DNA of 64,000 nucleotides, from assembly GCF_009192735.1 (NCBI RefSeq), contig NZ_VTFU01000006.1:124001-188000 (forward strand), given 5' to 3'. Below the pieces are notes generated by a model that ran no database searches, was not told the origin of the DNA, and was given only the letters and a program-made list of their open reading frames with translations. The position numbers were made by a program, and so were the translations under genes. Each line of letters opens with the position of its first letter. The stretch's first letter is position 1. Shown piece after piece: positions 1 through 64,000 of this stretch. The stretch is from Arthrobacter gandavensis. GTDB lineage: Bacteria > Actinomycetota > Actinomycetes > Actinomycetales > Micrococcaceae.

Positions 1-1
1 G

Positions 2-1381
2 ACGGGCGTGCCAATGGTGGTGGTCGCCAGCCAAATCCCCATCGAGGGCCTGGGTGCACGCCGCCGCGGGATGCTGCACCAGCTGGATGACCAGAAGGCC
101 TCGGCCGCCAACGTCACCAAGAGCCAGCGGTTGATCCAGCACGCGTCCGGCATTCCGTCGGCCATCCAGGATGCGTGGACGGAGGCCATCTCCTCACCGA
201 TGGGACCCGTCTGGCTTGAAGTGCCGCAAAACGTCCTGCTGAACCCCACCATGGTGCCGGCGGTGGAAGATGCGCTGGCTGAACCGTTTGATAACCCGCC
301 CCGCACCGAACTGGTCAAGGAAGCTGTGCGCTGGCTCGCCGCCGCGGAACGCCCAGCGGTCATCGCCGGGGGCGGCACCCGGCGCGGCGGGGCGGAGGAG
401 GATTTACTGGCGCTCGCCAAGAAGCTGCGCGCACCGGTCATCTGCACCCCCGGCGGCAACGGAGCCTTCCCCTGGAACCATGAACTGTCCCTGCAGTCGT
501 GGATCGAGGACCGCCACACCACCGAGGTCCTCGAAGACGCCGACGTATTGCTCGTTGTTGGATCCTCGCTGGGTGAGGTTACCTCTAACTACTTCACCCT
601 GAAGCCCCGCGGCCGGATCATCCAGATTGACGCCGAACCCCGGGTACTGGAATCCAACCAGCCCGCGCTGGGAATTCGGGCGGACGCCGGCCAGGCCCTC
701 GCTGCCCTGGACCGTGCCCTGGAGCAGGCTCTCCTCGATGCGCCCCGCCGGGAACCGGACTGGCACGGGCAGAGCCCGGAGGACGTTGTGGCCGCGACCC
801 TGGCAAAGGTTTCTGCCCGCCTGGACAGCCAGGATCTGGGGATGGAACGCGCCTTCATGGCAGACATCCGCGCTGCCGTCCCTGCCGGCATGCAGACTTT
901 CTGGGACATGACCATCTCCGCCTACTGGGCCTGGAGCTGCTGGGACGCAAAATCCGGCCAGTTCCACTCGGCCCAGGGTGCCGGCGGGCTGGGGTACGGC
1001 TATCCCGGCGCCATCGGAGGCGCCGTCGGCCTCGGGGAACGCGTGCTGGCCGTCTCCGGCGACGGCTCGGCGATGTATTCGATTGCCGAACTGGCCACCG
1101 CCCGGCAGCACAACCTGCCCGTTACCTGGCTGATTGTCGACGACGGCGGCTACGGGATCCTGCGTGAGTACATGGTCGAGGCCTTTGGCAAGGCCACCGC
1201 AACGGAACTTGCCGGCCCGGACTTCGTGAAGCTGGCCGAGGCCTTTGGCGTACCCGCACGGCGGACCACGCCTGACGGTGTCCGGCGGGCGCTGGAGGAA
1301 TCACTGGCTGCCGACGGCCCCAACGTGGTGGTGGTGGAGGCGACAATCGGCCTGTTCGCTCCGACCCACCTGGGGCTCTGA
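2..1381 (+). CDS. Thiamine-diphosphate-dependent enzyme, acetolactate synthase-like (5' end cut by window)
   Basis: This is the C-terminal 460 residues or so of a ThDP enzyme of the acetolactate synthase/benzoylformate decarboxylase superfamily. The frame is open to the left edge, and family members run to about 550-600 residues, so the N-terminal part of the pyrimidine-binding domain is missing; the GTG at 8 is not the true start. The central domain is visible around RPAVIAGGG and VLLVVGSSLGE. The C-terminal ThDP domain carries GDGSAMYSIAELA followed by LIVDDGGYGIL. Many relatives have Asn-Asn where this protein has Asp-Asp in the cofactor motif; Asp is tolerated in some subfamilies. The exact substrate (acetolactate, a benzoylformate-like acid or another 2-oxoacid) cannot be read from this fragment. 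The next gene is convergent, 27 nt away. Confidence 0.85.
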   Translation, partial: TGVPMVVVASQIPIEGLGARRRGMLHQLDDQKASAANVTKSQRLIQHASGIPSAIQDAWTEAISSPMGPVWLEVPQNVLLNPTMVPAVEDALAEPFDNPPRTELVKEAVRWLAAAERPAVIAGGGTRRGGAEEDLLALAKKLRAPVICTPGGNGAFPWNHELSLQSWIEDRHTTEVLEDADVLLVVGSSLGEVTSNYFTLKPRGRIIQIDAEPRVLESNQPALGIRADAGQALAALDRALEQALLDAPRREPDWHGQSPEDVVAATLAKVSARLDSQDLGMERAFMADIRAAVPAGMQTFWDMTISAYWAWSCWDAKSGQFHSAQGAGGLGYGYPGAIGGAVGLGERVLAVSGDGSAMYSIAELATARQHNLPVTWLIVDDGGYGILREYMVEAFGKATATELAGPDFVKLAEAFGVPARRTTPDGVRRALEESLAADGPNVVVVEATIGLFAPTHLGL

Positions 1382-1408
1382 CTCCGGAGACCTCTTCCCG
1401 CTGGTGCG

Positions 1409-2071
1409 TCAGTCTTCGGGTTCTTCCTTCTCCAGCGGGCGGATATAGAAGCAGTCCGGGAAACGGGTGGCGGCTGCCCGCCAGCCGTCCCGGGCCGAGG
1501 GCATTGGCCGGGCGGAGAACACTGACACCCGTTTGACCTCCCAGGCCCGGTTGTCCCGCCGGAGCACATGTTCACCATGCAGGGACCGGATGAGCCGCCA
1601 GCCCTGCGCGCATGCCTCGGTCAGGTGACGGACTTCCTCGGCCCGCGCGACCGGTCCCAGGATCCGGGTGCTGCCTGCCGGGAATCCGGCGGGTTCCCGG
1701 GCCGGGACGGCAGCTGTTGCCTGGGCGCCGGCCGGAAAGTAGTTCGGATCGAACCGCTGCTGGACTGCCTGCCGCGACGTGCCCAGAACGCTGCCGATTT
1801 TCGCCCAGCTCACCCCGCCGTCATGGGCTGCCCTCACGGCCTGACCCTGCAACTCGGAGGAGATCCGCACCAGGTCGTGGAAGGAGGCGACGGCAGCGAG
1901 CAACTGCTCTGTGGAGGGCAGGGCTCCGGCGGCAGCATCGCTGGAAGAGGGAGCGTCAGAGGAAAGGGGCGCATCAGAGGAAGGGGGCGCCTGACTGGAG
2001 GATTCAGCTCCATGCGCCGCTGCGAGCTTGGACAGTTCAACGGCCAGCCGCGCATCGGAGAAAGCGGTCAT
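1409..2071 (-). CDS. Helix-turn-helix protein of unknown function
   Basis: This 220-residue protein is not a recognised named family. Residues about 88-108 (VSWAKIGSVLGTSRQAVQQR) form a convincing helix-turn-helix, preceded by a Ser/Pro/Ala-rich linker (about 25-50) with near-repeated PSSDAPLSSDAPSSSDA segments. The C-terminal half is rich in Arg and Trp and may be a separate domain. Its start overlaps the stop of the upstream membrane-protein gene (ATGA at 2068-2071), so the two are probably translationally coupled. I infer a DNA-binding protein; regulator or nucleoid-associated roles are both possible. Confidence 0.75.
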   Translation of the reverse strand: MTAFSDARLAVELSKLAAAHGAESSSQAPPSSDAPLSSDAPSSSDAAAGALPSTEQLLAAVASFHDLVRISSELQGQAVRAAHDGGVSWAKIGSVLGTSRQAVQQRFDPNYFPAGAQATAAVPAREPAGFPAGSTRILGPVARAEEVRHLTEACAQGWRLIRSLHGEHVLRRDNRAWEVKRVSVFSARPMPSARDGWRAAATRFPDCFYIRPLEKEEPED

Positions 2072-2307
2072 GAGGCGTCGTCACCGGGGCGCCACGATCC
2101 GGGCCGGGAAGCTGCCGTCGATCTCTGAAGGTGGGGCGTCAGCAGCCAAGCTATGCCGGCGACGACGAGGATCCAGCCGGTGATGCTGATGATGAGGCCG
2201 GGAACACCCATTCCGATGAATGCTCCAACCACGCCGAGGCCAAGGCCGGCAAGGACAACAATGAGCAGCAACCGCCTGGTCGATTTAACTTTCGCTTCCG
2301 GGTTCAT
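2068..2307 (-). CDS. Small two-helix membrane protein
   Basis: A 79-residue protein with a basic N-terminus, two hydrophobic stretches (about residues 12-33 and 36-56) separated by a Gly/Pro turn, and a polar basic C-terminal tail. It looks like an inner-membrane hairpin. It overlaps the following helix-turn-helix gene by four bases and is probably its operon partner. No specific function can be assigned. Confidence 0.65.
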   Translation of the reverse strand: MNPEAKVKSTRRLLLIVVLAGLGLGVVGAFIGMGVPGLIISITGWILVVAGIAWLLTPHLQRSTAASRPGSWRPGDDAS

Positions 2308-2408
2308 GAACGCAAGGCTAGCTTGCCCTCTCCCGTGTGAGCAAGACCACCTTGCATGTGGCTCTTTCGAGAGTTGTGAGTGTCACCAAACTTTCCCCGG
2401 CAAATTGG

Positions 2409-2454
2409 TTGACTCAGGCAAGCAGTCGGCTTATTGTTGCCTGAGGCAAACAAT
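2409..2454 (+). promoter_or_regulatory. Promoter with two overlapping MarR-type palindromes
   Basis: A sigma70-type promoter can be drawn: TTGACT at 2409-2414, a 17-nt spacer, and TATTGT at 2432-2437. Two copies of the same 13-nt palindrome cover it: TTGACTCAGGCAA at 2409-2421 (one arm mismatch) and TTGCCTGAGGCAA at 2437-2449 (perfect arms), 28 bp centre to centre. The second copy extends outward to an ATTGT/ACAAT pair. This layout is expected for an autorepressing MarR dimer blocking both the -35 and -10 elements of its own operon. Confidence 0.7.
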
Positions 2455-2478
2455 AAAGTGCTTCCAGGCAGGTGTTTC

Positions 2479-2976
2479 GTGGCCGTAAACCAGCAGACCG
2501 CTGAAGAATTAATTGTCCAAGTGTTCCGGCTCCAGCGTGAGCTGCGCTGCGTGGCCCAGCGAAGCACCGACCCCCGCGGGCCGGGCACTGCGCTGCAGGC
2601 AGTCCTGCGTCTCATCGGGGAACAGCCGGAAATCCGGGCAACGGAACTGGCGAAAAAGCTCGGCATTGGTGCGGCGGGCCTGAGCCGGCACATCTCCGAG
2701 CTCGTGGAGATGGGCTATGTGTCCCGTCGTCCACACCCGGAGGACGGCCGGGCGTACCTGATCAGCCTCACTCCGGCCGGAAGCTCGGCGGTGGTGGAAG
2801 AGATGCGCCGCCGTTCCGAACTGCTGCAGCAAATGCTGGATGACTGGTCCAACGAGGAAGCAACGTCCGCCAGCGATTCCCTGGCCAAACTGGCCGACAC
2901 ACTGCATACATCGATCCGAGCAATGAAGCCGGGCACCCATCAACCGCCCATCCCGGCAGGAGAAAAAACCAAGTGA
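2479..2976 (+). CDS. MarR family transcriptional regulator
   Basis: A 165-residue winged-helix regulator of the MarR family. The recognition region is visible as IRATELAKKLGIGAAGLSRH, followed by the wing VSRRPHPEDGRAYLISLT, and N- and C-terminal helices that would form the dimer interface. The GTG at 2479 is chosen as start because the frame upstream of it contains the promoter and palindromes; a TTG at 2434 would place the operator inside the gene. The stop overlaps the GTG start of the exporter gene (GTGA). It most likely represses this two-gene operon until a toxic ligand binds. Confidence 0.88.
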   Translation: MAVNQQTAEELIVQVFRLQRELRCVAQRSTDPRGPGTALQAVLRLIGEQPEIRATELAKKLGIGAAGLSRHISELVEMGYVSRRPHPEDGRAYLISLTPAGSSAVVEEMRRRSELLQQMLDDWSNEEATSASDSLAKLADTLHTSIRAMKPGTHQPPIPAGEKTK

Positions 2977-4808
2977 CAGAGCCGCAAAGATCCAGCACCG
3001 CAGAGAACCCGAACACCTCGGCCCCCGCAGGCACGTCCGGCAGCAGCCCGAAACGTGGAAAGAGCGGCAAACCCGCCCGCCAAGCCCAGGTCCCCGGAGA
3101 AATGAGCCACCGGCAGATCCTGCAGGCACTGACCGGCCTGTTGGCCGCCCTGTTCACGGCTATGCTGAGCACCACCATCGTGGCCAACGCGCTGCCGACC
3201 ATCATGGCGGACCTGCACGGCACCCAGACCGACTTCGCCTGGGTCGTGACCGCGGCGCTGCTGGCCAACGCCGTGTCCACTCCCATCTGGGGAAAGCTAG
3301 CTGATCTTTTCAGCAAGAAACTCCTCGTCCAGCTGAGCATCATCGTCTTCGTCATCGGTTCCGTGGTGGCCGGGCTCGCCGACAACATGCCGGTCCTGCT
3401 TACTGCACGGGTCATCCAGGGGATCGGCATGGGTGGACTGACCGCTCTGGTCCAGGCCGTCATCGGCTCGATCATTCCGCCACGCGAGCGCGGCCGGTAC
3501 TCCGGCTATATGGGCGCAGTCATGGCCGTTGCCACCGCAGGCGGCCCCCTGCTGGGCGGCTTTATCGTGGACAGCCCGCTGGGCTGGCGATGGACCTTCT
3601 TCCTGTGCGTGCCGCTTGCCGTGGTTGCACTGTTCCTCCTGCAGGTCACCCTTCGCCTGCCCCACACCCGGCGCAAGGTCAGCATCGACTGGCTGGGTTC
3701 CATCCTGCTCACCGCCGGGGTTTCCCTGCTGCTGATCTGGGTCTCGTTTGCCGGCAAGGACGGCTACTACGAATGGATGTCCTGGCAGACCGCCGCCATG
3801 GTGGGCACGAGCATCGTGCTGCTGGCGCTTTTGGTCCTGGTGGAATCCAAGGTCCGTGAACCCATCATTCCGCTGAAGATCATCCGCGAACGCACCACTG
3901 CGCTGGCCATTGTGGCCTCGGTTGCCGTTGGCATTGCCATGTTCGGTTCCACCACCTTCCTGGGACAGTACTTCCAGATCGCCCGCGGCTACAGCCCCAC
4001 CGAAGCGGGCCTCCTGATGCTCCCCATGATCGCGGGGAACCTGATGGGATCCGTTGGCTCCGGTCAGCTGATCAGCCGCTTCGGCAAATGGAAGAGGTAC
4101 CTGATCGCCGGGACGATCATGGTCATAGCCGGCACCGGACTGGCCGGCAGCATGGACCATGAAACCGACATGCTCCTGGTCAGCCTCTACATCTTCGTGC
4201 TCGGCCTGGGCATGGGCCTGCTCATGCAGAACCTCGTCCTGGCCGTCCAGAACACGGTCAAGGTTTCCGAAGTTGGATCGGCCAGCGCGTCCATCGCGTT
4301 CTTCCGCACGGTGGGCGGTGCTGTGGGTGTATCAGTCCTGGGCGCGGTAATGTCCAGTTCGGTCAGCAGCCGGGCAGCCGACGGCCTGCGTGCCGCCAAC
4401 ATTCCGGTGACTGACGGCGGAGCCGGAGACTCATTGGATATTGGCGGGCTGCCCGAGGCCGTCCAGGGCATCTTCCGTGCCGCCTACGGCGACGCCACGG
4501 CCACCATCTTCCAGATCGCCGCCGTCATTTCCGTAGTTGCACTGATTGCCGTGCTGTTCATTAAGGAACAGGTGCTGCGCCGCACCCTGGACATCCAGCC
4601 GACAGCCAAGATGCCGGTCGAGCCGGGACTGACCGGGGGATCCGAAATGGTGAACTCCGGCGCCATGCCCACCGTTCCCGCCGCTGCGGCGGGTCCTTCC
4701 ACTGTCCCGTCTCCCGCTGAGTCTGACGGCGGCGGAGAGCCGGACAGGGGAGCGCGGTCCCGCACGGCAGCCGGTGCCCGGCCCTCCAGCTACGAGACCG
4801 AAAGCTGA
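2973..4808 (+). CDS. MFS multidrug exporter, DHA2 (14-helix) type
   Basis: A 611-residue major facilitator of the EmrB/QacA drug:H+ antiporter type. After a polar N-terminal segment of about 45 residues come up to 14 hydrophobic helices. The family signatures are visible: an early TTIVANALPTIMADL helix, WVVTAALLANAVSTPIWGKL with the following loop, and the motif-C-like GGPLLGGFIVD in helix 5. The C-terminal 70 residues are Pro/Ala/Ser-rich and probably cytoplasmic. It starts with GTG overlapping the MarR stop, so it shares the MarR promoter. Substrates cannot be predicted. A strong hairpin follows at 4838. Confidence 0.92.
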   Translation: MTEPQRSSTAENPNTSAPAGTSGSSPKRGKSGKPARQAQVPGEMSHRQILQALTGLLAALFTAMLSTTIVANALPTIMADLHGTQTDFAWVVTAALLANAVSTPIWGKLADLFSKKLLVQLSIIVFVIGSVVAGLADNMPVLLTARVIQGIGMGGLTALVQAVIGSIIPPRERGRYSGYMGAVMAVATAGGPLLGGFIVDSPLGWRWTFFLCVPLAVVALFLLQVTLRLPHTRRKVSIDWLGSILLTAGVSLLLIWVSFAGKDGYYEWMSWQTAAMVGTSIVLLALLVLVESKVREPIIPLKIIRERTTALAIVASVAVGIAMFGSTTFLGQYFQIARGYSPTEAGLLMLPMIAGNLMGSVGSGQLISRFGKWKRYLIAGTIMVIAGTGLAGSMDHETDMLLVSLYIFVLGLGMGLLMQNLVLAVQNTVKVSEVGSASASIAFFRTVGGAVGVSVLGAVMSSSVSSRAADGLRAANIPVTDGGAGDSLDIGGLPEAVQGIFRAAYGDATATIFQIAAVISVVALIAVLFIKEQVLRRTLDIQPTAKMPVEPGLTGGSEMVNSGAMPTVPAAAAGPSTVPSPAESDGGGEPDRGARSRTAAGARPSSYETES

Positions 4809-4837
4809 CGAGCGGCAGCTCCAACGCCTGAAACCCA

Positions 4838-4877
4838 GACTCCGGCCCGGTCCCCTCAGCGGGGCCGGGCCGGAGTC
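4838..4877. terminator. GC-rich stem-loop terminator between convergent genes
   Basis: A perfect 13-bp stem (4838-4850 with 4865-4877) extended inward by CCCC/GGGG around a short loop. It lies 29 nt after the exporter stop and before the convergent ASCH gene ends. There is no long T tract, as is common in actinobacteria. Confidence 0.7.
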
Positions 4878-4967
4878 ATCCCGGTGAACCTCTGCCGGTG
4901 GATGTGGGCGGGGAAATAGGTGGGAGGGCGGATTCCGGCAAGCTGCGGCCAAGCTTCGGTACAGCTG

Positions 4968-5477
4968 TCAGGAACCGAGCGAACCGCGGGCAGGCCAGAC
5001 CAGGTCGAAGCGTTCGAAGACCAGCTCATCCCTCTCCGACCAGCTTTCACCCCGCGCCGCGGCTGTACGTTCCCAGTACTTTTGGTGCTCCCGCCGCCAG
5101 GATGCCAGGGACAGGTCGTCCTCTCCCTCATCGCGCGCGAAGGCTTCATCTGCGTCGGCGAAGGTTCCGATCTTCAGTTCGGTGGTGCGCAGAATGGCTC
5201 CCGGCTCCCCGCTGCCGTCGCAGACAACCCAGTGGACGCCGATCCGGGGCAGCGGTTCGCCTTCGGCCATGTATTCGGCCACGTGAGATGAAGTGGCCCG
5301 CTTGCGTCCGGCCAACACCAGCGACAGCAGTTGATCGGCAAGTTCCGGTGAGTCGCCGAACGCCTCGACGGTGTAGGTCCCGGCGGCTGCGGCCTGCCGG
5401 GGAAAGGCGGCTGCGTACGCATCCCAGAAACGGGCGGCGGCGTCGTAATCGAGAACGGGTTCCGTGGATGTTTCCAT
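4968..5477 (-). CDS. ASCH domain-containing protein
   Basis: A 169-residue protein of the ASCH superfamily, whose members have a PUA-like beta-barrel fold and are thought to bind RNA or act as small nucleoside amidohydrolases. The diagnostic segment is LAGRKRATSS (GxKxATSS type) near residue 57, followed by GVHWVVCDGSGEPGAILRT and a Trp/Glu-rich C-terminus. Its length matches bacterial homologues. It is convergent with the exporter gene and followed by the FAD hydroxylase gene in the same orientation after a short gap, so it may simply be read through from that operon. Confidence 0.85.
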   Translation of the reverse strand: METSTEPVLDYDAAARFWDAYAAAFPRQAAAAGTYTVEAFGDSPELADQLLSLVLAGRKRATSSHVAEYMAEGEPLPRIGVHWVVCDGSGEPGAILRTTELKIGTFADADEAFARDEGEDDLSLASWRREHQKYWERTAAARGESWSERDELVFERFDLVWPARGSLGS

Positions 5478-5492
5478 ACCCGCAAGTCTGCA

Positions 5493-6737
5493 CTACTGCA
5501 TGGTGAAGCGGCGGGCCACCAGGTTTCCCGCGGCCCGGATCCGGAAAAGACGGGACAGGCCGGCATTGCGGGCCGCCAGCAGGCGAGGTGCCAAGGGCCG
5601 GCCGAGCACCATGTTCAGCTGGGCCTGAAGGGATGCGACGACGGCGGCCCGGCGCCTGTTCCGTCCAAAAGCCGCCAGCGCCGCGCCCACATCCTCTCCG
5701 CGCAGGGACGCAACGATGATCGGGGCGAGTTCGGCGGCGTCCAGCCAGCCGAGGTTCATGCCCTGCCCGCCGATCGGACTGACCTCGTGGGCCGCATCGC
5801 CGATGAGCACGGTCCGGCCGCGCACCAGGTCACGCGCCAGCCCGGTACGCACCGAGAACGCACTGAGCATGGTGTTCGACGCCGGATCCGGACGCACGCC
5901 GGTCCGCTCGGCCACCAGCGCAGCCAAGTCTGCGGCCGTGGCTCCGGACAAGAGCGTGTCAGTGTGGGCGACCCAGCGCCGGATGCCGCCGGGCAGCGGA
6001 AAGGATTCCACAATGCCTCCAGACTCCAGGTACAGCACGCCCACCGGGCCGTCGCCCGTGGTGTCCGCGAAATCGCCCATGAGGTAGGTGTCCGGCAAAT
6101 CCCGGGTTCGGCACGACGTGCCCAGCAATCGACGCACGGGAGAGCGTGCGCCGTCGGCGGCCACGGTGATCCGGGCCGATGTCTCAAAAGGCCGGCCCGG
6201 CTGTGCTTCACCGGCCAGGCCCGGCTGTGCCACCCCGGCCAGCTCCGGCCGTGGCACGCCCGCAAACCCGGTGGTGCCGCGCAGCAGGACCCGGCTGCCG
6301 TCGTCGTGCAGGCTGTCCACCTTCGCCCCGCGCACCAGGGCGTGTGGATCCAGTTCGCGCAGCCGGGCCTCCAAAATCGCCTCGGTCCGCAGCTGAGGCA
6401 GGGTCAGCACATACGGGAATTCCGAAGAAGCAGCGGAAAAATCCACCGCCGCCACGGGCCGGCCGCTGCTGCGGGCCTCGCCGCGGCGGATCTGCACACC
6501 TTCGCTGCTCATCTCTTTCGCGACACCGGCCTGGGTCAGTGCCGCCAGCGCCGGCGGATGGATGCCGATGGCCCGTGAGTGCTCCGACCTTTCCCGCCGC
6601 TGTTCCAGCACCTGCACGCTCACTCCGGCCTGGGCCAGCAGCACCGCGAGGAAGATGCCCACCGGTCCGCCGCCCACCACTGCCACGTCGGTGGCCGTCC
6701 GGGGAAGGATGGGATGCGGCAGTTGAAGGGTCGTCAT
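5493..6737 (-). CDS. FAD-dependent hydroxylase (SrsC-like), phenolic-lipid operon
   Basis: A 414-residue class A flavoprotein monooxygenase. The Rossmann GGGPVG is at residues 22-27, the ADG motif at 194-196, and GDAAHEVSPIGGQGMNLG begins at 313. The ATG at 6737 is chosen because it overlaps the methyltransferase stop (ATGA); the frame upstream belongs to that gene. Residues about 160-181 hold three near-copies of an octapeptide (GVPRPELA type), an unusual insertion. By analogy with Streptomyces srsABC, where SrsC hydroxylates the methylated alkylresorcinol, it is predicted to oxidise the aromatic ring of the lipid made by this operon. The substrate is inferred from context. Confidence 0.85.
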   Translation of the reverse strand: MTTLQLPHPILPRTATDVAVVGGGPVGIFLAVLLAQAGVSVQVLEQRRERSEHSRAIGIHPPALAALTQAGVAKEMSSEGVQIRRGEARSSGRPVAAVDFSAASSEFPYVLTLPQLRTEAILEARLRELDPHALVRGAKVDSLHDDGSRVLLRGTTGFAGVPRPELAGVAQPGLAGEAQPGRPFETSARITVAADGARSPVRRLLGTSCRTRDLPDTYLMGDFADTTGDGPVGVLYLESGGIVESFPLPGGIRRWVAHTDTLLSGATAADLAALVAERTGVRPDPASNTMLSAFSVRTGLARDLVRGRTVLIGDAAHEVSPIGGQGMNLGWLDAAELAPIIVASLRGEDVGAALAAFGRNRRRAAVVASLQAQLNMVLGRPLAPRLLAARNAGLSRLFRIRAAGNLVARRFTMQ

Positions 6738-7543
6738 CCTTTGATTCCTGACGTGTATCCCGGCGTTGTCCGCATCAGCAGGTTCTGCCACGGGTGCTGC
6801 TGCAGGCTCTGCCAGCCTGGTGGTGCTGCGGCTGCCAACTCCGCCGCGGTGTAACTGCGCCGGATGGAGGTGAGCCCGTCCTGCCGGATAAAGCTCCCCG
6901 GAAAAAAGGGCAGGGTCCCCACGGAAAACAGCGCGTAGCCCCACCGGCTGCGTTCGATGTCGCAGTGCAGGCTCAACCGGCTGCCCAGCTGCTCGGAGTC
7001 GGTGAGCAGCGCGGAGAACTGCTCACCGGTGAGGTGATGCAGCACATGGTTGGAGATGACGACGTCGTAGGTCCGGCCCTCGTCCACGAGCTCCGAGCTG
7101 AACGCCCGGCGGAACGAGAGGCCGGGCAGCGCCGGGCGTGAGGACGCGAACTCATGCGCCCGCGCGTCGGGATCTATTCCGGTGATTTCCAGCCGCAGGC
7201 CGTCCCGCCGCGCCCAGCGGGCCAGCATGCGCGGCACATCGCCGCCGCCGGAGCCAATGTCCAGCAGGGTGTTGGTCCGTCCGGAGCTGAACTGCGGGCG
7301 CAGATATCGGACGTAGTTGCGTCTCCAGCCGGACACCACGGAATTGATGAGCCAGAACTGGGCATAGGTGCGCCGGAGTTTCTCCGGATCACAGTCCGGC
7401 AGGTCCATTTCCTCCACGGCAGCTGGGTCCCTCTCCGCCAGGGACCGAAGGCGCGGCGGGGTCAGGCGCCGCGCCATGGGACCCTGTGCCAGGGAGCCGC
7501 GGCCGCCGGCCTTGTTGGGCGCGGTGGAGGCTTCGCCGCTCAC
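6734..7543 (-). CDS. Class I SAM methyltransferase (SrsB-like), phenolic-lipid operon
   Basis: A 269-residue SAM-dependent methyltransferase with motif I at LLDIGSGGGDVP (residues 93-104), an acidic strand-2 end at GIDPDARA and motif IV near DVVISNHVLHHL. Its start overlaps the polyketide synthase stop and its stop overlaps the hydroxylase start, both as ATGA, so the three genes are translationally coupled. In Streptomyces, SrsB O-methylates alkylresorcinols made by the type III synthase SrsA; the same role is inferred here. Confidence 0.85.
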   Translation of the reverse strand: MSGEASTAPNKAGGRGSLAQGPMARRLTPPRLRSLAERDPAAVEEMDLPDCDPEKLRRTYAQFWLINSVVSGWRRNYVRYLRPQFSSGRTNTLLDIGSGGGDVPRMLARWARRDGLRLEITGIDPDARAHEFASSRPALPGLSFRRAFSSELVDEGRTYDVVISNHVLHHLTGEQFSALLTDSEQLGSRLSLHCDIERSRWGYALFSVGTLPFFPGSFIRQDGLTSIRRSYTAAELAAAAPPGWQSLQQHPWQNLLMRTTPGYTSGIKG

Positions 7544-8814
7544 ACGCCCGCCGGGGCCGGCACCGCTGACGGTTCCTGCGCTTCTGTTTCGCGCGCGGCT
7601 TTTGGCGTCCCATCCTGAACCCTGTCCTGAACCTCGGGCCGGGCCTTCGCCTGTTCTCCTCCGGTCGCCGGTTCCGGGCTCACCGGACCGCCGACGCGGG
7701 TGAACAGCCCGGTCTCCACGGTCAGGCCAGGGCCGAAGGCCATGGAGCAGATCCGCTCATTACCGCCGTTGAACGGCTGGTCCAGGATGTGCTTGAGCAC
7801 AAACAGCACGGTGGCACTGGACATGTTGCCCCAGTTGCGCAGGGTTTCGCGGGCCGGAACCAGCTGGTCCTCGGTCAGGTCTAGCTTGGCTTCCACCTTG
7901 TCCAGGATGCTCCGCCCGCCGGGATGGATGGCCCAGTGCTCAATATCGCGGTACGGCAGCCCGGCCATTGAAGGATCACGGGCAAGCAACGGTTCCAGTG
8001 CACCGACAATGTGGTCGTCGATGATGTGCGGAACATAGGTTCCGAGCACCATCTCAAACCCCTCATCCCCGATGTTCCAGGCCATGGATTCCTCGCCCAC
8101 CGGGGTCAGCACGGTTTCGAAGTGGTCCAGCTGGATGCCCGGCGCATTGCCGGGCAGGTCGCGGGCTGTGATGACGGCCGCGGCGGCGCCGTCGGCAAAC
8201 AGCGACGATCCCATGATGGTGTCCGGATCATTGGACGTGCGCACATGCAGGGAACACAGTTCGGCGCTGACTACGAGCACCACGGCTTCAGGGTCGGCAT
8301 CACAGAAGGACTTTGCTGCCCGCATTGCCGGGAAGGCGGCATAGCAGCCCATAAAACCAAGATGGAACCGCTGCACCGATGCGTTCAGGCCCAGCGCCCG
8401 GACCACTTTGTAATCCGGTCCGGGATTGAAAAACCCGGTGCAGGAGACGGTAATTACGTGGGTAATGTCCTCCGGACCAATGCCCTCGCATGCATCGACG
8501 GCTTTTTGGGCGGATTCAATGAAAAGTTTGGTGGCTTCGGTGGCGAAAATGTCGTTTCTGGTTTTGGTGCTGGGACTCAGCATGTGCCCGGAGGCGGAGT
8601 CGAAGAAAACAGGATTTTCCGACCGGTTCGTGAGGGAGAGTTCCTCAAGGGCGGTGCGTCGGGTGTCGATGGCCGCCGAATTGAAACACGTGGTAACGAG
8701 CCTTTGTCCGAGCCTGGTGAGGCCGGGCTGGGCTGCGAAAACATCCCGTGCTTCGGTTTGGACCAGCACAGTGGGGGGAACAGCAATTTCCAGTGATCTG
8801 AGAGTAACCGTCAT
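7540..8814 (-). CDS. Type III polyketide synthase (alkylresorcinol/alkylpyrone synthase-like)
   Basis: A 424-residue chalcone/stilbene synthase superfamily enzyme. The catalytic triad is visible: Cys157 in GFMGCYAAFP, His297 in AIHPGGRSIL and Asn330 in WGNMSSATVLFVL. Related bacterial enzymes condense long-chain acyl-CoA starters with malonyl-CoA into alkylresorcinols or alkylpyrones. The last 50 or so residues are an extra Pro/Glu/Gln-rich tail beyond the usual length of about 370. The gene opens the operon; there is no strong ribosome site before the ATG at 8814. The order synthase, methyltransferase, hydroxylase matches srsABC. Confidence 0.92.
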   Translation of the reverse strand: MTVTLRSLEIAVPPTVLVQTEARDVFAAQPGLTRLGQRLVTTCFNSAAIDTRRTALEELSLTNRSENPVFFDSASGHMLSPSTKTRNDIFATEATKLFIESAQKAVDACEGIGPEDITHVITVSCTGFFNPGPDYKVVRALGLNASVQRFHLGFMGCYAAFPAMRAAKSFCDADPEAVVLVVSAELCSLHVRTSNDPDTIMGSSLFADGAAAAVITARDLPGNAPGIQLDHFETVLTPVGEESMAWNIGDEGFEMVLGTYVPHIIDDHIVGALEPLLARDPSMAGLPYRDIEHWAIHPGGRSILDKVEAKLDLTEDQLVPARETLRNWGNMSSATVLFVLKHILDQPFNGGNERICSMAFGPGLTVETGLFTRVGGPVSPEPATGGEQAKARPEVQDRVQDGTPKAARETEAQEPSAVPAPAGV

Positions 8815-8972
8815 AGTCCATTCTTAGGGGAATGTTCTGTAGGACACAATGGCGCGGTTCGCGGTTAAGCTCTGGCTGAGGCGCGGCCAAGTACCGGAGG
8901 CGCCGGCAGCCGGCGTCGTGCGCGTGCTGCCGGCAGTCCCGAAAATCCGGCGCGCCGCGCGTGTCCCGGGCG

Positions 8973-9001
8973 TTGAACCGGCCGCGGTATGGCCCCATAC
9001 T
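8973..9001 (+). promoter_or_regulatory. Candidate promoter of the MHS transporter gene
   Basis: TTGAAC (8973-8978), a 17-nt spacer and CATACT (8996-9001) form a plausible sigma70-type promoter about 78 nt before the transporter start. The 264-nt divergent spacer also holds an 8-bp inverted repeat (8903-8910 with 8926-8933) of unknown role. Confidence 0.45.
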
Positions 9002-9078
9002 CTAAGCATCATCAGCTGCCACGGCAGTTTTTGGTGCTTACGTTTTATGTCAACGAGGACATCAATCAGGAGCATCCC

Positions 9079-10569
9079 ATGAGCACAGGAATTCCCCGGC
9101 AGGACGGACCGCCAGCGCGCCGCGGCAGGCAGGCGGCGCCGGAAGGACTGAAGAAAGTCGTGGCGGCCTCCATGGCCGGCACCGTCGTTGAATGGTATGA
9201 GTTTTTCCTTTATGCGGCTGCTTCAACGCTGGTTTTCGCCAAACTGTTCTTCCCCAATGCGAATACCGAACTGGACGGCATCATCGCCGCCTTCGTGACC
9301 TACGCCGTCGGCTTTGTGGCGCGGCCCATCGGGGGAATCGTTTTTGGACACTTCGGTGACAAACTAGGCCGGAAAAAGCTGCTCCAGCTCAGCATCATCC
9401 TGGTGGGTGTCTCAACGTTCCTGATGGGGTGCCTGCCGGGATTCAACCAGCTGGGGTACTGGGCTCCGGCGCTGCTGGTGCTGCTGCGTTTCATCCAGGG
9501 CTTCGCCGTTGGCGGTGAATGGGGCGGCGCCGTGCTGCTCGTGGCCGAGCACAGCCCCAACAAGTCGCGCGGCTTCTGGTCCAGCTGGCCGCAGTCAGCG
9601 GTCCCGATGGGCAACCTGCTCGCCACCGGAGTGCTGTTCATCCTCTCGTCCACCCTGTCCGAAGCCGCCTTCCTGGGCTGGGGCTGGCGGGTGGCTTTCT
9701 GGCTATCGGCCGTGATCGTGCTGGTGGGCTACTACATCAGGACCAAGGTCAGCGACGCGCCAATCTTCCTGGAAGCCCAGAAGGAAGTGGAGCAGGAAGC
9801 CAAGGGCTACGGGGTCATCGAGGTTTTCAAGCGGTACCCCCGCGGCGTCTTCACCGCCATGGGACTGCGGTTCGCCGAGAATATCCTGTATTACCTCGTC
9901 GTGACGTTCTCCATTACCTACCTCCGTCTCGTCGTGGACGTGGACACGTCACGGATCCTGCTGCTGCTGCTCATCGCCCACTTCATCCACTTCCTGGCGG
10001 TGCCGATGGTGGGCCGCATGTCCGATCTGCTCGGACGGCGTCCAGTGTACCTTGCCGGAGCAGTCCTGGGGGCCACCTGGGGGTTCTTCGCCTTCCCCAT
10101 GATGGACACTGCCAATGACCTGGTGATTCTGGCCGCCGTCACCATCGGGCTGCTGTTCCACGCCCTGATGTACGCCGGGCAGCCGGCCATCATGGCGGAA
10201 ATGTTCCCCACCCGGATGCGTTACTCCGGGGTTTCCCTCGGGTATCAGGTGACGTCCATCGTGGCCGGTTCCCTGGCGCCGATCATCGCGAGTTCACTCC
10301 TGGAACGGTACGACTCCTCCACCCCGGTGGCGATCTACCTGCTCATTGCATGCGCCATCACGGCGTTCTCCGTGCTCGTGCTGCGTGAAACCAACGGCAT
10401 TTCCCTGCAGGACGTGGACGCCGCGGATGCTCAGGGAACGGCGGATCTGCTGGCCGCGTCCAAGAGTGCCGAGGCTGCCAAGAGTGCCGGCACGGGCGCC
10501 GACGCGGGCGGCACGGGCGCCGGAACCCCCACCCGGACCCGTGCCGACATCAGGAGAGAACGAAAGTAG
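9079..10569 (+). CDS. MFS transporter, metabolite:H+ symporter (MHS) family
   Basis: A 496-residue transporter of the MHS branch (ShiA/ProP/KgtP relatives), which takes up organic acids or osmolytes with protons. Signatures include ASMAGTVVEWYEFFLYAAAS in helix 1, GGIVFGHFGDKLGRKKLL between helices 2 and 3, and GFAVGGEWGGAVLLVAEH. The ATG at 9079 is chosen because AGGAG lies six bases upstream; the frame extends further back without a ribosome site. The tail after about residue 455 is Ala/Gly/Lys-rich. It precedes the 3-hydroxyisobutyrate dehydrogenase gene by 92 nt, so a branched-chain or C3-C4 acid substrate is possible but unproven. Confidence 0.9.
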   Translation: MSTGIPRQDGPPARRGRQAAPEGLKKVVAASMAGTVVEWYEFFLYAAASTLVFAKLFFPNANTELDGIIAAFVTYAVGFVARPIGGIVFGHFGDKLGRKKLLQLSIILVGVSTFLMGCLPGFNQLGYWAPALLVLLRFIQGFAVGGEWGGAVLLVAEHSPNKSRGFWSSWPQSAVPMGNLLATGVLFILSSTLSEAAFLGWGWRVAFWLSAVIVLVGYYIRTKVSDAPIFLEAQKEVEQEAKGYGVIEVFKRYPRGVFTAMGLRFAENILYYLVVTFSITYLRLVVDVDTSRILLLLLIAHFIHFLAVPMVGRMSDLLGRRPVYLAGAVLGATWGFFAFPMMDTANDLVILAAVTIGLLFHALMYAGQPAIMAEMFPTRMRYSGVSLGYQVTSIVAGSLAPIIASSLLERYDSSTPVAIYLLIACAITAFSVLVLRETNGISLQDVDAADAQGTADLLAASKSAEAAKSAGTGADAGGTGAGTPTRTRADIRRERK

Positions 10570-10661
10570 CGGGCACCGCTGAAAGCACTTCGGCGCAGTG
10601 CCATTCTGATTTTTTCGCACCCTGCACCACGCAGGTGCCGGACAAGCAAAGGAGCTCGATC

Positions 10662-11570
10662 ATGGCTGCAGTGGGATGGATTGGCTTGGGAAACATGGGC
10701 GGCTACATGTCGGCCAACTTGGTGAAGGCCGGGCATACGGTCCGCGGCTACGACGTGAATCCGGCGGCCGTAACCGCCGCCCAGGATCGCGGGGTGGAGC
10801 GGGCGGACAGTATCTCCGACGCCGTGTCCGGTGCCGACGTCGTCTTCACCATGCTTCCCAAGGGCGAGCATGCGCGGGCCGTGTATCTGGGGGATGGCGG
10901 GATACTGGCATCCGCTGACACCCGGACCCTGCTGGTGGACTCGTCCACCATCGACGTTGAATCGGCCCAGGAACTGCACAACGCTGCCGCTGACGCCGGT
11001 TACCGATTCGTCGATGCTCCCGTCTCCGGCGGAATCAGCGGCGCCGAGGCAGGCACCCTGACGTTCATGGTTGGCGGCGAAGCGGATGCCGTCCGTGATG
11101 CCGCCGCTTTCATCGAGCCGATGGCCGGCAACGTCATCCCCACGGGTGGGGCAACCACGGGGCAGGCCGCCAAAATCTGCAACAACCTGATGCTGTTCAT
11201 CAATCTCGCCGGCGCTGCCGAGGGAGCGGTCCTCGCCGACCGCCTCGGGCTGGACAAGCAGGTGTTCTGGAACATTGCATCGGTGTCCTCCGGGGACAGC
11301 TGGGCGCTGCGCACCTGGTATCCCATTCCCGGCGTCGTGGCATCCGCGGCTTCCAACAATGACTTTGCTCCCACGTTTACCGCCGAACTGGCCAACAAGG
11401 ACATCAACCTGGCCATTGCAGCTGCCCGGGACACCGGAACCCCGCTGGAAATCGGCGAACACGTCCAGCAGCTGTTCCAGCGCCTGGTGGATGCCGGACT
11501 GTCCTCCAGGGACTGCTCCATGATCGTCCAGCTGGTGGATGGAACCCTGGCGGCGGAAACCCGCACCTGA
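10662..11570 (+). CDS. mmsB: 3-hydroxyisobutyrate dehydrogenase
   Basis: A 302-residue beta-hydroxyacid dehydrogenase. The N-terminal NAD-binding GLGNMGGYMSANL (residues 6-18), the substrate motif DAPVSGGISGAEAGTLTFMV and the catalytic Lys in GQAAKICNNLML are all present, in the form typical of the valine-pathway enzyme. The closely related tartronate semialdehyde reductase is the main alternative. The ATG at 10662 is preceded by AAAGGAG at 10648-10654; an in-frame GTG at 10635 lacks a ribosome site. The gene follows the MHS transporter and is convergent with recQ across a repeat-filled spacer. Confidence 0.88.
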   Translation: MAAVGWIGLGNMGGYMSANLVKAGHTVRGYDVNPAAVTAAQDRGVERADSISDAVSGADVVFTMLPKGEHARAVYLGDGGILASADTRTLLVDSSTIDVESAQELHNAAADAGYRFVDAPVSGGISGAEAGTLTFMVGGEADAVRDAAAFIEPMAGNVIPTGGATTGQAAKICNNLMLFINLAGAAEGAVLADRLGLDKQVFWNIASVSSGDSWALRTWYPIPGVVASAASNNDFAPTFTAELANKDINLAIAAARDTGTPLEIGEHVQQLFQRLVDAGLSSRDCSMIVQLVDGTLAAETRT

Positions 11571-11603
11571 TTCTTGGCACCTGGTGAGGGGAGTTGTTCC
11601 TGG

Positions 11604-11694
11604 CCAGGGGAGTTAGTCCTGGTGAGGGAAGCCGTTTCGGCCAGGGGAGTTAGTCCTGGTGAGGGAAGCCGTTTCAGCCAGGGGAGTTAGTTCC
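11604..11694. repeat. 37-nt tandem repeat, about 2.5 copies
   Basis: Copies at 11604-11640 and 11641-11677 differ at one position; a third partial copy (11678-11694) runs into the recQ stop codon. A diverged half-unit lies just upstream (11583-11603). The array fills the spacer between the convergent mmsB and recQ genes. Confidence 0.9.
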
Positions 11695-13372
11695 CTGACT
11701 CCTCCGGGACGGCACCGGCCGGCCTGAGCAGGTCCTTTTCCAGGACCAGGTCCACCGAGAGCGTCTTGTAGCCCTCGCTTTCGAACAGCACGGTGACGGT
11801 GCCGTCGTCGTAACTCATCACCATGCCCGGGCCCCACTCGCTGTGCGCCACCGGCGACTGCAGCGGGAAGGGCCGCACCCCCGGCTCCTGCTCCGGCTCT
11901 GGCATCACGGGGACGGTTTCGCCCTGCGCCGCCGCCTTCTCGCAGTTGTCACAGTTACCGCAGGGGCCGCCGAGCTGCTCGCCGAAATAGCCCAGCAGGA
12001 ATTCCCGCCGGCAGCCGGTGGTCTCGGCATACTGGCGGGCCATGTCCACCCGGGACTGATCGATGTGCTCCCGCCGCTGGGCAAAGGCAACAGCGGCATC
12101 AACGGCTTCCTCCGGGCTCATGGTCCCTGCCCGGTACACGCCGGAGTCCTCCATGACGGCGCCCGATTCCCGGAGCAGGTTCAGCAACCCGCCCAGCTTC
12201 CGGGAGCTGATGCCCAGCCCGGTGCGCAGCTCGGCGGCAGTAACACCGCCGTCCCGCGTCCGCAGGACGGCGAACAGCTGCGCCAGTCCATCGGCATCCG
12301 GGGCCTTGCTGGCAAAAAACCGGCGCAGCCCCAAGTCCTCCGGCCGGTAATGCAGGACCGCATGGGCCGGCTCGCCGTCGCGTCCGCCGCGGCCAATCTC
12401 CTGGTAGTAGCTGTCGATGGAATCGGGAATGGCGGCGTGCACCACAAACCGGACGTTTGGCTTATCGATCCCCATGCCGAAGGCGCTGGTGGCGGCAACC
12501 ACGTCCACCTCGTCGTCGAGGAATTTCCGGTGCACCTCCTGGCGGTCCTTGGCTCGCCGGGAGGAATGATAGGACTCGGCGCGCATGCCCTGTTCCACCA
12601 GCCCGGAGGCATAATCCTCCGTTTCGCGCCGGGTGGCCACGTACAGCAGCCCCGGACCGGGCAGCTCCGGCACCGACTCCAGGACCGCCCGCCGCTTGTC
12701 CTCAGCGGAGACATGCGTCTGCACGGCAAGGTGCAGATTTGGGCGGTCGAATCCGTGGGCGAGGACCAGCGGATTCCGCAGGTTCAGCGAGGTGAGGATT
12801 TCGCTGCGGACCGGAGGCGCGGCCGTGGCGGTGAGGGCCAGCACCGGGCGCCCCAGAGCCTGGACCAGGGTGCCGAGCTGCAGGTAATCGGGCCTGAAAT
12901 CATGGCCCCAGGACGAGACGCAGTGCGCCTCGTCGATCACGAGGAGGGAAACGTCCAGGGCCAGGAGCCGGTCCATGACCTCCTCCCGCGCCAGCTGCTC
13001 GGGGGCGAGGAACAGGAACTTGGCCCGCACCTTTTCATCAGGGTTTTGCGCTGCAGCCCACGCGTCATTGATGGAGCCTTGGGCCTGCGTGGAGTTCAGC
13101 ACGTAGGCACGCTCCAAGCCCGCGGCCTCGTTGATGGCGTCCGCCTGATCGCGCTGCAGGGCGATGAGCGGAGAAACGACGACGGCGACGCCCGGAAGCG
13201 TCAGCGCAGGCACCTGGTAGATGCCCGACTTTCCATATCCGGTGGGCATCACGCAGAGGGCGTCCCGGCCGCTGGTAACGGCTTCCATCGCTTCCAGCTG
13301 TCCGTCCCGGAATGTGTCCCAGCCGAACATATCGGCGGCGGTCTTCAACAGGTCTTGGCGGGTGATGCTCAT
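11687..13372 (-). CDS. recQ: ATP-dependent DNA helicase RecQ
   Basis: A 561-residue RecQ helicase that unwinds DNA 3' to 5' for recombination and repair. Walker A is MPTGYGKSG (Lys48), the DEAH box VIDEAHCVSSWGHDFRPDY begins at 145, and motif VI QEIGRGGRDGEP is present. The RecQ zinc site CRREFLL...GPCGNCDNC lies near 455-480. There is no HRDC domain; the C-terminus instead ends in a small Tudor-like segment (WGPGMVMSYDDGTVTVLF). This is the short RecQ form common in actinobacteria. The ATG at 13372 follows AAGGGG. The stop codon sits inside the 37-nt repeat. Confidence 0.95.
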   Translation of the reverse strand: MSITRQDLLKTAADMFGWDTFRDGQLEAMEAVTSGRDALCVMPTGYGKSGIYQVPALTLPGVAVVVSPLIALQRDQADAINEAAGLERAYVLNSTQAQGSINDAWAAAQNPDEKVRAKFLFLAPEQLAREEVMDRLLALDVSLLVIDEAHCVSSWGHDFRPDYLQLGTLVQALGRPVLALTATAAPPVRSEILTSLNLRNPLVLAHGFDRPNLHLAVQTHVSAEDKRRAVLESVPELPGPGLLYVATRRETEDYASGLVEQGMRAESYHSSRRAKDRQEVHRKFLDDEVDVVAATSAFGMGIDKPNVRFVVHAAIPDSIDSYYQEIGRGGRDGEPAHAVLHYRPEDLGLRRFFASKAPDADGLAQLFAVLRTRDGGVTAAELRTGLGISSRKLGGLLNLLRESGAVMEDSGVYRAGTMSPEEAVDAAVAFAQRREHIDQSRVDMARQYAETTGCRREFLLGYFGEQLGGPCGNCDNCEKAAAQGETVPVMPEPEQEPGVRPFPLQSPVAHSEWGPGMVMSYDDGTVTVLFESEGYKTLSVDLVLEKDLLRPAGAVPEESGN

Positions 13373-13421
13373 GGAACCCCTTGTCGTGCGGCGGCCCTCA
13401 CCTCGGCCGCAAGTAATAAGC

Positions 13422-14204
13422 CTACTTAGGATACTCCAGGGAGGGGACAGGCCCGCGTGGCCGGGTCGAGACGTACCACTGCCGGTACAGCAGGACCACC
13501 ACGGCCAGTTCCACGCCGCCGCCGCCGTAATAGAGGATCATCGCACCGGTTTCCCCCGCATCCTGCGGCACCCCGGGCGGCGGCTGTGCATAGAGGGTTT
13601 TGGCGAGGATATTGTGACCGGCGGTCACACCGATCAGGACGGCGGCCCGGAAACCGAAACCAGCGCGGTGCGGCATGGGATCCCGGCCCACCAGCACCGC
13701 GGTGTACAGGTATCCGGCCACCACCAGATGAAAGGTCACCAGCCAGTGGACGGGCTGGGAGTTCTGCATGGCGGTAAACACTCCGGTGCGGAACATCACC
13801 ACCATCCCGCCGATGTTCAGTGCCGCAGCCGTGAGGGGAAACGTGAGAACCCGCAGCGGCCGGCTGCGCAGCACTCCGGCCAGCCGACGTGCCGGCACCA
13901 CATCGAGCGTCCGCAGCGCCAGCGATACCGGACGGGAGAGCACCAGCAGGAGCGGCCCCAGCATTCCGGCCAGCACATGGGCGATGGCCGTGACGGCGAA
14001 ATCCCGGTGGCTGAGGGTGGCCAGCGGGTTCAGCACGGTCGCGAGGGCCGCGCCGACTCCAGCCGTGAAAAGAAATGCCCGGCGCAGAGGCCAGCCGCGG
14101 GACCGGGACGACAGGGCCCCGGCCCAATAAGCCGCAACAGCCACAGCGGCCGGGATCAGGAACACCAGCTCGGCGCCGAAGCCTCCCTCTCCGTGGCCGT
14201 GCAC
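13422..14204 (-). CDS. Cytochrome c oxidase assembly protein, CtaG family
   Basis: A 260-residue integral membrane protein of the caa3-type CtaG family, with about seven hydrophobic segments and the conserved family blocks SHRDFAVTAIAHVLAGMLGP, PVHWLVTFHLVVAGYLY and GHNILAKTLYA. Family members assist copper delivery and assembly of cytochrome oxidase. The GTG start abuts the TAA of the upstream DUF2243 gene without a gap, so the two are coupled. The gene ends 49 nt from the recQ start. Confidence 0.88.
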   Translation of the reverse strand: MHGHGEGGFGAELVFLIPAAVAVAAYWAGALSSRSRGWPLRRAFLFTAGVGAALATVLNPLATLSHRDFAVTAIAHVLAGMLGPLLLVLSRPVSLALRTLDVVPARRLAGVLRSRPLRVLTFPLTAAALNIGGMVVMFRTGVFTAMQNSQPVHWLVTFHLVVAGYLYTAVLVGRDPMPHRAGFGFRAAVLIGVTAGHNILAKTLYAQPPPGVPQDAGETGAMILYYGGGGVELAVVVLLYRQWYVSTRPRGPVPSLEYPK

Positions 14205-14681
14205 TTAGGCTCCGGCGGGCGCTGCCGCGTCGCGCCGGGTCCGGTGCAGCAGAACCGCCCCGGCGAGGATCATCAGGACGGCGGTGGCATTCCACAGCAG
14301 GTCATAGGGCAGCAGCGGCACGTTGTAGCGGATCTGGTGCAGGCCCATCAGTTTGTGCTGGACCGTTCCGTCATAGAGCTGAAAGGCACCGGCGCCGAGC
14401 AGGACGGATCCCACCCAGCGGGCCGGCAGCAGGATGGCCCGCCGGCGCAGATCAGCAAAGAGGAAGAGGCCCGCCACTACGGCAAACCAGCCGAAGGCAT
14501 GAAACAGGCCGTCGGAAAAGAGTCCGACGGCGGTGGTGGACTTGTCGTAGAAGTGGTGCCACTGCAGCAGCTGGTGAAAAACGACTTCGTCGACGAAGGC
14601 CGCGATCCCGATTCCCACCAATACTCCGGAGAGAAGATTGCGGCGCCGGGGACGGACAGGGGATCTGCTGGACGTGCTCAT
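14205..14681 (-). CDS. DUF2243 domain membrane protein
   Basis: A 158-residue protein with four hydrophobic helices and the DUF2243 hallmarks GIGIAAFVDEVVFHQLLQWHH, FHAFGWF, and DGTVQHKLMGLHQIRY. The many conserved His residues facing the helices suggest metal or haem handling, but the function is unknown. The ATG at 14681 is chosen at the start of the basic N-terminus; the longer frame above it is antisense to other sequence. It is the first gene of a pair with ctaG, an arrangement seen in other actinobacteria. Confidence 0.85.
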   Translation of the reverse strand: MSTSSRSPVRPRRRNLLSGVLVGIGIAAFVDEVVFHQLLQWHHFYDKSTTAVGLFSDGLFHAFGWFAVVAGLFLFADLRRRAILLPARWVGSVLLGAGAFQLYDGTVQHKLMGLHQIRYNVPLLPYDLLWNATAVLMILAGAVLLHRTRRDAAAPAGA

Positions 14682-14810
14682 CCAGAGAAGATAGCACTGT
14701 CGCCGCGGGGAGTGCACGGGGCGGGCGGCGGCCGCGAGGGCCTGGAACATGCAGGTGAGGGCACTCATCCGCGGCTGGCGTGGAAACGCGCGGTGTACCA
14801 CCATGGGGCC

Positions 14811-15107
14811 ATGTGGATAGGCACTGTTGAATTCGACCTGCTCTTGGGAGACGTGCACTCGCTAAAGGTAAAGCGGTCCGTCATCCGTCCGATCATTGCC
14901 GAAATTCGGCGCAAATATGAGGTGTCCGTGGCGGAAACCGGTGAGCCGGAACTGCACCGGCGGGCGGAAATAGGCGTGGGGCTGGTGTCAGCGTCCGGCG
15001 GGCATATCGGGGAGGTGCTGGACGCCGTCGAACGACTGGTGGCAGCCCGCCCCGAAACGGAGCTGCTCAGTGCCCGGCGCCGGGTGTTTTCAACTGATGA
15101 CCTCTGA
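14811..15107 (+). CDS. DUF503 (YlxP-like) protein
   Basis: A 98-residue DUF503 protein. The sequence begins MWIGTVEFDLLLGDVHSLK and contains KRSVIRPIIAEIRRKYEVSV, the family's two conserved blocks. Bacillus YlxP sits near ribosome-maturation genes, but no such genes are adjacent here. The ATG at 14811 is the only start consistent with the family N-terminus. It is divergent from the DUF2243 gene. Confidence 0.85.
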   Translation: MWIGTVEFDLLLGDVHSLKVKRSVIRPIIAEIRRKYEVSVAETGEPELHRRAEIGVGLVSASGGHIGEVLDAVERLVAARPETELLSARRRVFSTDDL

Positions 15108-15109
15108 TT

Positions 15110-15306
15110 CCGAAGGCGGCGTCCGGTGCCGCATCCGAAACCGGCGGCGTCGCCTGGCCAGGCCGTGACCGGTGGGGCCGCAGCAGGAGCAGCGCTGTTC
15201 CAACGCCCCACAGGTTCAGGGAGTCAAACGCGATGCGTTCGGTGAGGCCAAGGCCCAGGCCGAACGCGGAATGAAAGTAACCGAAGCCCCTTGCTGTTTC
15301 TCTCGA
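15110..15306 (-). pseudogene. Possible remnant of a small membrane protein gene
   Basis: The minus strand reads GYFHSAFGLGLGLTERIAFD and then a hydrophobic LWGVGTALLLL run ending in a basic Pro-rich tail, with GC-rich third positions typical of real genes here. The frame has an in-frame TAA at its upstream end, no start codon before the hydrophobic part, and runs into the antisense of DUF503. A decayed fragment is the likeliest reading; chance is possible. The 288-nt gap between DUF503 and DUF2975 otherwise holds only the promoter region of the DUF2975 pair, including a TATCGATA palindrome near 15306-15313. Confidence 0.3.
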
Positions 15307-15395
15307 TTATCGATAGGTTTTTCCTGTTGCTCATTCGGTGGCGTGGATTGGCCCGGTCGGCGGGTACCGGAAAGTATCGGGAAATGGAGAGCGTC

Positions 15396-15893
15396 ATGGG
15401 AAAACTGACCATCCTCGCGCTGCGCATCGTGCTGGCGGTGGTGCTGGCCGGAACACTGTTTGTGCAGGCCGTCATGGTGCCGCTGCTCGCCAGTGACCTG
15501 AGCGAAGCGGGTCCGGCTGCCGAGGCCGTGCGTCTTCCGGTGAGCGTGATCGTTGTCCTGGGGCTCATTGCCGTGCAGGTCGTTCTGGTGTGTGTCTGGT
15601 GCCTGCTCACCATGGCGCGCCGGGGAACCGTCTTTTCGACGGCGGCGTTCCGCTACGTCGATGTTGTCATCGTGGCCGTTTCCGCCGCTGCACTGCTGTT
15701 GTTTGGACTCGGCGCAGTCCTGGCCCCGGGCGAAGGCGTTGCTCCCGGCGTCGTACTGCTGATTGGCGGGGCAGGGGTGGCGGTTGCCGGTGTTGCCCTG
15801 ATTGTCCTGGTGCTGAGGGCCCTGCTCGCCCAGGCTGTGGCGATCGACGCTGAAGCGTCCCACCTGCGCACCGAGCTGAACGAGGTGATTTGA
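15396..15893 (+). CDS. DUF2975 membrane protein
   Basis: A 165-residue protein with four hydrophobic helices (about residues 6-30, 45-72, 88-110 and 114-140) and the typical DUF2975 loop TMARRGTVFSTAAFRYVD between helices 2 and 3. The ATG at 15396 has GGAGA six bases upstream; the frame extends further back without support. Its stop overlaps the start of the XRE regulator (TGATG), a pairing widespread in Gram-positive bacteria. The function is unknown. Confidence 0.88.
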   Translation: MGKLTILALRIVLAVVLAGTLFVQAVMVPLLASDLSEAGPAAEAVRLPVSVIVVLGLIAVQVVLVCVWCLLTMARRGTVFSTAAFRYVDVVIVAVSAAALLLFGLGAVLAPGEGVAPGVVLLIGGAGVAVAGVALIVLVLRALLAQAVAIDAEASHLRTELNEVI

Positions 15894-16174
15894 TGCCCAT
15901 CGTCGTGGACATTGACGTCATGGTTGCCAAGCGCAAAATGCCGGTGGGTGTGCTGGCCGAAAGGATCGGCATCACCCCGGCCAACCTGGCGGTCCTGAAG
16001 AACGGCCGTGCCAAAGCCGTCCGGTTCACCACGCTGGCTGCGCTTTGTGAGGTGCTGGAGTGCCAGCCCGGCGACTTGCTGCGCTGGGAACCAGGCGATG
16101 GGGACGCTGACGACGACGGCGGGCTGAGCAGCGCCGAAGGTGTGGGCACAGTTGACCGCACCCACAGGAGATAG
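15893..16174 (+). CDS. XRE-family helix-turn-helix regulator (YozG-like)
   Basis: A 93-residue protein whose first 65 residues are a compact Cro/C1 helix-turn-helix: VGVLAERIGITPANLAVLKNG is the HTH and ALCEVLECQPGDLLRW is the conserved end of the fold. A Gly/Asp-rich tail follows. The ATG at 15893 overlaps the DUF2975 stop. It likely controls itself and the membrane protein; such pairs have been proposed to sense membrane state, which is not shown here. Confidence 0.88.
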   Translation: MPIVVDIDVMVAKRKMPVGVLAERIGITPANLAVLKNGRAKAVRFTTLAALCEVLECQPGDLLRWEPGDGDADDDGGLSSAEGVGTVDRTHRR

Positions 16175-16188
16175 GGAACAATGGCCGG

Positions 16189-18666
16189 GTGAGTCTTCCC
16201 CCGGTACAGCCCCAGAAATCAAAGCCCGAACCAAAGTCCGCCATCAAGCCGGCCAATACGGCCACCGAACGTGTCTGCGCTTTGATTGCAGCGGAGCTCG
16301 GGGTGGCAGTGTGGCAGGTGCGTGCCGCCGTCGATCTGCTGGACGCCGGCTCCACGGTCCCGTTTATTGCCCGCTACCGCAAGGAAGCCACGGGCACGCT
16401 CGACGATACGCAGCTGCGTGAACTCGACGACCGGCTGCGGTACCTGCGCGAACTGGAGGAACGGCGGGCAGCGGTCCGTGACGCCATTGACGGCCAGGGC
16501 AAGCTGACTCCGGCACTGGAAGCGGCACTCGAGGCCGCCGAGACCAAATCCCGGCTCGAGGACATTTACCTGCCCTACAAAACCAAGCGGCGGACCAAAG
16601 CCCAGATTGCCCGTGAAGCCGGCTTGGAGCCGCTCGCCGAATCACTGCTGGCCAACCCGCAGCTGGACCCGGAGCGCGCCGCTGCCGGATACCGAAGCGA
16701 CGCCGTTCCGGATGCCGCCGAGGCGCTCGCCGGAGCACGCGCCATCCTGATTGAACGGGCGGGGCAGGACGCCGACCTGCTCACCGAGCAGCGCGAGCGG
16801 CTGTGGAAACAGGGCCGGATGCGTTCGCGGGTCAAAGCGGGCAAGGAGGCCGAAGGCCAGAAGTTCGCCGATTACTTTGACTTTGCCCAGTCGCCGTCGG
16901 GGATGCCGTCCCACCGCGTCCTGGCCCTGCTGCGCGGAGAGAAGGAAGGCATCCTGGACCTGGACCTGGCGGAGGCGGACCCGGCTGACGCCGAGGCGCT
17001 CGCCGCCGCACGGCAGAAATACGAACGGGCCGTGGCAGCAAGCCTCGGCATCAACGACCGCGGCCGGCCCGCGGATGCCTGGCTGCTGCAGACCGCACAA
17101 CTCGCGTGGCGGCGGATCCTGGCCAAGCTCTCCGTCGATCTCCGGGTGCGGCTGTTCACCGCGGCCGAAGAAGAGGCAGTCCGGGTGTTCGCCGCGAATC
17201 TCCGGGATGTCCTGCTGGCCGCCCCGGCCGGCAACCGGGCAACACTGGGCCTGGACCCGGGCCTGCGCACCGGTGTTAAGGTGGCCGTTGTGGACGGCAC
17301 CGGACAGCCGGTGGCCACGGACACCATTTATCCGCACGCACCTGTGCGGAAATGGGATGAAGCGCTGAGCCGGCTGGCCGCTCTGGTCCAGGAGCATGGC
17401 GTGGATCTTATTGCGATTGGCAACGGCACGGCGTCGCGCGAAACCGACAAACTGGCCACCGAACTGATCCGGATGCTGCCACAGGCGGGCCTGCAGAAAC
17501 TCGTGGTCTCCGAAGCCGGTGCGTCGGTCTACTCGGCGTCTGCCCTGGCCTCGGCCGAACTCCCGGGCATGGATGTATCACTACGCGGCGCGGTGTCCAT
17601 CGCCCGCCGGCTGCAGGATCCGCTGGCGGAGCTGGTGAAGATCGATCCCAAGTCGATCGGGGTGGGGCAGTACCAGCACGACGTCGGAGCGGCCAAGCTG
17701 GAACGGTCTCTGAACGCCGTGATTGAGGACTGCGTCAACGCCGTGGGCGTGGACGTCAACACGGCGTCGCCGGCGCTGCTGACCCGGGTTGCCGGCGTCG
17801 GTCCGCTGTTGAGCGAAAACATTGTGGCGTTCCGCAACGAGTTCGGTCCTTTCGCCCGGCGTGCGGACCTCAAGAAGGTGCCCCGCCTCGGCGCCAAGGC
17901 CTTTGAGCAGTGCGCCGGCTTCCTGCGGGTAACGTCAGGTTCCGAGCCGCTGGACGCATCAAGCGTGCACCCGGAGTCCTACGGCATTGCCCGCCGCATC
18001 CTTGCTGCAGCCGGAGCCGAGATGAGTCCGGCTGGCGCGTCGCTGGAGAACCTGGAACCGTCAGCCTTCGTGGACGAATCCGCCGGGCTGCCGACAATCC
18101 TGGACATCGTGGCTGAACTGCGCAAACCCGGCCGTGACCCCCGTCCGGCTTTCCGCACGGCAACCTTCTCCGAAGGGGTCGAAAAAATCAGCGACCTCCG
18201 CGCCGGCATGGTGCTGGATGGGGTGGTCACCAACGTGGCGGCCTTCGGGGCTTTCGTGGATGTGGGCGTGCACCAGGACGGGCTGGTGCACATTTCCGCC
18301 ATGTCCAGCACGTTTATCTCGGACCCGCGCGACGTCGTGAAGTCCGGGCAGGTGGTCAAAGTTCGGGTGCTGGAGGCTGATCCGGAACGCAAGCGCATTT
18401 CCCTCACGCTCCGCCTGGACGACGACGGAGCCGGTTCACGGGGGCCGCGGATGCCGCGAAACGAACGCCGGAACAACGGACAGGGCTCAGGAAAGAACCC
18501 GCCATCAAAGGGCGCCGAGGCAAAGAGTGCCGGCAAGGGGTCCACTCCTGCCCGCAGTGCCAAAGCGGGCACTCCGGCACCGGGCAACAACCGCCGGCGG
18601 CCGCCGGCTGCGGCCCCGGCCCACGGGCCGATGGCAGACGCGCTGCGCCGGGCAGGGCTGGCCTAG
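16189..18666 (+). CDS. tex: Tex family RNA-binding transcription accessory protein
   Basis: An 825-residue Tex protein. In order: an N-terminal helical region with FIARYRKEATGTLDD, the YqgF/RNase H-like domain starting at LGLDPGLRTGVKVAVVDG (about 352), helix-hairpin-helix repeats near NTASPALLTRVAGVG (about 520-580), and an S1 RNA-binding domain (about 670-740, including NVAAFGAFVDVGVHQDGLVH). The last 80 residues are a basic, low-complexity tail longer than in many homologues. The GTG at 16189 is the only start in frame close to an upstream purine-rich stretch; spacing is loose. Tex acts in transcription and RNA metabolism. Confidence 0.95.
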   Translation: MSLPPVQPQKSKPEPKSAIKPANTATERVCALIAAELGVAVWQVRAAVDLLDAGSTVPFIARYRKEATGTLDDTQLRELDDRLRYLRELEERRAAVRDAIDGQGKLTPALEAALEAAETKSRLEDIYLPYKTKRRTKAQIAREAGLEPLAESLLANPQLDPERAAAGYRSDAVPDAAEALAGARAILIERAGQDADLLTEQRERLWKQGRMRSRVKAGKEAEGQKFADYFDFAQSPSGMPSHRVLALLRGEKEGILDLDLAEADPADAEALAAARQKYERAVAASLGINDRGRPADAWLLQTAQLAWRRILAKLSVDLRVRLFTAAEEEAVRVFAANLRDVLLAAPAGNRATLGLDPGLRTGVKVAVVDGTGQPVATDTIYPHAPVRKWDEALSRLAALVQEHGVDLIAIGNGTASRETDKLATELIRMLPQAGLQKLVVSEAGASVYSASALASAELPGMDVSLRGAVSIARRLQDPLAELVKIDPKSIGVGQYQHDVGAAKLERSLNAVIEDCVNAVGVDVNTASPALLTRVAGVGPLLSENIVAFRNEFGPFARRADLKKVPRLGAKAFEQCAGFLRVTSGSEPLDASSVHPESYGIARRILAAAGAEMSPAGASLENLEPSAFVDESAGLPTILDIVAELRKPGRDPRPAFRTATFSEGVEKISDLRAGMVLDGVVTNVAAFGAFVDVGVHQDGLVHISAMSSTFISDPRDVVKSGQVVKVRVLEADPERKRISLTLRLDDDGAGSRGPRMPRNERRNNGQGSGKNPPSKGAEAKSAGKGSTPARSAKAGTPAPGNNRRRPPAAAPAHGPMADALRRAGLA

Positions 18667-18672
18667 GGGAGC

Positions 18673-19008
18673 TTATCCGTCGGCGGACTCCGGCTCGTTC
18701 AAGGCATCCTCGGGCGCTGACCCCCGGCTGCCGTGAGCCCGCGAATCCTCGGGGCTGCCTGCATCTTTGGCGCTGCCTGCATCATTGGAGCGGCCCGCAT
18801 CCTTGGCACCGCCTGCATTTTTGGTGCCGCCGGAATGCCCGGCCGGAACAGTTCCGCCCGGAGACGTTCCCTGGGCATCGCGAATATTACCGGCGCTGTC
18901 CGCCGAGGAACCGGGACGGCGCGGATCGCCGGTGGGTTCGGGCTGCGGGGCGCTGGGGCCCAGGGGATCCTCGTCATTGTTCGCGGGGCCGGTGGGTTCG
19001 GTGGTCAA
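18673..19008 (-). CDS. Low-complexity hydrophilic protein with hexapeptide repeats
   Basis: A predicted protein of 111 residues rich in Gly, Ala, Pro, Asp and Asn, with no recognised domain. Its middle holds five consecutive hexapeptides (GGTKNA, GGAKDA, GRSNDA, GSAKDA, GSPEDS), matching an 18-nt DNA tandem repeat at about 18742-18831. I prefer the TTG at 19008 because AGAGGA lies six bases upstream; an ATG at 19026 would make it six residues longer. It converges on tex with a 6-nt gap. It may be a disordered protein or a repeat-driven spurious extension. Confidence 0.5.
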   Translation of the reverse strand: MTTEPTGPANNDEDPLGPSAPQPEPTGDPRRPGSSADSAGNIRDAQGTSPGGTVPAGHSGGTKNAGGAKDAGRSNDAGSAKDAGSPEDSRAHGSRGSAPEDALNEPESADG

Positions 19009-19045
19009 TGGGTGTCCTCTCGGCATGTCATCTCAAAGCAGTTTT

Positions 19046-19083
19046 CCGACAGTACCACCGGCAATTACCGGCGGTACTGTCGG
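19046..19083. repeat. 38-nt near-perfect palindrome
   Basis: The 38 bases form one almost perfect inverted repeat, broken only at a few central positions; outer arms are CCGACAGTACC and GGTACTGTCGG. It lies between the cupin gene's stop and the start of the low-complexity gene on the same strand. There is no T tract after it, so it may be a factor-independent stem, an operator, or a transcript-stabilising structure. Confidence 0.7.
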
Positions 19084-19096
19084 ATGTACTCTCGGG

Positions 19097-19885
19097 TCAG
19101 CGCGGCTGCACCGGGCTGGCCGTGGTGACCGCTTCGGTGCTCGAAGGCATGAGATTCCATGTCTGGAGCCGGCCGCACATCCCGTAGACGGGATCCGGGG
19201 ACGTGGGCGCCGCGGAACGGACAACGGCGTTCTGCAGGTGGCTGCCGTCGGCCCGGGCCAATTGGTCCAGGTGTTCCAAACTCTGCTGCGCCTGTGCCAG
19301 GGGGCCGTTGTGGACGAGGGAGCTCCACGTGGACACTTTGTCCTGCACCAGTGCCGCCGCCTGCCGGTACAGGTGTTCCAGAGCCTGCGGCCCCTCCTGA
19401 TCCACCTTGGCTCGAAGCGTGAGGAAGCCTTCCATGGCGAGGTCACGGCGGGCTATCACGGCAGCTTCCCGGGACTCCACTGAACCTTCGCCGGGAAGCG
19501 ACGCCGCTTCCCGGTATGTTTGCGGGTCGTCGAGGTATGGTTCCGGAAACGTGAGGACGGCGTCCCCGTTTTCCGGCAGCCCGGAGTTGCCCATCACCGC
19601 AACGATCTCCAGCGCGCCGTCGTCGTTAATCAGCCGGTGCACTGTTCCGGGGGTGAACCAGAGGACTGTTCCGGGGGTGAGGGAGTGTTCCTCGAAGCCG
19701 GCCGAGCTCAGCGTCTGAACCCTCCCGCGGCCACCCACCACAACGTAGCTTTCAGTGGTGGCGGTGTGCAGGTGGGGGCTGCCGCCGCACTGCCCGTCCA
19801 CGGCATCCCAAGTGTAGACATTGATGCGGGTAACGCCGGTGCCGCCGGGGAAACCCGCGGGGCCGGAGCCGGAATCGGGCAGCAT
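19097..19885 (-). CDS. Cupin-domain protein
   Basis: A 262-residue protein. Residues about 30-100 form a cupin barrel: PHLHTATTESYVVVGGRGRV is motif 1, with metal-binding His residues, and LWFTPGTVHRLINDD is motif 2. The C-terminal 130 residues are helical and of unknown function. Its ATG overlaps the stop of the DUF6807 gene (TGATG), making it the last gene of the sugar-type operon. An isomerase or sensor role in carbohydrate metabolism is plausible from context only. Confidence 0.82.
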   Translation of the reverse strand: MLPDSGSGPAGFPGGTGVTRINVYTWDAVDGQCGGSPHLHTATTESYVVVGGRGRVQTLSSAGFEEHSLTPGTVLWFTPGTVHRLINDDGALEIVAVMGNSGLPENGDAVLTFPEPYLDDPQTYREAASLPGEGSVESREAAVIARRDLAMEGFLTLRAKVDQEGPQALEHLYRQAAALVQDKVSTWSSLVHNGPLAQAQQSLEHLDQLARADGSHLQNAVVRSAAPTSPDPVYGMCGRLQTWNLMPSSTEAVTTASPVQPR

Positions 19886-20871
19886 CAGCGGCCTGCTGAC
19901 GCGGGTGAGCCCAGCAGGTTCAGGCTGGCTGCAGCCAACTGCTCCGATCCATCCCCGCCACGGTCCTCGTCCGCGATGACCACGGCATACTCATAGGACA
20001 GGCTCTGGCCCGGCTCGAAGGTGAACTCCGTTGAATAGTAGGGGGACGGGCTGACGACGGCGAAGATCCCGGTGCGGACAAACCACTCGGTGTTTTCACC
20101 GCCGGGGTAGGAGTTGTTCGGAGAATCCACGAACACCAGGGTGGACGCGCCGCCCTCGCCGTCATGCTGGCCGCTGAAGGCCATCCACGGTGCCCGGATT
20201 CCGTTGAGATCGTCTCCCCCGGTCCTGCCCGGAATGTAGACGGAACCGCCGGTGAAGGACCGGGGCCCGCGCCAGAAGAGTCCGCCGTAGCCGGCATTCT
20301 CGCGGCCCTTTGTGGTGGGGCTTCCCATCACGATCTCTGCTCCGGAGACGTTGGTGAAGTTGGTGGAGTAGGTCAGTGCCCACGCCTGGTCGCTGTGCCC
20401 GCCGTCGAGGACTGCCACCGCAAACCGGCGCTCCTCGCGGACCCAGAGTTCTCCGGCCTGGGTGATCCACTCCAGGTTTTCCACCACGGTGATGCGTTCG
20501 GGCGTAACCTCCAGCGTGGTGAACTCGATGTGGTTGGTGGAGCCGTTGTTGTCCAGCTGCTCATATCCGCGGCCGCGGTTGTAGGTGGGCCCGCCCCAGA
20601 AGTTTTCGGTGCCGACATTGGGAAGCGACCAGGCCATGCCCTTGTGCCAGAGGTGATCATGAGGGCGGTACGTGCTGACTTCCTTGCCGCCCAGCGTTGT
20701 CATGGGGTGGAAATAGGGGCGGGGAGATTCGAACTGCGGATCCCAGGGGCCGTAGACATAACGGAAGATTTCCTGGCCGTCATAGGCCACCCGCAGGCTG
20801 CGGCCATGTTCGTGATCCAGGGAAAGCCCCGGGCGTCCCGGCTCGGTGAGGGGGGAGTGGTGCTGGCTCAT
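19885..20871 (-). CDS. DUF6807 (PmoA-like) family protein
   Basis: A 328-residue protein of the family annotated as PmoA or DUF6807, common in carbohydrate-utilisation operons and not a methane monooxygenase subunit. Typical features are VYGPWDPQFESPRPYFHPM, the THLGKEVSTYRPHDHLWHKG-like block with clustered His residues near 62-78, and a beta-rich body. No catalytic activity is established for the family. It sits immediately after the Gfo/Idh/MocA gene, with no gap between the stop of one and the start of the other, and overlaps the cupin gene. Confidence 0.85.
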   Translation of the reverse strand: MSQHHSPLTEPGRPGLSLDHEHGRSLRVAYDGQEIFRYVYGPWDPQFESPRPYFHPMTTLGGKEVSTYRPHDHLWHKGMAWSLPNVGTENFWGGPTYNRGRGYEQLDNNGSTNHIEFTTLEVTPERITVVENLEWITQAGELWVREERRFAVAVLDGGHSDQAWALTYSTNFTNVSGAEIVMGSPTTKGRENAGYGGLFWRGPRSFTGGSVYIPGRTGGDDLNGIRAPWMAFSGQHDGEGGASTLVFVDSPNNSYPGGENTEWFVRTGIFAVVSPSPYYSTEFTFEPGQSLSYEYAVVIADEDRGGDGSEQLAAASLNLLGSPASAGR

Positions 20872-21972
20872 TTAGTGGCTCTCTTTCACATCGGCCCACG
20901 GGGTGGAATTGCCATCCATGGCACCGTAGAAGGGGGAGTTTTTATCAATCGATCCGCGGGATACGGGCTGGCGGGTGAACGCGGAGGCATAGATTGCGGC
21001 GATAAGCTCCATGGTCATCCGGGAATCGGTGCTCGTAACAGGCGGGACGCCACCGGATTCGAGGGCATCGAAGATGGCAGCAAATTGGGATGAGTGTCCG
21101 GAGGCCCGACCCGTCAGCCCCTCTTTCCACTGGCGTTCCAGGTCTTCGTGGCCCGGAGCGGGGGAGATGGCCCAGCTGTCGTCCGAATATCCGTACAGGT
21201 GCTCGAGCTCAACCGTTGCACCGCTGAAATCGAAGCGGAGGTAGCTGGTTTCCTTGGGCGCCAGAAGACTGTTGATGATGGTGGCAACGGCTCCGTTTTC
21301 GAAGCTGACAATCGCGGCGGAGAAGTCTTCGGTGTTGGTGGGAAGGGCCTGCCGGGCGGCAACGGCCGTTACCTCGCTCCAGTTCCCCAAGAGGGAGAGC
21401 AGAAGGTCAAACTGATGGATTCCGTGGCCCATGGTCGGTCCGCCGCCTTCCACCAGCCACTGCCCCCGCCACGGAAGATCAAAATAGCTGTCGGGCCGGT
21501 ACCAGAGGGTATTGCAGATCGCGGCCAGCGGGCGGCCAAGGTCATCCCCGCCCATGAAGCGCTTCAGGTTCTCCGCTCCCGAGCCAAAGCGGTGCTGGAA
21601 CACAGTGGCAAAGAAGGCCTCCGAAGCCGCTTCAGCCTCCGCGATTTCGTCCATGTCCGCCAGGGTCAGTGCCGGAGGCTTCTCCGAGAGCACATTCACG
21701 TTGCTGCCCAGGGCTTCAATCGCCTGGCCCTTGTGGAATCCAGGCGGTGTGCAGAGATGGACCAAATCCAGCTCCTCGGCCGCCAGCAGTTCGGTCAGGG
21801 AGGAATACCGGTGAGGGATGTTCCATTCGTCGCAGAAGGCCGCCAGCCGTCCGGGATCAATATCGACCGCGGCTACCACCTGTGCCCTGTCGCTCAGGGT
21901 GGCCATGCTCTTGGCATGGGCGTGGGCGATGCCGCCGGTGCCAACAATTGCGGTGCGGAAAAGACGTGTCAT
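20872..21972 (-). CDS. Gfo/Idh/MocA family oxidoreductase
   Basis: A 366-residue NAD(P)-dependent dehydrogenase. The N-terminal Rossmann fold has IVGTGGIAHAHAKS (9-22), and the family signature SEKPPALTLADMDEIA carries the Glu-Lys-Pro typical of sugar or inositol dehydrogenases. The C-terminal alpha/beta domain follows, with DLPWRGQWLVEGGGPTMGHGIHQFD carrying the conserved substrate-site His. The substrate is probably a sugar or sugar acid. It is separated from the upstream binding-protein gene by a tandem repeat. Confidence 0.9.
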   Translation of the reverse strand: MTRLFRTAIVGTGGIAHAHAKSMATLSDRAQVVAAVDIDPGRLAAFCDEWNIPHRYSSLTELLAAEELDLVHLCTPPGFHKGQAIEALGSNVNVLSEKPPALTLADMDEIAEAEAASEAFFATVFQHRFGSGAENLKRFMGGDDLGRPLAAICNTLWYRPDSYFDLPWRGQWLVEGGGPTMGHGIHQFDLLLSLLGNWSEVTAVAARQALPTNTEDFSAAIVSFENGAVATIINSLLAPKETSYLRFDFSGATVELEHLYGYSDDSWAISPAPGHEDLERQWKEGLTGRASGHSSQFAAIFDALESGGVPPVTSTDSRMTMELIAAIYASAFTRQPVSRGSIDKNSPFYGAMDGNSTPWADVKESH

Positions 21973-22033
21973 GGGTAAAGGCTCCAGGAGTTAGAAAAGG
22001 AAGCAGGGATGGAAAAGGTAGGGCTCGTTAGGA

Positions 22034-22130
22034 ATGGAAAGGGATTCGGGGTTGAAAGGGATTCAGGGTTGAAAGGGATTCAGGACTGGAAAAAGAATCA
22101 AGACTGGAAAAGGAATCAGGACTGGAAGAG
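22034..22130. repeat. 17/18-nt tandem repeat, about 5.5 copies
   Basis: Units at 22034-22050, 22051-22067 and 22068-22084 are 17 nt; those at 22085-22102 and 22103-22120 are 18 nt and a partial unit follows. The consensus is close to GTTGAAAGGGATTCAGG grading into ACTGGAAAAGGAATCAGG. The array fills the 187-nt spacer between the binding-protein stop and the Gfo/Idh/MocA start, inside what should be one transcript. Confidence 0.9.
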
Positions 22131-22159
22131 CAGGTGAAGAACGGCTGGCAGTGGGGGGA

Positions 22160-23497
22160 CTACCGCAGGCCCTCCAGGTAGGCCACGACGGTTTTGGCGC
22201 CTTCCTGCGGGGTCTGGCTGCCGAAGAGGACTTCATTGCCAATCCGGGTGAACTCCGTGCTGAAGTCGGAGGCGTTGGCAGGTGTCACCTGCGGAGGCGT
22301 CACGACCTCCTCCTGCATGGTTGCTGCAAACTCCAGCGACATGGTGCCCGTGGCGGTCAGTTGCGGCTTCAGGGCTTCCTGGATGCTGGGAATGGCAGGC
22401 ACCCCGCGTTCGACCTTGAGGATGGATGCAGCGTCCTCATCATTAATCAGGAAGTTCACAAATTTGGCGGCTTCTTCCGGATGTTCGGTCCGAGAGGAAA
22501 TGGACCAGTACATGGAAGCCTTGTTGACCATATTCGGGGACTCTCCCTCGTCCTGCGCCGGGAGGCGCAGGAGCTTCAGGTCGGATCCGCTGGCATCCAC
22601 GAAAGCCTGGATCTGAGTGTGGAACTGGAGGTGGAAGGCGGATTTGTTGGTGCCAAACAGGGACTGCTCGATGTTCCCTGTGCTTTCTGCCTGGGTGGAC
22701 GCGGCAGGCGTTGCTCCGGTCTCCATGAGCTGAAGGGCCGTCTCAAAGTACTTTTCGACCGTTTCGGTGCTGACGGGGGTTTCTCCATCGCGGGGGTACA
22801 CTTCTTGGCCATGCTGGCGTGCAAAGGCGCCCAGCTCGGCGGCCTGGGTGCCGAAGAAATCGAACCCGTAGATGCCCTGGCTGCCAAGTTTTTCGCTGAC
22901 CTCAGCGGCCATGTCGAACATCTCGTCCCACGTCCAGGTGGTGTCATCCGGTATCTCCAGTCCGGCCTGTTCCAGAATCGCCGGATTCACCCCAACTGAG
23001 AAAATGCCCACTCCCACCGGGACTCCGGCAAGGGCGCCGCCCGTGATCTCGCCGGTCTGGAGGACCTCCGGCTCCATCTCCGAGAGATCCAGGATGTCTT
23101 CCTGGGTTGTCAGGTCCAGCAGGGCATTGCGCTCGCCGTAAGCAGCGATGCGGGTTTCATCCATCTGGATGACATCGGGGGCGTCGCCGCCGGCGGTGGA
23201 AGTGGCCAGCTTGTCCCAGTAGCCTTCCCAGCCGCCCCAGTCACCCTTAATGGTGATGCCGGGGTTTTCTTCTTCAAACCTGTCGATGACTTCTTCGGTG
23301 AGCTGGGCGCGGGCGTCGGCGCCCCACCAGGTGAAGGTGAGTTCCACGTCGCCGCCGTCGGCGGACTCGGAGGCGGACCCTCCACACGCGGTCAGCGTTA
23401 GGGCCAGGCAAGCTGCCGCAGCCGCAAGCGAGCGGAAGCGCCGCGGGTGGCCGCTGCGGGGCTGATGATTGGCGGGGCGAATCGGATGACGGGGCAT
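22160..23497 (-). CDS. ABC transporter sugar-binding lipoprotein (extracellular solute-binding family 1)
   Basis: A 445-residue solute-binding protein. The signal peptide ends at the lipobox LTLTACGG (Cys38), so the mature protein is a membrane-anchored lipoprotein. FTWWGADARAQLTEEVIDRF and GDAPDVIQMDE are typical of carbohydrate-binding members. The ATG at 23497 is preceded by GGAGAGG seven bases upstream; the frame above it lacks support. No permease gene follows; the next genes are a dehydrogenase, DUF6807 and a cupin. It must use permeases encoded elsewhere or have a different role. The ligand is unknown. Confidence 0.92.
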   Translation of the reverse strand: MPRHPIRPANHQPRSGHPRRFRSLAAAAACLALTLTACGGSASESADGGDVELTFTWWGADARAQLTEEVIDRFEEENPGITIKGDWGGWEGYWDKLATSTAGGDAPDVIQMDETRIAAYGERNALLDLTTQEDILDLSEMEPEVLQTGEITGGALAGVPVGVGIFSVGVNPAILEQAGLEIPDDTTWTWDEMFDMAAEVSEKLGSQGIYGFDFFGTQAAELGAFARQHGQEVYPRDGETPVSTETVEKYFETALQLMETGATPAASTQAESTGNIEQSLFGTNKSAFHLQFHTQIQAFVDASGSDLKLLRLPAQDEGESPNMVNKASMYWSISSRTEHPEEAAKFVNFLINDEDAASILKVERGVPAIPSIQEALKPQLTATGTMSLEFAATMQEEVVTPPQVTPANASDFSTEFTRIGNEVLFGSQTPQEGAKTVVAYLEGLR

Positions 23498-23601
23498 GGC
23501 TTGTACCTCTCCGTTGACGTGCAGGCGGGTGGCTTCGTTGCCGCGGGCCAGCGGAAGACTGCCGAAAGCATGCCATGGTCCGGGGGAGCCCATGAAGCCT
23601 T

Positions 23602-23615
23602 GGAAAGCGTCTTCC
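23602..23615. promoter_or_regulatory. Candidate LacI-family operator
   Basis: GGAAAGCGTCTTCC matches a LacI-type palindrome (GGAAAGC/GCTTTCC with central CG) at 12 of 14 positions. It lies 105 nt upstream of the binding-protein start. A TTGACA element on the minus strand (23649-23654) lies just beyond it; no convincing -10 follows. The site fits repression of the sugar-type operon, but no LacI gene is in the window. Confidence 0.4.
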
Positions 23616-23740
23616 GCTTGCGCCCACCCTTGTACACAATGAGTGTGGTGTCAATCACATGACGTGTCGGTTTCGGCCGGTTTTCCGCCCGGTTCGGGTC
23701 ATATTCCGGGACATTGCCCGGTTCTCTGGCCGGGCACGCA

Positions 23741-23773
23741 AAAGGGCCGGGAACTTGGTGTTCCCGGCCCTTT
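23741..23773. terminator. Stem-loop terminator, both strands
   Basis: A perfect 14-bp stem AAAGGGCCGGGAAC/GTTCCCGGCCCTTT (23741-23754 with 23760-23773) and a 5-nt loop, with A and T runs at the stem ends. It would end minus-strand transcripts from the HAD gene before the binding-protein promoter. Confidence 0.75.
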
Positions 23774-23852
23774 GGCGTCAACTGCAGCTAGGCCGCTGCC
23801 TCCCGCGCATCGGTAAGGCCGCGGTTGTTGCGACTGCGGCTGTTACAACCGT

Positions 23853-23955
23853 GGGCGGCACAACTTGGGTGGCCAGCATAACCGCGGGCTATGCAACTTG
23901 GGGCCGGCACAACCGCGGGCGGCACAACTTGGGTGGCCAATATAACCGCGGGCTA
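23853..23955. repeat. 39-nt direct repeat, two copies 64 nt apart
   Basis: Copies at 23853-23891 and 23917-23955 differ at two positions. The 25 nt between them carry shuffled pieces of the same sequence (AACTTGGG, ACCGCGGG, GGCACAAC). The array fills the 3' side of the HAD gene. No gene is supported in 23498-23975; besides this repeat the gap holds the LacI-like site and the terminator. Confidence 0.85.
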
Positions 23956-23975
23956 GCCTGTGGCGCTGCCTGAAC

Positions 23976-24662
23976 TCAGCCCTCGGCTAGTTTCCCCAAC
24001 AGGGAAGAGTCAAGACTCTGGAGCAGCTCACGGGGGTTGGTCCAAATCTCCTCGGCTCCGGCGTCGCGGAGTTCGGCTTCACTCGTGCCTCCGCAGAGCA
24101 AGCCAATGGTGGGAATGTCCAAGGCTGCCGCTGCTTTCACATCCCACACCGAGTCGCCAACGAATACCGTGCCCTGTGCCGTTAACCCGGAGGAATCCAG
24201 CGCTGCCTGCAGAATCTCCGGCGACGGCTTCGATTCCGTGGCGTCCGCTGAGCTGGTGGCGGCGCTAATGGCCGAATCGGCATCGATGACGGTGCGCAGC
24301 ACCTTCAATTCCGTTTCGGATGCAGAAGAGGCGAGGACCACGGTGAGGTCCTTGTCCGCGCAGGCCAACAGGAGGTCCCGGGCGCCGTCAAAGGAACGCA
24401 GGGACGGCCACCAGGTGGAGAAAATGGCGCCGTGAGCGGCGTCCAGCTGCTCGTCGAAGTTCTCGTCCCGATCCTCGCCGAGCAAATGTTCCACGAGTTT
24501 GTCTCCACCCATGCCGATTGCCCGGTGCACGGCTGACATGGGTACATCGTGGTCCTGCTGGCGGAAGGCCTGCCACCATGCCACGGCGTGTAGGTAATTC
24601 GAATCCACCAGGGTTCCATCGACGTCGAAAAGCACGCCGCGCTTGGCGGTGCTGTCGGCCAT
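23976..24662 (-). CDS. HAD-superfamily phosphatase
   Basis: A 228-residue haloacid dehalogenase-type hydrolase. Motif I is LFDVDGTLVD with the nucleophile Asp13 and acid Asp15, motif II VVLASSASETE, motif III Lys in ESKPSPEILQAAL, and motif IV FVGDSVWDVKAA. A helical cap between motifs I and II resembles phosphoglycolate phosphatase and beta-phosphoglucomutase. The ATG at 24662 has GGGAGG seven bases upstream, so the GTG at 24686 is rejected. The natural substrate is unknown, probably a small phosphorylated sugar or acid. Confidence 0.88.
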   Translation of the reverse strand: MADSTAKRGVLFDVDGTLVDSNYLHAVAWWQAFRQQDHDVPMSAVHRAIGMGGDKLVEHLLGEDRDENFDEQLDAAHGAIFSTWWPSLRSFDGARDLLLACADKDLTVVLASSASETELKVLRTVIDADSAISAATSSADATESKPSPEILQAALDSSGLTAQGTVFVGDSVWDVKAAAALDIPTIGLLCGGTSEAELRDAGAEEIWTNPRELLQSLDSSLLGKLAEG

Positions 24663-24846
24663 GTGTTTTTCCTCCCGTTGATGCACTCACTTCAGGAGTG
24701 CGCTTAGACCTGTCTTTTCCGGCCGCGACGTGATGCAGCGGCGGCTTGTTTGAGTCTATTCCCCAGAGTGGACCTCCGGCGTGGTGCTTCAGTCCACGGG
24801 CCGTGTAACTGCCGCGGGGTCGTGAGCTTTCCGCGGGGTTTGAATA

Positions 24847-25287
24847 CTAGGATCCGCCCGGCTGCCGCGGCCCCAGGAAGGTGACCAGCTGCTGCTCTAA
24901 TCCGGCGCGGTCCTTGAGCTCACACTCCCAGACCGTGAGGGACTCCCACCCGGCTGCGGCCAGGGCCTCGATAGCCGCGGCGTCGCGGTTAGCTGTCCTG
25001 GCACGCTTTTCCGCCCAGAACTCGCTGTTGTTTTGGGGCGCCCGCTGCCCAGCCGGACAACTGTGGAGGTGCCAGAAGCATCCGTTGACGAAGACCGCTT
25101 TGCGGCGTGACGCGAACACGAGATCGGGTTTTCCGGGCAGCAGTGTTCCGCCGGCGGCGCCATGCAGTCGGAAGCGGTAACCGGCGGCATGGAGCAGGCG
25201 CCGGACCAGGAGCTCGGGCTTGGTGTTTTTGCTGCGGATCCGGGACATGTTCCGGCTCCGCTGTTCAGCGGTGACGGTGTCGGCCAT
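24847..25287 (-). CDS. vsr: Very short patch repair endonuclease Vsr
   Basis: A 146-residue Vsr nuclease. It begins with the family pattern RSRNMSRIRSKNTKPELLVR, has the catalytic Asp55 in LPGKPDLVF, and the zinc-binding block VFVNGCFWHLHSC (residues 66-77). Vsr nicks beside T:G mismatches produced by deamination of 5-methylcytosine. It usually accompanies a cytosine-5 methyltransferase, but none is adjacent: asparaginase lies on one side and the HAD gene on the other. It may serve a methyltransferase elsewhere or be a leftover of a lost restriction-modification locus. Confidence 0.93.
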   Translation of the reverse strand: MADTVTAEQRSRNMSRIRSKNTKPELLVRRLLHAAGYRFRLHGAAGGTLLPGKPDLVFASRRKAVFVNGCFWHLHSCPAGQRAPQNNSEFWAEKRARTANRDAAAIEALAAAGWESLTVWECELKDRAGLEQQLVTFLGPRQPGGS

Positions 25288-25299
25288 GATCCCAGTCTA

Positions 25300-25363
25300 G
25301 GCAGTACTTCCAGGCAGTACTTCCAGGCAGTACTGCCAGACAGCACTTCCGGGCAGTACTTGG
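25300..25363. repeat. 13-nt tandem repeat, five copies
   Basis: GGCAGTACTTCCA at 25300-25312 and 25313-25325 is exact; three diverged copies follow (25326-25338, 25339-25351, 25352-25363). Most units contain AGTACT, itself palindromic. The array lies in the spacer between the divergent vsr and asparaginase genes, 13 nt from the vsr start. Confidence 0.9.
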
Positions 25364-25456
25364 CCGCCGGGATGGCCTCCGCCGGTGCCGGTACCGTCTC
25401 TGCCCCTAGGCAGCGGCGGGGCGAGCGTCCTACGTTGGCTGTCATAGGTGAAACAC

Positions 25457-26482
25457 ATGAAGGGTTGGCCAGTGGCATCCATTCGAATTCTGGGCACCGG
25501 AGGAACCATCTCGTCTCGCAGCACCCCGGGCGGTGGGATTGCGGCGTCGGAACGTGTCGAGGAGCTGATCCGCACGCTGTCCCGACGGCACACGGTGACT
25601 GTTCAGGACATTATGGTCTCCGGCAGCTACCAGCTGCAGTTTTCTGACCTGCGGAGAATTGCCCAGGCAGCCCGGAACGCCCTGCTGGATTCGACAGTGG
25701 ACGGCGTCGTTATCACGCATGGAACAGACACCATGGAGGAGACCGCCTTCCTCTTGGACCTGGTGCACTCCTCGCCTAAGCCGGTGGTGTTCACCGGCTC
25801 CTGCCGGCCGCTGGACAGCGCGGCTCCGGACGGGCCGCAAAACCTTGAGGAAGCCGTGGAGGCGGCGGCATCGCCGGAACTGCGGGATTCCGGTGTGCTG
25901 GTGTCCTTTGCCGGTGTCGTCCGCTCGGCCCGGGGTTTGCGGAACGCCAGCACGCTGGCAGCGAATCCTTTTGCCGGCGGCACTGAGGTGGCGCACTTTA
26001 TCGGTGACACACTGCACGTGACCGCCAGACCGGTTCGTCCGGCTCCGCTGTCCATGCCAAACGAGGACTTCGACACCGTGCGGGTGGACATCATCGACTG
26101 TTCCGTGGGGACCGGGACCGACTTGTTTTCGCATGCCGTTCAGGCTGGAAGCAACGCCGTCGTCCTCTCCGGCACCGGTCTGGGCAATGCCGGTCCGGGC
26201 TTCACCGAAGCGGTGCAGGATGCCGTGCGCGCGGGGTGTTTTGTTGTCCTCAGCTCCCGTGTTCCCGACGGTCCCGTGGTTCCCACCTTCGGTGGCGGTG
26301 GCGGGATTGACCTGGTCAGGGCAGGAGCGATTCCATCCGGTGACCTGAAGCCGCCGCAGGCCCGCATTCTCGCGGCGCTGCTCACCTCGCAGCCCGCCAC
26401 CCCCGAACAAATCCTGCATGCACTGACAGCCGCTCCGGGACGAACGGGGGCCGGTTCCGGAGGTGGTGCAAACCCAACCTAG
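25457..26482 (+). CDS. L-asparaginase (type I/II fold)
   Basis: A 341-residue asparaginase. Both catalytic threonine motifs are present: ILGTGGTISS (Thr17 from this start) and ITHGTDTMEETA (Thr90-Asp91), with GGGGGIDLV near the C-terminus. The enzyme hydrolyses asparagine to aspartate and ammonia. The absence of a signal peptide suggests a cytoplasmic enzyme. The ATG at 25457 has AGGTGA five bases upstream; a GTG at 25472 with AAGGG seven bases upstream is an equally plausible start, and a GTG at 25448 is less likely. Confidence 0.92.
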   Translation: MKGWPVASIRILGTGGTISSRSTPGGGIAASERVEELIRTLSRRHTVTVQDIMVSGSYQLQFSDLRRIAQAARNALLDSTVDGVVITHGTDTMEETAFLLDLVHSSPKPVVFTGSCRPLDSAAPDGPQNLEEAVEAAASPELRDSGVLVSFAGVVRSARGLRNASTLAANPFAGGTEVAHFIGDTLHVTARPVRPAPLSMPNEDFDTVRVDIIDCSVGTGTDLFSHAVQAGSNAVVLSGTGLGNAGPGFTEAVQDAVRAGCFVVLSSRVPDGPVVPTFGGGGGIDLVRAGAIPSGDLKPPQARILAALLTSQPATPEQILHALTAAPGRTGAGSGGGANPT

Positions 26483-26568
26483 GTGATTTGAGCGGCTGGC
26501 TGTTTCATCACCCATAAGCTGGCTTACTATTAAGGGCACGAGTGGTACCCCTTACAAGGAGGTAAGAG

Positions 26569-26805
26569 ATGTCGGGCTACTTCAAGCTGGTCGACGCTCA
26601 TGACGGCGCGTTCCGGATCAAACTCATTTCCGGCGACGGCGCTTTGATGGCAGTGTCAGCGATGTTCCCCACCAAACAGGAGGCAGTGGCCGGCATTGAG
26701 TTGCTGCGGGAGATTGCCGGGACAGGGCCGGTGGTCGATCAAAGTTCAGATGCCGAACTGTTCGATAACGCCAGCCGCAACGGAGGAAGGGCGCGGGCCT
26801 CCTAA
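26569..26805 (+). CDS. DUF1508 (YegP-like) protein
   Basis: A 78-residue protein whose first 50 residues form one DUF1508 unit: GYFKLVDAHDGAFRIKLISG followed by PTKQEAVAGIELLREIA. The family is small, widespread and of unknown function. It has a near-consensus ribosome site, AAGGAGG at 26556-26562, six bases before the ATG. A TACTAT (26525-26530) could serve as a -10 element, without a good -35. Its 3' side is filled with a tandem repeat and then a terminator. Confidence 0.9.
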   Translation: MSGYFKLVDAHDGAFRIKLISGDGALMAVSAMFPTKQEAVAGIELLREIAGTGPVVDQSSDAELFDNASRNGGRARAS

Positions 26806-26821
26806 CAAAATTACCAAGTTG

Positions 26822-26906
26822 GAAGACCCGCCAAGACAGAAGACTTCCCAGGACAGAAGACTTCCCAGGACAGAAGACTAACCAGAACAGAAGACCCGCC
26901 AAGACA
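26822..26906. repeat. 17-nt tandem repeat, five copies
   Basis: Units of the type GAAGACTTCCCAGGACA at 26822-26838, 26839-26855, 26856-26872, 26873-26889 and 26890-26906, with a decayed sixth unit. Copies two and three are identical; one and five are identical to each other. The array begins 17 nt after the DUF1508 stop. Confidence 0.92.
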
Positions 26907-26951
26907 TAAGACTTACCGCACCTCAGTTCTCAAAAAGAGACAGTTCATACC

Positions 26952-26988
26952 AAAGGCCTTGGGCTTCCAACGGGAACCCAAGGCCTTT
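26952..26988. terminator. Bidirectional intrinsic terminator
   Basis: A 12-bp stem AAAGGCCTTGGG/CCCAAGGCCTTT (26952-26963 with 26977-26988) plus an inner TTCC/GGAA extension. A and T runs at the stem ends make it usable from both sides. It lies between two tandem-repeat arrays and ends both the DUF1508 and the small hydrophilic gene transcripts. Confidence 0.85.
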
Positions 26989-27000
26989 GTTATGTGCCGA

Positions 27001-27115
27001 GCCTGCTTTGATCCAGCCTGTTTTGAATAAGCCTGTTTCGGCGGAGTCTGTTCTGATCAAGCCTGTCTAGGTCCAGCCTGTTTCGGTCCAGCCTGTTTTG
27101 GCCAAACCTATTTCG
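27001..27115. repeat. 15-nt tandem repeat, about 7.7 copies
   Basis: Seven 15-nt units of the type GCCTGTTTTGATCCA from 27001 to 27105 and a partial eighth. Units differ at one to five positions. Because 15 is a multiple of three, the array is open in several frames and produces a spurious NRLDQ-repeat translation on the minus strand. It starts at the stop codon of the 49-residue gene and runs to the terminator. Confidence 0.92.
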
Positions 27116-27257
27116 TCTGCTCCGTGTCATCTCCCTCCGCGGCATCCTGGGTGTGCTGGCGATCCGATTCGGGCGCCTTGGACGTGTCGCCCTCGGACGG
27201 GGCTTCATTGTGGGTTCGATCCTTGTCGTTGGCGGCGGGCGATTCCTTCTCAGTCAT
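27108..27257 (-). CDS. Small hydrophilic protein, 49 residues
   Basis: A short gene starting with ATG at 27257, nine bases after GGAGAAG. The product begins MTEKESPAANDKDRTHNEAP and ends in DDTEQTK. It is rich in Glu, Asp, Lys, Thr and Ser, has no hydrophobic segment and no Cys, and looks intrinsically disordered. The strong ribosome site and the amino-acid composition support it against the overlapping antisense frames. It may be a stress-type disordered protein; the function is unknown. The tandem repeat follows its stop codon. Confidence 0.6.
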   Translation of the reverse strand: MTEKESPAANDKDRTHNEAPSEGDTSKAPESDRQHTQDAAEGDDTEQTK

Positions 27258-27465
27258 GGTTCTTCTCCAGTCAGGTTGAGGCGGACATCAGCTCTGCGGG
27301 AGCAGCCCCCCATGTGGAGGACTACTCATACGCCAAGTCTAGGAAGAGCTAACCTCCGCAGAAAGGGGCAACTGCCAAGTGGCCCCGCGAAGGGGAACAG
27401 GCGGAGTCCAATGCCGTCACTGCAGTGCAGATCATCCCTAGCCAGAGGGAAAAGCTGCAGGTAGC

Positions 27466-29145
27466 GTGAGCCGGATGCAGCCAACCACAGACGCAGACGT
27501 CATTGTTGTAGGAGCCGGTCTGGCGGGCCTGGTCGCCACCGCTGAGCTGATCGACGCCGGCCGGTCCGTGATTTTGGTGGAGCAGGAGGGCGAGGCCAGC
27601 ATCGGCGGGCAGGCCTGGTGGTCCTTCGGCGGCTTGTTTCTGGTGGACACTCCCGAGCAGCGGCGGCTGCGTATCAAGGACTCCGTGGAGCTGGCTTGGC
27701 AGGATTGGCTGGGCACCGCCGCTTTTGACCGGCCCGAGGACTACTGGCCGCGGCGGTGGGCCGAGGCCTACGTTCACTTCGCCGCCGGCGAGAAACGCTC
27801 CTGGCTGCATGGCATGGGGCACCGCATTTTTCCCGTTGTCGGCTGGGCGGAGCGCGGCGGCTACGGTGCCACCGGGCCGGGCAACTCCGTGCCCCGGTTC
27901 CACATCACCTGGGGGACGGGTCCCGGCGTTACGGCACCGTTTGAAGCGAAGGTGCGCGACGGCGTCGCCCGCGGGCTGGTGCGGCTGGCAGCGCGGCACC
28001 GGATGGAAGAGCTGACAACGGCTAACGGTGTGGTGACCGGCATCCGGGGCGCCGTGCTGGAGCCGACGACGGCGGCCCGCGGCACCGAAACCAGCCGCAT
28101 CAAGGTGGGGGACTTCGAGTTCTCGGCCGGCGCCGTCGTCGTCACCACCGGCGGGATCGGAGGGGACCATGACTTGGTTCGAGCCGCATGGCCGAAACGG
28201 CTGGGCAGCCCGCCGCAGACCATGCTCAGCGGAGTGCCCGGACACGTGGACGGGCGCGGCATTACGGCCAGTGCCGCGGCCGGCGGGCGGGTGATCAACC
28301 CGGATCGGATGTGGCATTACGTGGAGGGCATCAAGAACTGGAACCCGGTCTGGTCCAACCACGGCATTCGAATTTTGCCCGGCCCGTCATCGCTGTGGCT
28401 CGATGCAGCGGGGAACCGGCTTCCGGTGCCGCTGTTCCCGGGGTTCGACACCCTGGGAACGCTCGAGCACCTGCGCAGCACGGGCTATGACTACAGCTGG
28501 TTCCTTCTGAACAAGGCGATCATCCGCAAGGAATTTGCCCTCTCCGGTTCCGAGCAGAATCCAGACCTCACGGGAAAGTCAGTTCGGGATGTCCTTGGCC
28601 GGGCAACGGCCGGCATTCCCGGACCGGTCCAAAAGTTCCTGGATCACGGCGAGGACTTCATCTCGGCAGGTTCAGTCGAGGAGCTGGTTGCCGGCATGAA
28701 CGCCCTCGCCAAGGACTCCACTGAGGGGCGGGCACCAGTGCTCTCAGCTGATGCAGTGCGGGGAGAGCTTGTTGCCAGGGACCGGGAAATCCGGAACCCC
28801 TTTAGCAAGGACAGCCAGGTAACCGCCATCCGCGGGGCGCGCAGCTACTTGGGTGACCGGCTGATCAGGACCGCGCCTCCGCGTCCCATTCTGGAGACCA
28901 AGGACGGACCGTTGATCGCGGTGCGGCTGTCGGTGTTGACCCGTAAGACCCTGGGCGGACTGGAAACGGACCTTGAATCGCGGGTCCTGGACGCCGCGGG
29001 TGATCCGGTCCCCGGACTGTATGCCGCCGGTGAGGCAGCCGGGTTTGGCGGCGGTGGCATGCACGGCTACCGCTCTCTGGAGGGCACGTTCCTGGGCGGC
29101 TGCCTGTTCAGCGGCCGGTCAGCCGGGCGGGCTGCCGGCCGCTAG
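27466..29145 (+). CDS. FAD-binding dehydrogenase (fumarate reductase/ketosteroid dehydrogenase-like flavoprotein)
   Basis: A 559-residue flavoprotein. The dinucleotide fold is VIVVGAGLAGLVATAELIDA near the N-terminus, followed by GGQAWWSFGGLFLVD. A second FAD contact, VVTTGGIGGDHDLV, lies in the middle, and the C-terminus has the flavin-closing PGLYAAGEAAGFGGGGMHG. It belongs to the FAD-binding dehydrogenase group related to fumarate reductase flavoproteins and 3-ketosteroid dehydrogenases; the substrate is unknown. The GTG at 27466 is taken as start with AGG just upstream; an ATG at 27475 is possible. No electron-transfer partner is adjacent. Confidence 0.88.
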   Translation: MSRMQPTTDADVIVVGAGLAGLVATAELIDAGRSVILVEQEGEASIGGQAWWSFGGLFLVDTPEQRRLRIKDSVELAWQDWLGTAAFDRPEDYWPRRWAEAYVHFAAGEKRSWLHGMGHRIFPVVGWAERGGYGATGPGNSVPRFHITWGTGPGVTAPFEAKVRDGVARGLVRLAARHRMEELTTANGVVTGIRGAVLEPTTAARGTETSRIKVGDFEFSAGAVVVTTGGIGGDHDLVRAAWPKRLGSPPQTMLSGVPGHVDGRGITASAAAGGRVINPDRMWHYVEGIKNWNPVWSNHGIRILPGPSSLWLDAAGNRLPVPLFPGFDTLGTLEHLRSTGYDYSWFLLNKAIIRKEFALSGSEQNPDLTGKSVRDVLGRATAGIPGPVQKFLDHGEDFISAGSVEELVAGMNALAKDSTEGRAPVLSADAVRGELVARDREIRNPFSKDSQVTAIRGARSYLGDRLIRTAPPRPILETKDGPLIAVRLSVLTRKTLGGLETDLESRVLDAAGDPVPGLYAAGEAAGFGGGGMHGYRSLEGTFLGGCLFSGRSAGRAAGR

Positions 29146-29173
29146 GCTCCACCAACGGGCAGGCTCAGTAAGC

Positions 29174-29260
29174 GGGCCGGTTCAGTGTCGGGCCGGTTCA
29201 GTGCCTGCCGGTTTTGCAGGTTCAGTACTGAAGGTTCAGCAGGTTCAGGACTGGAAATTC
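29174..29260. repeat. GGTTCAG-type short tandem repeats
   Basis: GGGCCGGTTCAGTG occurs at 29174-29187 and 29190-29203 in 16-nt register, then diverged GGTTCAG or ATTCAG units continue at irregular spacing to about 29260. The array fills the spacer between two convergent genes. Confidence 0.75.
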
Positions 29261-29801
29261 AGTACGAGCCGAATTTCTTGTTGCGGCGGTACTGCTTCAT
29301 GGCGGCGAAATAGGCCGGAGCCGGTTTCACATACAGCAGCACTGTGGCTGCCAGGACCAGGACTATTCCCACGATGCCCAGCAGGGATGCCCCTGACGGA
29401 ACCAGCAGGGACAGCAGCGACAGAACGGCGAAGACCGTCAGGACAATGCGGGCCCAGTTATGGCCCTTGCGGATAAAAATGGCCACCAGGAGGGTGATGG
29501 CCACGCTGATAACGGCCGTGATCACCAGGAAGGCGACGGTGGCGGCGATGGCATCATCCACGGTCAGCCCGGCAACGTTTTGCCGCTGGAGTTCCGCTTC
29601 GGTGGCTTCCCGGCTTTCGGGGCTGTTGAACACGGCAATTGTGAGGGGCACGCTCACCACTGAAATCACCAAGGAGACAATCAGCAGCCAGAAGGATATG
29701 TCCACCTGCTTGGGACGCACCGGAGCGGCCGGCACATCAGGTGTTGCGCCCCCGGTGTAGGCGTTGTAGTTGTAGTTTTCCTGCGGAGTTTGATCGGACA
29801 T
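29259..29801 (-). CDS. Four-helix membrane protein of unknown function
   Basis: A 180-residue protein: a Tyr/Asn/Pro-rich cytoplasmic N-terminus (about 1-33), then four hydrophobic helices (about 35-58, 85-110, 116-134, 138-158) and a short basic tail ending NKKFGSY. The layout resembles small actinobacterial membrane proteins with a Tyr/Gln-rich head, but no family can be named. The ATG at 29801 has GGGGAAAG immediately upstream. Confidence 0.75.
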   Translation of the reverse strand: MSDQTPQENYNYNAYTGGATPDVPAAPVRPKQVDISFWLLIVSLVISVVSVPLTIAVFNSPESREATEAELQRQNVAGLTVDDAIAATVAFLVITAVISVAITLLVAIFIRKGHNWARIVLTVFAVLSLLSLLVPSGASLLGIVGIVLVLAATVLLYVKPAPAYFAAMKQYRRNKKFGSY

Positions 29802-29962
29802 GCTTTCCCCTCAAAGCTTGCTGATTCTGCAGCTGAAGTGCTGCATGCCAGCAAGCCTAGCCCCGGTTGGCACGCAGCCACATCGGCCCAAAGGCGGGGA
29901 TTCGCTGGCGGGGCGTGATTGGTGCAGTGGAAACTACGCCTTAAGGCTGAGCACCGGCCAAC

Positions 29963-30000
29963 CCCGGAAAACACTGAGGGGCCCGGAAAACACTGAGGGG
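29963..30000. repeat. Exact 19-nt tandem duplication
   Basis: CCCGGAAAACACTGAGGGG is present twice without a gap (29963-29981 and 29982-30000). The second copy forms part of the terminator stem and T tract of the nucleoside operon, so the duplication repeats the end of that terminator. Confidence 0.92.
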
Positions 30001-30034
30001 GTTGGAACCGGTGAACCGGAACCAACCCCCTCAG
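29993..30034 (-). terminator. Intrinsic terminator of the nucleoside operon
   Basis: On the minus strand a perfect 13-bp stem CTGAGGGGGTTGG/CCAACCCCCTCAG (30034 to 29993) is followed by TGTTTT. It lies 19 nt after the kinase stop codon. The loop region contains a smaller AACCGGTGAACCGG repeat. Confidence 0.85.
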
Positions 30035-30052
30035 CGCATAGTGGGCGGGCGC

Positions 30053-30967
30053 CTAGGGCTTGAGCCCCTGGAGTGCGGTGTACGAAGACTGCGCACCCGG
30101 AAGGGTCGCTGCCATGGCGCCGGCGCGTGCGGCAAACTCGGCGGCGGCAGGCAGCGGATCACCCGCGGCAAGCCGGGCAGCGGTGGCCGCCGTGAAGGCA
30201 TCGCCGCAGCCGGTGGTGTCCACTGCCGTCACCCGGGTGGGTGCGGCAGCGACAACCCGGTCGGCACCGGAGGCCGTTCCATCCAGAACGACAGCACCGT
30301 CCCCGCCCAGGGTAATGATCGCGCGGTGAACGCCCAGGCGGGCAAAGGCAGCGATGACCGCCTCCCAATCGGCGGCAGGGTCGGCCAGACCGGTGACCTG
30401 TGCCGCTTCATGGGCGTTGACCAGCAGGACGTCGGTCAGCGCCAGCAGCTTGGCCGGAACTTCCCGGTACGGGGAGAGATTCAGCAGCACTGTGGCGCCG
30501 GCGTCGTGTCCTGCCTGCGCCGCAGCGGTCACCGCTTCGAGCGGAACCTCCAGGCTTAGGCAGAGGACAGCGGCGTCGTCGAACAGATCCGCCGGGAGTT
30601 CAGCGCCGGTGACGGTGCCGTTGGCTCCCGGGGAAACGATGATCGTGTTCTCCCCGGCGGCATCCACCACGATCATGGCCGTGCCGGTCGCCGTGTCGGA
30701 CCGGCGCAGCACACCGGAAGCGTCGACCCCGGCTTCAGTTGCTGCCTTGAGCAGGAGATCGCCGTGACCGTCGGCTCCGACGGCGCCGAACAGGCGCACG
30801 TCTGCTCCGAGGATGGCGGCGGCAGCGGCCTGGTTGGCGCTTTTCCCACCCGGCACGATCACCAGTTCAGATCCGTTGAGCGTTTCACCCGGGGAGGGGA
30901 AACGGTCGGTGCGGACAGTCAGGTCAGCGTTGAGTGAACCAACAACTACAACTTTTCCGGCGGTCAT
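30053..30967 (-). CDS. rbsK: Ribokinase-type PfkB sugar kinase
   Basis: A 304-residue PfkB kinase. VVGSLNADLTVRTDRFPSPG at the N-terminus, PGGKSANQAAAAAILGADV (PfkB signature 1) and DTTGCGDAFTAATAARLAAG (signature 2, catalytic Asp in CGDAF) are all typical of ribokinase. It would phosphorylate ribose released by the nucleoside hydrolase two genes upstream. The ATG at 30967 follows AAGGAGA; the longer frame to 30994 overlaps the transporter stop and is less likely. Confidence 0.88.
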   Translation of the reverse strand: MTAGKVVVVGSLNADLTVRTDRFPSPGETLNGSELVIVPGGKSANQAAAAAILGADVRLFGAVGADGHGDLLLKAATEAGVDASGVLRRSDTATGTAMIVVDAAGENTIIVSPGANGTVTGAELPADLFDDAAVLCLSLEVPLEAVTAAAQAGHDAGATVLLNLSPYREVPAKLLALTDVLLVNAHEAAQVTGLADPAADWEAVIAAFARLGVHRAIITLGGDGAVVLDGTASGADRVVAAAPTRVTAVDTTGCGDAFTAATAARLAAGDPLPAAAEFAARAGAMAATLPGAQSSYTALQGLKP

Positions 30968-30990
30968 GCGTGGATTCTCCTTGGTGGGGC

Positions 30991-32415
30991 TCAACGGGTG
31001 CCGGCGTCGGCTGTAACTTCAGCATTGGCCGGCTTGGGGATCAGGAAGGACGCGGCCAGGGCCAGGCCGAGAATTACCAGACCGGCAATGATACCGCCGT
31101 AGTAGCCTTCCGTGCCGGAACCGTCGGCTGCGGTGGTCGCAGTCTTTACCGCGTAAATCACCGCGAAGCTCAGTCCGGCGCCGAGGTTGAAGGCACCGGC
31201 GTTCAAGCCCGGCAGGAAACCGGGGTTCTCCTTGGGGGACAGTACGATGCCCAGGCCGTTGAGCATGATGTTGCCAATGCCGGCGTAGGTAATACCGATC
31301 AGCACCGAAACGCCCAGGAGACCCAGCTTGGAGTCACTGCCCACCACCAGGAGCATCAGAGCCAAAGCGATGACGGAACCGATCATGCCGATCCGCAGGA
31401 CCTTTCCGTAACCCCAGGTTGCGGCAAGGCGGCCGGCGAACGGGCCGATCAGCAGGCCTGCGATGGCGTACGGGGTCAGCGTCCACCAAGCCGACTCCTC
31501 GGCGCCCAGGCCGAAACCGATGACGCCGTCCTGTGCGAGGGCGGGGATGATGCCGTTCATGACGGCAAAGACACCGGTCATGGTCAGCAGCGTGGTCAGC
31601 AGCAGTGACCAAGTGGAGCGCTGCTTGAGCAGGTGCGTGGCCACCAGCGGGTGGTCGCTGCGGTTTTCGACCTTCCAGAACACCGCGAAGGCGATGATGG
31701 AAATGACGATCAGCCCGGTGACCAGGGGCCAGTTCGCGTCAGCCAGCTTGCCGGCCTCGTTGAAGGCGGTCAGCAGGGTGCCCACCGAGATGACCAGGGG
31801 AATAACGCCCACCCAGTCCATTTTTTCCTTCTTCTCGGCCGTGGACTCCGGCGCCAGGAAGATCAGCAGCGCCGAGGCAATGGCGCCGACAACGGCCATG
31901 GCCCAGAAGACCGAAGCGAAGCCGTGGTTCTGCGCCAGGTAGCCGCCGGCGATGGCGTCAACACCGGCGATGCCGCCGTTGACAGCTGTGATGACACCCA
32001 TCAGGGTGCCGTAAAGCTTCGGCTCGCGGATTTCCACGCGCAGCATGATCAGTGCCAGCGGGACCACAGGCCCGGAGACGCCCTGGATCAGCCGGGCGAT
32101 GAACAGCACCTCGATGCTGGGCGCCAGTGCAGCCACCACGGAGCCGATGGTCAGGACCACCAGCATCCCGGCGAGGACTTTCTTGCGGCCAATGATGTCG
32201 CCCAAACGCGGCAGGAACAGCGAGAAGAGGGCTGCGGAGGTGAAGAACGCAGTCTGGCTCAGGCCAACTGCCGCCGAAGTGGTGTTCAGTTCTTCTTCGA
32301 TGGTCACCAAGGCGGGGGAGAGCATGGAAGCGTTGAGCTGGAACGCCACGCAGGCGGCCAGCAGGGCCGTCATCAGAACGGCCACGTTTACACGGCGCTG
32401 GGTTGTTTCACTCAC
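30991..32415 (-). CDS. MFS transporter, probably for nucleosides
   Basis: A 474-residue major facilitator with about 14 hydrophobic segments. The inter-helix motif RLGDIIGRKKVLAGM and LIQGVSGPVVPLALIML are typical of DHA2-like members. It begins with GTG overlapping the stop of the nucleoside hydrolase gene (GTGA) and precedes the ribokinase gene by 23 nt. This context suggests uptake of nucleosides rather than drug export; that is an inference from the operon, not from the protein itself. Confidence 0.85.
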   Translation of the reverse strand: MSETTQRRVNVAVLMTALLAACVAFQLNASMLSPALVTIEEELNTTSAAVGLSQTAFFTSAALFSLFLPRLGDIIGRKKVLAGMLVVLTIGSVVAALAPSIEVLFIARLIQGVSGPVVPLALIMLRVEIREPKLYGTLMGVITAVNGGIAGVDAIAGGYLAQNHGFASVFWAMAVVGAIASALLIFLAPESTAEKKEKMDWVGVIPLVISVGTLLTAFNEAGKLADANWPLVTGLIVISIIAFAVFWKVENRSDHPLVATHLLKQRSTWSLLLTTLLTMTGVFAVMNGIIPALAQDGVIGFGLGAEESAWWTLTPYAIAGLLIGPFAGRLAATWGYGKVLRIGMIGSVIALALMLLVVGSDSKLGLLGVSVLIGITYAGIGNIMLNGLGIVLSPKENPGFLPGLNAGAFNLGAGLSFAVIYAVKTATTAADGSGTEGYYGGIIAGLVILGLALAASFLIPKPANAEVTADAGTR

Positions 32416-33359
32416 AGGTCCACCTCGCCAATCCGCTCCAGGGCGTCCACAACCAGGTCCCAGAACTTCTGGTGGTCCAGGTCGACGGCAACGGAGGTGT
32501 TGCAGTCAGCGGGCGCCGGGGCGCGGAAGTCCGCCACCGTCATGCCCAGGGTCAGGGTTCCGGTCAGCTCCACGTCCAGCGGAACCCGCCGGGTGGTCAT
32601 GACTGAAGGATCGATCACGTACGCGACGGCGCACGGGTCATGGACGGGCGGGAAGTCGAAGCCCTGCGCGTCCTTGTAGGCCTCGCCGAAGAATTCCAGG
32701 AGCTCACCAACGAATTTTGCCGGCTTGGTTCCGACGGCGGCGATGCGGTCGGCCACTTCGTCAGTGGCCAGTGCCTGGTGCGTCAGGTCCAGGCCGACCA
32801 TGGTGAGCGGCCACTTTTCGTTGAAGACGATGTGAGCGGCTTCGGGATCAATCTTGATGTTGAACTCGGCTACTGCGGACCAGTTGCCCACGTGGTAGCC
32901 GCCGCCCATCAGGACAACTTCCTTCACCCGTTCGGCAATCCGGGGTTCCTTGCGCACGGCCAGGGCAATGTTGGTCAGCCCGCCGGTGGGGACCAACGTG
33001 ACGGTTCCGGGTTCGTGAGCCATCACGGTGTCGATGATCAGGTCAACTGCGTGGCGCGGGTCCAGCTCGATGGCGGGTTCGGGCAGCTCGGGGCCGTCCA
33101 TGCCGGATTCACCGTGGATGTCCGGAGCATTTTCGATCGTCCGTACCAAGGGGCGGGGACTGCCTGCAGCGAAGGGAACGTTTGTGATATTTGCGACACG
33201 GGCAATTGCCAGCGCGTTGCGGGTCACCTTTTCGAGGGTCTGGTTTCCGACGACCGTGGTTACCGCGAGAAGGTCGATCTCCGGGCTGCCGTGTGCCAGC
33301 AGCAGGGCGACCGCATCATCATGACCGGGGTCGCAGTCCAGGATGATTTTGGTGGGCAT
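32412..33359 (-). CDS. Inosine-uridine preferring nucleoside hydrolase
   Basis: A 315-residue nucleoside hydrolase. The calcium-binding signature DCDPGHDDAVALLLA is at residues 8-22; VTLVPTGGLTNIALAVRKEP and a C-terminal HDPCAVAYVID block with the metal and ribose-contacting residues are present. It cleaves ribonucleosides to base and ribose in the cytoplasm. The ATG at 33359 has GGAGAC upstream; the frame extends about 70 codons further but that part is not family-like. It is the first gene of a hydrolase, transporter, kinase operon. Confidence 0.92.
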   Translation of the reverse strand: MPTKIILDCDPGHDDAVALLLAHGSPEIDLLAVTTVVGNQTLEKVTRNALAIARVANITNVPFAAGSPRPLVRTIENAPDIHGESGMDGPELPEPAIELDPRHAVDLIIDTVMAHEPGTVTLVPTGGLTNIALAVRKEPRIAERVKEVVLMGGGYHVGNWSAVAEFNIKIDPEAAHIVFNEKWPLTMVGLDLTHQALATDEVADRIAAVGTKPAKFVGELLEFFGEAYKDAQGFDFPPVHDPCAVAYVIDPSVMTTRRVPLDVELTGTLTLGMTVADFRAPAPADCNTSVAVDLDHQKFWDLVVDALERIGEVDL

Positions 33360-33730
33360 TGCGTCTCCGCTTCGTTGAGGTTGTAGCTGTGGAACCGCAG
33401 TTCCAGTGGAGCAGTGCCCCCGTTTCGGGGTGTCCGTGCCGTGTCCCGCAGCGCTGCGGTACGGCCCGGCCGCGACGCGGTGCAGCACGCAGCGGAACGG
33501 CATCAGGCGGGGCCGGAAGACAGTTCGAAGGGCGGCACCAGGCCCCTTCAGGGGCGGGCACTGCATTAAAGATAGCGACGATTTTCACCTCGCATTTCCC
33601 ACTGCGTCCGACGGGGCGCATGGCAGGCACTGCTGATTTGCGTCCGGCGGTGGCGGCGCTTAACCTATGCGCTGCGCTGTGCCGAAGGCACCAGGATTCC
33701 GGGAGGCGAAGTCCTTCCTGTCAGGATCCC
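33360..33730 (-). promoter_or_regulatory. Hairpin-rich leader and promoter region of the nucleoside operon
   Basis: No gene is supported in these 371 nt. A minus-strand TTTAAT (33565-33570) is a good -10 element with a poor -35. A transcript from there would have a leader of about 200 nt with three short hairpins: 33543-33554 (CCCC/GGGG), 33418-33430 (CCCCG/CGGGG) and 33391-33404 (GGAAC/GTTCC). The leader does not match a riboswitch class I know. Confidence 0.35.
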
Positions 33731-34348
33731 CTATGAACGGGTCAAGCGGGAAGTCAGCGCGAGGCGGACTGTTGGCCATTCGCTGTTGATGATGGAAAAG
33801 ACGACGACGTCGCGCAGCGTGCCGTCCCGCCAGATGTCATGGTTGCGCAGCACCCCGTCCTGTTTTGCGCCGAGCCGGGCGATGGCTGCCCGGGACTGGT
33901 GGTTGTGCCAGTGGGTGCGCAGTTCCACCGCATTGCATTCCAGTTCCTCGAAGGCTCGGGTAAGCAGCAGGAGCTTGGCCTCGGTATTGATTTTGGTCCG
34001 TTGCGCGCTGGCGGCGAGCCACGTGGAACCGATCTCCAGCCGCCGGTGATCAGCGCGGATGTTCAGATACGTGGTCATTCCGCAGATTGCTCCGGTGTCC
34101 CTGCGGCGGATAGCCCATGGCACCACTGTCCCGGCAGCGTGCTGAGCCAGGCGGGCTTCCACATCCGCGTCCATATCTTCGGGTGACGCGATGCGGGTGT
34201 ACCACTTGTTCCACAACTCACCGTCGCGCACGGCGTCGGCAAGCTCGGGGACGTGGGTGCGGGACAACGGTTCAAGGATCACGCCGGCTCCGCTGAGCTC
34301 TACGGGTTCCAGGAACGACGGCGGTGCGGGGCAGCTCTGGTCTCTCAT
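33731..34348 (-). CDS. GNAT family N-acetyltransferase (RimJ-like)
   Basis: A 205-residue acetyltransferase of the RimJ/RimL-like branch. ILEPLSRTHVPELADAVRDG opens the domain, EIGSTWLAASAQRTKINTEAK is the acetyl-CoA-binding region (family form of the Q/RxxGxG/A loop, here QRTKIN), and VELRTHWHNHQSRAAIARLG is the conserved C-terminal block. The acceptor is unknown. The ATG at 34348 is chosen as the first Met before family-like sequence. It lies 61 nt downstream of the DUF368 gene on the same strand. Confidence 0.87.
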   Translation of the reverse strand: MRDQSCPAPPSFLEPVELSGAGVILEPLSRTHVPELADAVRDGELWNKWYTRIASPEDMDADVEARLAQHAAGTVVPWAIRRRDTGAICGMTTYLNIRADHRRLEIGSTWLAASAQRTKINTEAKLLLLTRAFEELECNAVELRTHWHNHQSRAAIARLGAKQDGVLRNHDIWRDGTLRDVVVFSIINSEWPTVRLALTSRLTRS

Positions 34349-34409
34349 GGGAACAGCGTATGCCGGGCAGTGTTTCGGCCTGCCCAACCCGCGTAACAGA
34401 GCGCTTTTG

Positions 34410-35363
34410 TCAGTGCGCGCTGCCGACGCTGGCGGGGCGCGACTGGCGCCACCAGAGGAGCAGCACAACGCAGGCGCCGGCGATGCATGCGGCCAGAGGC
34501 CAGAGCCAGGCGTTATCGGGCGGGAGCAGGGTGGCGTCCTGCTGCCAGGGCCACAGTGCCCGAAGGGAACCGAGAATCAGTCCCGTGGCCACCAACAGAA
34601 CAGCCCGGCGTCGTACCCGCAGCAAATACCCGAGAAGGCGGACAAATGAGGCCAGGCCGAGGATGGCGCCGGTGATAAAGAGTGCCAAATAGCCGTAGTC
34701 CCTCGTGCTGACGGCTTCAAGTGTTGGCTCATACATGCCGAAAGTCAGCAGGATGAAGGAACCGGAGAGGCCCGGCAGCGCAAGGGCGCATACGGCAATT
34801 GCTCCGCTTAGGGTCAGGGCCCACCATGGAGGATCCTGGATCTGCAGGGCAGGTATTCCCAGCAGCATGAACGCTGCGGCAGCGACGAGGAGAACAACGG
34901 CGATGCCGGTCGCCGTGCCGGCAGTTGTGGCCGGTCCGGCTTGCCGCACCATGCTGATCGGTACGAGCAGGCTGGCTGCGACCATGCCGAAAAACAAGGC
35001 GCTCGCGATGGTTGCTTGGTTCTCAACAAAGGAATGCAGCGGTCCCGACAACATGGCCAGGGCCAGGAACATGCCTGCCACCAGCGGCACTACGAGTGCC
35101 CACTCAACGGGAGCAAAACGTCGGGCGGCGCCGGTCCTGCTTCCTTTGAATACGAGGTGCGTGATGCCGCTGATGAAGTGATTGGCTGAGGCAATGAGCC
35201 GATCGAAGATCCCGAGGACGAGTGCCACTGTTCCGCCGGATACTCCCGGCACCAGTTCGACCAGTCCGATAAGGGCTCCGCGGGCGGCGTGGGCGACGGT
35301 CGACCGGATAGTAGGCCGTTGAGCCGGGGGTGAAAGGGCAGGGGAGGAATGGGGGGAAGCCAT
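34410..35363 (-). CDS. DUF368 membrane protein (PopT-type undecaprenyl phosphate translocase)
   Basis: A 317-residue protein with eight or more hydrophobic helices and the DUF368 signatures RGALIGLVELVPGVSGGTVA near the N-terminus and ALALPGLSGSFILLTFGMY in the second half, an inverted-repeat pair of PGxSG motifs. DUF368 proteins have been reported to recycle the cell-wall lipid carrier undecaprenyl phosphate across the membrane. The ATG at 35363 is taken as start since the upstream frame is antisense to the FMN reductase gene; there is no strong ribosome site. Confidence 0.88.
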   Translation of the reverse strand: MASPHSSPALSPPAQRPTIRSTVAHAARGALIGLVELVPGVSGGTVALVLGIFDRLIASANHFISGITHLVFKGSRTGAARRFAPVEWALVVPLVAGMFLALAMLSGPLHSFVENQATIASALFFGMVAASLLVPISMVRQAGPATTAGTATGIAVVLLVAAAAFMLLGIPALQIQDPPWWALTLSGAIAVCALALPGLSGSFILLTFGMYEPTLEAVSTRDYGYLALFITGAILGLASFVRLLGYLLRVRRRAVLLVATGLILGSLRALWPWQQDATLLPPDNAWLWPLAACIAGACVVLLLWWRQSRPASVGSAH

Positions 35364-35490
35364 TGAGTCGAGGCTACTAGGCGTGGATGCCGCCGCCAAT
35401 TCGGCGCCGGGAAACGGTCGGGGAATAACCTTGCGCGGCGCGGAGTTGGAGAAACTAGATGCAAAGACATGCAAGTTTGAGGAGGTCGCC

Positions 35491-36117
35491 GTGGTGGCGG
35501 ATCGCAGGATCGTAGTACTCTCGGCCGGTTTGGGTGTTCCCTCGTCGAGCCGCATGCTGGCTGACCAGCTCGGAGCAGAGGCACGTGCAGCCCTGGAAAC
35601 CGCAGGCAGCCCGGTGTCGGTCAGCACCTTTGAGCTGCGGGAGTATGCAGTGGACATCGCCAACAACATGGTGACCGGCTTTGCTCCACCTAAATTGGAG
35701 GCGATGATCAATGAAGTGATCGGAGCCGACGCCCTGGTGGCAGTAACCCCGGTATTCACGGCATCCATGAGCGGGTTGTTCAAATCCTTCTTTGACGTCA
35801 TCGACAACACTGCCCTGGATGGCAAACCGGTCATCCTCGGGGCTACCGGTGGCAGCTCCCGGCACTCGATGGTCCTCGACTTCGCCCTGCGCCCCATGTT
35901 CAGCTACCTCCGGGCCAGAGTCACCCCCACCGCGGTCTACGCGGCACCGGAGGATTGGGGTACCGGCCAAGCGGGAACCACGCCGCTGGACGGCAGGATC
36001 CGCCGCGCCGCAGGCGAACTTGTGGCTTTGCTGGGGGATCTGCCGCCTGCCGCCCGGACCGGGACTGAGGCATCGTTGCCGTTTGAGCAGCTGCTGGCCC
36101 AAACCCAACGGCGATAG
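35491..36117 (+). CDS. NADPH-dependent FMN reductase family protein
   Basis: A 208-residue flavodoxin-like reductase. IVVLSAGLGVPSSSRMLADQ near the N-terminus is the phosphate-binding loop, VTPVFTASMSGLFKSFFDV the flavin contact and PVILGATGGSSRHSMV the second loop; this matches the actinobacterial CE1759-type group. It probably supplies reduced FMN to monooxygenases. The GTG at 35491 has GAGGAGG six bases upstream, which decides the start against the longer frame from 35383. It is divergent from the DUF368 gene. Confidence 0.88.
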   Translation: MVADRRIVVLSAGLGVPSSSRMLADQLGAEARAALETAGSPVSVSTFELREYAVDIANNMVTGFAPPKLEAMINEVIGADALVAVTPVFTASMSGLFKSFFDVIDNTALDGKPVILGATGGSSRHSMVLDFALRPMFSYLRARVTPTAVYAAPEDWGTGQAGTTPLDGRIRRAAGELVALLGDLPPAARTGTEASLPFEQLLAQTQRR

Positions 36118-36263
36118 CCTTCCCACACCGGGGATAAAGCCGCCGTCCCTATCCATGGCTTGGGCCCCGGAACTAACATCGTCAGGAGCCGGTGCCCATC
36201 GTTCCGCACGGCGCCCGTGCGTGCAGAGGCCCATGGGAACCCCACAGCCCGCAGGAGCCTCGA

Positions 36264-37241
36264 ATGGCCAGGCACGCTGACCCTTTCAACCCCAATCCAC
36301 AGGGGTCGTCGAACCCCGGGACGGGCACCCCGTCCATCGCCTTTCTCCCGTCTCCAACAGACGAATTGGCAGTCGCTGTCCGAGAAGGCGGCGGCGTCGT
36401 CGAACCGTTATCAGACGCAACAGCAGGGCTGGTGCTGTCGGACGTTGTCAGCGCCTCCGAGGTGGCGAAAGTTCTGGCAGCTCACCCCGGTATTCGTTGG
36501 ATCCAGCTGTACCTTGCGGGGGTGGACCAGTATGACGCTCTGATGCGGTCCAATCCCACCCGGAAGTGGACCAGTGGCAAGGGCGCATTCGGTCAGCCGG
36601 TGGGGGAGTTTGCCATCACCCTGACGCTGGCCATGCTGCGCGGTGTTCCCACCTTTGCCCGGGCCAGCAGCTGGGGACCGCCGCGCGGCACCTCGCTTCA
36701 GGACCGGAACGTGGTGCTCGTTGGAGCCGGTGGTGTCGGGTCCGAAATCCTGAGGCTGCTGCAGGCTTTCACCGAACACATTACGGTGGTCCGTGCGCAC
36801 GACCGGCCGGTTCCCGGAGCTGAACGAACAGTCACCGATGCAGGGATGGACGAGGTGCTGGCAACAGCCGACGTCGTAATCCTGGCGGCAGCGCTGACGG
36901 CCGGCACGGACCACCTCATGGATGCGCGGCGGCTGGCACTGCTGAAGCCCGAAGCATTCCTCATCAACGTCAGCCGCGGCCCTACCGTGGACACTGATGC
37001 CCTGGTGCAGGCGCTCGCCGGCGGAAAACTGGCCGGGGCCGCCCTGGATGTCACCGACCCGCAGCCGCTGCCTGACGGCCACCCGCTATGGAGTGAGCCG
37101 CGCGCTCTCATCACTCCGCACACAGCCGAAACACCGGAAATGGTGGCTCCGCTGCTGGCCAGGCGAGTACGCGAGAATGTACGCAGGTTTGCTGCCGGCG
37201 AGCCGCTCGAGGGGCTCGTGAATGTGGACGAGGGCTACTGA
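36264..37241 (+). CDS. D-isomer-specific 2-hydroxyacid dehydrogenase family protein
   Basis: A 325-residue NAD-binding dehydrogenase. The nucleotide fold is VLVGAGGVGSEILRLL near 151-166, the substrate Arg is in INVSRGPTVD near 236, and the catalytic His in ITPHTAETP near 286. In the segment where the family usually has a catalytic Glu (DxxxxEP), this protein reads DVTDPQP, with Gln (codon CAG) in that place. Activity may therefore be reduced or altered. The ATG at 36264 has AGGAG eight bases upstream. The substrate is unknown. A terminator follows. Confidence 0.88.
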   Translation: MARHADPFNPNPQGSSNPGTGTPSIAFLPSPTDELAVAVREGGGVVEPLSDATAGLVLSDVVSASEVAKVLAAHPGIRWIQLYLAGVDQYDALMRSNPTRKWTSGKGAFGQPVGEFAITLTLAMLRGVPTFARASSWGPPRGTSLQDRNVVLVGAGGVGSEILRLLQAFTEHITVVRAHDRPVPGAERTVTDAGMDEVLATADVVILAAALTAGTDHLMDARRLALLKPEAFLINVSRGPTVDTDALVQALAGGKLAGAALDVTDPQPLPDGHPLWSEPRALITPHTAETPEMVAPLLARRVRENVRRFAAGEPLEGLVNVDEGY

Positions 37242-37338
37242 TCCATTGGACGTGGCGATCCGTTGGACGGGTTAGTCCTGGAGCCCCGGTTCCTGAGGCC
37301 CCGGTCCTGGGGCCCCGGCGATCCTGAGGCCCCGGCGA
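37240..37338. repeat. Mixed 14-17-nt tandem repeats
   Basis: Two 17-nt units (37240-37256 and 37257-37273, GATCCGTTGGACGGGTT type) start at the stop codon of the dehydrogenase gene. They are followed by four TCCTGAGGCCCCGG-type units of 14-17 nt; the last two (37305-37321 and 37322-37338) differ at one position. Confidence 0.85.
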
Positions 37339-37372
37339 TTCGGCGGCCCTGCGAGCCACCGAATCGCCGTTT
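37333..37372 (+). terminator. Intrinsic terminator after the 2-hydroxyacid dehydrogenase gene
   Basis: A 15-bp stem with one mismatch, CGGCGATTCGGCGGC paired with GCCACCGAATCGCCG (37333-37347 with 37355-37369), followed by TTT. The left arm begins in the last repeat unit. Confidence 0.75.
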
Positions 37373-37395
37373 GGGCCCTTTACCTGGAGGGGTAC

Positions 37396-37890
37396 CTACT
37401 GGGCCAGGACCTGGCGGATGAACTGCTCCGTACGGAACTGCAGGCCGTCAATCCGTTCCTTGATGACAACCTCGGGATCGGGGTGGATGGGTGATGGCTC
37501 CACCTCGGCGCGGACGCTCTGGGAGCAGATGAAATCGGCGTGGATCAGTGTGCCCACGGAGTTGCCGTTGCGGCCGGATGCTCCTGAGCGCCGCGCCACG
37601 TAGAGGAACACCTCGTCCTTGGACTTAACGTCCTGGCACAGGGCGCACATTACCCGCCGGTTTTTTGGCGCTGCGGTGTCAGGGGCGCGCAGCAGGACAC
37701 CCACGATTGACCCTTCGAACGGGGCCAGCAAATAACCGCGCTTGGGCATCTTGTGGTCCCGCCAGCCGAGCTGGTCAAGCTGGTCCCAATCGAGGGTTTC
37801 AAAGTTCTGCGGCAGGTTCAGGGCTGCCGTCTCTGAGCGGCTGGCATTGATGAAGGATCGCCGGATTGCGGATTCTGTCAGGGGTTGCAT
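37396..37890 (-). CDS. FBP-domain zinc protein (EF-G-binding family)
   Basis: A 164-residue protein of the FBP family, related to the C-terminal treble-clef zinc finger of the elongation-factor-G-binding proteins that rescue stalled or drug-bound EF-G. The start MQPLTESAIRRSFINASRSE and WDQLDQLGWRDHKMPKRGYL are family features, and the zinc site is CALC with a later FIC near residue 117-120. The ATG at 37890 is the family start; a longer frame to 37992 is unsupported. The biological role is inferred from relatives. Confidence 0.85.
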   Translation of the reverse strand: MQPLTESAIRRSFINASRSETAALNLPQNFETLDWDQLDQLGWRDHKMPKRGYLLAPFEGSIVGVLLRAPDTAAPKNRRVMCALCQDVKSKDEVFLYVARRSGASGRNGNSVGTLIHADFICSQSVRAEVEPSPIHPDPEVVIKERIDGLQFRTEQFIRQVLAQ

Positions 37891-38258
37891 AAGAAAGTAC
37901 TGCCTTCGGTGAGCAGGAATGAGGACATGGAACTGTCCGCTCGCCTGCAGGCACCACAAAAAGCCTGCGCAGCACGTGCGCAAAAAGGGCACGGGAGCGC
38001 TCAGGGAATAGGTGCGGGAAGACTAGGCGAGCGGTGGCAGGAAGGCTGCTCTGCAGGCCTGCCGGCCCACCGTCCCCTCCACGGCGGACCAACGGCCGCT
38101 CATGATTCTTGGGAATGTCATGGCGTCATTCTAACAAGGCCGAGATTCCAGTTGGGGGCGCCTTCCAACCGGGGCATAGTGCCAGCCGGGAACGCACTTA
38201 AACAACGCACTCAGACAAGGGAGCGGGAAAGCGACGGCGCGGATTTGAGGGTCCGTTG
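37891..38258. other. Gap without a supported gene
   Basis: These 368 nt hold no convincing gene. An extended -10 (TGTTAGAAT on the minus strand, near 38132-38140) could drive the FBP gene with a long leader. A 33-codon minus-strand frame starting at 38121 lacks a ribosome site. Confidence 0.4.
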
Positions 38259-38705
38259 TCACGGAGCGACCGGTTTGTCCTGGGTTTCGTCCCAGCCCAG
38301 GTTGGTGGCCATCCGCTGCAGGACGGCTACGAGGGCGCCGTACTCATCCTCGGAAACGTTCGCTGTGAGCTGTTCACGGATCCGTTCGACGGCCCCGCGG
38401 AGGTTTTCCAGGCTCCTGCGGCCCAAATCGGTGAGCTGATACTGGTTCTCTTCCAAGGCGACCCAGCCGCTTTCACGCAGTTCCTCGATCAGCTCCACCG
38501 AGGTGCCGGACTCCACGACAGGGAAAAAGGGCTTCAATCCGTCAGTGAGTTGCTTTTCGGATGCAGGACCGTCAGTCAGCAGATTCATCATCTGCCATTG
38601 CCTCCGGGTGACGCCGTGCTCTTCGAAACTGGCCCCAAACTGGTCATCAACCAGTTGGTCCACGAGTTTCAGCCAGAATCCGATGGGGCGTTCGTCAGTA
38701 GCCAT
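38259..38705 (-). CDS. MarR-like winged-helix regulator
   Basis: A 148-residue protein. FWLKLVDQLVDDQFGASFEE is the N-terminal dimer helix, VTRRQWQMMNLLTDGPASEK the start of the winged-helix, and VALEENQYQLTDLGRRSLEN the wing and final helix. This pattern fits actinobacterial MarR proteins. The ATG at 38705 (MATDERPIGF) is preferred to the one five codons upstream. No obvious target gene is adjacent, so it may act on itself or elsewhere. Confidence 0.82.
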   Translation of the reverse strand: MATDERPIGFWLKLVDQLVDDQFGASFEEHGVTRRQWQMMNLLTDGPASEKQLTDGLKPFFPVVESGTSVELIEELRESGWVALEENQYQLTDLGRRSLENLRGAVERIREQLTANVSEDEYGALVAVLQRMATNLGWDETQDKPVAP

Positions 38706-38764
38706 CACCCCACTGTACAAACCATTAAGGATTCACGGAATGGCTTGTCGGGCTTGAGCGAAGG

Positions 38765-39022
38765 CTAGAACCTGGCCTGCGTGCCGCATCGGGGGCAGGG
38801 GCCGGAACGGGCCAAATCCACGCACACCATGCAGACGGGCAGTTGGCCGTTGTCATCCCGCAGCGGACGGTTCGGCATTGTTTTTCCGCAGTACGGTACG
38901 GGTCTTTGCGCGTGGTGCATCGCCCGGCGCTTGCAGGGGGTGCAAAAAACATGCACAAGCTCGTCTTCATCCTTCGCAGTGACATCCTGAGGACGGACGA
39001 GGGTTGAATCCTGGGTGAACAT
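38765..39022 (-). CDS. Small cysteine-rich (zinc-ribbon) protein
   Basis: An 85-residue protein with four Cys pairs or singles placed for metal binding: FCTPCKRR, PYCGK, VCMVC and GPCPRCGT. Two zinc knuckles or ribbons are likely. The N-terminal 25 residues are acidic and polar. The function is unknown; similar short proteins in actinobacteria are uncharacterised. It follows the same orientation as the MarR-like gene. Confidence 0.75.
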   Translation of the reverse strand: MFTQDSTLVRPQDVTAKDEDELVHVFCTPCKRRAMHHAQRPVPYCGKTMPNRPLRDDNGQLPVCMVCVDLARSGPCPRCGTQARF

Positions 39023-39203
39023 AGTCCTTTCCCTGTGACGGCAGACCTCGAAAGAGCAGGTGCTGGCTGTTCCAGATTAATATCTTCGCCAGCGGGCCCG
39101 GAGGCGCCGGAGCACGGGCAGTTGCCCGGATTGGCGCGGTTATGTGGAGATTCAGCAGGCAGCGGCCGTGGGGAAATTCATAGCGGCACGTGGTTCCGGA
39201 ACC

Positions 39204-42200
39204 TCAGTCCAGCAGCGCCCGGATGTCCTCGGCGGTCAGCGCCGAACTGAACACGGCGTCGTCGTCCATCACGGAGCTGAAAAGCTTCGCCTTCTGCTCC
39301 TTCAGGGCCATGACCTTCTCTTCAATGGTTCCCCGCGCAACCATTCGATAGACCATGACGTTCCGGGTCTGCCCAATCCGGTGGGTGCGGTCCACCGCCT
39401 GCGACTCGGCTGCCGGGTTCCACCAGGGATCCAGCAGGAACACATAGTCGGCTTCGGTCAGGTTGAGGCCGAAACCGCCGGCCTTGAGGCTGATCAGGAA
39501 CACGGGCGCCTGGCCGTCTTTGAAGGAGTTGATGACGTCGCCGCGGTTCTTGGTGGAGCCGTCCAGATAGGCGTAGGGGATACCTGCCGCCTCGAGGCGC
39601 TCGGCGGCCTTCTTCAGGAACGAAGTGAACTGGCTGAAGATCAGCGCCCGGTGTCCTTCGGCGGTGACATCCTCGAGCTGCTCGAACAGGGCATCAAGCT
39701 TGGCCGACGGCACCCCGGCATACTCATCGTCCACGAGGGAGGCATCCAGGCTCAGCATTCTGAGCAGGGTCAGCGAACGGAACACGATCATCCGGTTCCG
39801 GTCCAGATCCTTGATGAGTCCCATCAGCTTTTGGCGTTCACGCTGCAGGTGCATCTCGTAGATTTTGCGGTGTTTCGGACTCAACTCCACTTCAAGGACC
39901 TGTTCCTGCTTCTCCGGCAGGTCCTTGGCCACGGCTTCCTTGGTTCGGCGCATGAGGAGCGGGCGGATCCGGCGCCGCATCCGCGCCAGCAGCTTGGCGT
40001 CTTCACCGCGTTCGATGGGCCGCTGGTATTCCTCAGTGAACTTCCGGGCGGAGGGAAACAGCCCGGGCGCCACGATGGCAAACAGGCTCCACAGCTCGAG
40101 GAGATTGTTTTCCATGGGAGTGCCGGTAATGGCCAGCTTGAAGGGCGCCACGAGGTCGCGTGCGCATTGATGCGCACGGGTGGTGCGGTTCTTGACGAAC
40201 TGCGCCTCATCCAGGATCAATCCGTCCCACGCCAGCGCACGGTAGGCGGCAAAGTCCAGCCGGAACACGGCGTAGGAGGTGACGACGATGTCTGCATCCG
40301 CAGTCAGGTCCGCCAGCGGCACCTTTGATTTGGCGGTGGTGTCAGGGATTGCGACAGTGCGCAGCCCCGGAGTGAACCGGGCAGCTTCCGAGAGCCAGTT
40401 GGGCACCACCGAGGTGGGAGCCACAACAAGGAACGGACGCCGCGCCGGGGGAGCTTCGCCGTCGTCGGGCACTGCCGGGGCTTCGCCGTCGGCGGGCACT
40501 GTAAGAGACCCGCCGTCGTCGTGCGCTGCCGGGGCTTCGCCGCCGGCGGGCACTGCCCAAGGCTGAGCGGCGGCACTTTCCCGGGCATAGGCCACCAGCG
40601 CCAGCGTCTGAAGTGTTTTACCCAACCCCATGTCATCGGCCAGGATGCCCCCGAGCCCGTGTTGCCAGAGGAAAGCCAGCCAATTAAATCCCTCCGCTTG
40701 GTAAGGGCGCAATTCAGCTTTGAGTCCGGCGGGCAGCGGCACAGGGTCAACTGATTCCAGCTCCAGCAGTCCGGTCACCGAGGCGCGCCAGGCAGCCGCC
40801 TGCTCGGTCTCTTCAGCGAGCTCCTCCAGCTCGGACCACAGGCCGGCCTGATACCGGCTGATGGTCATCTTGCCGGTTTCCCACTCCCGCAGCCCTTCGG
40901 CCTCTTCGAGAAGGGCATGCAGCTGGGCAAACTCGGGCCGGTCCAGGGACAGGTAGGTGCGGTCGGGCAGGAGCAGCTTGGTTTTGCCCTGGGACAGCGC
41001 CTTGAACACGTCAGCGAACGGAACCAGCCGGCCGTCCACGGTGATCATGATGCCGAGGTCGAACCAGTCGCGGCGCTCAGTCTCCACCGTGGTGATCCGA
41101 AGTTCCGGAACGCTGGTCAGCTCGCGGTAGTCGGGACGTTCGCCGATGACGTCCACCCTCACGCCGTCGACCTTTTCGACTTTGGGCAGCAGGTATTCGG
41201 TAAACTCCGCGGTGTCTATGCCCTGGTAGGAGCGGCTGCGGGGCACCCCGCCGAGGACTTTGCCCACCGCGGTCAGCAGGTCAGCTTCGGCAATGACGTC
41301 GCGGTACCCGGCGGCCGGGTCAGCCCTGGTGCCCAGCGGAATGCGATTGATGTCTTCACCCTGGCGGTATTCCCATTCCCAGTCGAGGAACAGGGAATCC
41401 TCCGGCTGGAATGATGCCGTAAGAACGAGCAGCGGAGGCGATATTTCGGGGAACTCCACTGAGTTGTCGCTGCTGGTCACCGGCAGGACCTGGCGAAGTT
41501 TTGGATAGAACTTTTCCAGGAACACCGGTGCGTCTTCTTCGGGGATCATCACTGGCGCGCCCTTGAGCAGCAGGCCCTTGTCCTGATCAGTGAGCGGCCG
41601 GGCGGTGGGTGCCAGGGTGATGACGTTTTCAGGACTGCGCACGTAAATGCCGTGTCCCGAGATGAGCCCGGCCGTGTCAGTGGGCAACGGCTGACCGTCG
41701 ATTTCCAGCACCGGCAGTAGCTGGAGCGGTGAGGAATCTCCGGGCTCGGCAGTCCGGACATCCAGGGAAAGAGCGGCCCGCTGTCCGAGCTGGACGCTGG
41801 TGTCCTTCTTGGTTCCGACAAACTCGATGCCGATCCGCCGTGCCTCTTCGAGCAGCTGCCACAGGAGCGGATTCGCGAAGTCATCGAGGTAGAGCCAGGA
41901 GTCGTTTTGACCGAAGTAGCTCACACCGTTGGAGCGGTGCAGGGCTGGGAACTGGGAAAACCAGCGGTGCTGCTCCGGATCGAGTTTCATTCCGTAGGTC
42001 TGATACGAGATGTTGCTCCAGGCCAAGTTGTTCTTGACCCAGTTGCCCTTGGTATTGCGCACCACCGGGCGGACGCCCAGGCGGAAGGATGTGGCACGAT
42101 GTGCGCTGCGCGGAGCCGGTGCGCCCCAGCGGGCACTCATACCGGCATCGGAGGTCCGCACCTCAAACTGCAGGGCCAGCGGTGTGGCCGCGGCCGGGGT

Positions 42201-42617
42201 GCTGCCGGTCAGGGCGTCGAGGTCGGCATCGATGAGAGTCTGCAGCGAATCCTGCCACGCCGGCACTGCTGGCTTTAGTGCGCTGGGGCGGATGAATTCC
42301 TGCCGTGCCACCAAATGGTCCGTGTTGCTCTGCAGAGCCACGGCGGCCACATGTTTGCAGTCAAAGCCCACCGGGCAGCTGCAGTGGTTGTCCAGCAGCC
42401 GGTAGTCGCCCTGCCGTTTTTCGCCCAGCTGCAGCATGATTCGATATGGGACAGAGGAGTGGCCGCGAACCTTGGCCCTGAGCACTTCTGACTGCGGATC
42501 CCACTCCATGGCGTCTACGGCGCCGCCTTTGGCATAGGTCTGGCCGCGCTGGAACGCGGCGCCGCCGACAACGCGGATGATGTCCGTGACATCAATCAGG
42601 GGCGGTGAGGAAGGCAT
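39204..42617 (-). CDS. SNF2/RapA-type DEAD/DEAH helicase with SWIM zinc finger
   Basis: An 1137-residue Swi2/Snf2 ATPase. The N-terminus carries the SWIM finger CSCPVGFDCKH (near residue 80). The SNF2 core has DDMGLGKTLQTLALVAYA (Walker A near 660), LILDEAQFVKN (DEAQ box near 800), GTPMENNLLELWSLF, and the C-terminal helicase lobe with ALIFSQFTSFL, LISLKAGGFGLNL and DRTHRIGQTRNV. Between Walker A and motif Ia is a low-complexity insert of about 40 residues with repeated GEAP units. Such proteins remodel nucleic-acid complexes, often linked to RNA polymerase recycling or repair; the specific role is unknown. Confidence 0.93.
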   Translation of the reverse strand: MPSSPPLIDVTDIIRVVGGAAFQRGQTYAKGGAVDAMEWDPQSEVLRAKVRGHSSVPYRIMLQLGEKRQGDYRLLDNHCSCPVGFDCKHVAAVALQSNTDHLVARQEFIRPSALKPAVPAWQDSLQTLIDADLDALTGSTPAAATPLALQFEVRTSDAGMSARWGAPAPRSAHRATSFRLGVRPVVRNTKGNWVKNNLAWSNISYQTYGMKLDPEQHRWFSQFPALHRSNGVSYFGQNDSWLYLDDFANPLLWQLLEEARRIGIEFVGTKKDTSVQLGQRAALSLDVRTAEPGDSSPLQLLPVLEIDGQPLPTDTAGLISGHGIYVRSPENVITLAPTARPLTDQDKGLLLKGAPVMIPEEDAPVFLEKFYPKLRQVLPVTSSDNSVEFPEISPPLLVLTASFQPEDSLFLDWEWEYRQGEDINRIPLGTRADPAAGYRDVIAEADLLTAVGKVLGGVPRSRSYQGIDTAEFTEYLLPKVEKVDGVRVDVIGERPDYRELTSVPELRITTVETERRDWFDLGIMITVDGRLVPFADVFKALSQGKTKLLLPDRTYLSLDRPEFAQLHALLEEAEGLREWETGKMTISRYQAGLWSELEELAEETEQAAAWRASVTGLLELESVDPVPLPAGLKAELRPYQAEGFNWLAFLWQHGLGGILADDMGLGKTLQTLALVAYARESAAAQPWAVPAGGEAPAAHDDGGSLTVPADGEAPAVPDDGEAPPARRPFLVVAPTSVVPNWLSEAARFTPGLRTVAIPDTTAKSKVPLADLTADADIVVTSYAVFRLDFAAYRALAWDGLILDEAQFVKNRTTRAHQCARDLVAPFKLAITGTPMENNLLELWSLFAIVAPGLFPSARKFTEEYQRPIERGEDAKLLARMRRRIRPLLMRRTKEAVAKDLPEKQEQVLEVELSPKHRKIYEMHLQRERQKLMGLIKDLDRNRMIVFRSLTLLRMLSLDASLVDDEYAGVPSAKLDALFEQLEDVTAEGHRALIFSQFTSFLKKAAERLEAAGIPYAYLDGSTKNRGDVINSFKDGQAPVFLISLKAGGFGLNLTEADYVFLLDPWWNPAAESQAVDRTHRIGQTRNVMVYRMVARGTIEEKVMALKEQKAKLFSSVMDDDAVFSSALTAEDIRALLD

Positions 42618-42855
42618 GTTTTTATCGTCTCACGCACTCCTGACACTTCCGCGACGGAGTCTGGGACCGAGCCTGGCGCGCGCACCCGCGGGGCGTTTCT
42701 GCAAAGCGGAGCGATTCTCGCTAGCATCTTATGCAGCGCAGATCACAATGGCGTGGTCTGCGTCTCTCCTTTTCGGCATCTCAGGACAGGCTGATTTGGG
42801 TGCAGAATGATGCTCGGCTTCCGCTTCGGCCCTTATGGGTGTGGCAGCCTAAAGG

Positions 42856-44043
42856 CTAGTTTCCGCAGGCGCTCGCCACAAACCCGTAAACCGACCGGGT
42901 GAACTCCTCGCTCGGCTCCAGCCTTAGCTCTCCGGACCGCTGGCCAGCAGCCACGGTCACCGGAACCTTGGTACCAGCCTTGTCCTCCGCGAGAGCGTGC
43001 GGATCACATCTGGCCGGTTTTACGGCCAGATCGACAGTGGATGGCGGATCCGTTCCGGAAACGGAGATGTTTCGGGGCCAGGGCTGTTGGGGGCTTTCCG
43101 CCAGCAGAGTGGTGTTGCCAAAGTCTGCGAGCATCATGTCCGCGCTGGCTCCCGTTGGAACAACCGACAAATGGACGACGGCGGTGCTTCCGTCCGCCGC
43201 GATGGAGAGCGTTGGCATGGGGACCACGGATGCGACCGCCAGCATGGCGCGTTCCAGGCAGTCTTGCTGCTGGATCCTGGCAAGGGCGAAATGAGGATCA
43301 GTGGCTTCGAACTCGTGCTCCAGCCCTTTGAGCGTCAGCAATACGATGGCCGTATCCGCCCGTCCGATCTTTGGAGACGAAGCCGAATCTGGCATTTCGC
43401 TGCAGTTTGCAGCCGTCAGGGTGGCGGGCAGGGCTACGGTCGCGCCTGGGCGAAGCGTACTGGATCCAGAAGCCCCGGGAACCCAATTGCTGGTTCCGTC
43501 AAAACGCGGAGTCGCGAGTGCCGCCGCAGTAATGGGCAACGGATCGTCAGTGTTGTTGGTGACGAGAATGCTGATCACTCCCTGCCCGATATTCAGTCTC
43601 TGTTCGTCGAGGCTCACCGTGATGTCAGGGACCGCCAGTGCACTGGCGGTTGTCGGTGATGGGGAGAGGGGCGCGGATGGGCCGGAAGGACCTGGTGAGC
43701 CGAAAGGACCTGGTGGTGGGCCGGGAGGAGAGGACGGCGGATGGGAAGCGGACAGCGGAGGTGACGCAAATACTGTTGACGGCCGGGGTAGTGGTTGTGA
43801 TGGTGGCTGGGCCTGTTGTCCCGGGGACGGCCTCGGATGCTCCTGTGCGACAGTTGCAGGTCCCGGTGACACCACTTCTGGCTCCGGAGAGACTGATTCG
43901 CCGGTGCAGGCTCCTGCCGAGAGGACAAAGCCTGCCGCTGCCAGGCAGGAGCGCACCCGGGGCCAGACTGCGGTGCGCGGATTTCCGCACCGTCGTTGGC
44001 CAAACCCAGGCTTCCGTCCTGGTGAGCCGCACGTGCGTGGCAT
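42856..44043 (-). CDS. Secreted lipoprotein with Pro-rich linker, unknown function
   Basis: A 395-residue protein. A basic N-terminus and hydrophobic stretch lead to the lipobox VLSAGAC (near residue 46), followed by about 80 residues rich in Pro, Ser and Gly, then a beta-rich domain starting near VPDITVSLDEQRL with several paired Cys. It is probably anchored outside the membrane. No named family was recognised. The ATG at 44043 is the nearest start to the signal peptide but lacks a clear ribosome site; a frame up to 44184 also exists. The 238-nt gap to the helicase gene shows nothing. Confidence 0.7.
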   Translation of the reverse strand: MPRTCGSPGRKPGFGQRRCGNPRTAVWPRVRSCLAAAGFVLSAGACTGESVSPEPEVVSPGPATVAQEHPRPSPGQQAQPPSQPLPRPSTVFASPPLSASHPPSSPPGPPPGPFGSPGPSGPSAPLSPSPTTASALAVPDITVSLDEQRLNIGQGVISILVTNNTDDPLPITAAALATPRFDGTSNWVPGASGSSTLRPGATVALPATLTAANCSEMPDSASSPKIGRADTAIVLLTLKGLEHEFEATDPHFALARIQQQDCLERAMLAVASVVPMPTLSIAADGSTAVVHLSVVPTGASADMMLADFGNTTLLAESPQQPWPRNISVSGTDPPSTVDLAVKPARCDPHALAEDKAGTKVPVTVAAGQRSGELRLEPSEEFTRSVYGFVASACGN

Positions 44044-44116
44044 GTACAGAACTCTAGATCTGGAACCAGATGCTGCACAGCGTTGTCCCCTTACGGTTTC
44101 CCTTACTGCGTGAGGC

Positions 44117-45688
44117 TTAGAAAGGCGGTGGGTCACAACCGTAGTCGTCCCGATCGCTGACACCGGCACCGTCACTGGCAACATCCATGGGCTTTGTTGG
44201 CTCTGGAGTCTGTGGGGTCCGTGGAGTCCGTGGGGTCAGCGTGAGGTGGGGTTCGGTGCGGTACTTGCGTCCCCCGGGTGAGGTCCATTCAATGATTCCC
44301 GGACTGGGTTGGCAGGCTTTCCAGAAACCTTTGGTTTTGAACATGTGGTGCCGCCGGCATAGATGCTCCAAATTGTCATGATCGGTGGCGCCGCCCTGCG
44401 CCCAGGGTGTGGTGTGGTCGATTTCGGAGATCACCGCGTTGGTGCGGCAGCCGGGGAACCGGCAGGTTCCGTCCCGGACCCGCAGCACCTGCTTCAGCCG
44501 ATCCGGTACTTTCCGTTTCCGGCCAATCCTCAGGAACTCATCGGTTTTCGGGTCCCGTTCCACCGGCGTCCATTTCGCCGCGTCCCGGGCCATCTTTCGT
44601 GCCGTGACCGGGCTGATCGGTCCGTAGCCGTGCAGTTCGGCGGGTTGGTCGTCGGCGCCGAAGAGGGTCTCGGCGCTGATCAGGACCAGGATCTCCGTCC
44701 GGGCCCGCGCCCGGGCACGTCCGTGGCCGTCCGTCCGGTGCTTCCCGCGGCCACCGGCCTCTGCCTTCCCTCCCGCCTCTGCTTGCCCACCGGCCTCTGC
44801 CTGGCCCTCCGCTTCTGTGTGGCCGCCCGTCTCTTCCAGATCGTCCTGGCCATCGTGGCCCTCGAGCAGGCTGGCCATGATGTCTGTCCGGAGCTGATCC
44901 ACGGTGCGTGGATCGCCGGCGGCCTGCTCTCCTCGGGCGGCGGTGCTGAGTTGGTTGAAGAACGCCTGCGCTTTCTGGGCCGGCAGCAGGGCCGAGAGCC
45001 AGGACATCCCGTCGCACTCGGGCTGCAGGGACACCCGGCGCCGGTCAAAGGCACTGCGCTGACGGACGACGATGGTTTCGGGATACGTGTTCTCCCGCAG
45101 CCGCCGTGCCCGGACCCGGAACTGGGGATGGGTTTGCTCCGGGGCCAGCCCCAGTAATTGGGCTTCGAAGCCGGGCAGGTCTGCGGGCGGGATGTTCTGG
45201 GACTGATCGACCAGGGTCTGGACGTGCCCGTAACTGATGTGCCCGGATTCCAGGGCCTTCAGAGTGGCGGTGTGGGTGGTGCAGAGGGTGCCGGCTTCAC
45301 TCATGAGCATCATCGCAGTGTTCGTGGGCATGTGCAGGATGGTCGCTGCTTCTTCCGCGGCGAGACTGAACGCGAGACCGGGATCGACCAGGCCGGTGTC
45401 GTGGAGGTATTCGTCCCGGAACAGGACCTGCATGCGGGTGAGGGTTTTGGCTTGCTGGGCCTGAGCCCACCGGATCAGGTGATCCAGGCGGGAGAGCACG
45501 GCGCCGGCTTCGTCCTGGGTCAGGGACTCCACCGCGTGTAAGGCCAGGGATCCGGTGAGGGCGGCCTGAGATGGAACGGCAGGATCCTCACGGGCAGGAG
45601 CAGGATCGGCAGCGTAAACCGACAGGCTGACTGGTGCCGCCTGTCCGCTGCCGGCAACCTTGCCGGGAAGAGATCCGTTCTGATCCAT
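44117..45688 (-). CDS. DUF222/HNH endonuclease family protein (13E12 repeat type)
   Basis: A 523-residue protein of the DUF222 plus HNH group that is multicopy in mycobacteria, Arthrobacter and relatives. DUF222 occupies about residues 50-300, and the HNH nuclease is near the C-terminus: VRDGTCRFPGCRTNAVISEI, DHTTPWAQGG and NLEHLCRRHHMFK. The middle has a tandem EAGGQA/EAGGKA hexapeptide insert. These proteins are often thought to be linked to mobile DNA, without proof of mobility; no terminal repeats were seen here. Multiple copies elsewhere in the genome would be expected. Confidence 0.9.
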   Translation of the reverse strand: MDQNGSLPGKVAGSGQAAPVSLSVYAADPAPAREDPAVPSQAALTGSLALHAVESLTQDEAGAVLSRLDHLIRWAQAQQAKTLTRMQVLFRDEYLHDTGLVDPGLAFSLAAEEAATILHMPTNTAMMLMSEAGTLCTTHTATLKALESGHISYGHVQTLVDQSQNIPPADLPGFEAQLLGLAPEQTHPQFRVRARRLRENTYPETIVVRQRSAFDRRRVSLQPECDGMSWLSALLPAQKAQAFFNQLSTAARGEQAAGDPRTVDQLRTDIMASLLEGHDGQDDLEETGGHTEAEGQAEAGGQAEAGGKAEAGGRGKHRTDGHGRARARARTEILVLISAETLFGADDQPAELHGYGPISPVTARKMARDAAKWTPVERDPKTDEFLRIGRKRKVPDRLKQVLRVRDGTCRFPGCRTNAVISEIDHTTPWAQGGATDHDNLEHLCRRHHMFKTKGFWKACQPSPGIIEWTSPGGRKYRTEPHLTLTPRTPRTPQTPEPTKPMDVASDGAGVSDRDDYGCDPPPF

Positions 45689-45908
45689 GTCTTCAGGCTT
45701 TCACCCGGCACTGACATTTCCGGCTCCAAAACAGGCAGAAAAAGCCTGAAAACGGCCCTTTGCGGGTGATAGAAATACCCTACTTTTTCAGCCGAATACC
45801 TGTGCCCAATTCCCAACCGCCTGCGCCACATTCTGTGCCCCGTTACGTGCCCCACATTCCGTGCCCCGCCCGTCAAAGCGGTGTACAGCGATGGACATTA
45901 AAAGCAGG

Positions 45909-47156
45909 TCAGCGGAGCGGGTCAAACGGCCGGATCTGATCCGGCACCGTCCCTGTGGCAATTTGTTCCGCCAACAACTTGCCGGTTGCCGGGCCGAGCA
46001 CAATGCCCCACATGCCGTGCCCGCCCGCCACGAAGACCCCGGGAGAGCGGGTGGCTCCAATCAGCGGCAGTCCATCGGGCGTCACGGGCCGCGGACCCAC
46101 CCAGATGTCCTGCAGGTTCTCCAGATCCATATTGGTGAACAGCGGACGGACCGAGTCGAGGATGGCTTGGATCCGCCCCGTTTGCAGCGGCTCGTCCGGT
46201 CCCCGGAACTCCATGGTTCCTGCAATCCGCAGACGCCCCTGATACGGCGTGCACGCCACACGCCGGGCGGGAAGATAGATGGGAAACTCGGCCGGCTCGT
46301 CGGTCGCGACACTGAAGGAATAGCCGCGTCCGGCCCGCACCAAGGTACGCACTCCCAGCGGCTTGGCGAGTTTTGGCAGCCAGGCTCCGGTAGCCAGCAC
46401 GACGACGTCGGCCGTCACGGGATCCGATGCGTACGTCTCCACGGCGATCCCGGCCGGCCCGTGCCGCAGCGACCGGACCTCTGCCCCGGTGACAATCCGG
46501 CCACCCCTGGCCAGCACCGAATCCGCCAGCGCCTGCACAAAAGGTCCGGGTTCTATAAACCGCTGGCCTTCCATGGCGTAGACAGTGGAAACCTTGTCCG
46601 ACAGCTGCGGGACTTTCGCTTGGGCATCGGGCATTTCCACCAACGGTACGGATTGTCCGGCCGCTTCGACATGGCCGATTTCCCTGGTGAATGGCACGCT
46701 TTGCGCAGCCGTTTCGAAGCCGATAATGAAAGGACCTTTGCGGGTTGCCGAGGACACCCCCGCGGCAGCCAGTTCATCGAAAGCTTCCAAAGCCATCTGA
46801 TCGATGGGCGTCAGCGCCGCCATGGCCTTGGACCAGGCCCGTGGCGTGGCGTGGGCCGCGAAACGGGCCAAAAAAGACCACAGCTGGGGATCGAGCCGCG
46901 CCGGAATATGCAGGGGAGCAGTGGGATCGAGCAACGCCTTGGCACCGTAGGACCACAGGGAAGGATCGGAGAGGGGCATCGCCATCCCCGGGGTCAACCA
47001 GCCGGCATTGCCCCACGATGCTCCGGCCGCAACACCGGAACGGTCCAGGACCGTCACTCGGAGGCCGTGCTCCTGCAAATGCCAGGCGGTGGCCAGCCCA
47101 ACCATTCCCGCCCCAACGACGACGGCGTTCCTCGGTGCTGTTGCTCGGGGATACAT
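45909..47156 (-). CDS. dadA: D-amino acid dehydrogenase, small subunit type
   Basis: A 415-residue FAD oxidoreductase of the DadA type. AVVVGAGMVGLATAWHLQEH is the flavin-binding fold, followed by DRSGVAAGASWGNAGWLTPG, a DadA hallmark, and C-terminal WVGPRPVTPDGLPLIG and GHGMWGIVLGPATGKLLAEQ. It oxidises D-amino acids (classically D-alanine) at the membrane to 2-oxoacids. The gene is divergent from an Lrp/AsnC regulator gene with a 99-nt spacer, the common control arrangement. Confidence 0.9.
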   Translation of the reverse strand: MYPRATAPRNAVVVGAGMVGLATAWHLQEHGLRVTVLDRSGVAAGASWGNAGWLTPGMAMPLSDPSLWSYGAKALLDPTAPLHIPARLDPQLWSFLARFAAHATPRAWSKAMAALTPIDQMALEAFDELAAAGVSSATRKGPFIIGFETAAQSVPFTREIGHVEAAGQSVPLVEMPDAQAKVPQLSDKVSTVYAMEGQRFIEPGPFVQALADSVLARGGRIVTGAEVRSLRHGPAGIAVETYASDPVTADVVVLATGAWLPKLAKPLGVRTLVRAGRGYSFSVATDEPAEFPIYLPARRVACTPYQGRLRIAGTMEFRGPDEPLQTGRIQAILDSVRPLFTNMDLENLQDIWVGPRPVTPDGLPLIGATRSPGVFVAGGHGMWGIVLGPATGKLLAEQIATGTVPDQIRPFDPLR

Positions 47157-47255
47157 GGGACTCCTTCAGACGGGACGGCAGCGTTGGTGCCATCCTGAAG
47201 ATCCATAAGAAGGAAAGCAACGGATCCGCTGATCATTCTGCTTAGACTGCCGATC

Positions 47256-47825
47256 ATGGGCGAGAATTCGGGAAATATGGCTGCACAGGGTGCCGGATCG
47301 AAGAAACGGCGGGACCCGGAAAGTGGAAAAACGCCGGCACCCGAACGGATGCGGCCGACGGCGCCTGCCACCGGCCTGGATGCGGTCGACTTAAAGATCG
47401 TGAACCTTCTGCAAAAGGATGCCAGAATGCCGAACAACGCGGTGGCCGCCGCCGTCGGCATTGCACCATCCACCTGCCACGGCAGAATCAAGTCCCTGCA
47501 GGAGCGCGGCGTGATCCGCGGCTTTCATGCAGACGTTGACCCGGCCGCCGTCGGGCGTGGCCTGCAGGCTTTGGTCGCTATCCGTTTGCACGCCCACGCA
47601 CGGTCCAACCTGGCGACGTTCAAGGAGTACCTGGCGCAGCTGCCTGGTGTGGAAAGCATCTTCTTCGTTACCGGTGACCGCGATTTCCTGATTCACGTGG
47701 CGTTGGCGGATTCCGAGGCTCTGCGCGCTCTGGTGGCCAACAACTTGAGCGTGCATCCGGAGGTCGCCGGGACAAACACCAGCGTCATCTTTGAGTATGT
47801 GTCAGTGGAGCGCCCCATCGGATAG
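47256..47825 (+). CDS. Lrp/AsnC family transcriptional regulator
   Basis: A 189-residue regulator. After a basic, disordered N-terminal extension of about 40 residues comes the AsnC helix-turn-helix (DAVDLKIVNLLQKDARMPNN, ...VAAAVGIAPSTCHGRIKSLQ) and a RAM ligand-binding domain (LATFKEYLAQLPGVESIFFV, TGDRDFLIHVAL). It probably controls the divergent D-amino acid dehydrogenase gene in response to an amino acid. The ATG at 47256 is used; a second at 47277 is possible. Confidence 0.9.
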   Translation: MGENSGNMAAQGAGSKKRRDPESGKTPAPERMRPTAPATGLDAVDLKIVNLLQKDARMPNNAVAAAVGIAPSTCHGRIKSLQERGVIRGFHADVDPAAVGRGLQALVAIRLHAHARSNLATFKEYLAQLPGVESIFFVTGDRDFLIHVALADSEALRALVANNLSVHPEVAGTNTSVIFEYVSVERPIG

Positions 47826-47840
47826 GAAGGGTTCCAGTCC

Positions 47841-48860
47841 TCAGCCCTTGGGCTTCACGACCGGAAACTGGCCGCTGGGCTCCTCGCCCTCTTCGAAATG
47901 GCTCGCGGCCGGACCCACAATCAACGGATCCGGAGCATGCGCCACGGAAACGTCCTTATTGGGATAGTCCACGGAATGCAGGACATGGCGCATGGCTTCA
48001 AGCCTCGCGCGCTTCTTGTCGTTGGACTTCACCACCGTCCAGGGAGCGTCACCGGTATCGGTGTAGAAGAACATGGCCTCCTTCGCCTCGGTATAGTCAT
48101 CCCATTTGTCCAGGCTGGCCAGATCGGTGGGGGAGAGCTTCCACTGTTTCACCGGGTCCGTTTCCCGGGCAGCAAACCGGGCCACCTGCTCGGCTCGTCC
48201 CACCGAGAACCACAGCTTGTTGAGCAGCACGCCCGAGTTCACCAGCATCCGTTCAAGCTCCGGTACCTCGCGCATAAACTCCAGGTACTGTGCCGGTGTG
48301 CAGTATCCCATCACGCGTTCCACACCCGCCCTGTTGTACCAGGACCGGTCCATCATGACGATCTCGCCGCCGCTGGGAAGTTTCGCCACGTACCGCTGGA
48401 AATACCACTGCGTCCGCTCGCTGTCCGTTGGCTTCTCCAGAGCGACAATGCGCGCGCCGCGGGGGTTGAGGTGTTCATTGAAACGTTTGATGGCACCGCC
48501 CTTGCCCGCGGCATCGCGGCCTTCAAAGATGATCAGCATCTTCTGCCCGGTGTCCTTGACCCAGAGCTGCATCTTGAGCAGTTCGATTTGGAGGGCGCGC
48601 TTCTGCTTTTCGTAGCTGCGCCCGGACAGCTTCGTGTCGTACGGATAGTTATGCCGCCAGGCGTCGTCGTCGGCGTTTTCCTTGATTTTTTTGCTCTTGA
48701 TTTTCAGCTCGCGGAGCTCATCCAATTCGTTTGTATAGTCCGCTGCTATGGCCGCCGGCTGGGACCCGTCCGATGGCTGGACTTTGCCGTTGGTCTGCGG
48801 CACCTTTTGTTCAACCGGCTTTTTGTCGAGTTTCGTATCCGAGGATTTGTTCGTGGCCAT
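47841..48860 (-). CDS. ppk2: Polyphosphate kinase 2
   Basis: A 339-residue PPK2. The Walker A is IFEGRDAAGKGGAIKRFNEH (near 110-129), the catalytic lid and Walker B are IVMMDRSWYNRAGVERVMGY, and the C-terminal phosphate-binding segment is intact. Single-domain PPK2 enzymes transfer phosphate between polyphosphate and nucleotides, often in the direction of nucleotide phosphorylation. The first 40 residues are a Lys/Gln/Pro-rich extension. The stop lies 16 nt from the convergent Lrp gene. Confidence 0.94.
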   Translation of the reverse strand: MATNKSSDTKLDKKPVEQKVPQTNGKVQPSDGSQPAAIAADYTNELDELRELKIKSKKIKENADDDAWRHNYPYDTKLSGRSYEKQKRALQIELLKMQLWVKDTGQKMLIIFEGRDAAGKGGAIKRFNEHLNPRGARIVALEKPTDSERTQWYFQRYVAKLPSGGEIVMMDRSWYNRAGVERVMGYCTPAQYLEFMREVPELERMLVNSGVLLNKLWFSVGRAEQVARFAARETDPVKQWKLSPTDLASLDKWDDYTEAKEAMFFYTDTGDAPWTVVKSNDKKRARLEAMRHVLHSVDYPNKDVSVAHAPDPLIVGPAASHFEEGEEPSGQFPVVKPKG

Positions 48861-48871
48861 TGCATCTCCCT

Positions 48872-48904
48872 GCGCGGACGGTAGTTACGAATCTACGTCC
48901 GCGC
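48872..48904. repeat. 9-bp inverted repeat between protease and ppk2 genes
   Basis: GCGCGGACG (48872-48880) pairs with CGTCCGCGC (48896-48904) around a 15-nt loop. It sits between the protease stop and the ppk2 ribosome site on the minus strand, so it could terminate the protease transcript or act in the ppk2 leader. Confidence 0.6.
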
Positions 48905-48963
48905 GTCGAGGGTGGGAAGAGGTTTCCCCGGAAGGCTGCGCTGGCGGACGGGAGGGAGGACCG

Positions 48964-51013
48964 CTACTGCCTGAACTTGTCGTCGAATCGCTTCATGAAG
49001 GCAGCCATGGCGTCCCGGGCTACCGGAGTCACGGGCTGGAAGGTTCCGTCCGGCCATCCTGTGGAGATCCCGGTGGACGCCAGCCATGAAATCTCCGGAT
49101 AGAACTGGCTGCTGGCGGGCACGTCGCGGAACGCCGACTTTCGGGGCGCGGTGTAGCCCGGCGACCCGGCAAACCGGTACATGAAGGCGGCCATGGCATC
49201 GCGGTTCACCGGTGTGGTGGGGCGGTAGGTTTTGGTGCCATTGGCTTCGGGCCAACCAGTGGAGATGCCCCGGCTGTTGAGCCAAGCAATTTCCTTGTAG
49301 AACGGGTTGCTGGTGGCCACATCCGCAAAGGGTGATTTCTTCGGCGGCGTGTAGTCCGGACTTCCGTCAAGCCGATACATAAAGGCCGCCATCGCGTCGC
49401 GGTTCACAGCCGAGAGAGGCCTGTAGGTTTTGGTGCCATTGGCCTCGGTCCAACCGGTGGAAATACCCTTACCTGCCATCCACACCATTTCATCGTGGAA
49501 CTGAACGCCTGGCGATACATCCCTAAACGGGGGAACAGCGGCGGCCATGGCAGCCCCGGCGTCCAAGAGGCCAGGACCGCAATGCGGAGAACAGTTCCCC
49601 GGCAGGGGGCGGGAAGTCTTAGTGAGGATAAGTTCCACTTGGGAGGGAGTCAGCGCGGGATTAGCGGCCAACAGCAGCGCTGCCGTGCCGGCCACGTGCG
49701 GAGCCGCCATTGATGTTCCCTGGTAATAGCCATAGCTTTCGCGGGCGGGTTTGGACGTTCCGCTGTTAAGCGTCGACATGATGCCGCCGGTGCCATCACT
49801 GGAAATAGTGCTGCCGCCCGGAGCCATGATGTCCACTATGGAGCCGAAGTTGGAATACGGCGACCGCGCTCCTTCCCTGTCCCCGGCACCCACCACAACC
49901 ACGTTGTTACAGTTGGCCGGCTGGCTCAGTGTTGCGGAAACGGCATCGTTACCGGCTGCTGCGACGACGACGGCACCGCGGCCGACGGCGTAGTCCACTG
50001 CTTGCTGCATCGAGGACGAGCAGGTGTTTTCGCCGCCCAAGCTAAGGTTGATGACCCGTGCCGGGGTGGGGTTCAACGGCAAACCTGGCACCTGTCCGCC
50101 CGCGGCCCATACGATGCCGTCGGAAATGTCGGACATGTAACCGCCGCAGGTCCCCATGGTGCGCACCGGAAGGATCAGAGCGTCGGGGGCAACTCCACTG
50201 ATCCCGACGCCGTTGTTCGTGCTGGCGGCAACGATGCCCGAAACGTGCGTGCCGTGCCAGGTGGAATCGGCGCCCCGGGTCCGTCCGCAGGCTCCGGCCT
50301 CATACCCGTCCCCTTCATCCGCGGGGTTGGCATCCCGGCCGTCGCCGTCACCGGCGATAGCAGCGGTGGAGATCAGGTCATAGCCGGGGAGGACTTTGGC
50401 GTTCAAATCGGTGTGGGTGGTAATTCCGGTGTCGACGACGGCAACCACTTGGCGCTCGCCGGCGCCAAGATTCCAGGCGGCGGCAACATTTGCTCCGCCG
50501 CCCGCCGTCCGAAGGTTCCACTGGGAGGCATAAAAAGGATCATTGGGCTCGGCCGCCGCCGGATAGAGCAGGACATCCGGCTCGACGAAGGCAACGTTGG
50601 GATCAGCAGCAAGGGAGGCAACAGCGTCGGCTGTTTCTTCAGTGGTCAGATCCTTGTCAATCTGCACCACCATCCCTCCCGCAGCCGTTTCATGCAGCTC
50701 GGTGACAGCGGCGCCAAGGGCAGCGGTGGCCCCGGAGTAGGCCTCGATCCGGTCTGTGCTTGAGGTGCCCGCTCGGCCCGTGAACTGCACGATAAAACGA
50801 TCGGTGGGTGGCCGGTGACGCCGCATCTTCGGGCGCGGGCTCGGTCGGAACAGGGACTGGCTCGGACGCCGCCGGGGCCTGAGTCGGGCCAGGGACTGGG
50901 GCCTGCTCGGCAACGGCGAGTGCCGGCACTGCCAGAACGGTGCCGCCCAGAGTAAAAGCTGCTGTTGCGGCCACGGCACGAAACCGGACGCGGAGACAAA
51001 GGATCTTTGCCAA
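48964..51013 (-). pseudogene. Subtilisin-family (S8) secreted serine protease with three SLH-like repeats, frameshifted
   Basis: The mature part is a complete S8 peptidase: catalytic Asp in AVVDTGITTHTD (near 50431), His in STWHGTHVSGIVA (near 50250) and Ser in YQGTSMAAPHVAGTAALL (near 49712). It is followed by three SLH-like repeats (each FxDV...ISTGW...VNRDAMAAFMYRL type). The signal peptide MAKILCLRVRFRAVAATAAF, its Ala-rich end and a Pro/Glu/Ala linker are in a different frame, starting at ATG 51013. The two frames meet at about 50800-50820; removing one base from a run of three G (50805-50807) joins them smoothly. Either a recent frameshift or a sequencing error; without it the protein would be exported. 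Confidence 0.8.
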
Positions 51014-51199
51014 GGGTGTTCCTGTTCAACGGAGAAAAGCCGGAATGTCTTGCTGCCGGCCGGACAAACGGGTGCTGAGCGGCTTCTGCCGCGCATGCTG
51101 ACTCTATCCCGCGATTCGCCCCGTGATTTCCCCATAGGGTTCACCCTGCCCGGAGGCAGCGGAAAACCCGTATCGCATAATCGCCCATAATGAATAACG

Positions 51200-52159
51200 A
51201 TGACTTCTCTGCGCTCCAAATTTCTGTCCCTGATCGCCCTGCCCGTAATTCTCTTCGGTTCCGCAGCCTGTACTCCTTTGACGGAGGCCGGCACCGCCGA
51301 CGTCGGGGCGGGCAGCCCGGATGGTGGGACAGATGGCACCACAGTCCAGGAGACCGCAGCCGGATCGGCCGCGGAGCAACTGGAAACGCTCCCCATCAAG
51401 GGCAGGGCACCGAAGACCGGCTATGACAGGGATCAGTTCGGGCCGTCGTGGGCCGACGTCGACCGCAACGGCTGCGATACCCGCAACGACATTCTCGCCC
51501 GGGACCTGACCGCCGTCGCGTACAAGGACGGAACGAAGGAATGCGTGGTCGCATCGGGTACCTTCACGGATCCCTACACCGGCACCACCATCAACTTTGT
51601 GCGCGGCAATAAAACCAGCACAGCGGTGCAGATCGACCACATCGTGGCCCTTTCGGATGCATGGCAGAAGGGCGCGCAGCAGCTCTCCGCCGAAGAGCGG
51701 CGCCAGTTTGCCAACGACCCCCTGAACCTGGTGGCTGCCGACGGTCCGGCCAACGGTGCCAAATCCGATGCCGACGCCGCCACTTGGCTGCCGCCGAACA
51801 AGGCCTTCCGCTGCGAATACGTGGCCCGCCAGATCGCGGTCAAGGCGAACTACAGGCTGTGGATGACGCAGGCGGAACATGACGCCGCCGCCGGCGTCCT
51901 AGCCACCTGCCCGGACCAGCCCGTACCAACCGCGGGGCCGGCGGTCAGCGTATCCGGGAACACCGGGAACACCGGGAACACCGGAGTCAGCGGCGACACC
52001 GGCAACACCGACGTCAGCCAGGCACAGCCGGACAACGTACCGGTCTACGCGAACTGCACCGCGGTCAAGGCCGCCGGCGCTGCTCCCATCCGGCCCGGCG
52101 ACGCGGGCTGGGACCCCAAGTTCGACGGCGACGGCGACGGCGTGGGCTGCACCTCCTAG
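51200..52159 (+). CDS. Secreted HNH nuclease lipoprotein with Excalibur domain
   Basis: A 319-residue protein. The lipobox is LFGSAAC (Cys24), then a Gly/Thr-rich linker, an HNH-type nuclease domain of the DUF1524 group (QIDHIVALSDAWQKGAQQL, NDPLNLVAADGPANGAKSDA), a GNTGNTG-type tandem linker and a C-terminal Excalibur calcium-binding motif (DGDGDGVGCTS). It is predicted to be a membrane-anchored, calcium-dependent extracellular nuclease, perhaps for DNA degradation or nutrient gain. The ATG at 51200 begins the signal peptide. It is divergent from the protease gene. Confidence 0.9.
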   Translation: MTSLRSKFLSLIALPVILFGSAACTPLTEAGTADVGAGSPDGGTDGTTVQETAAGSAAEQLETLPIKGRAPKTGYDRDQFGPSWADVDRNGCDTRNDILARDLTAVAYKDGTKECVVASGTFTDPYTGTTINFVRGNKTSTAVQIDHIVALSDAWQKGAQQLSAEERRQFANDPLNLVAADGPANGAKSDADAATWLPPNKAFRCEYVARQIAVKANYRLWMTQAEHDAAAGVLATCPDQPVPTAGPAVSVSGNTGNTGNTGVSGDTGNTDVSQAQPDNVPVYANCTAVKAAGAAPIRPGDAGWDPKFDGDGDGVGCTS

Positions 52160-52222
52160 CGCTCGTTTCCGGGTGCGGAACCAAATGCCCGGGTACGGAA
52201 CGAATAAGGCCCGACGCCGCCC

Positions 52223-54028
52223 TCACTCCTCCCGCGCGTCGTGCACGGTGAGAGCCGCGGTAATCAGTGCGAGATGGGACAGCCCCTGCGGAAAGTTTCC
52301 CAGAAAAGCGTGGTCCTCCTCAGCGATCATTTCGGTGTACAGGCCCACGTCGTTGGCCAGGGGAACCAACTGATCCATCAGCTGAACCGCCTCATCCTGG
52401 CGGCCGACGTGCGTCAGGGCGGACACCAGCCAAAACGCGCAGGCCACAAAGGTTCCTTCTTCCTTCTCGGCGCCGCTGTACCGGTACAGCAGCGGACCGC
52501 GGCACAGCTCAGCCTGCAGCGCATCAAGGGTGGAACTCATCCGCTCACTGCGGTCGAACCCGCTGATGGCATGGAGCAGAATGGAGGCGTCCAGCTTGTC
52601 CGAGCCCGGATACCAGACATAGCTGCCGCGCTCCTCTGACCAGCAGTTTTCCCGGACCCAGTGCGCAATGCGCTCCTTTTCGGCACGCCACCGGTCCGCG
52701 GGCCCGGGAATTTGGCCCAGGTCAGCCAGATGGGAAGCGCAGCTGAGCGCATGCCAGCAGCCCAGCTTGGACGTGGTGTAGTGGCGCTCCTCGGACAGTT
52801 CCCACATCCCGGCGTCGCGCTTTTGCCAGGTGTCGCACGCCAAATCGGCCAGATCCGCCAGCAGCCGCCCGGTGCCGGTGTCCAGGACGTGTCCGGCATC
52901 CACATAGAGCTGGACAATGTTGAACAGATCGCCAAAAACACCCATTTGAAGCTGCCGGGCAGCATTGTTGCCGCGTACCACCGGACCGACGCCGCGCCAC
53001 CCCGGCATATCCAGCTCCTCGGCGTCCTGTGCCTTTTCGCCGTTGAGCGCGGTAAACACCTGCAGCTCGGTGCCCTGGCTGCGGATGCTCTTCAACATTC
53101 CCGCAACCGCGGCGTGCACTTCTTCCCGCAAGCCAAACCGGATCAGGGCGTTGAGCGTGTAGGCGGTGTCGCGGACCCAGGCGTAGCGGTAATCCCAGTT
53201 CTTGCCGCCGTCCATGCTCTCCGGCAGCGACGTCGTGGCCGCAGCCGCCACCGCTCCGGAGGGGCTGTGGATCAGCAGCTTTAGCGCCAGCGCGCTGCGC
53301 TGCACCGCGTCCGCCCACGGCCCGTCATAGGAAAACTCCTTCATCCAGCTCTGCCAGTTGGCGATGGTGCGGTCGACGCCGGCGTCCACGGTTTCCGGAT
53401 CCGGCAGCGCCAGGGGCTCGTCGTGGGTGGATACAACCGCCACCAAATGCCGGGAATCCGGGGATGTGGTGAAGGTGCCGGAAATGCTGCGGTCCGAGAC
53501 CTCTTCCGAGCCGTGGTTAAGGCCGCGCACCCCGATGGTGGCCTGCTGTGCCTGGAGCACCGGGCCGTGCGCACTGTTTTCCACCCAGGGGGATGCGGTG
53601 CCGAAACAGTTGCCCGGCTGCACCGCCCACCGCATTTCCACGGTGCCCTCCAGTCCTTCGATCCGCCGGGCCAGTTCGCCCCATGGCAGCCGCCCGGCGA
53701 CACCGGTATTGAGGGAATCGGTGACCCGTACCCGGCCCGAAGCGGTGGTGAAGGTGGTGGCCAAAACGTTGGTGCTGTCCACATAGGCCCGCTCCACCGA
53801 GAATTCCGCCACCGGGCGCAGCTCAATCCGGCCGCCGTGTTCGTTGTCCAGCAAGGCTGCGAAGGTCGGAACGGAATCGAGGTCCGGCGTTGGATACCAG
53901 TCCACTGAACCGTCCCTTGCCACCAAGGCGACTGTGCGTCCATCTCCGATTGCCGCATAGGAACGCAAGGCCGCGTATCCGTCGAGGCGTTCGTCGGAGA
54001 AGTTCTGGTCGGGGGAGTCCTTGCGCAT
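52223..54028 (-). CDS. Glycoside hydrolase family 15 protein
   Basis: A 601-residue protein of the bacterial GH15 group (glucoamylase or trehalase types). The N-terminal beta domain includes LVARDGSVDWYPTPDLDS, and the alpha/alpha barrel has NWDYRYAWVRDTAYTLNALI, a signature block, and a C-terminal EEGTFVACAFWLVSALTHVG with a Glu suited to catalysis. The natural substrate (trehalose or a glucan) cannot be decided. The ATG at 54028 has GGAAGG nine bases upstream; an upstream ATG at 54064 is possible. It is cytoplasmic, as no signal peptide is seen. Confidence 0.88.
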   Translation of the reverse strand: MRKDSPDQNFSDERLDGYAALRSYAAIGDGRTVALVARDGSVDWYPTPDLDSVPTFAALLDNEHGGRIELRPVAEFSVERAYVDSTNVLATTFTTASGRVRVTDSLNTGVAGRLPWGELARRIEGLEGTVEMRWAVQPGNCFGTASPWVENSAHGPVLQAQQATIGVRGLNHGSEEVSDRSISGTFTTSPDSRHLVAVVSTHDEPLALPDPETVDAGVDRTIANWQSWMKEFSYDGPWADAVQRSALALKLLIHSPSGAVAAAATTSLPESMDGGKNWDYRYAWVRDTAYTLNALIRFGLREEVHAAVAGMLKSIRSQGTELQVFTALNGEKAQDAEELDMPGWRGVGPVVRGNNAARQLQMGVFGDLFNIVQLYVDAGHVLDTGTGRLLADLADLACDTWQKRDAGMWELSEERHYTTSKLGCWHALSCASHLADLGQIPGPADRWRAEKERIAHWVRENCWSEERGSYVWYPGSDKLDASILLHAISGFDRSERMSSTLDALQAELCRGPLLYRYSGAEKEEGTFVACAFWLVSALTHVGRQDEAVQLMDQLVPLANDVGLYTEMIAEEDHAFLGNFPQGLSHLALITAALTVHDAREE

Positions 54029-54317
54029 CTGTGGCCTTCCGGGAAGCGTGTTCGGTCCCACCATCGTAAAAGAACCCGCCGCTGTGATGCGGGGAGTGAT
54101 ATTGCAGGGGTGAAGTCGGGGGTGTGATGCGGGGCTGGGATGCTGGGAGGCTGAAGTTGCAGGGGGAATCAACTTGGGGCGTCACGCTGAGGCCCGACTC
54201 CTCCACCACCCCCTAGGATGGGCCTCACGGTGTTCCCGCAAGCCGACGCGCTACTGCCTTATTCCAATGGAAACGTGTGTTTTCCCTTTCGAAATCTTTG
54301 GCTGTCAGGATGTGTTT

Positions 54318-55322
54318 ATGACTTCTTCTCTAACAATCGGTTACGCGGCAATGCTCGAGCAGTTCCATCCCACTGAAGCGGTGGCGCTCGCGGAATATGC
54401 TGAAAGCAAAGGTTTTTCCGGAGTCATGGCGGCGGATCATTTCCAGCCCTGGGTGCCGGCACAGGGGCAATCGGCATTTGTCTGGAATGTCTTATCGGCA
54501 CTCGGTGAACGGACCAAGGGCGATATTGGTCCCGGGGTCACCGCTCCCACCTTCCGCTGGCACCCGGCGATGGTGGCGCAGGCGTCAGCAACCCTGGCCG
54601 CCATGTATCCGGGCCGGCACTGGCTGGGGCTGGGATCGGGAGAAGCGCTGAATGAGCACATCACGGCGCAGTACTGGCCCGAAGCCCCCGAGCGGATCAA
54701 CCGGATGTTCGAGGCCATCGAAATCATCAGCAAACTCTTCACCAATTCCCTTGCCGGCAAGGATGTGCGGCACAAGGGTGAGTTCTACAAGATGGAATCC
54801 ACCCGGCTGTGGACCATGCCAGAGGTGGCACCCGAAATCCTGGTCGCCACTGCGGGTCCGGTGACGGCAAAGCGGGCCGGCCGGCACGCCGACGGGCTGA
54901 TTACGGTGGGGGCTCCGCTGGAAAAGATCGGCATGCTCTTTGACCGGTTCGACGCCGGAGCGCGCGAGGCCGGCAAGGACCCGGACACCATGCCCAAGGT
55001 CCTTCAGCTGCATATGAGCTGGGCCGAGACGGACGAGGAAGCCCTGACCAACGCCATGGTGGAATGGCCCAACGGCGGCATGAAGTTCCCCAAGGGCGAC
55101 ATCCGTTCGCCGTTCGAGCTGGAACAGATGGCCAAGCTCGTGCGCCCCGAAGACTTCGAGGGACGGCTGGTGATCTCCAGCGACCCCGACGTGCACCGGG
55201 CCTACATCCAGAAGTTTGTCGATCTGGGCTTTGACCGCATCTACCTGCACAACGTGGGACGGAACCAGCGGGAGTGGATTGATGTCTTCTCCCGCAGCGT
55301 TCTGCCCGCCCTCAGCCGCTGA
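54318..55322 (+). CDS. F420-dependent glucose-6-phosphate dehydrogenase-like LLM oxidoreductase (TIGR03557 type)
   Basis: A 334-residue luciferase-like oxidoreductase close to F420-dependent glucose-6-phosphate dehydrogenase. It starts [20 protein letters not shown] and contains [38 protein letters not shown], and [20 protein letters not shown], the typical F420-binding pattern of this group. It would reduce F420 with a sugar phosphate, or act on another substrate. AGGATG precedes the ATG at 54318. The gene directly precedes cofE. The 289-nt divergent spacer (54029-54317) holds a GGAAA...TTTCC inverted repeat at 54269-54285 that could be an operator. Confidence 0.88.
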
Positions 55323-55326
55323 GCCG

Positions 55327-56289
55327 ATGCGCAGCATCACACTGTTCACGCTTCCAGGTATCGCGGAAATTGCCCCCGGAACGGACCTGACAACGGTCAT
55401 CCTGGCCGCGGCAGCAGCGGCCGCCGGAGCCGATCCTGAGGCTGCGCTGCAACCCGGCGACATCCTGGTGGTCACTTCCAAGATCGTGTCCAAGGCCGAG
55501 GGACGCCAGCTGCCGGCAGAAGACCGGGAGCAGGCCATCACCGAGGAGACCGTTCGGCTCGTCGCCAGCAGGGTTCATCCCGGCGGCGTGACCCGGATCG
55601 TGGAGAACAAGCTGGGCATTGTGGCCGCGGCGGCAGGCGTTGACAACAGCAACACCCCGGCCGGCACGGTACTGCTGCTGCCCGTGGACCCGGATGCGTC
55701 GGCGCGGGCACTGTGTGCTGGGCTGCGGAGGGCTCTGGGCTTCGACGTCGGGGTGGTCATCACCGACACGATGGGCCGGGCCTGGCGCGAGGGGCAGACC
55801 GATGCCGCCATCGGCGCTGCCGGCGTGGATGTCATTACCGACCTGCGCGGAAGCCACGACACCTTTGGGCAGCAGATGAAGGCGACCATGACCGCCGTCG
55901 CGGACGAAATCGCGGCGGCCGCGGACCTCATCAAGGGCAAGACCAGCCAGTGCCCCGTGGCGGTGCTCCGCGGCATGCCGGAGCTGGTGCATCCGCAAGG
56001 GCAGAGGTCCCGAAATGAGGGCGGCTCCAGGAACGACGGCGCCCGGTCGCTGATCCGCCCGGCCGAGCAGGACATGTTCCGGCTGGGCAGCGATGAGGCG
56101 TGGCGTGAGGGCTATGCTGCGGCATGCCGCGAGAACGGGCTGCCGGTTCCGGGGGAGGACCTGCTGCGGGTTCCGGAGGAAGACCCGGCGGATGGTCCGG
56201 GGAAAGACCCGGCGCAGGATCCGGGGAAAGACCCGGCGCAGGACCCGGGGGAAGCACCCGGGAAAGCTCAGGCGGAGGAACCGAAGTAG
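55327..56289 (+). CDS. cofE: Coenzyme F420-0:L-glutamate ligase
   Basis: A 320-residue CofE/FbiB-type ligase that adds glutamate residues to F420-0. [40 protein letters not shown], and [20 protein letters not shown] are the family's metal and GTP-binding blocks. It is the single-domain form without the FbiB nitroreductase fusion. The C-terminal 60 residues are extra and consist of a tandem PGKDPAQD-type repeat that overlaps the end of the convergent transporter gene by 22 nt. It follows the F420-dependent enzyme after 4 nt. Confidence 0.93.
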
Positions 56290-57107
56290 GACTGTTGGGA
56301 ACTGTCCCGGGCGGTTCCTGCTTCCGTTGAAAGGGACAGCGCGATCAGCGGCCGTCCGGTGGCCGGGTGCTCCAGCACGTGGGCTTCCACGCCGTACACC
56401 GCCCGGATCAGCTCGGCGGTCAGGACGGACCGGGGATCACCGGCGGCCACCACGGCGCCTGCGGCCAGGACAATAACGTGGTCACAGTGCGCGGCGGCGT
56501 GCGTCAAATCATGCAGTGCGGCAATAACGGCCATGCCCTCGCCGGCAAGCCGCCGCATCAGGTGCAGCGTGGTGAGCTGGGCATGCGGATCCAGATGGTT
56601 CGTCGGTTCATCAAGGAGCAGCAGCCGGGGTTTCTGGGCCAGAGCACGGGCCAGCTGGACCCGCTGCCGCTGCCCGCCGGACAGTTCGCTGAACAACCGG
56701 TCCGCAAGCTGCGGAACGCCGGCTGAATGCAGGGCCCTGGCCACATCGGCGTCGTCTTCGCTGCCGCCAAATCCCAGCAGCGGCCGGTGCGGCATAGTCC
56801 CCAGCGAGACCACGTCCCGCACGGTCAGGGGCGTATCAGTGCCTGATTCCTGCTCCGCCAGGGCGGCAATGCGGGCGCGTTCGCGGCGCGGCAGCCGCAG
56901 CAGATCACGGCCATCCCACAGCACCGTTCCGCGGCGCACGGGAACGACGCCGGCCAGCGCGCGGAGCAGCGTGGACTTACCGGCACCGTTGGGCCCGACC
57001 AGGGCAGACAAGGCGCCTACGGGAACCGTGCAGTCCACCCCGTCCACCACGAGTTTTCCGCCCAGGGACACGTCCAGGGCTGCGGCCTGAAGCATTGGCG
57101 TGTTCAT
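56268..57107 (-). CDS. ABC transporter ATPase, proposed F420-0 importer
   Basis: A 279-residue ATPase of the FecE/BtuD type: Walker [19 protein letters not shown] (residues 37-54), signature [16 protein letters not shown], Walker [17 protein letters not shown]. In several actinobacteria this three-gene cassette occurs with cofE in genomes that otherwise lack F420 synthesis, and it was therefore proposed to import F420-0. The neighbouring cofE and F420 enzyme here fit that pattern well. The stop overlaps the end of cofE, and the start overlaps the permease stop (ATGA). Confidence 0.9.
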
Positions 57108-58186
57108 GCCCCGCCCTTCCGCCGCGCAAGCACGTATGCGAACACCGGCGCACCGATAACTGCGGTCACCACGCCCACGGGAAGCTCCCGGGGCTCAAAC
57201 GCAAACCGCGCCGCGGTGTCGGCCCAAATCAGGAAGATTGCCCCGAGCAGGGCGGACAGCGGCAGCAGCGAGCGGTGCCCGGGGCCGGCGATCATCCGCA
57301 CGACATGGGGAAACACCAACCCGATAAACCCAATGGATCCGCTGACGGACACCATGGCACCGGTCAGCAGAGCCGTGCCGGCCAGCATGGTCCACCGCAC
57401 CGCCGGCACATTGATGCCCAGAGCCGAGGCGGCGTCGTCGCCGAACGCGAAACCGTCCAGGATCCGGGACGACGCCAGCAGCGGCACGCCCACCACCAGC
57501 AGCGCAGCGGCGGCAATCCCGGCACTGAACCACTGCGCGCCGCTGAGCGATCCGAGCAGCCAGCCCAGGATGTTCCGGTAGGAATCTCCGGTGGCCGTCC
57601 AGAAAATCACCAGGCTGGTCAGTGCGCTGCCCAGCGAGGAGACGGCCACCCCGGCCAAAACGGTGCGCGACGGCGTCAGGCCCCCGGCCAGCCGGGCCAG
57701 CAGCAGGGTTGCCGCCAGGGCCGCCAGCGCGCCGATAAAGGCTGCCACCGGCAGCAGCAGTTGCAGGCCCAGCAGCACCACGCAGACGGCGCCCAGCGAC
57801 GCTCCGGAGGACAGCCCCAGCAGGTAGGGGTCGGCCAGAGCATTGCGGGTCAGCGCCTGCATGACTGCGCCGCTGACCGCCAGCCCGGCGCCCACTGCGG
57901 CCGCTGTCAGCACCCGGGGCAGCCGGAGCTCCCAAATAATGCCGTCATGCAGCACGGACAGCGGGCTTGCGCCGAACCCCAGATGGGCGCCAATGGTGCG
58001 GAAGGCATCAGCAACGCTGATGTCCGCCGGCCCCACCGCGGTTGCCGCCGCGATGGAAAAGACGAGGACGGCGGCAAGGAACACCGCCGCCGGTCCGGTG
58101 CGGAACCGGCGGCGGGGCGGCGGACCCGGCATCTCAAGTGCAGCCGCCCCCGGGAGGGGCCGGGACCGGGTGCGCACAGAGGTCAT
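57104..58186 (-). CDS. ABC transporter permease (FecCD family), proposed F420-0 importer
   Basis: A 360-residue permease with about nine to ten hydrophobic helices. RLPRVLTAAAVGAGLAVSGA, VMQALTRNALADPYLLGLSS, and GSIGFIGLVFPHVVRMIAGP are hallmarks of the FecCD/BtuC type. The ATG at 58186 overlaps the binding-protein stop; a longer frame exists upstream but belongs to that gene. It is the middle gene of the cassette. Confidence 0.92.
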   Translation of the reverse strand: MTSVRTRSRPLPGAAALEMPGPPPRRRFRTGPAAVFLAAVLVFSIAAATAVGPADISVADAFRTIGAHLGFGASPLSVLHDGIIWELRLPRVLTAAAVGAGLAVSGAVMQALTRNALADPYLLGLSSGASLGAVCVVLLGLQLLLPVAAFIGALAALAATLLLARLAGGLTPSRTVLAGVAVSSLGSALTSLVIFWTATGDSYRNILGWLLGSLSGAQWFSAGIAAAALLVVGVPLLASSRILDGFAFGDDAASALGINVPAVRWTMLAGTALLTGAMVSVSGSIGFIGLVFPHVVRMIAGPGHRSLLPLSALLGAIFLIWADTAARFAFEPRELPVGVVTAVIGAPVFAYVLARRKGGA

Positions 58187-59202
58187 GGCAGTGCGGAGAG
58201 CTGCTCGGCGAGGTCTGCCACGGCCTCGGCGTTCCGCACTCCGGCTTCTCCCGCGGCGAAAGGCAGGATGACGTAGCGTTCGTTCACCACTGCGTCCATG
58301 TTTGCCGTAGCCGGCATGGAGGCGAGCAGTTCTTTCTTGGACTCTGCGGTGTTGCGGTCCGAGTCCACGAGGACAATGACGTCCGGATTGGCGGCAACCA
58401 CGGTTTCCCAGCTCAGCGATGCCCAGGACTCTTCGACGTCCGCCGCGATGTTCTCCAGGCCGAGCTCCTCCATCATCATCTGCGGGGCGCCGAGCCCGGC
58501 TCCCGCATACGGGGTGTCCCGTCCCGAGGAGAACCAAAAGGCACTCTGGCCTCCGCCCGCGGGCGTCACGCCGTCGAGCACCCGGCGCTGTTCGGCAATC
58601 AGCGCCGCTGCGGCGTCGGGGGCACCGAAGATGGCTCCGGCCTCGGTGATGTGTGCAAACACGTCCTCAAAACCAAGCTTTCCGGGGATGCCTTCTTCCC
58701 GGCAGGCCGCCGGCGAAACATAGCTGCCGACTCCCAGCGATGCCAGGAAACTGCGCTCGCCGGCGGTGTCGGAGCTCAGGTTCGATTCCCAGCCGGCATA
58801 AATAAAGTCGGGTTCGCGTTCCAGCACCGCTTCTTGGGTGGGCGCCGCGTCGGACAGGACCGGCACCGACGCGGCATCGGCTGCCAGTGATTCGGGGACC
58901 GGGCCGTCGGAGAAAGCGGAGCCAACCACTTTGCTGCCCAGCCCAAGGGCCAGGAGTGTTTCCAGCGCCGTGGATTTGATCGTGACAATCCGTTCGGGCG
59001 GCGCTTCAACGGTCACTTCGGTGCCGCAATTGGTCACAGTCAGGGGATACGACACGGACACGTCCGGCACCCCTGATGCTGCAGCTGAGGTGCTGTTCTC
59101 CGGCACAGGCGCGGAAGGCGTGGACTGGCTGGAACAACCGACAAGTCCGGCGATTCCGGCGGCCAGGAGCATGCCAAGGGCAGGGGATGGGGATCGGTTC
59201 AT
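58183..59202 (-). CDS. ABC transporter substrate-binding lipoprotein, proposed F420-0 binding protein
   Basis: A 339-residue periplasmic-binding family protein of the iron/cobalamin type. The lipobox is GLVGCSS (Cys23). PERIVTIKSTALETLLALGL and GSKVVGSAFSDG, and VVAANPDVIVLVDSDRN are typical of this fold. It opens a three-gene operon with the permease and ATPase, all overlapping by ATGA. Ligand F420-0 is inferred from context and from the cassette's proposed function; iron chelates or corrinoids are the main alternatives. Confidence 0.9.
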   Translation of the reverse strand: MNRSPSPALGMLLAAGIAGLVGCSSQSTPSAPVPENSTSAAASGVPDVSVSYPLTVTNCGTEVTVEAPPERIVTIKSTALETLLALGLGSKVVGSAFSDGPVPESLAADAASVPVLSDAAPTQEAVLEREPDFIYAGWESNLSSDTAGERSFLASLGVGSYVSPAACREEGIPGKLGFEDVFAHITEAGAIFGAPDAAAALIAEQRRVLDGVTPAGGGQSAFWFSSGRDTPYAGAGLGAPQMMMEELGLENIAADVEESWASLSWETVVAANPDVIVLVDSDRNTAESKKELLASMPATANMDAVVNERYVILPFAAGEAGVRNAEAVADLAEQLSALP

Positions 59203-59264
59203 AGTTCCTCGCAGGTGGTGAGCGGAAAACGGAGGGATCTATGGCCCAAATCCAGACCAGTTCT

Positions 59265-59284
59265 ACCGGCCATTTCCGGCCGGT
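59265..59284 (-). promoter_or_regulatory. Leader hairpin of the F420-0 importer operon
   Basis: A 7-bp stem ACCGGCC/GGCCGGT with a 6-nt loop in the predicted 140-nt leader. GATCTAT occurs on both sides of it. No cobalamin box or other known riboswitch core was found. Confidence 0.4.
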
Positions 59285-59347
59285 GATCTATTGAGGAGGC
59301 TAGCACCCCATTGTTTCCGGCATGCGGCGAGGGGCATGAGCGGCGTC

Positions 59348-59376
59348 ATTATCCGCCGGGCCGGCACTGCAAACAA
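59348..59376 (-). promoter_or_regulatory. Promoter of the F420-0 importer operon
   Basis: On the minus strand TTGTTT (59376-59371), a 17-nt spacer and GATAAT (59353-59348) form a good sigma70-type promoter. Transcription would begin near 59341, giving a leader of about 139 nt before the binding-protein ATG. Confidence 0.55.
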
Positions 59377-59382
59377 CAGCCT

Positions 59383-59400
59383 AAAAACCCTTGCGGGTTT
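59383..59400 (-). terminator. Small hairpin with T tract between divergent promoters
   Basis: On the minus strand AAACCC-GCAA-GGGTTT is followed by two more T, the form of an intrinsic terminator. No minus-strand gene precedes it, so it may insulate the F420-0 promoter from antisense transcription or end an unannotated RNA. Confidence 0.45.
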
Positions 59401-59556
59401 GGGCCGGAGCGTCAAGGATGAGCAAACGCCGCGGCAACTGGGTTCAGCCTTTTAACGCGGCGGAAATGTTGGGGAAATGTTCGGCACAGAGACTGATGAC
59501 GGCCCTTCAACAGGCCAATCACGACGGCGGCACCTTTGCCGTAAACAGGAGGCACA
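59401..59556 (+). promoter_or_regulatory. Upstream region of the hydantoinase operon
   Basis: The region before the first gene has an inverted repeat CGCCGCG/CGCGGCG (59427-59433 with 59456-59462), then a tandem GAAATGTTGGG/GAAATGTTCGG (59463-59473 and 59474-59484), and a GGCC/GGCC hairpin near 59500-59515. The repeats look like binding sites for a regulator not encoded here. No certain -10/-35 pair was found. Confidence 0.4.
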
Positions 59557-60405
59557 ATGACAATTATCCGCACAGCCTTGACCCAGACAACCTGGACCGG
59601 CGATGAAGAGTCCATGGTTGCCAAGCACGAGGAGTTTGTCCGCAAGGCGGCTGCCGAGGGTGCCCAGATCATTTGTTTCCAGGAGTTGTTTCACGGACCG
59701 TATTTCGGGATCGTCCAGGACAACAAGTACTACGACTTCGCGCAGAAGGTTCCCGGACCCCTGACGGAACGTTTTTCGAAGCTCGCAGCAGAACACAACA
59801 TGGTGATCATCCTTCCCATTTACGAAGAGGACCAGCCCGGCGTCCTGTACAACACGGCCGCGGTCATCGACTCCGACGGAACCTATTTGGGCAAATACCG
59901 GAAAAACCACATTCCGCACGTTGAAAAGTTCTGGGAGAAGTTCTATTTCCGGCCCGGAAACATGGGCTGGCCGGTCTTTGAGACCGCCGTCGGAACCGTG
60001 GGCCTGACCATTTGTTATGACCGCCACTTCCCTGAGGGCTGGCGCGTGCTGGGACTGAACGGCGCCCAGATCGTCTTCAACCCGAATGCGTCAAAGCCGG
60101 GACTGTCCAACCGGCTGTGGGAGCTGGAACAGCCCACCGCCGCCGCCGCCAACGGCTACTACGTGGTGGTTCCCAACCGGGTGGGCGCCGAAACGAACGA
60201 GTTCGGCGACGAGGCGGTGGACTTCTACGGAACGTCCTACATGGTTGACCCGCAGGGCAACTACGTGGGCGAAATAGGCTCCCGCGACGGCGACGAACTG
60301 ATGATCCGGGACCTGGACATGGACCTGGTCCGCACCGCCCGCAACAACTGGCAGTTCTACCGCGACCGCCGTCCGGATGCCTACGCGCCGATTACGGCCC
60401 CGTAA
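59557..60405 (+). CDS. Nitrilase-superfamily amidohydrolase (beta-ureidopropionase/N-carbamoyl amidase-like)
   Basis: A 282-residue carbon-nitrogen hydrolase. The catalytic triad is Glu43 (ICFQELFHGPYF), Lys116 (LGKYRKNHIPH) and Cys153 (LTICYDRHFPE). The FHGPYFG and HIPH patterns match beta-ureidopropionase and N-carbamoyl-amino acid amidases, which release ammonia and CO2 from N-carbamoyl compounds. The ATG at 59557 has CAGGAGG six bases upstream. It precedes the hydantoinase gene and would act after it. Confidence 0.9.
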   Translation: MTIIRTALTQTTWTGDEESMVAKHEEFVRKAAAEGAQIICFQELFHGPYFGIVQDNKYYDFAQKVPGPLTERFSKLAAEHNMVIILPIYEEDQPGVLYNTAAVIDSDGTYLGKYRKNHIPHVEKFWEKFYFRPGNMGWPVFETAVGTVGLTICYDRHFPEGWRVLGLNGAQIVFNPNASKPGLSNRLWELEQPTAAAANGYYVVVPNRVGAETNEFGDEAVDFYGTSYMVDPQGNYVGEIGSRDGDELMIRDLDMDLVRTARNNWQFYRDRRPDAYAPITAP

Positions 60406-60483
60406 CGTCCCGGCGGCTTCTCCGCTGACGCGTGCCAGAGGTGCTTTGACAGGCCGAGCCTTTATACAGACAAGGATGTCGTT

Positions 60484-61905
60484 TTGAGTACAACACTGAT
60501 CACCGGAGGAACCGTTGTCACCTCCACCGGCCGCAGCGAAGCGGACGTTCTCATTGACGGCGAAACAATCGCAGCGGTGCTCGCACCGGGATCAACACTG
60601 CTGGGACACGATCTTGCCGGCTCCGTGGACACCGTCCTGGATGCCACGGGCAAGTACGTTATCCCCGGCGGCATCGATGCCCACACCCACATGCAGATGC
60701 CGTTTGGCGGCACCGAGGCCTCCGATACGTTTGAAACCGGAACCCGCGCCGCCGCCTGGGGAGGCACGACGACGATTGTCGACTTCGCAATCCAGCGCTA
60801 CGGCGAGCGCGTCATGGACGGGCTGGCGGAGTGGCATGAAAAAGCCGCCGGGGAATGCGCCATCGATTACGGATTCCACCAGATCGTGGGGGACGTTAAT
60901 GACGACTCCCTGAAGGCAATGGCGGGGCTCATCGACGAGGGTGTCTCCAGCTACAAACTGTTCATGGCCTATCCGGGCGTTTTCTACAGCGACGACGCCC
61001 AGATCTACAAGGCCATGCGCGTCGGCGCCGACACCGGGCTGATGACGATGATGCACGCCGAGAATGGCCCGGCGATCGACGCCATGGTCAGTGAACTGCT
61101 GGCGCAGGGCAAAACCGATCCGTACTACCACGGGGTGGCGCGGGCCTGGCAGATGGAGGAGGAAGCCACCCACCGGGCCATCATGCTGGCGAACCTCACC
61201 GGTGCGCCCCTGTACGTGGTGCACGTTTCCGCGAAGCAGGCCGTGGAGCAGCTGGCCGCCGCCCGCGACAACGGACAGAACGTCTTTGGTGAAACATGCC
61301 CGCAGTATCTGTACATGAGCCTGGAGGACCAGCTCGGCGCCGAAGGCTTTGAGGGCGCCAAGTACGTCTGTTCCACGCCGCTGCGCTCCAAGCACGAACA
61401 CCACCAGGACCACATGTGGCAGTCGCTGCGCACCAACGACATCCAGATGGTGGCCACCGACCACTGCCCGTTCTGCATGAAGGGGCAAAAGGACATGGGG
61501 GTGGGGGACTTCTCCAAGATCCCCAACGGCATCGGCTCGGTGGAACACCGCCTGGACCTGATGTACCAGGGAGTGGTGGACGGCAAGATCACGCTCGAGC
61601 GCTGGGTGGAGATCACCAGCACGACGCCGGCCCGCATGTTCGGCATGTACGGCACCAAGGGCGTGATCGCACCGGGAGCGGACGCCGACGTCGTCATCTA
61701 TGACCCGGCGGGCCACACCTCGATCGGGCTGGAAAAAACCCACCACATGAACATGGACTACTCCGCATGGGAGGGCTACGAGATTGACGGGCACGTTGAC
61801 ACCGTGCTGTCCCGCGGCCGAATCCTCATCAATGACAACGAATACCTCGGGACCAAGAGCCACGGCCGCTACATCCGCCGTGCCCCGAGCCAGTACCTGA
61901 TCTAG
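60484..61905 (+). CDS. hydA: Dihydropyrimidinase/D-hydantoinase
   Basis: A 473-residue cyclic amidohydrolase. Metal ligands are His67 and His69 (IDAHTHMQ), the carboxylated Lys158 (SSYKLFMAYPG), His191 (HAENG), His247 (VVHVSAKQA) and Asp326 (VATDHCPF). It opens dihydrouracil, dihydrothymine or hydantoins to N-carbamoyl compounds, the substrates for the preceding amidase. It starts with TTG at 60484, with AAGGATG ending six bases before. The next gene follows after 11 nt. Confidence 0.95.
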   Translation: MSTTLITGGTVVTSTGRSEADVLIDGETIAAVLAPGSTLLGHDLAGSVDTVLDATGKYVIPGGIDAHTHMQMPFGGTEASDTFETGTRAAAWGGTTTIVDFAIQRYGERVMDGLAEWHEKAAGECAIDYGFHQIVGDVNDDSLKAMAGLIDEGVSSYKLFMAYPGVFYSDDAQIYKAMRVGADTGLMTMMHAENGPAIDAMVSELLAQGKTDPYYHGVARAWQMEEEATHRAIMLANLTGAPLYVVHVSAKQAVEQLAAARDNGQNVFGETCPQYLYMSLEDQLGAEGFEGAKYVCSTPLRSKHEHHQDHMWQSLRTNDIQMVATDHCPFCMKGQKDMGVGDFSKIPNGIGSVEHRLDLMYQGVVDGKITLERWVEITSTTPARMFGMYGTKGVIAPGADADVVIYDPAGHTSIGLEKTHHMNMDYSAWEGYEIDGHVDTVLSRGRILINDNEYLGTKSHGRYIRRAPSQYLI

Positions 61906-61916
61906 GAGCGGACAGC

Positions 61917-62933
61917 ATGGATTTTGGAGCAGTACTTCAGTGCAATCCGCCCGCCGCACGCACGGTGGCGCTCGCCAAGAGGGCCGAGGAGTTCGGGTTC
62001 GACTACGTCTGGACCTTTGACTCGCACATCCTGTGGCAGGAACCGTACGTCATTTACAGCCAGATCCTGGCCGAGACCCAGAACATCAAGGTGGGTCCCA
62101 TGGTCACCAACCCGGCCACCCGGGACTGGACCGTCACCGCGTCCACCTACGCCACCCTGAACTCGATGTACGGCAACCGGACCGTGTGCGGGATCGGCCG
62201 CGGCGACTCGGCGCTGCGCGTCAGCAACGGCAAGCCCACCACCCTGAAGACCCTTCGGGAGTCAATTCACGTGATTCGTGAGCTGGCGAACTCCCGCCCG
62301 GTGGAATACAACGGAGCCACCATCCAGTTCCCGTGGAGCAAGGGCTCCGAGCTGGAAATGTGGGTGGCCGCCTACGGTCCGCTCGCGCTAAAGCTGACCG
62401 GCGAAGTGGGCGACGGCTTCATCCTGCAGCTGGCGGACGTGGATATCGCCGAATGGATGATCGCCGCTGTGCGGTCGGCCGCGGCTGCCGCCGGGCGTGA
62501 CCCCATGGCCATCAAATTCTGTGTGGCAGCACCCATGTACATAGGGGATGACTGGGAGCACATGCGGGACCAGTGCCGCTGGTTCGGCGGCATGGTGGGC
62601 AACCATATTGCCGACATCGTGGCCAAGTACGGGACGGACTCCCCGGTGCCGCAGGCGCTCACCGACTACATCGCCGGCAGGGAAGGCTACGACTACAACG
62701 AGCACGGCCGGGCGGGCAACACGCACACAGCCTTTGTGCCGGACGAGATTGTGGACCGTTTCTGCCTGATGGGCACGGCGGAGCAGCACATCGAAAAGCT
62801 CGAAAAACTCAAGGCCCTCGGCGTAACCCAGTTCGCCGGGTATCTCCAGCATGACAACAAGGAGGAAACCCTGCGGGTCTACGGCGAGAGCGTCATTCCG
62901 GCACTGCACGAGACCGTGAGCGCAACGGCATGA
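61917..62933 (+). CDS. LLM-class flavin/F420-dependent oxidoreductase (TIGR03842-like)
   Basis: A 338-residue luciferase-like (alpha/beta)8 oxidoreductase resembling methylene-tetrahydromethanopterin reductase relatives. RAEEFGFDYVWTFDSHILWQ, KVGPMVTNPATRDWTVTAST, and TVCGIGRGDSALR are family features. Members use F420 or FMN. Its place between hydantoinase and the transporter, with no dihydropyrimidine dehydrogenase nearby, suggests a redox step on a pyrimidine or hydantoin. The reaction itself is unknown. Its stop overlaps the permease start (ATGA). Confidence 0.88.
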   Translation: MDFGAVLQCNPPAARTVALAKRAEEFGFDYVWTFDSHILWQEPYVIYSQILAETQNIKVGPMVTNPATRDWTVTASTYATLNSMYGNRTVCGIGRGDSALRVSNGKPTTLKTLRESIHVIRELANSRPVEYNGATIQFPWSKGSELEMWVAAYGPLALKLTGEVGDGFILQLADVDIAEWMIAAVRSAAAAAGRDPMAIKFCVAAPMYIGDDWEHMRDQCRWFGGMVGNHIADIVAKYGTDSPVPQALTDYIAGREGYDYNEHGRAGNTHTAFVPDEIVDRFCLMGTAEQHIEKLEKLKALGVTQFAGYLQHDNKEETLRVYGESVIPALHETVSATA

Positions 62934-63820
62934 GCCGGGCCGGAACCAGGACACCGCCGGCGGCTCGGATCGGCTGGGCCGCCGCCGGCGTCCTGGTTCC
63001 GGTCCTGCTGTGGGAAGCGTATAAGTTTGCCGGTCCCGACGACGGCGTAAGCCTGGGGAGCATGCCGCTCCTGCCGCGCACCACTGACCTTGCCATGCCC
63101 CACGTCTGGACCATGCTCGCAAGGTTGGCGGAACCGGTCACCTCCGCCGCCGGGGCGCCGCCCCTGTGGCTGGCCGTCCTGCAAGCGGCGGCCTTCACAC
63201 TGGGGATCGCGGCAGTGGGCTGGATCATCGGAGTCCTGGTGGGCCTGGGCCTGGCCATGGTCATGCAGCGGTTCCGGTCCGCCGGTTCCGCCCTGCTGCC
63301 GTGGATCATCCTGAGCCAAACCGTTCCCCTGATCGCTATCGCTCCGCTGGTCCGCCGCTGGGGATCCCAACTGGAGATCGGCTCCTTCAGCTGGGAGAAC
63401 TGGATGTCGGTGGCCGTTATCGCCTCCTATCTGGCCTTCTTTCCGGTGGCGATCGGTGCCCTGCGGGGATTCGCTTCTCCGCAGGTCAGCCATTTGGACC
63501 TCATGCACAGCTATTCGGTGGGATGGTGGCGCAGTTTCCTTTTCCTGCGGCTGCCGGCCAGCATTCCCTATCTGCTGCCGGCGCTTCGCCTGGCTGCCGC
63601 CAACGCGGTGATCGGCGCCGTCGTGGCCGAAGTGTCGATCGGCCTCAAGGGCGGGATCGGCCGAATGATCGTGGAATATGCCGCCGCCGCCGGCGGTGAC
63701 CCGGGCAAACCCTGGGCACCCATCTTTGGAGCCGTCCTGCTGGGCCTGGCTGCAGTCTCCGCCACCACAGTCCTGGGACTTTTCCTGCACCGCTACCGCC
63801 GAGGAGAGCAAGCAGCATGA
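62930..63820 (+). CDS. ABC transporter permease (SsuC/TauC-like)
   Basis: A 296-residue permease with six or so helices and the cytoplasmic EAA-like loop GALRGFASPQVSHLDLMHSY. It resembles permeases for pyrimidine precursors, sulfonates or nitrate. The start overlaps the LLM gene, and its stop overlaps the ATPase start (ATGA). It probably imports the operon's substrate, such as uracil, a dihydropyrimidine or a hydantoin. Confidence 0.9.
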   Translation: MSRAGTRTPPAARIGWAAAGVLVPVLLWEAYKFAGPDDGVSLGSMPLLPRTTDLAMPHVWTMLARLAEPVTSAAGAPPLWLAVLQAAAFTLGIAAVGWIIGVLVGLGLAMVMQRFRSAGSALLPWIILSQTVPLIAIAPLVRRWGSQLEIGSFSWENWMSVAVIASYLAFFPVAIGALRGFASPQVSHLDLMHSYSVGWWRSFLFLRLPASIPYLLPALRLAAANAVIGAVVAEVSIGLKGGIGRMIVEYAAAAGGDPGKPWAPIFGAVLLGLAAVSATTVLGLFLHRYRRGEQAA

Positions 63821-64000
63821 ACGGATCAACAGAAGCAGCCTCGCCGGCAGAATTGGCAACGCAGCAACCGGCGGTCGAAGTACGGGACGTCCACCGGGTC
63901 TTCACCACCGGCAAAGGTTCCGTCACGGCCCTCGAGGCGGCCAACCTGACGGTGGCGCCGGGAGAGTTTGTGTCACTCATCGGACCGTCGGGCTGCGGCA
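63817..64000 (+). CDS. ABC transporter ATP-binding protein (3' end outside window)
   Basis: The first 61 residues of an ATPase, ending inside the Walker A motif (FVSLIGPSGCG). VRDVHRVFTTGKGSVTALEA and LTVAPGEF are the usual leading strands. It overlaps the permease gene by four bases and is the partner subunit. A substrate-binding protein is expected further downstream. Confidence 0.9.
   Translation, partial: MNGSTEAASPAELATQQPAVEVRDVHRVFTTGKGSVTALEAANLTVAPGEFVSLIGPSGCG

Follow-up and report, generated by a model that had tools for sequence, protein, structure and literature searches.

An operon in the genome of Arthrobacter gandavensis probably encodes the reductive degradation of pyrimidines, with an LLM (luciferase-fold) protein of the family TIGR03842 as its first enzyme instead of PreTA/PydA/DPD; the activity, cofactor, and substrate of this protein are those that we infer here. 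The operon is tight, occupies 59557-63820 of the window (the whole 64,000-nucleotide stretch of DNA analysed), and comprises genes for an amidase, a dihydropyrimidinase, the TIGR03842 LLM, and the first component of an NMT1/THI5-type importer. It runs divergently from an island for F420-0 import and CofE. An F420H2-dependent uracil reductase had been put forward as an idea in a sequence-only reading of the window, and genomic evidence now appears to support it: neither PreA nor RutA was found in the genome, the LLM co-occurs with dihydropyrimidinase and cofE, and in some bacteria F420-synthesis operons end in the LLM gene, which in Leisingera has a RutR-like neighbour.

The pyrimidine operon and the adjoining F420 island

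The features of both gene groups are listed below, with window positions unless locus L003 is named.

54318..55322 (+), LLM akin to F420-dependent sugar-phosphate dehydrogenases; start chosen, listed ORF from 54174; TIGR03557, 272 bits (cut-off 210)
55327..56289 (+), cofE, F420-0:L-glutamate ligase; start chosen, listed ORF from 55216; TIGR01916, 213 bits (cut-off 181)
56268..57107 (-), ATPase of the F420-0 ABC importer; TIGR03873, 334 bits, below the cut-off of 372
57104..58201 (-), FecCD permease of the F420-0 ABC importer; start chosen, listed ORF to 58537; PF01032, 297 bits
58183..59202 (-), substrate-binding protein of the F420-0 ABC importer; TIGR03868, 417 bits (cut-off 392); PF01497
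59203..59556, intergenic region between the divergent F420-0 importer (-) and pyrimidine (+) operons
59557..60405 (+), amidase of the CN-hydrolase type and probable N-carbamoyl-beta-alanine amidohydrolase (beta-ureidopropionase), third step of the pathway; PF00795, 225 bits
60484..61905 (+), dihydropyrimidinase/D-hydantoinase, second step of the pathway; listed with a TTG start; TIGR02033, 544 bits (cut-off 393)
61917..62933 (+), LLM, proposed to reduce uracil/thymine with F420H2 as the first step of the pathway; TIGR03842, 595 bits (cut-off 295)
62930..63820 (+), permease of the NMT1/THI5-type ABC importer, whose first gene this is; PF00528
63817..64000 (+), ABC ATPase, of which only the 5' part lies within the window (L003 7818-8666)
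L003 8663-9490, second ABC permease, beyond the window end
L003 9569-10711, NMT1/THI5-like binding protein, beyond the window end; PF09084, 131.6 bits

The open reading frames and family scores bear out the amidase and hydantoinase genes, followed by an ABC importer, that had been described earlier. The best solved relative of the amidase is 2vhh (CG3027-PA, 198 bits), which we take to be a beta-alanine synthase; the amidase matches the beta-ureidopropionases 8pt4 and 6ftq at 180 bits, compared with 93 bits for the N-carbamyl-D-amino acid amidohydrolase 1erz. It falls under every NCBIfam cut-off, the top family being N-carbamoylputrescine amidase (246 vs 410 bits), and by sequence it is a probable beta-ureidopropionase acting at the third step. 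D-hydantoinases and dihydropyrimidinases are the closest solved relatives of the dihydropyrimidinase. The Pfam match of the LLM is to PF00296 alone, with no DHO_dh/PreA domain, and TIGR03842 is a hypothetical equivalog of unknown function whose NCBI listing goes no further than a hypothetical F420 oxidoreductase. The LLM and permease genes share 4 bases (62930-62933). The contig ends close behind the binding-protein gene.

The F420 salvage island that had been read next to the operon is real, with cofE, the F420-0 binding protein, and the TIGR03557 LLM all above their cut-offs. TIGR03885 scores higher on the last of these (303 bits), yet this is under its own cut-off of 399. CofG, CofH, and CofD were not found in the genome, so the host should depend on imported F420-0, and from its gene content it looks like an F420-0 scavenger rather than an F420 maker. 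Because NpdG was likewise not found over its cut-off in this genome (best 37 vs 150 bits), the source of F420H2 is guessed from the neighbourhood; the TIGR03557 LLM is a possible one.

Candidates for the first step and the fold of the LLM

The sequence-only reading saw no PydA or DPD in the window and called for a genome check, which agrees with it: in the genome, rated 100% complete, a search for PreA (NF006183) at 1e-40 came back empty, and DHO_dh matched twice, once strongly, in the quinone-type PyrD, and once weakly over a short stretch. No protein of the genome exceeds the cut-off for RutA (TIGR03612), for which the best score (150.6 vs 498.3 bits) comes from a gene other than that of the window LLM. 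A scan of the LLM matches in the genome covered 12 of 13, the ten others as matched stretches and not as whole proteins. RutA is also not among the best 25 of the 27 families matched by the window LLM.

The AF2 model of the LLM (pLDDT 92) is closest to F420 enzymes, which make up the top 15 entries of the VIA-align structural ranking (Z 29.1-35.6), followed by the monooxygenase 2i7g (Z 27.9); RutA with uracil reaches Z 25.0. In Foldseek the first 22 chains are F420 enzymes, although the F420 enzyme KvPepI stands at 42, below the FMN enzyme SfnG at 23. A profile search of solved LLM proteins returned F420 enzymes as the eight best, with Mer first (177 bits, profile A3). Residues D97 and Q171, which match Asp96 and a carboxamide position of Mer, are invariant in all 54 LLM sequences. 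We call the latter position C: a passage of PMC11094777 names residue 178 of M. jannaschii Mer as Gln, and by count it is Asn in the PDB-derived sequence. Glu6 of Mer, presented as the catalytic proton donor in a passage of the same paper (PMC11094777), is replaced by V, T, or C in 54/54 sequences. By closest fold and sequence (the Mer group), the LLM is most likely a reductase dependent on the rare cofactor F420, its cofactor being predicted.

Distribution of the LLM and competing explanations

We surveyed 296 Actinomycetota genomes, including that of A. gandavensis, of which 62 encode a TIGR03842 LLM and 234 do not. Dihydropyrimidinase was detected in 61/62 of the former and 28/234 of the latter (Fisher 4e-40), and cofE in 60/62 and 110/234, respectively (1.5e-14); among cofE-positive genomes alone, dihydropyrimidinase still separates LLM-positive (59/60) from LLM-negative genomes (15/110; 3e-30). 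Since the genomes are related, all of these p-values overstate independence. The LLM and dihydropyrimidinase genes lie no more than 20 kb apart in 52 of the 62 genomes. In two LLM-positive genomes cofE was not seen (G115, G232) and in one no dihydropyrimidinase was seen over the cut-off (G194); the assemblies of all three are fragmented. PreA over its cut-off is absent from 27 of the 28 LLM-negative survey genomes with a dihydropyrimidinase, which indicates that dihydropyrimidinase has other uses and is no proof of uracil catabolism. Mutual exclusion of PreA and the LLM in Actinomycetota is not significant, the comparison being underpowered with only two PreA genomes.

Related loci show the same pairing, with hydA immediately 5' of the LLM gene in 80/80 and an amidase gene present in 78/80; together with the presence of dihydropyrimidinase in 61 of 62 LLM-positive genomes, the LLM/hydantoinase pairing exceeds chance. 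An F420 gene occurs in 41 of the 58 related loci longer than 20 kb, and the available stretch of 29 of the 80 loci contains none. Among 18 more distant LLM loci, 16 have a dihydropyrimidinase, with variation in the kind of amidase (CN or Zn hydrolase) and of importer (ABC or NCS1).

Plasmids provide a further comparison. A search at E 1e-120, confined to close dihydropyrimidinases, gave 50 hydA records, and PreA and LLM content was scored for this set only (looser cut-offs gave 79 records at 1e-100 and 980 at 1e-20, the latter including allantoinases and dihydroorotases). PreA is present in 37 of the 50, the LLM instead in 10 (all Leisingera), and neither in three. No plasmid is shared by 61 PreA records and 12 LLM records. 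The replacement of PreA in Leisingera is read from plasmid clusters, and for both Leisingera and Paracoccus the PreA search covered plasmid records. In all three proteobacterial LLM clusters inspected (Leisingera, Paracoccus), the LLM is the last gene of a complete F420-synthesis operon, in the order cofG-cofH-cofD-cofC-cofE-npdG-LLM in Leisingera, where the operon adjoins genes for hydA, a Zn-hydrolase, an omega-aminotransferase, and a transhydrogenase. Paracoccus has a cassette of the Leisingera type followed by an NMT1/THI5-type importer, and no dihydropyrimidinase is annotated in 37 kb around the cassette of Paracoccus alcaliphilus. Next to the Leisingera LLM lies a gene for a RutR-like regulator, 47% identical to the one adjoining preA in Qingshengfaniella; such regulators adjoin preA in two relatives. 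RutR is the best family of the Leisingera protein, though it is under the cut-off (TIGR03613, 194 vs 368 bits), as are the regulators adjoining preA (227 and 218 bits).

Dihydropyrimidinases are broad enzymes, so the LLM might be an F420H2-dependent reductase of another unsaturated N-heterocycle, such as a modified or methylated pyrimidine, whose ring dihydropyrimidinase then opens; the NMT1/THI5 grouping of the importer would suit this. A passage of a 2025 paper also proposes an F420 LLM for yanthine reduction, the parallel step of uric-acid breakdown, in Chloroflexota (PMC12507026). We nevertheless regard such a substrate as unlikely, given that the amidase is of the beta-ureidopropionase type, that Leisingera has the omega-aminotransferase and RutR-like regulator, and that PreA clusters, as judged from two in Rhodobacterales, are in other respects like the LLM clusters.

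A downstream role is less probable again. A class-III aminotransferase-like gene occurs in 59 of the 80 related loci (27% identity threshold), and F420 LLM enzymes also use carbonyls (1rhc title), so the LLM could perform a RutE-like reduction of malonate semialdehyde, the product of beta-alanine and aminotransferase, with another enzyme at step one. No enzyme would then remain for the first step, although the genome is rated complete, and no extra reductase of this sort is annotated in the two Rhodobacterales PreA clusters inspected. Moreover, the LLM gene lies directly 3' of hydA in every one of the 80 loci, including the 21, some of them incomplete, that have no aminotransferase match.

Oxidation of a hydantoin ring, the alternative named in the sequence-only reading, or another service to hydantoin use is disfavoured and hardly plausible, even though dihydropyrimidinases and D-hydantoinases form one family. 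Among solved proteins the amidase is closest to beta-ureidopropionases, and all three plasmid hydA records without PreA and LLM carry an N-carbamoyl-D-amino-acid hydrolase (D-carbamoylase). No hydantoin-type racemase was detected in the 102 LLM loci searched, with a query set that lacked a positive control for racemase, PreA, and PreT and whose RutR query recovered its two source loci; D-carbamoylase queries gave 91 matches each in the LLM loci, and every one of these fell on the window-type amidase, with 25-32% identity. Least credible is oxidative ring opening by the LLM with FMNH2 and oxygen, as in RutA, which shares the superfamily and aligns with uracil bound at Z 25, because F420 enzymes fit better (Z 29-36), the LLM co-occurs with cofE and with F420 operons in Leisingera and Paracoccus, and such a reaction would make the dihydropyrimidinase needless.

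Proposed pathway and relation to known systems

In the reductive pathway that we favour, the importer would bring the pyrimidine into the cell, and the LLM would bind F420H2 together with uracil or thymine. A hydride may pass from the deazaflavin C5 to the pyrimidine C6, with a proton added at C5 to give dihydrouracil. As expected from their families, the dihydropyrimidinase would then open the dihydrouracil ring and the amidase would free beta-alanine, CO2, and ammonia. F420-0 would enter through the divergent ABC importer and be glutamylated by CofE, and the TIGR03557 enzyme might reduce the resulting F420.

On balance, and with reserve, we lean towards a wider reading in which TIGR03842 is a family of F420H2:uracil oxidoreductases that replaces dihydropyrimidine dehydrogenase in much of the Actinomycetota and some Rhodobacterales, and in which some hosts, A. 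gandavensis included, use F420 as a scavenged vitamin (F420-0 import and CofE, no CofG/H/D) kept largely for this catabolic step. We found no report of an F420-dependent uracil reductase and no mention of TIGR03842 in the open-licence PMC literature searched, and a 2021 F420 review (PMC8498797) gave no hit for "uracil" or "salvage". If true, the proposal would give a first function to this family and extend the electron donors for uracil reduction, given in PMC7332683 as NAD(P)H and ferredoxin, to F420H2. It would also link F420 in aerobic bacteria with the primary catabolism of nitrogen, and it could supply a step of pyrimidine degradation, for which a transcriptome study of Mycobacterium smegmatis states that the genes are not all identified (PMC4617892). 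Because F420-0 is apparently scavenged, the data further suggest that F420 is passed between microbes like a vitamin.

Compared with the PreTA/PydA (DPD) Pyd pathway, the present system has in common a dihydropyrimidinase, a beta-ureidopropionase-type amidase, and similar importers, as well as the aminotransferase in some clusters and the RutR-like regulator in Leisingera. The difference lies in step one, for which an LLM barrel with predicted F420H2 stands here and an FMN/Fe-S PreA with PreT stands there, PreA/PydA being an iron-sulfur enzyme unrelated to the luciferase-fold LLM. Mer, the F420-dependent methylenetetrahydromethanopterin reductase (8qpm, 1z69), has the closest fold (Z 35.6, 30% identity) and shares the VTNP region of the cis-peptide, Asp96, and position C, whereas the LLM-invariant residues W222, F223, N229, H230, Y258, D259, Y260, and H263 are not kept in the aligned Mer sequences. 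A methylenetetrahydropterin reductase proper was considered and rejected as less likely, since Glu6 is missing and the named genes of the pyrimidine operon include no one-carbon gene.

RutA (TIGR03612), an FMN monooxygenase whose substrate is a pyrimidine, belongs to the same LLM superfamily but aligns at only Z 25, and its route is oxidative whereas that of the operon would be reductive. The putative yanthine reductase of Chloroflexota, as described in a passage of PMC12507026, would likewise be an F420 LLM replacing a PydA/YgfK-type reductase ahead of a ring-opening hydrolase, but in a purine (uric acid) pathway and in another phylum.

Operon, F420 island and entry enzymes in A. gandavensis

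The sequence-only reading described an operon of amidase, dihydropyrimidinase, luciferase-fold (LLM) protein and ABC permease genes adjoined by an F420 island, and both descriptions were confirmed.

54318-59202, F420 island: F420-0 importer, cofE and TIGR03557 LLM gene
54318-55322, TIGR03557 LLM gene, adjoining cofE, assigned by family scan
59557-63820, plus strand, operon of four contiguous genes: amidase, dihydropyrimidinase, LLM protein, ABC permease
61917-62933, plus strand, the LLM gene of the operon

The LLM gene starts 11 bases 3′ of the dihydropyrimidinase gene and shares four bases with the ABC permease gene; beyond the window end, the operon also encodes an ATPase, another permease and an NMT1/THI5-like binding protein. 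Dihydropyrimidinase and the LLM protein scored over the cut-offs of TIGR02033 and TIGR03842, respectively. Across a 354-base divergent region lies the F420-0 importer, followed by cofE and the TIGR03557 gene. The latter scores higher with TIGR03885, a family called FMN-dependent, yet under that family's cut-off, and judging from its sequence is likely an F420 reductase of the sugar-phosphate dehydrogenase type.

The check for pydA that the same reading had asked for came out in its favor: in this assembly, rated 100% complete, PreA had no match at 1e-40, and the DHO_dh matches were one strong, representing the quinone-dependent PyrD, and one weak and short. RutA had no match over the cut-off either (top match 150.6 bits, gene elsewhere), so that the genome yielded neither of the known entry enzymes. 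Searches at E 0.001 found no CofG or CofH in this genome, and CofD was represented by a 20-bit fragment only; synthesis of F420 by the known route is therefore improbable, and the cofactor would have to enter via the importer. With an F420-0 importer and cofE, the genome looks like that of an F420-0 scavenger.

Thirteen LLM-family matches were identified in the genome, two of which, the TIGR03842 protein and the TIGR03557 gene, score over an F420-type family cut-off. Twelve of the 13 were scanned against families, ten of them as matched stretches; six of these ten exceeded a family cut-off (four in families named FMN-dependent, two in the MsnO8 family), two exceeded none, and two stayed below the cut-off for TIGR03619, an F420 family. 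Stretches L133 and L134 of this genome (C4 and C5) score 126 and 125 with TIGR03619 (cut-off 167).

Association of the LLM gene with dihydropyrimidinase and F420 genes

Among 296 Actinomycetota genomes surveyed across the phylum, including that of A. gandavensis, 62 encode TIGR03842 over the cut-off, 170 cofE, 145 cofH, 89 dihydropyrimidinase and two PreA. Dihydropyrimidinase was identified in 61/62 genomes with the LLM gene versus 28/234 without it, cofE in 60/62 versus 110/234, and cofH in 48/62 versus 97/234; since the genomes share ancestry, p-values for this co-occurrence are descriptive. The link to dihydropyrimidinase holds within cofE-positive genomes (59/60 versus 15/110). Both genes lie within 20 kb of each other in 52 of the 62 genomes; in eight of the remaining ten, the LLM contig lacks dihydropyrimidinase (one of the eight has none over the cut-off anywhere), one has it 51 kb off and one far off. 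Fourteen of the 62 lack cofH over the cut-off, four of them with weaker matches. Among the other ten are the A. gandavensis genome and two few-contig assemblies, G206 and G237, which contain cofE with no cofH match and are further candidates for F420 scavenging. Of the 28 genomes with dihydropyrimidinase and no LLM gene, 27 lack PreA over the cut-off and 13 lack cofE. In one genome without the LLM gene (G196), hydA, a Zn-hydrolase gene, PreA and a PreT-like gene of the glutamate synthase small subunit family are side by side.

Gene presence was scored by homology over set identity thresholds in 80 named-genome loci, the top 80 among 589 confirmed candidates and thus biased to close relatives (74-88% identity). 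All 80 have dihydropyrimidinase immediately upstream of the LLM gene; 78 include the amidase, 59 an aminotransferase-like gene and 57 the importer binding protein. One or more genes for F420 biosynthesis or import occur in 51 of these 80 loci, and in 41/58 of those longer than 20 kb; as a rough expectation for a genome of 3.7 Mb, the chance of an F420 gene cluster within any given 20 kb would be a few per cent. Among 18 more distant survey loci (identity down to 45%), 16 contain dihydropyrimidinase, and these loci vary in the amidase (CN hydrolase or Zn hydrolase) and the importer (ABC system or NCS1 symporter). In Arthrobacter sp. MYb23 (L014 9681-18000), homologues of Zn-hydrolase, a TIGR03557-like LLM, cofD, cofE, cofG and cofH lie 3′ of the LLM gene in the same orientation; this may be an actinobacterial counterpart of the Leisingera cassette.

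Exchange of PreA and the LLM gene on Rhodobacterales plasmids

A plasmid of Leisingera caerulea carries a cofG-cofH-cofD-cofC-cofE-npdG-LLM cassette and, divergent beside it, genes for an NCS1 symporter, hydA, Zn-hydrolase, omega-aminotransferase and both transhydrogenase subunits; the shorter stretch of L. aquaemixtae is consistent with this arrangement over its extent. The cluster may be read as a self-contained chain from NADPH through F420H2 and reduced pyrimidine to beta-alanine and transamination. NAD(P) transhydrogenase genes share the cluster with the F420 cassette and npdG (L006 11245-14271, L007 3254-6271), which suggests a dedicated NADPH-to-F420H2 supply in Leisingera.

Plasmids of Qingshengfaniella and Roseinatronobacter encode PreT-PreA, a RutR-like regulator, Zn-hydrolase, hydA and an importer, and a regulator of this kind, sharing 47% identity with the Qingshengfaniella one, follows the Leisingera LLM gene. 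A close dihydropyrimidinase (E 1e-120) occurs in 50 plasmid records. Of these, 37 contain PreA, within 14 kb of dihydropyrimidinase by listed coordinates; ten Leisingera records lack PreA and are identical to the ten with the LLM gene, although many records are near-identical strains, so that neither the 10 nor the 37 are independent events. The last three (Sulfitobacter, Aminobacter and Rhizobium) contain N-carbamoyl-D-amino-acid hydrolase, a mark of hydantoin use. No overlap was found between 61 PreA and 12 LLM plasmid records. In 102 LLM loci, PreA, PreT and racemase queries had no match, and D-carbamoylase queries met the amidase only (25-32% identity).

On a Paracoccus alcaliphilus plasmid (L178 12587-22447), an LLM gene 83% identical closes the cofG-H-D-C-E-npdG cassette; directly after it comes an NMT1/THI5-type importer resembling the one in the window. 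A CbiZ-type adenosylcobinamide amidohydrolase gene is also 3′ of this cassette. The plasmid strengthens the F420 link, with an F420 cassette in all three proteobacterial neighborhoods inspected, and weakens the rule that the LLM gene always accompanies hydA, as the annotation of the 37 kb around it includes no dihydropyrimidinase. The record-by-record Leisingera match and this partial exception pull in opposite directions and leave our confidence unchanged.

Proposed reaction and comparison with known enzymes

An AlphaFold2 model of the LLM protein (51 sequences, mean pLDDT 92) matched F420-dependent methylenetetrahydromethanopterin reductase (Mer) best in VIA-align 2 (Z 35.6, 30% identity). 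F420 enzymes fill the first 15 places (Z of at least 29.1), followed by monooxygenase 2i7g (27.9), with RutA at 25; in Foldseek, the first 22 chains are F420 enzymes, and the F420 enzyme KvPepI ranks 42.

The F420H2-dependent uracil reductase proposed by the sequence-only reading gains support from several genomic lines. The analysis itself shows the gene content, the failed searches for known enzymes, the linkage, the PreA/LLM swap and the fold. For the reaction we infer a mechanism in which F420H2, likely supplied by the TIGR03557 enzyme because NpdG is below the cut-off in this genome, would form a ternary complex with the LLM protein and uracil or thymine; hydride would pass to pyrimidine C6 and a proton to C5, and the reduced pyrimidine would then be hydrolyzed to beta-alanine. 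F420H2 has a lower redox potential than NADPH, which makes the reduction feasible. The LLM protein is quite probably an F420H2-dependent pyrimidine 5,6-reductase with uracil or thymine as its substrate; a reductase of the same type for a related ring is improbable.

No earlier report of F420-dependent uracil reduction by an LLM protein was found in the open-licence PMC literature. Known uracil-reducing entry enzymes use NAD(P)H or ferredoxin as donors (PMC7332683), and in Mycobacterium smegmatis, according to another study, nitrogen limitation induces a reductive uracil pathway whose genes are not all identified (PMC4617892). A parallel idea comes from uric acid clusters of Chloroflexota, for which a 2025 paper notes an F420-type LLM protein instead of YgfK (PMC12507026). 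In Mer, Asp96 touches the pyrimidine part of the pterin in a published model (PMC11094777). By alignment, Mer Asp96 corresponds to D97 and the Mer carboxamide position to Q171, both invariant in 54 LLM sequences, as are R95, W222, F223, N229, H230, Y258, D259, Y260 and H263. Different from Mer, the proton donor Glu6 is replaced by V, T or C in 54/54 LLM sequences. With the substrate placed by inference, residues and modeled fold fit an F420 reductase that would have kept a pyrimidine-ring site and changed its chemistry.
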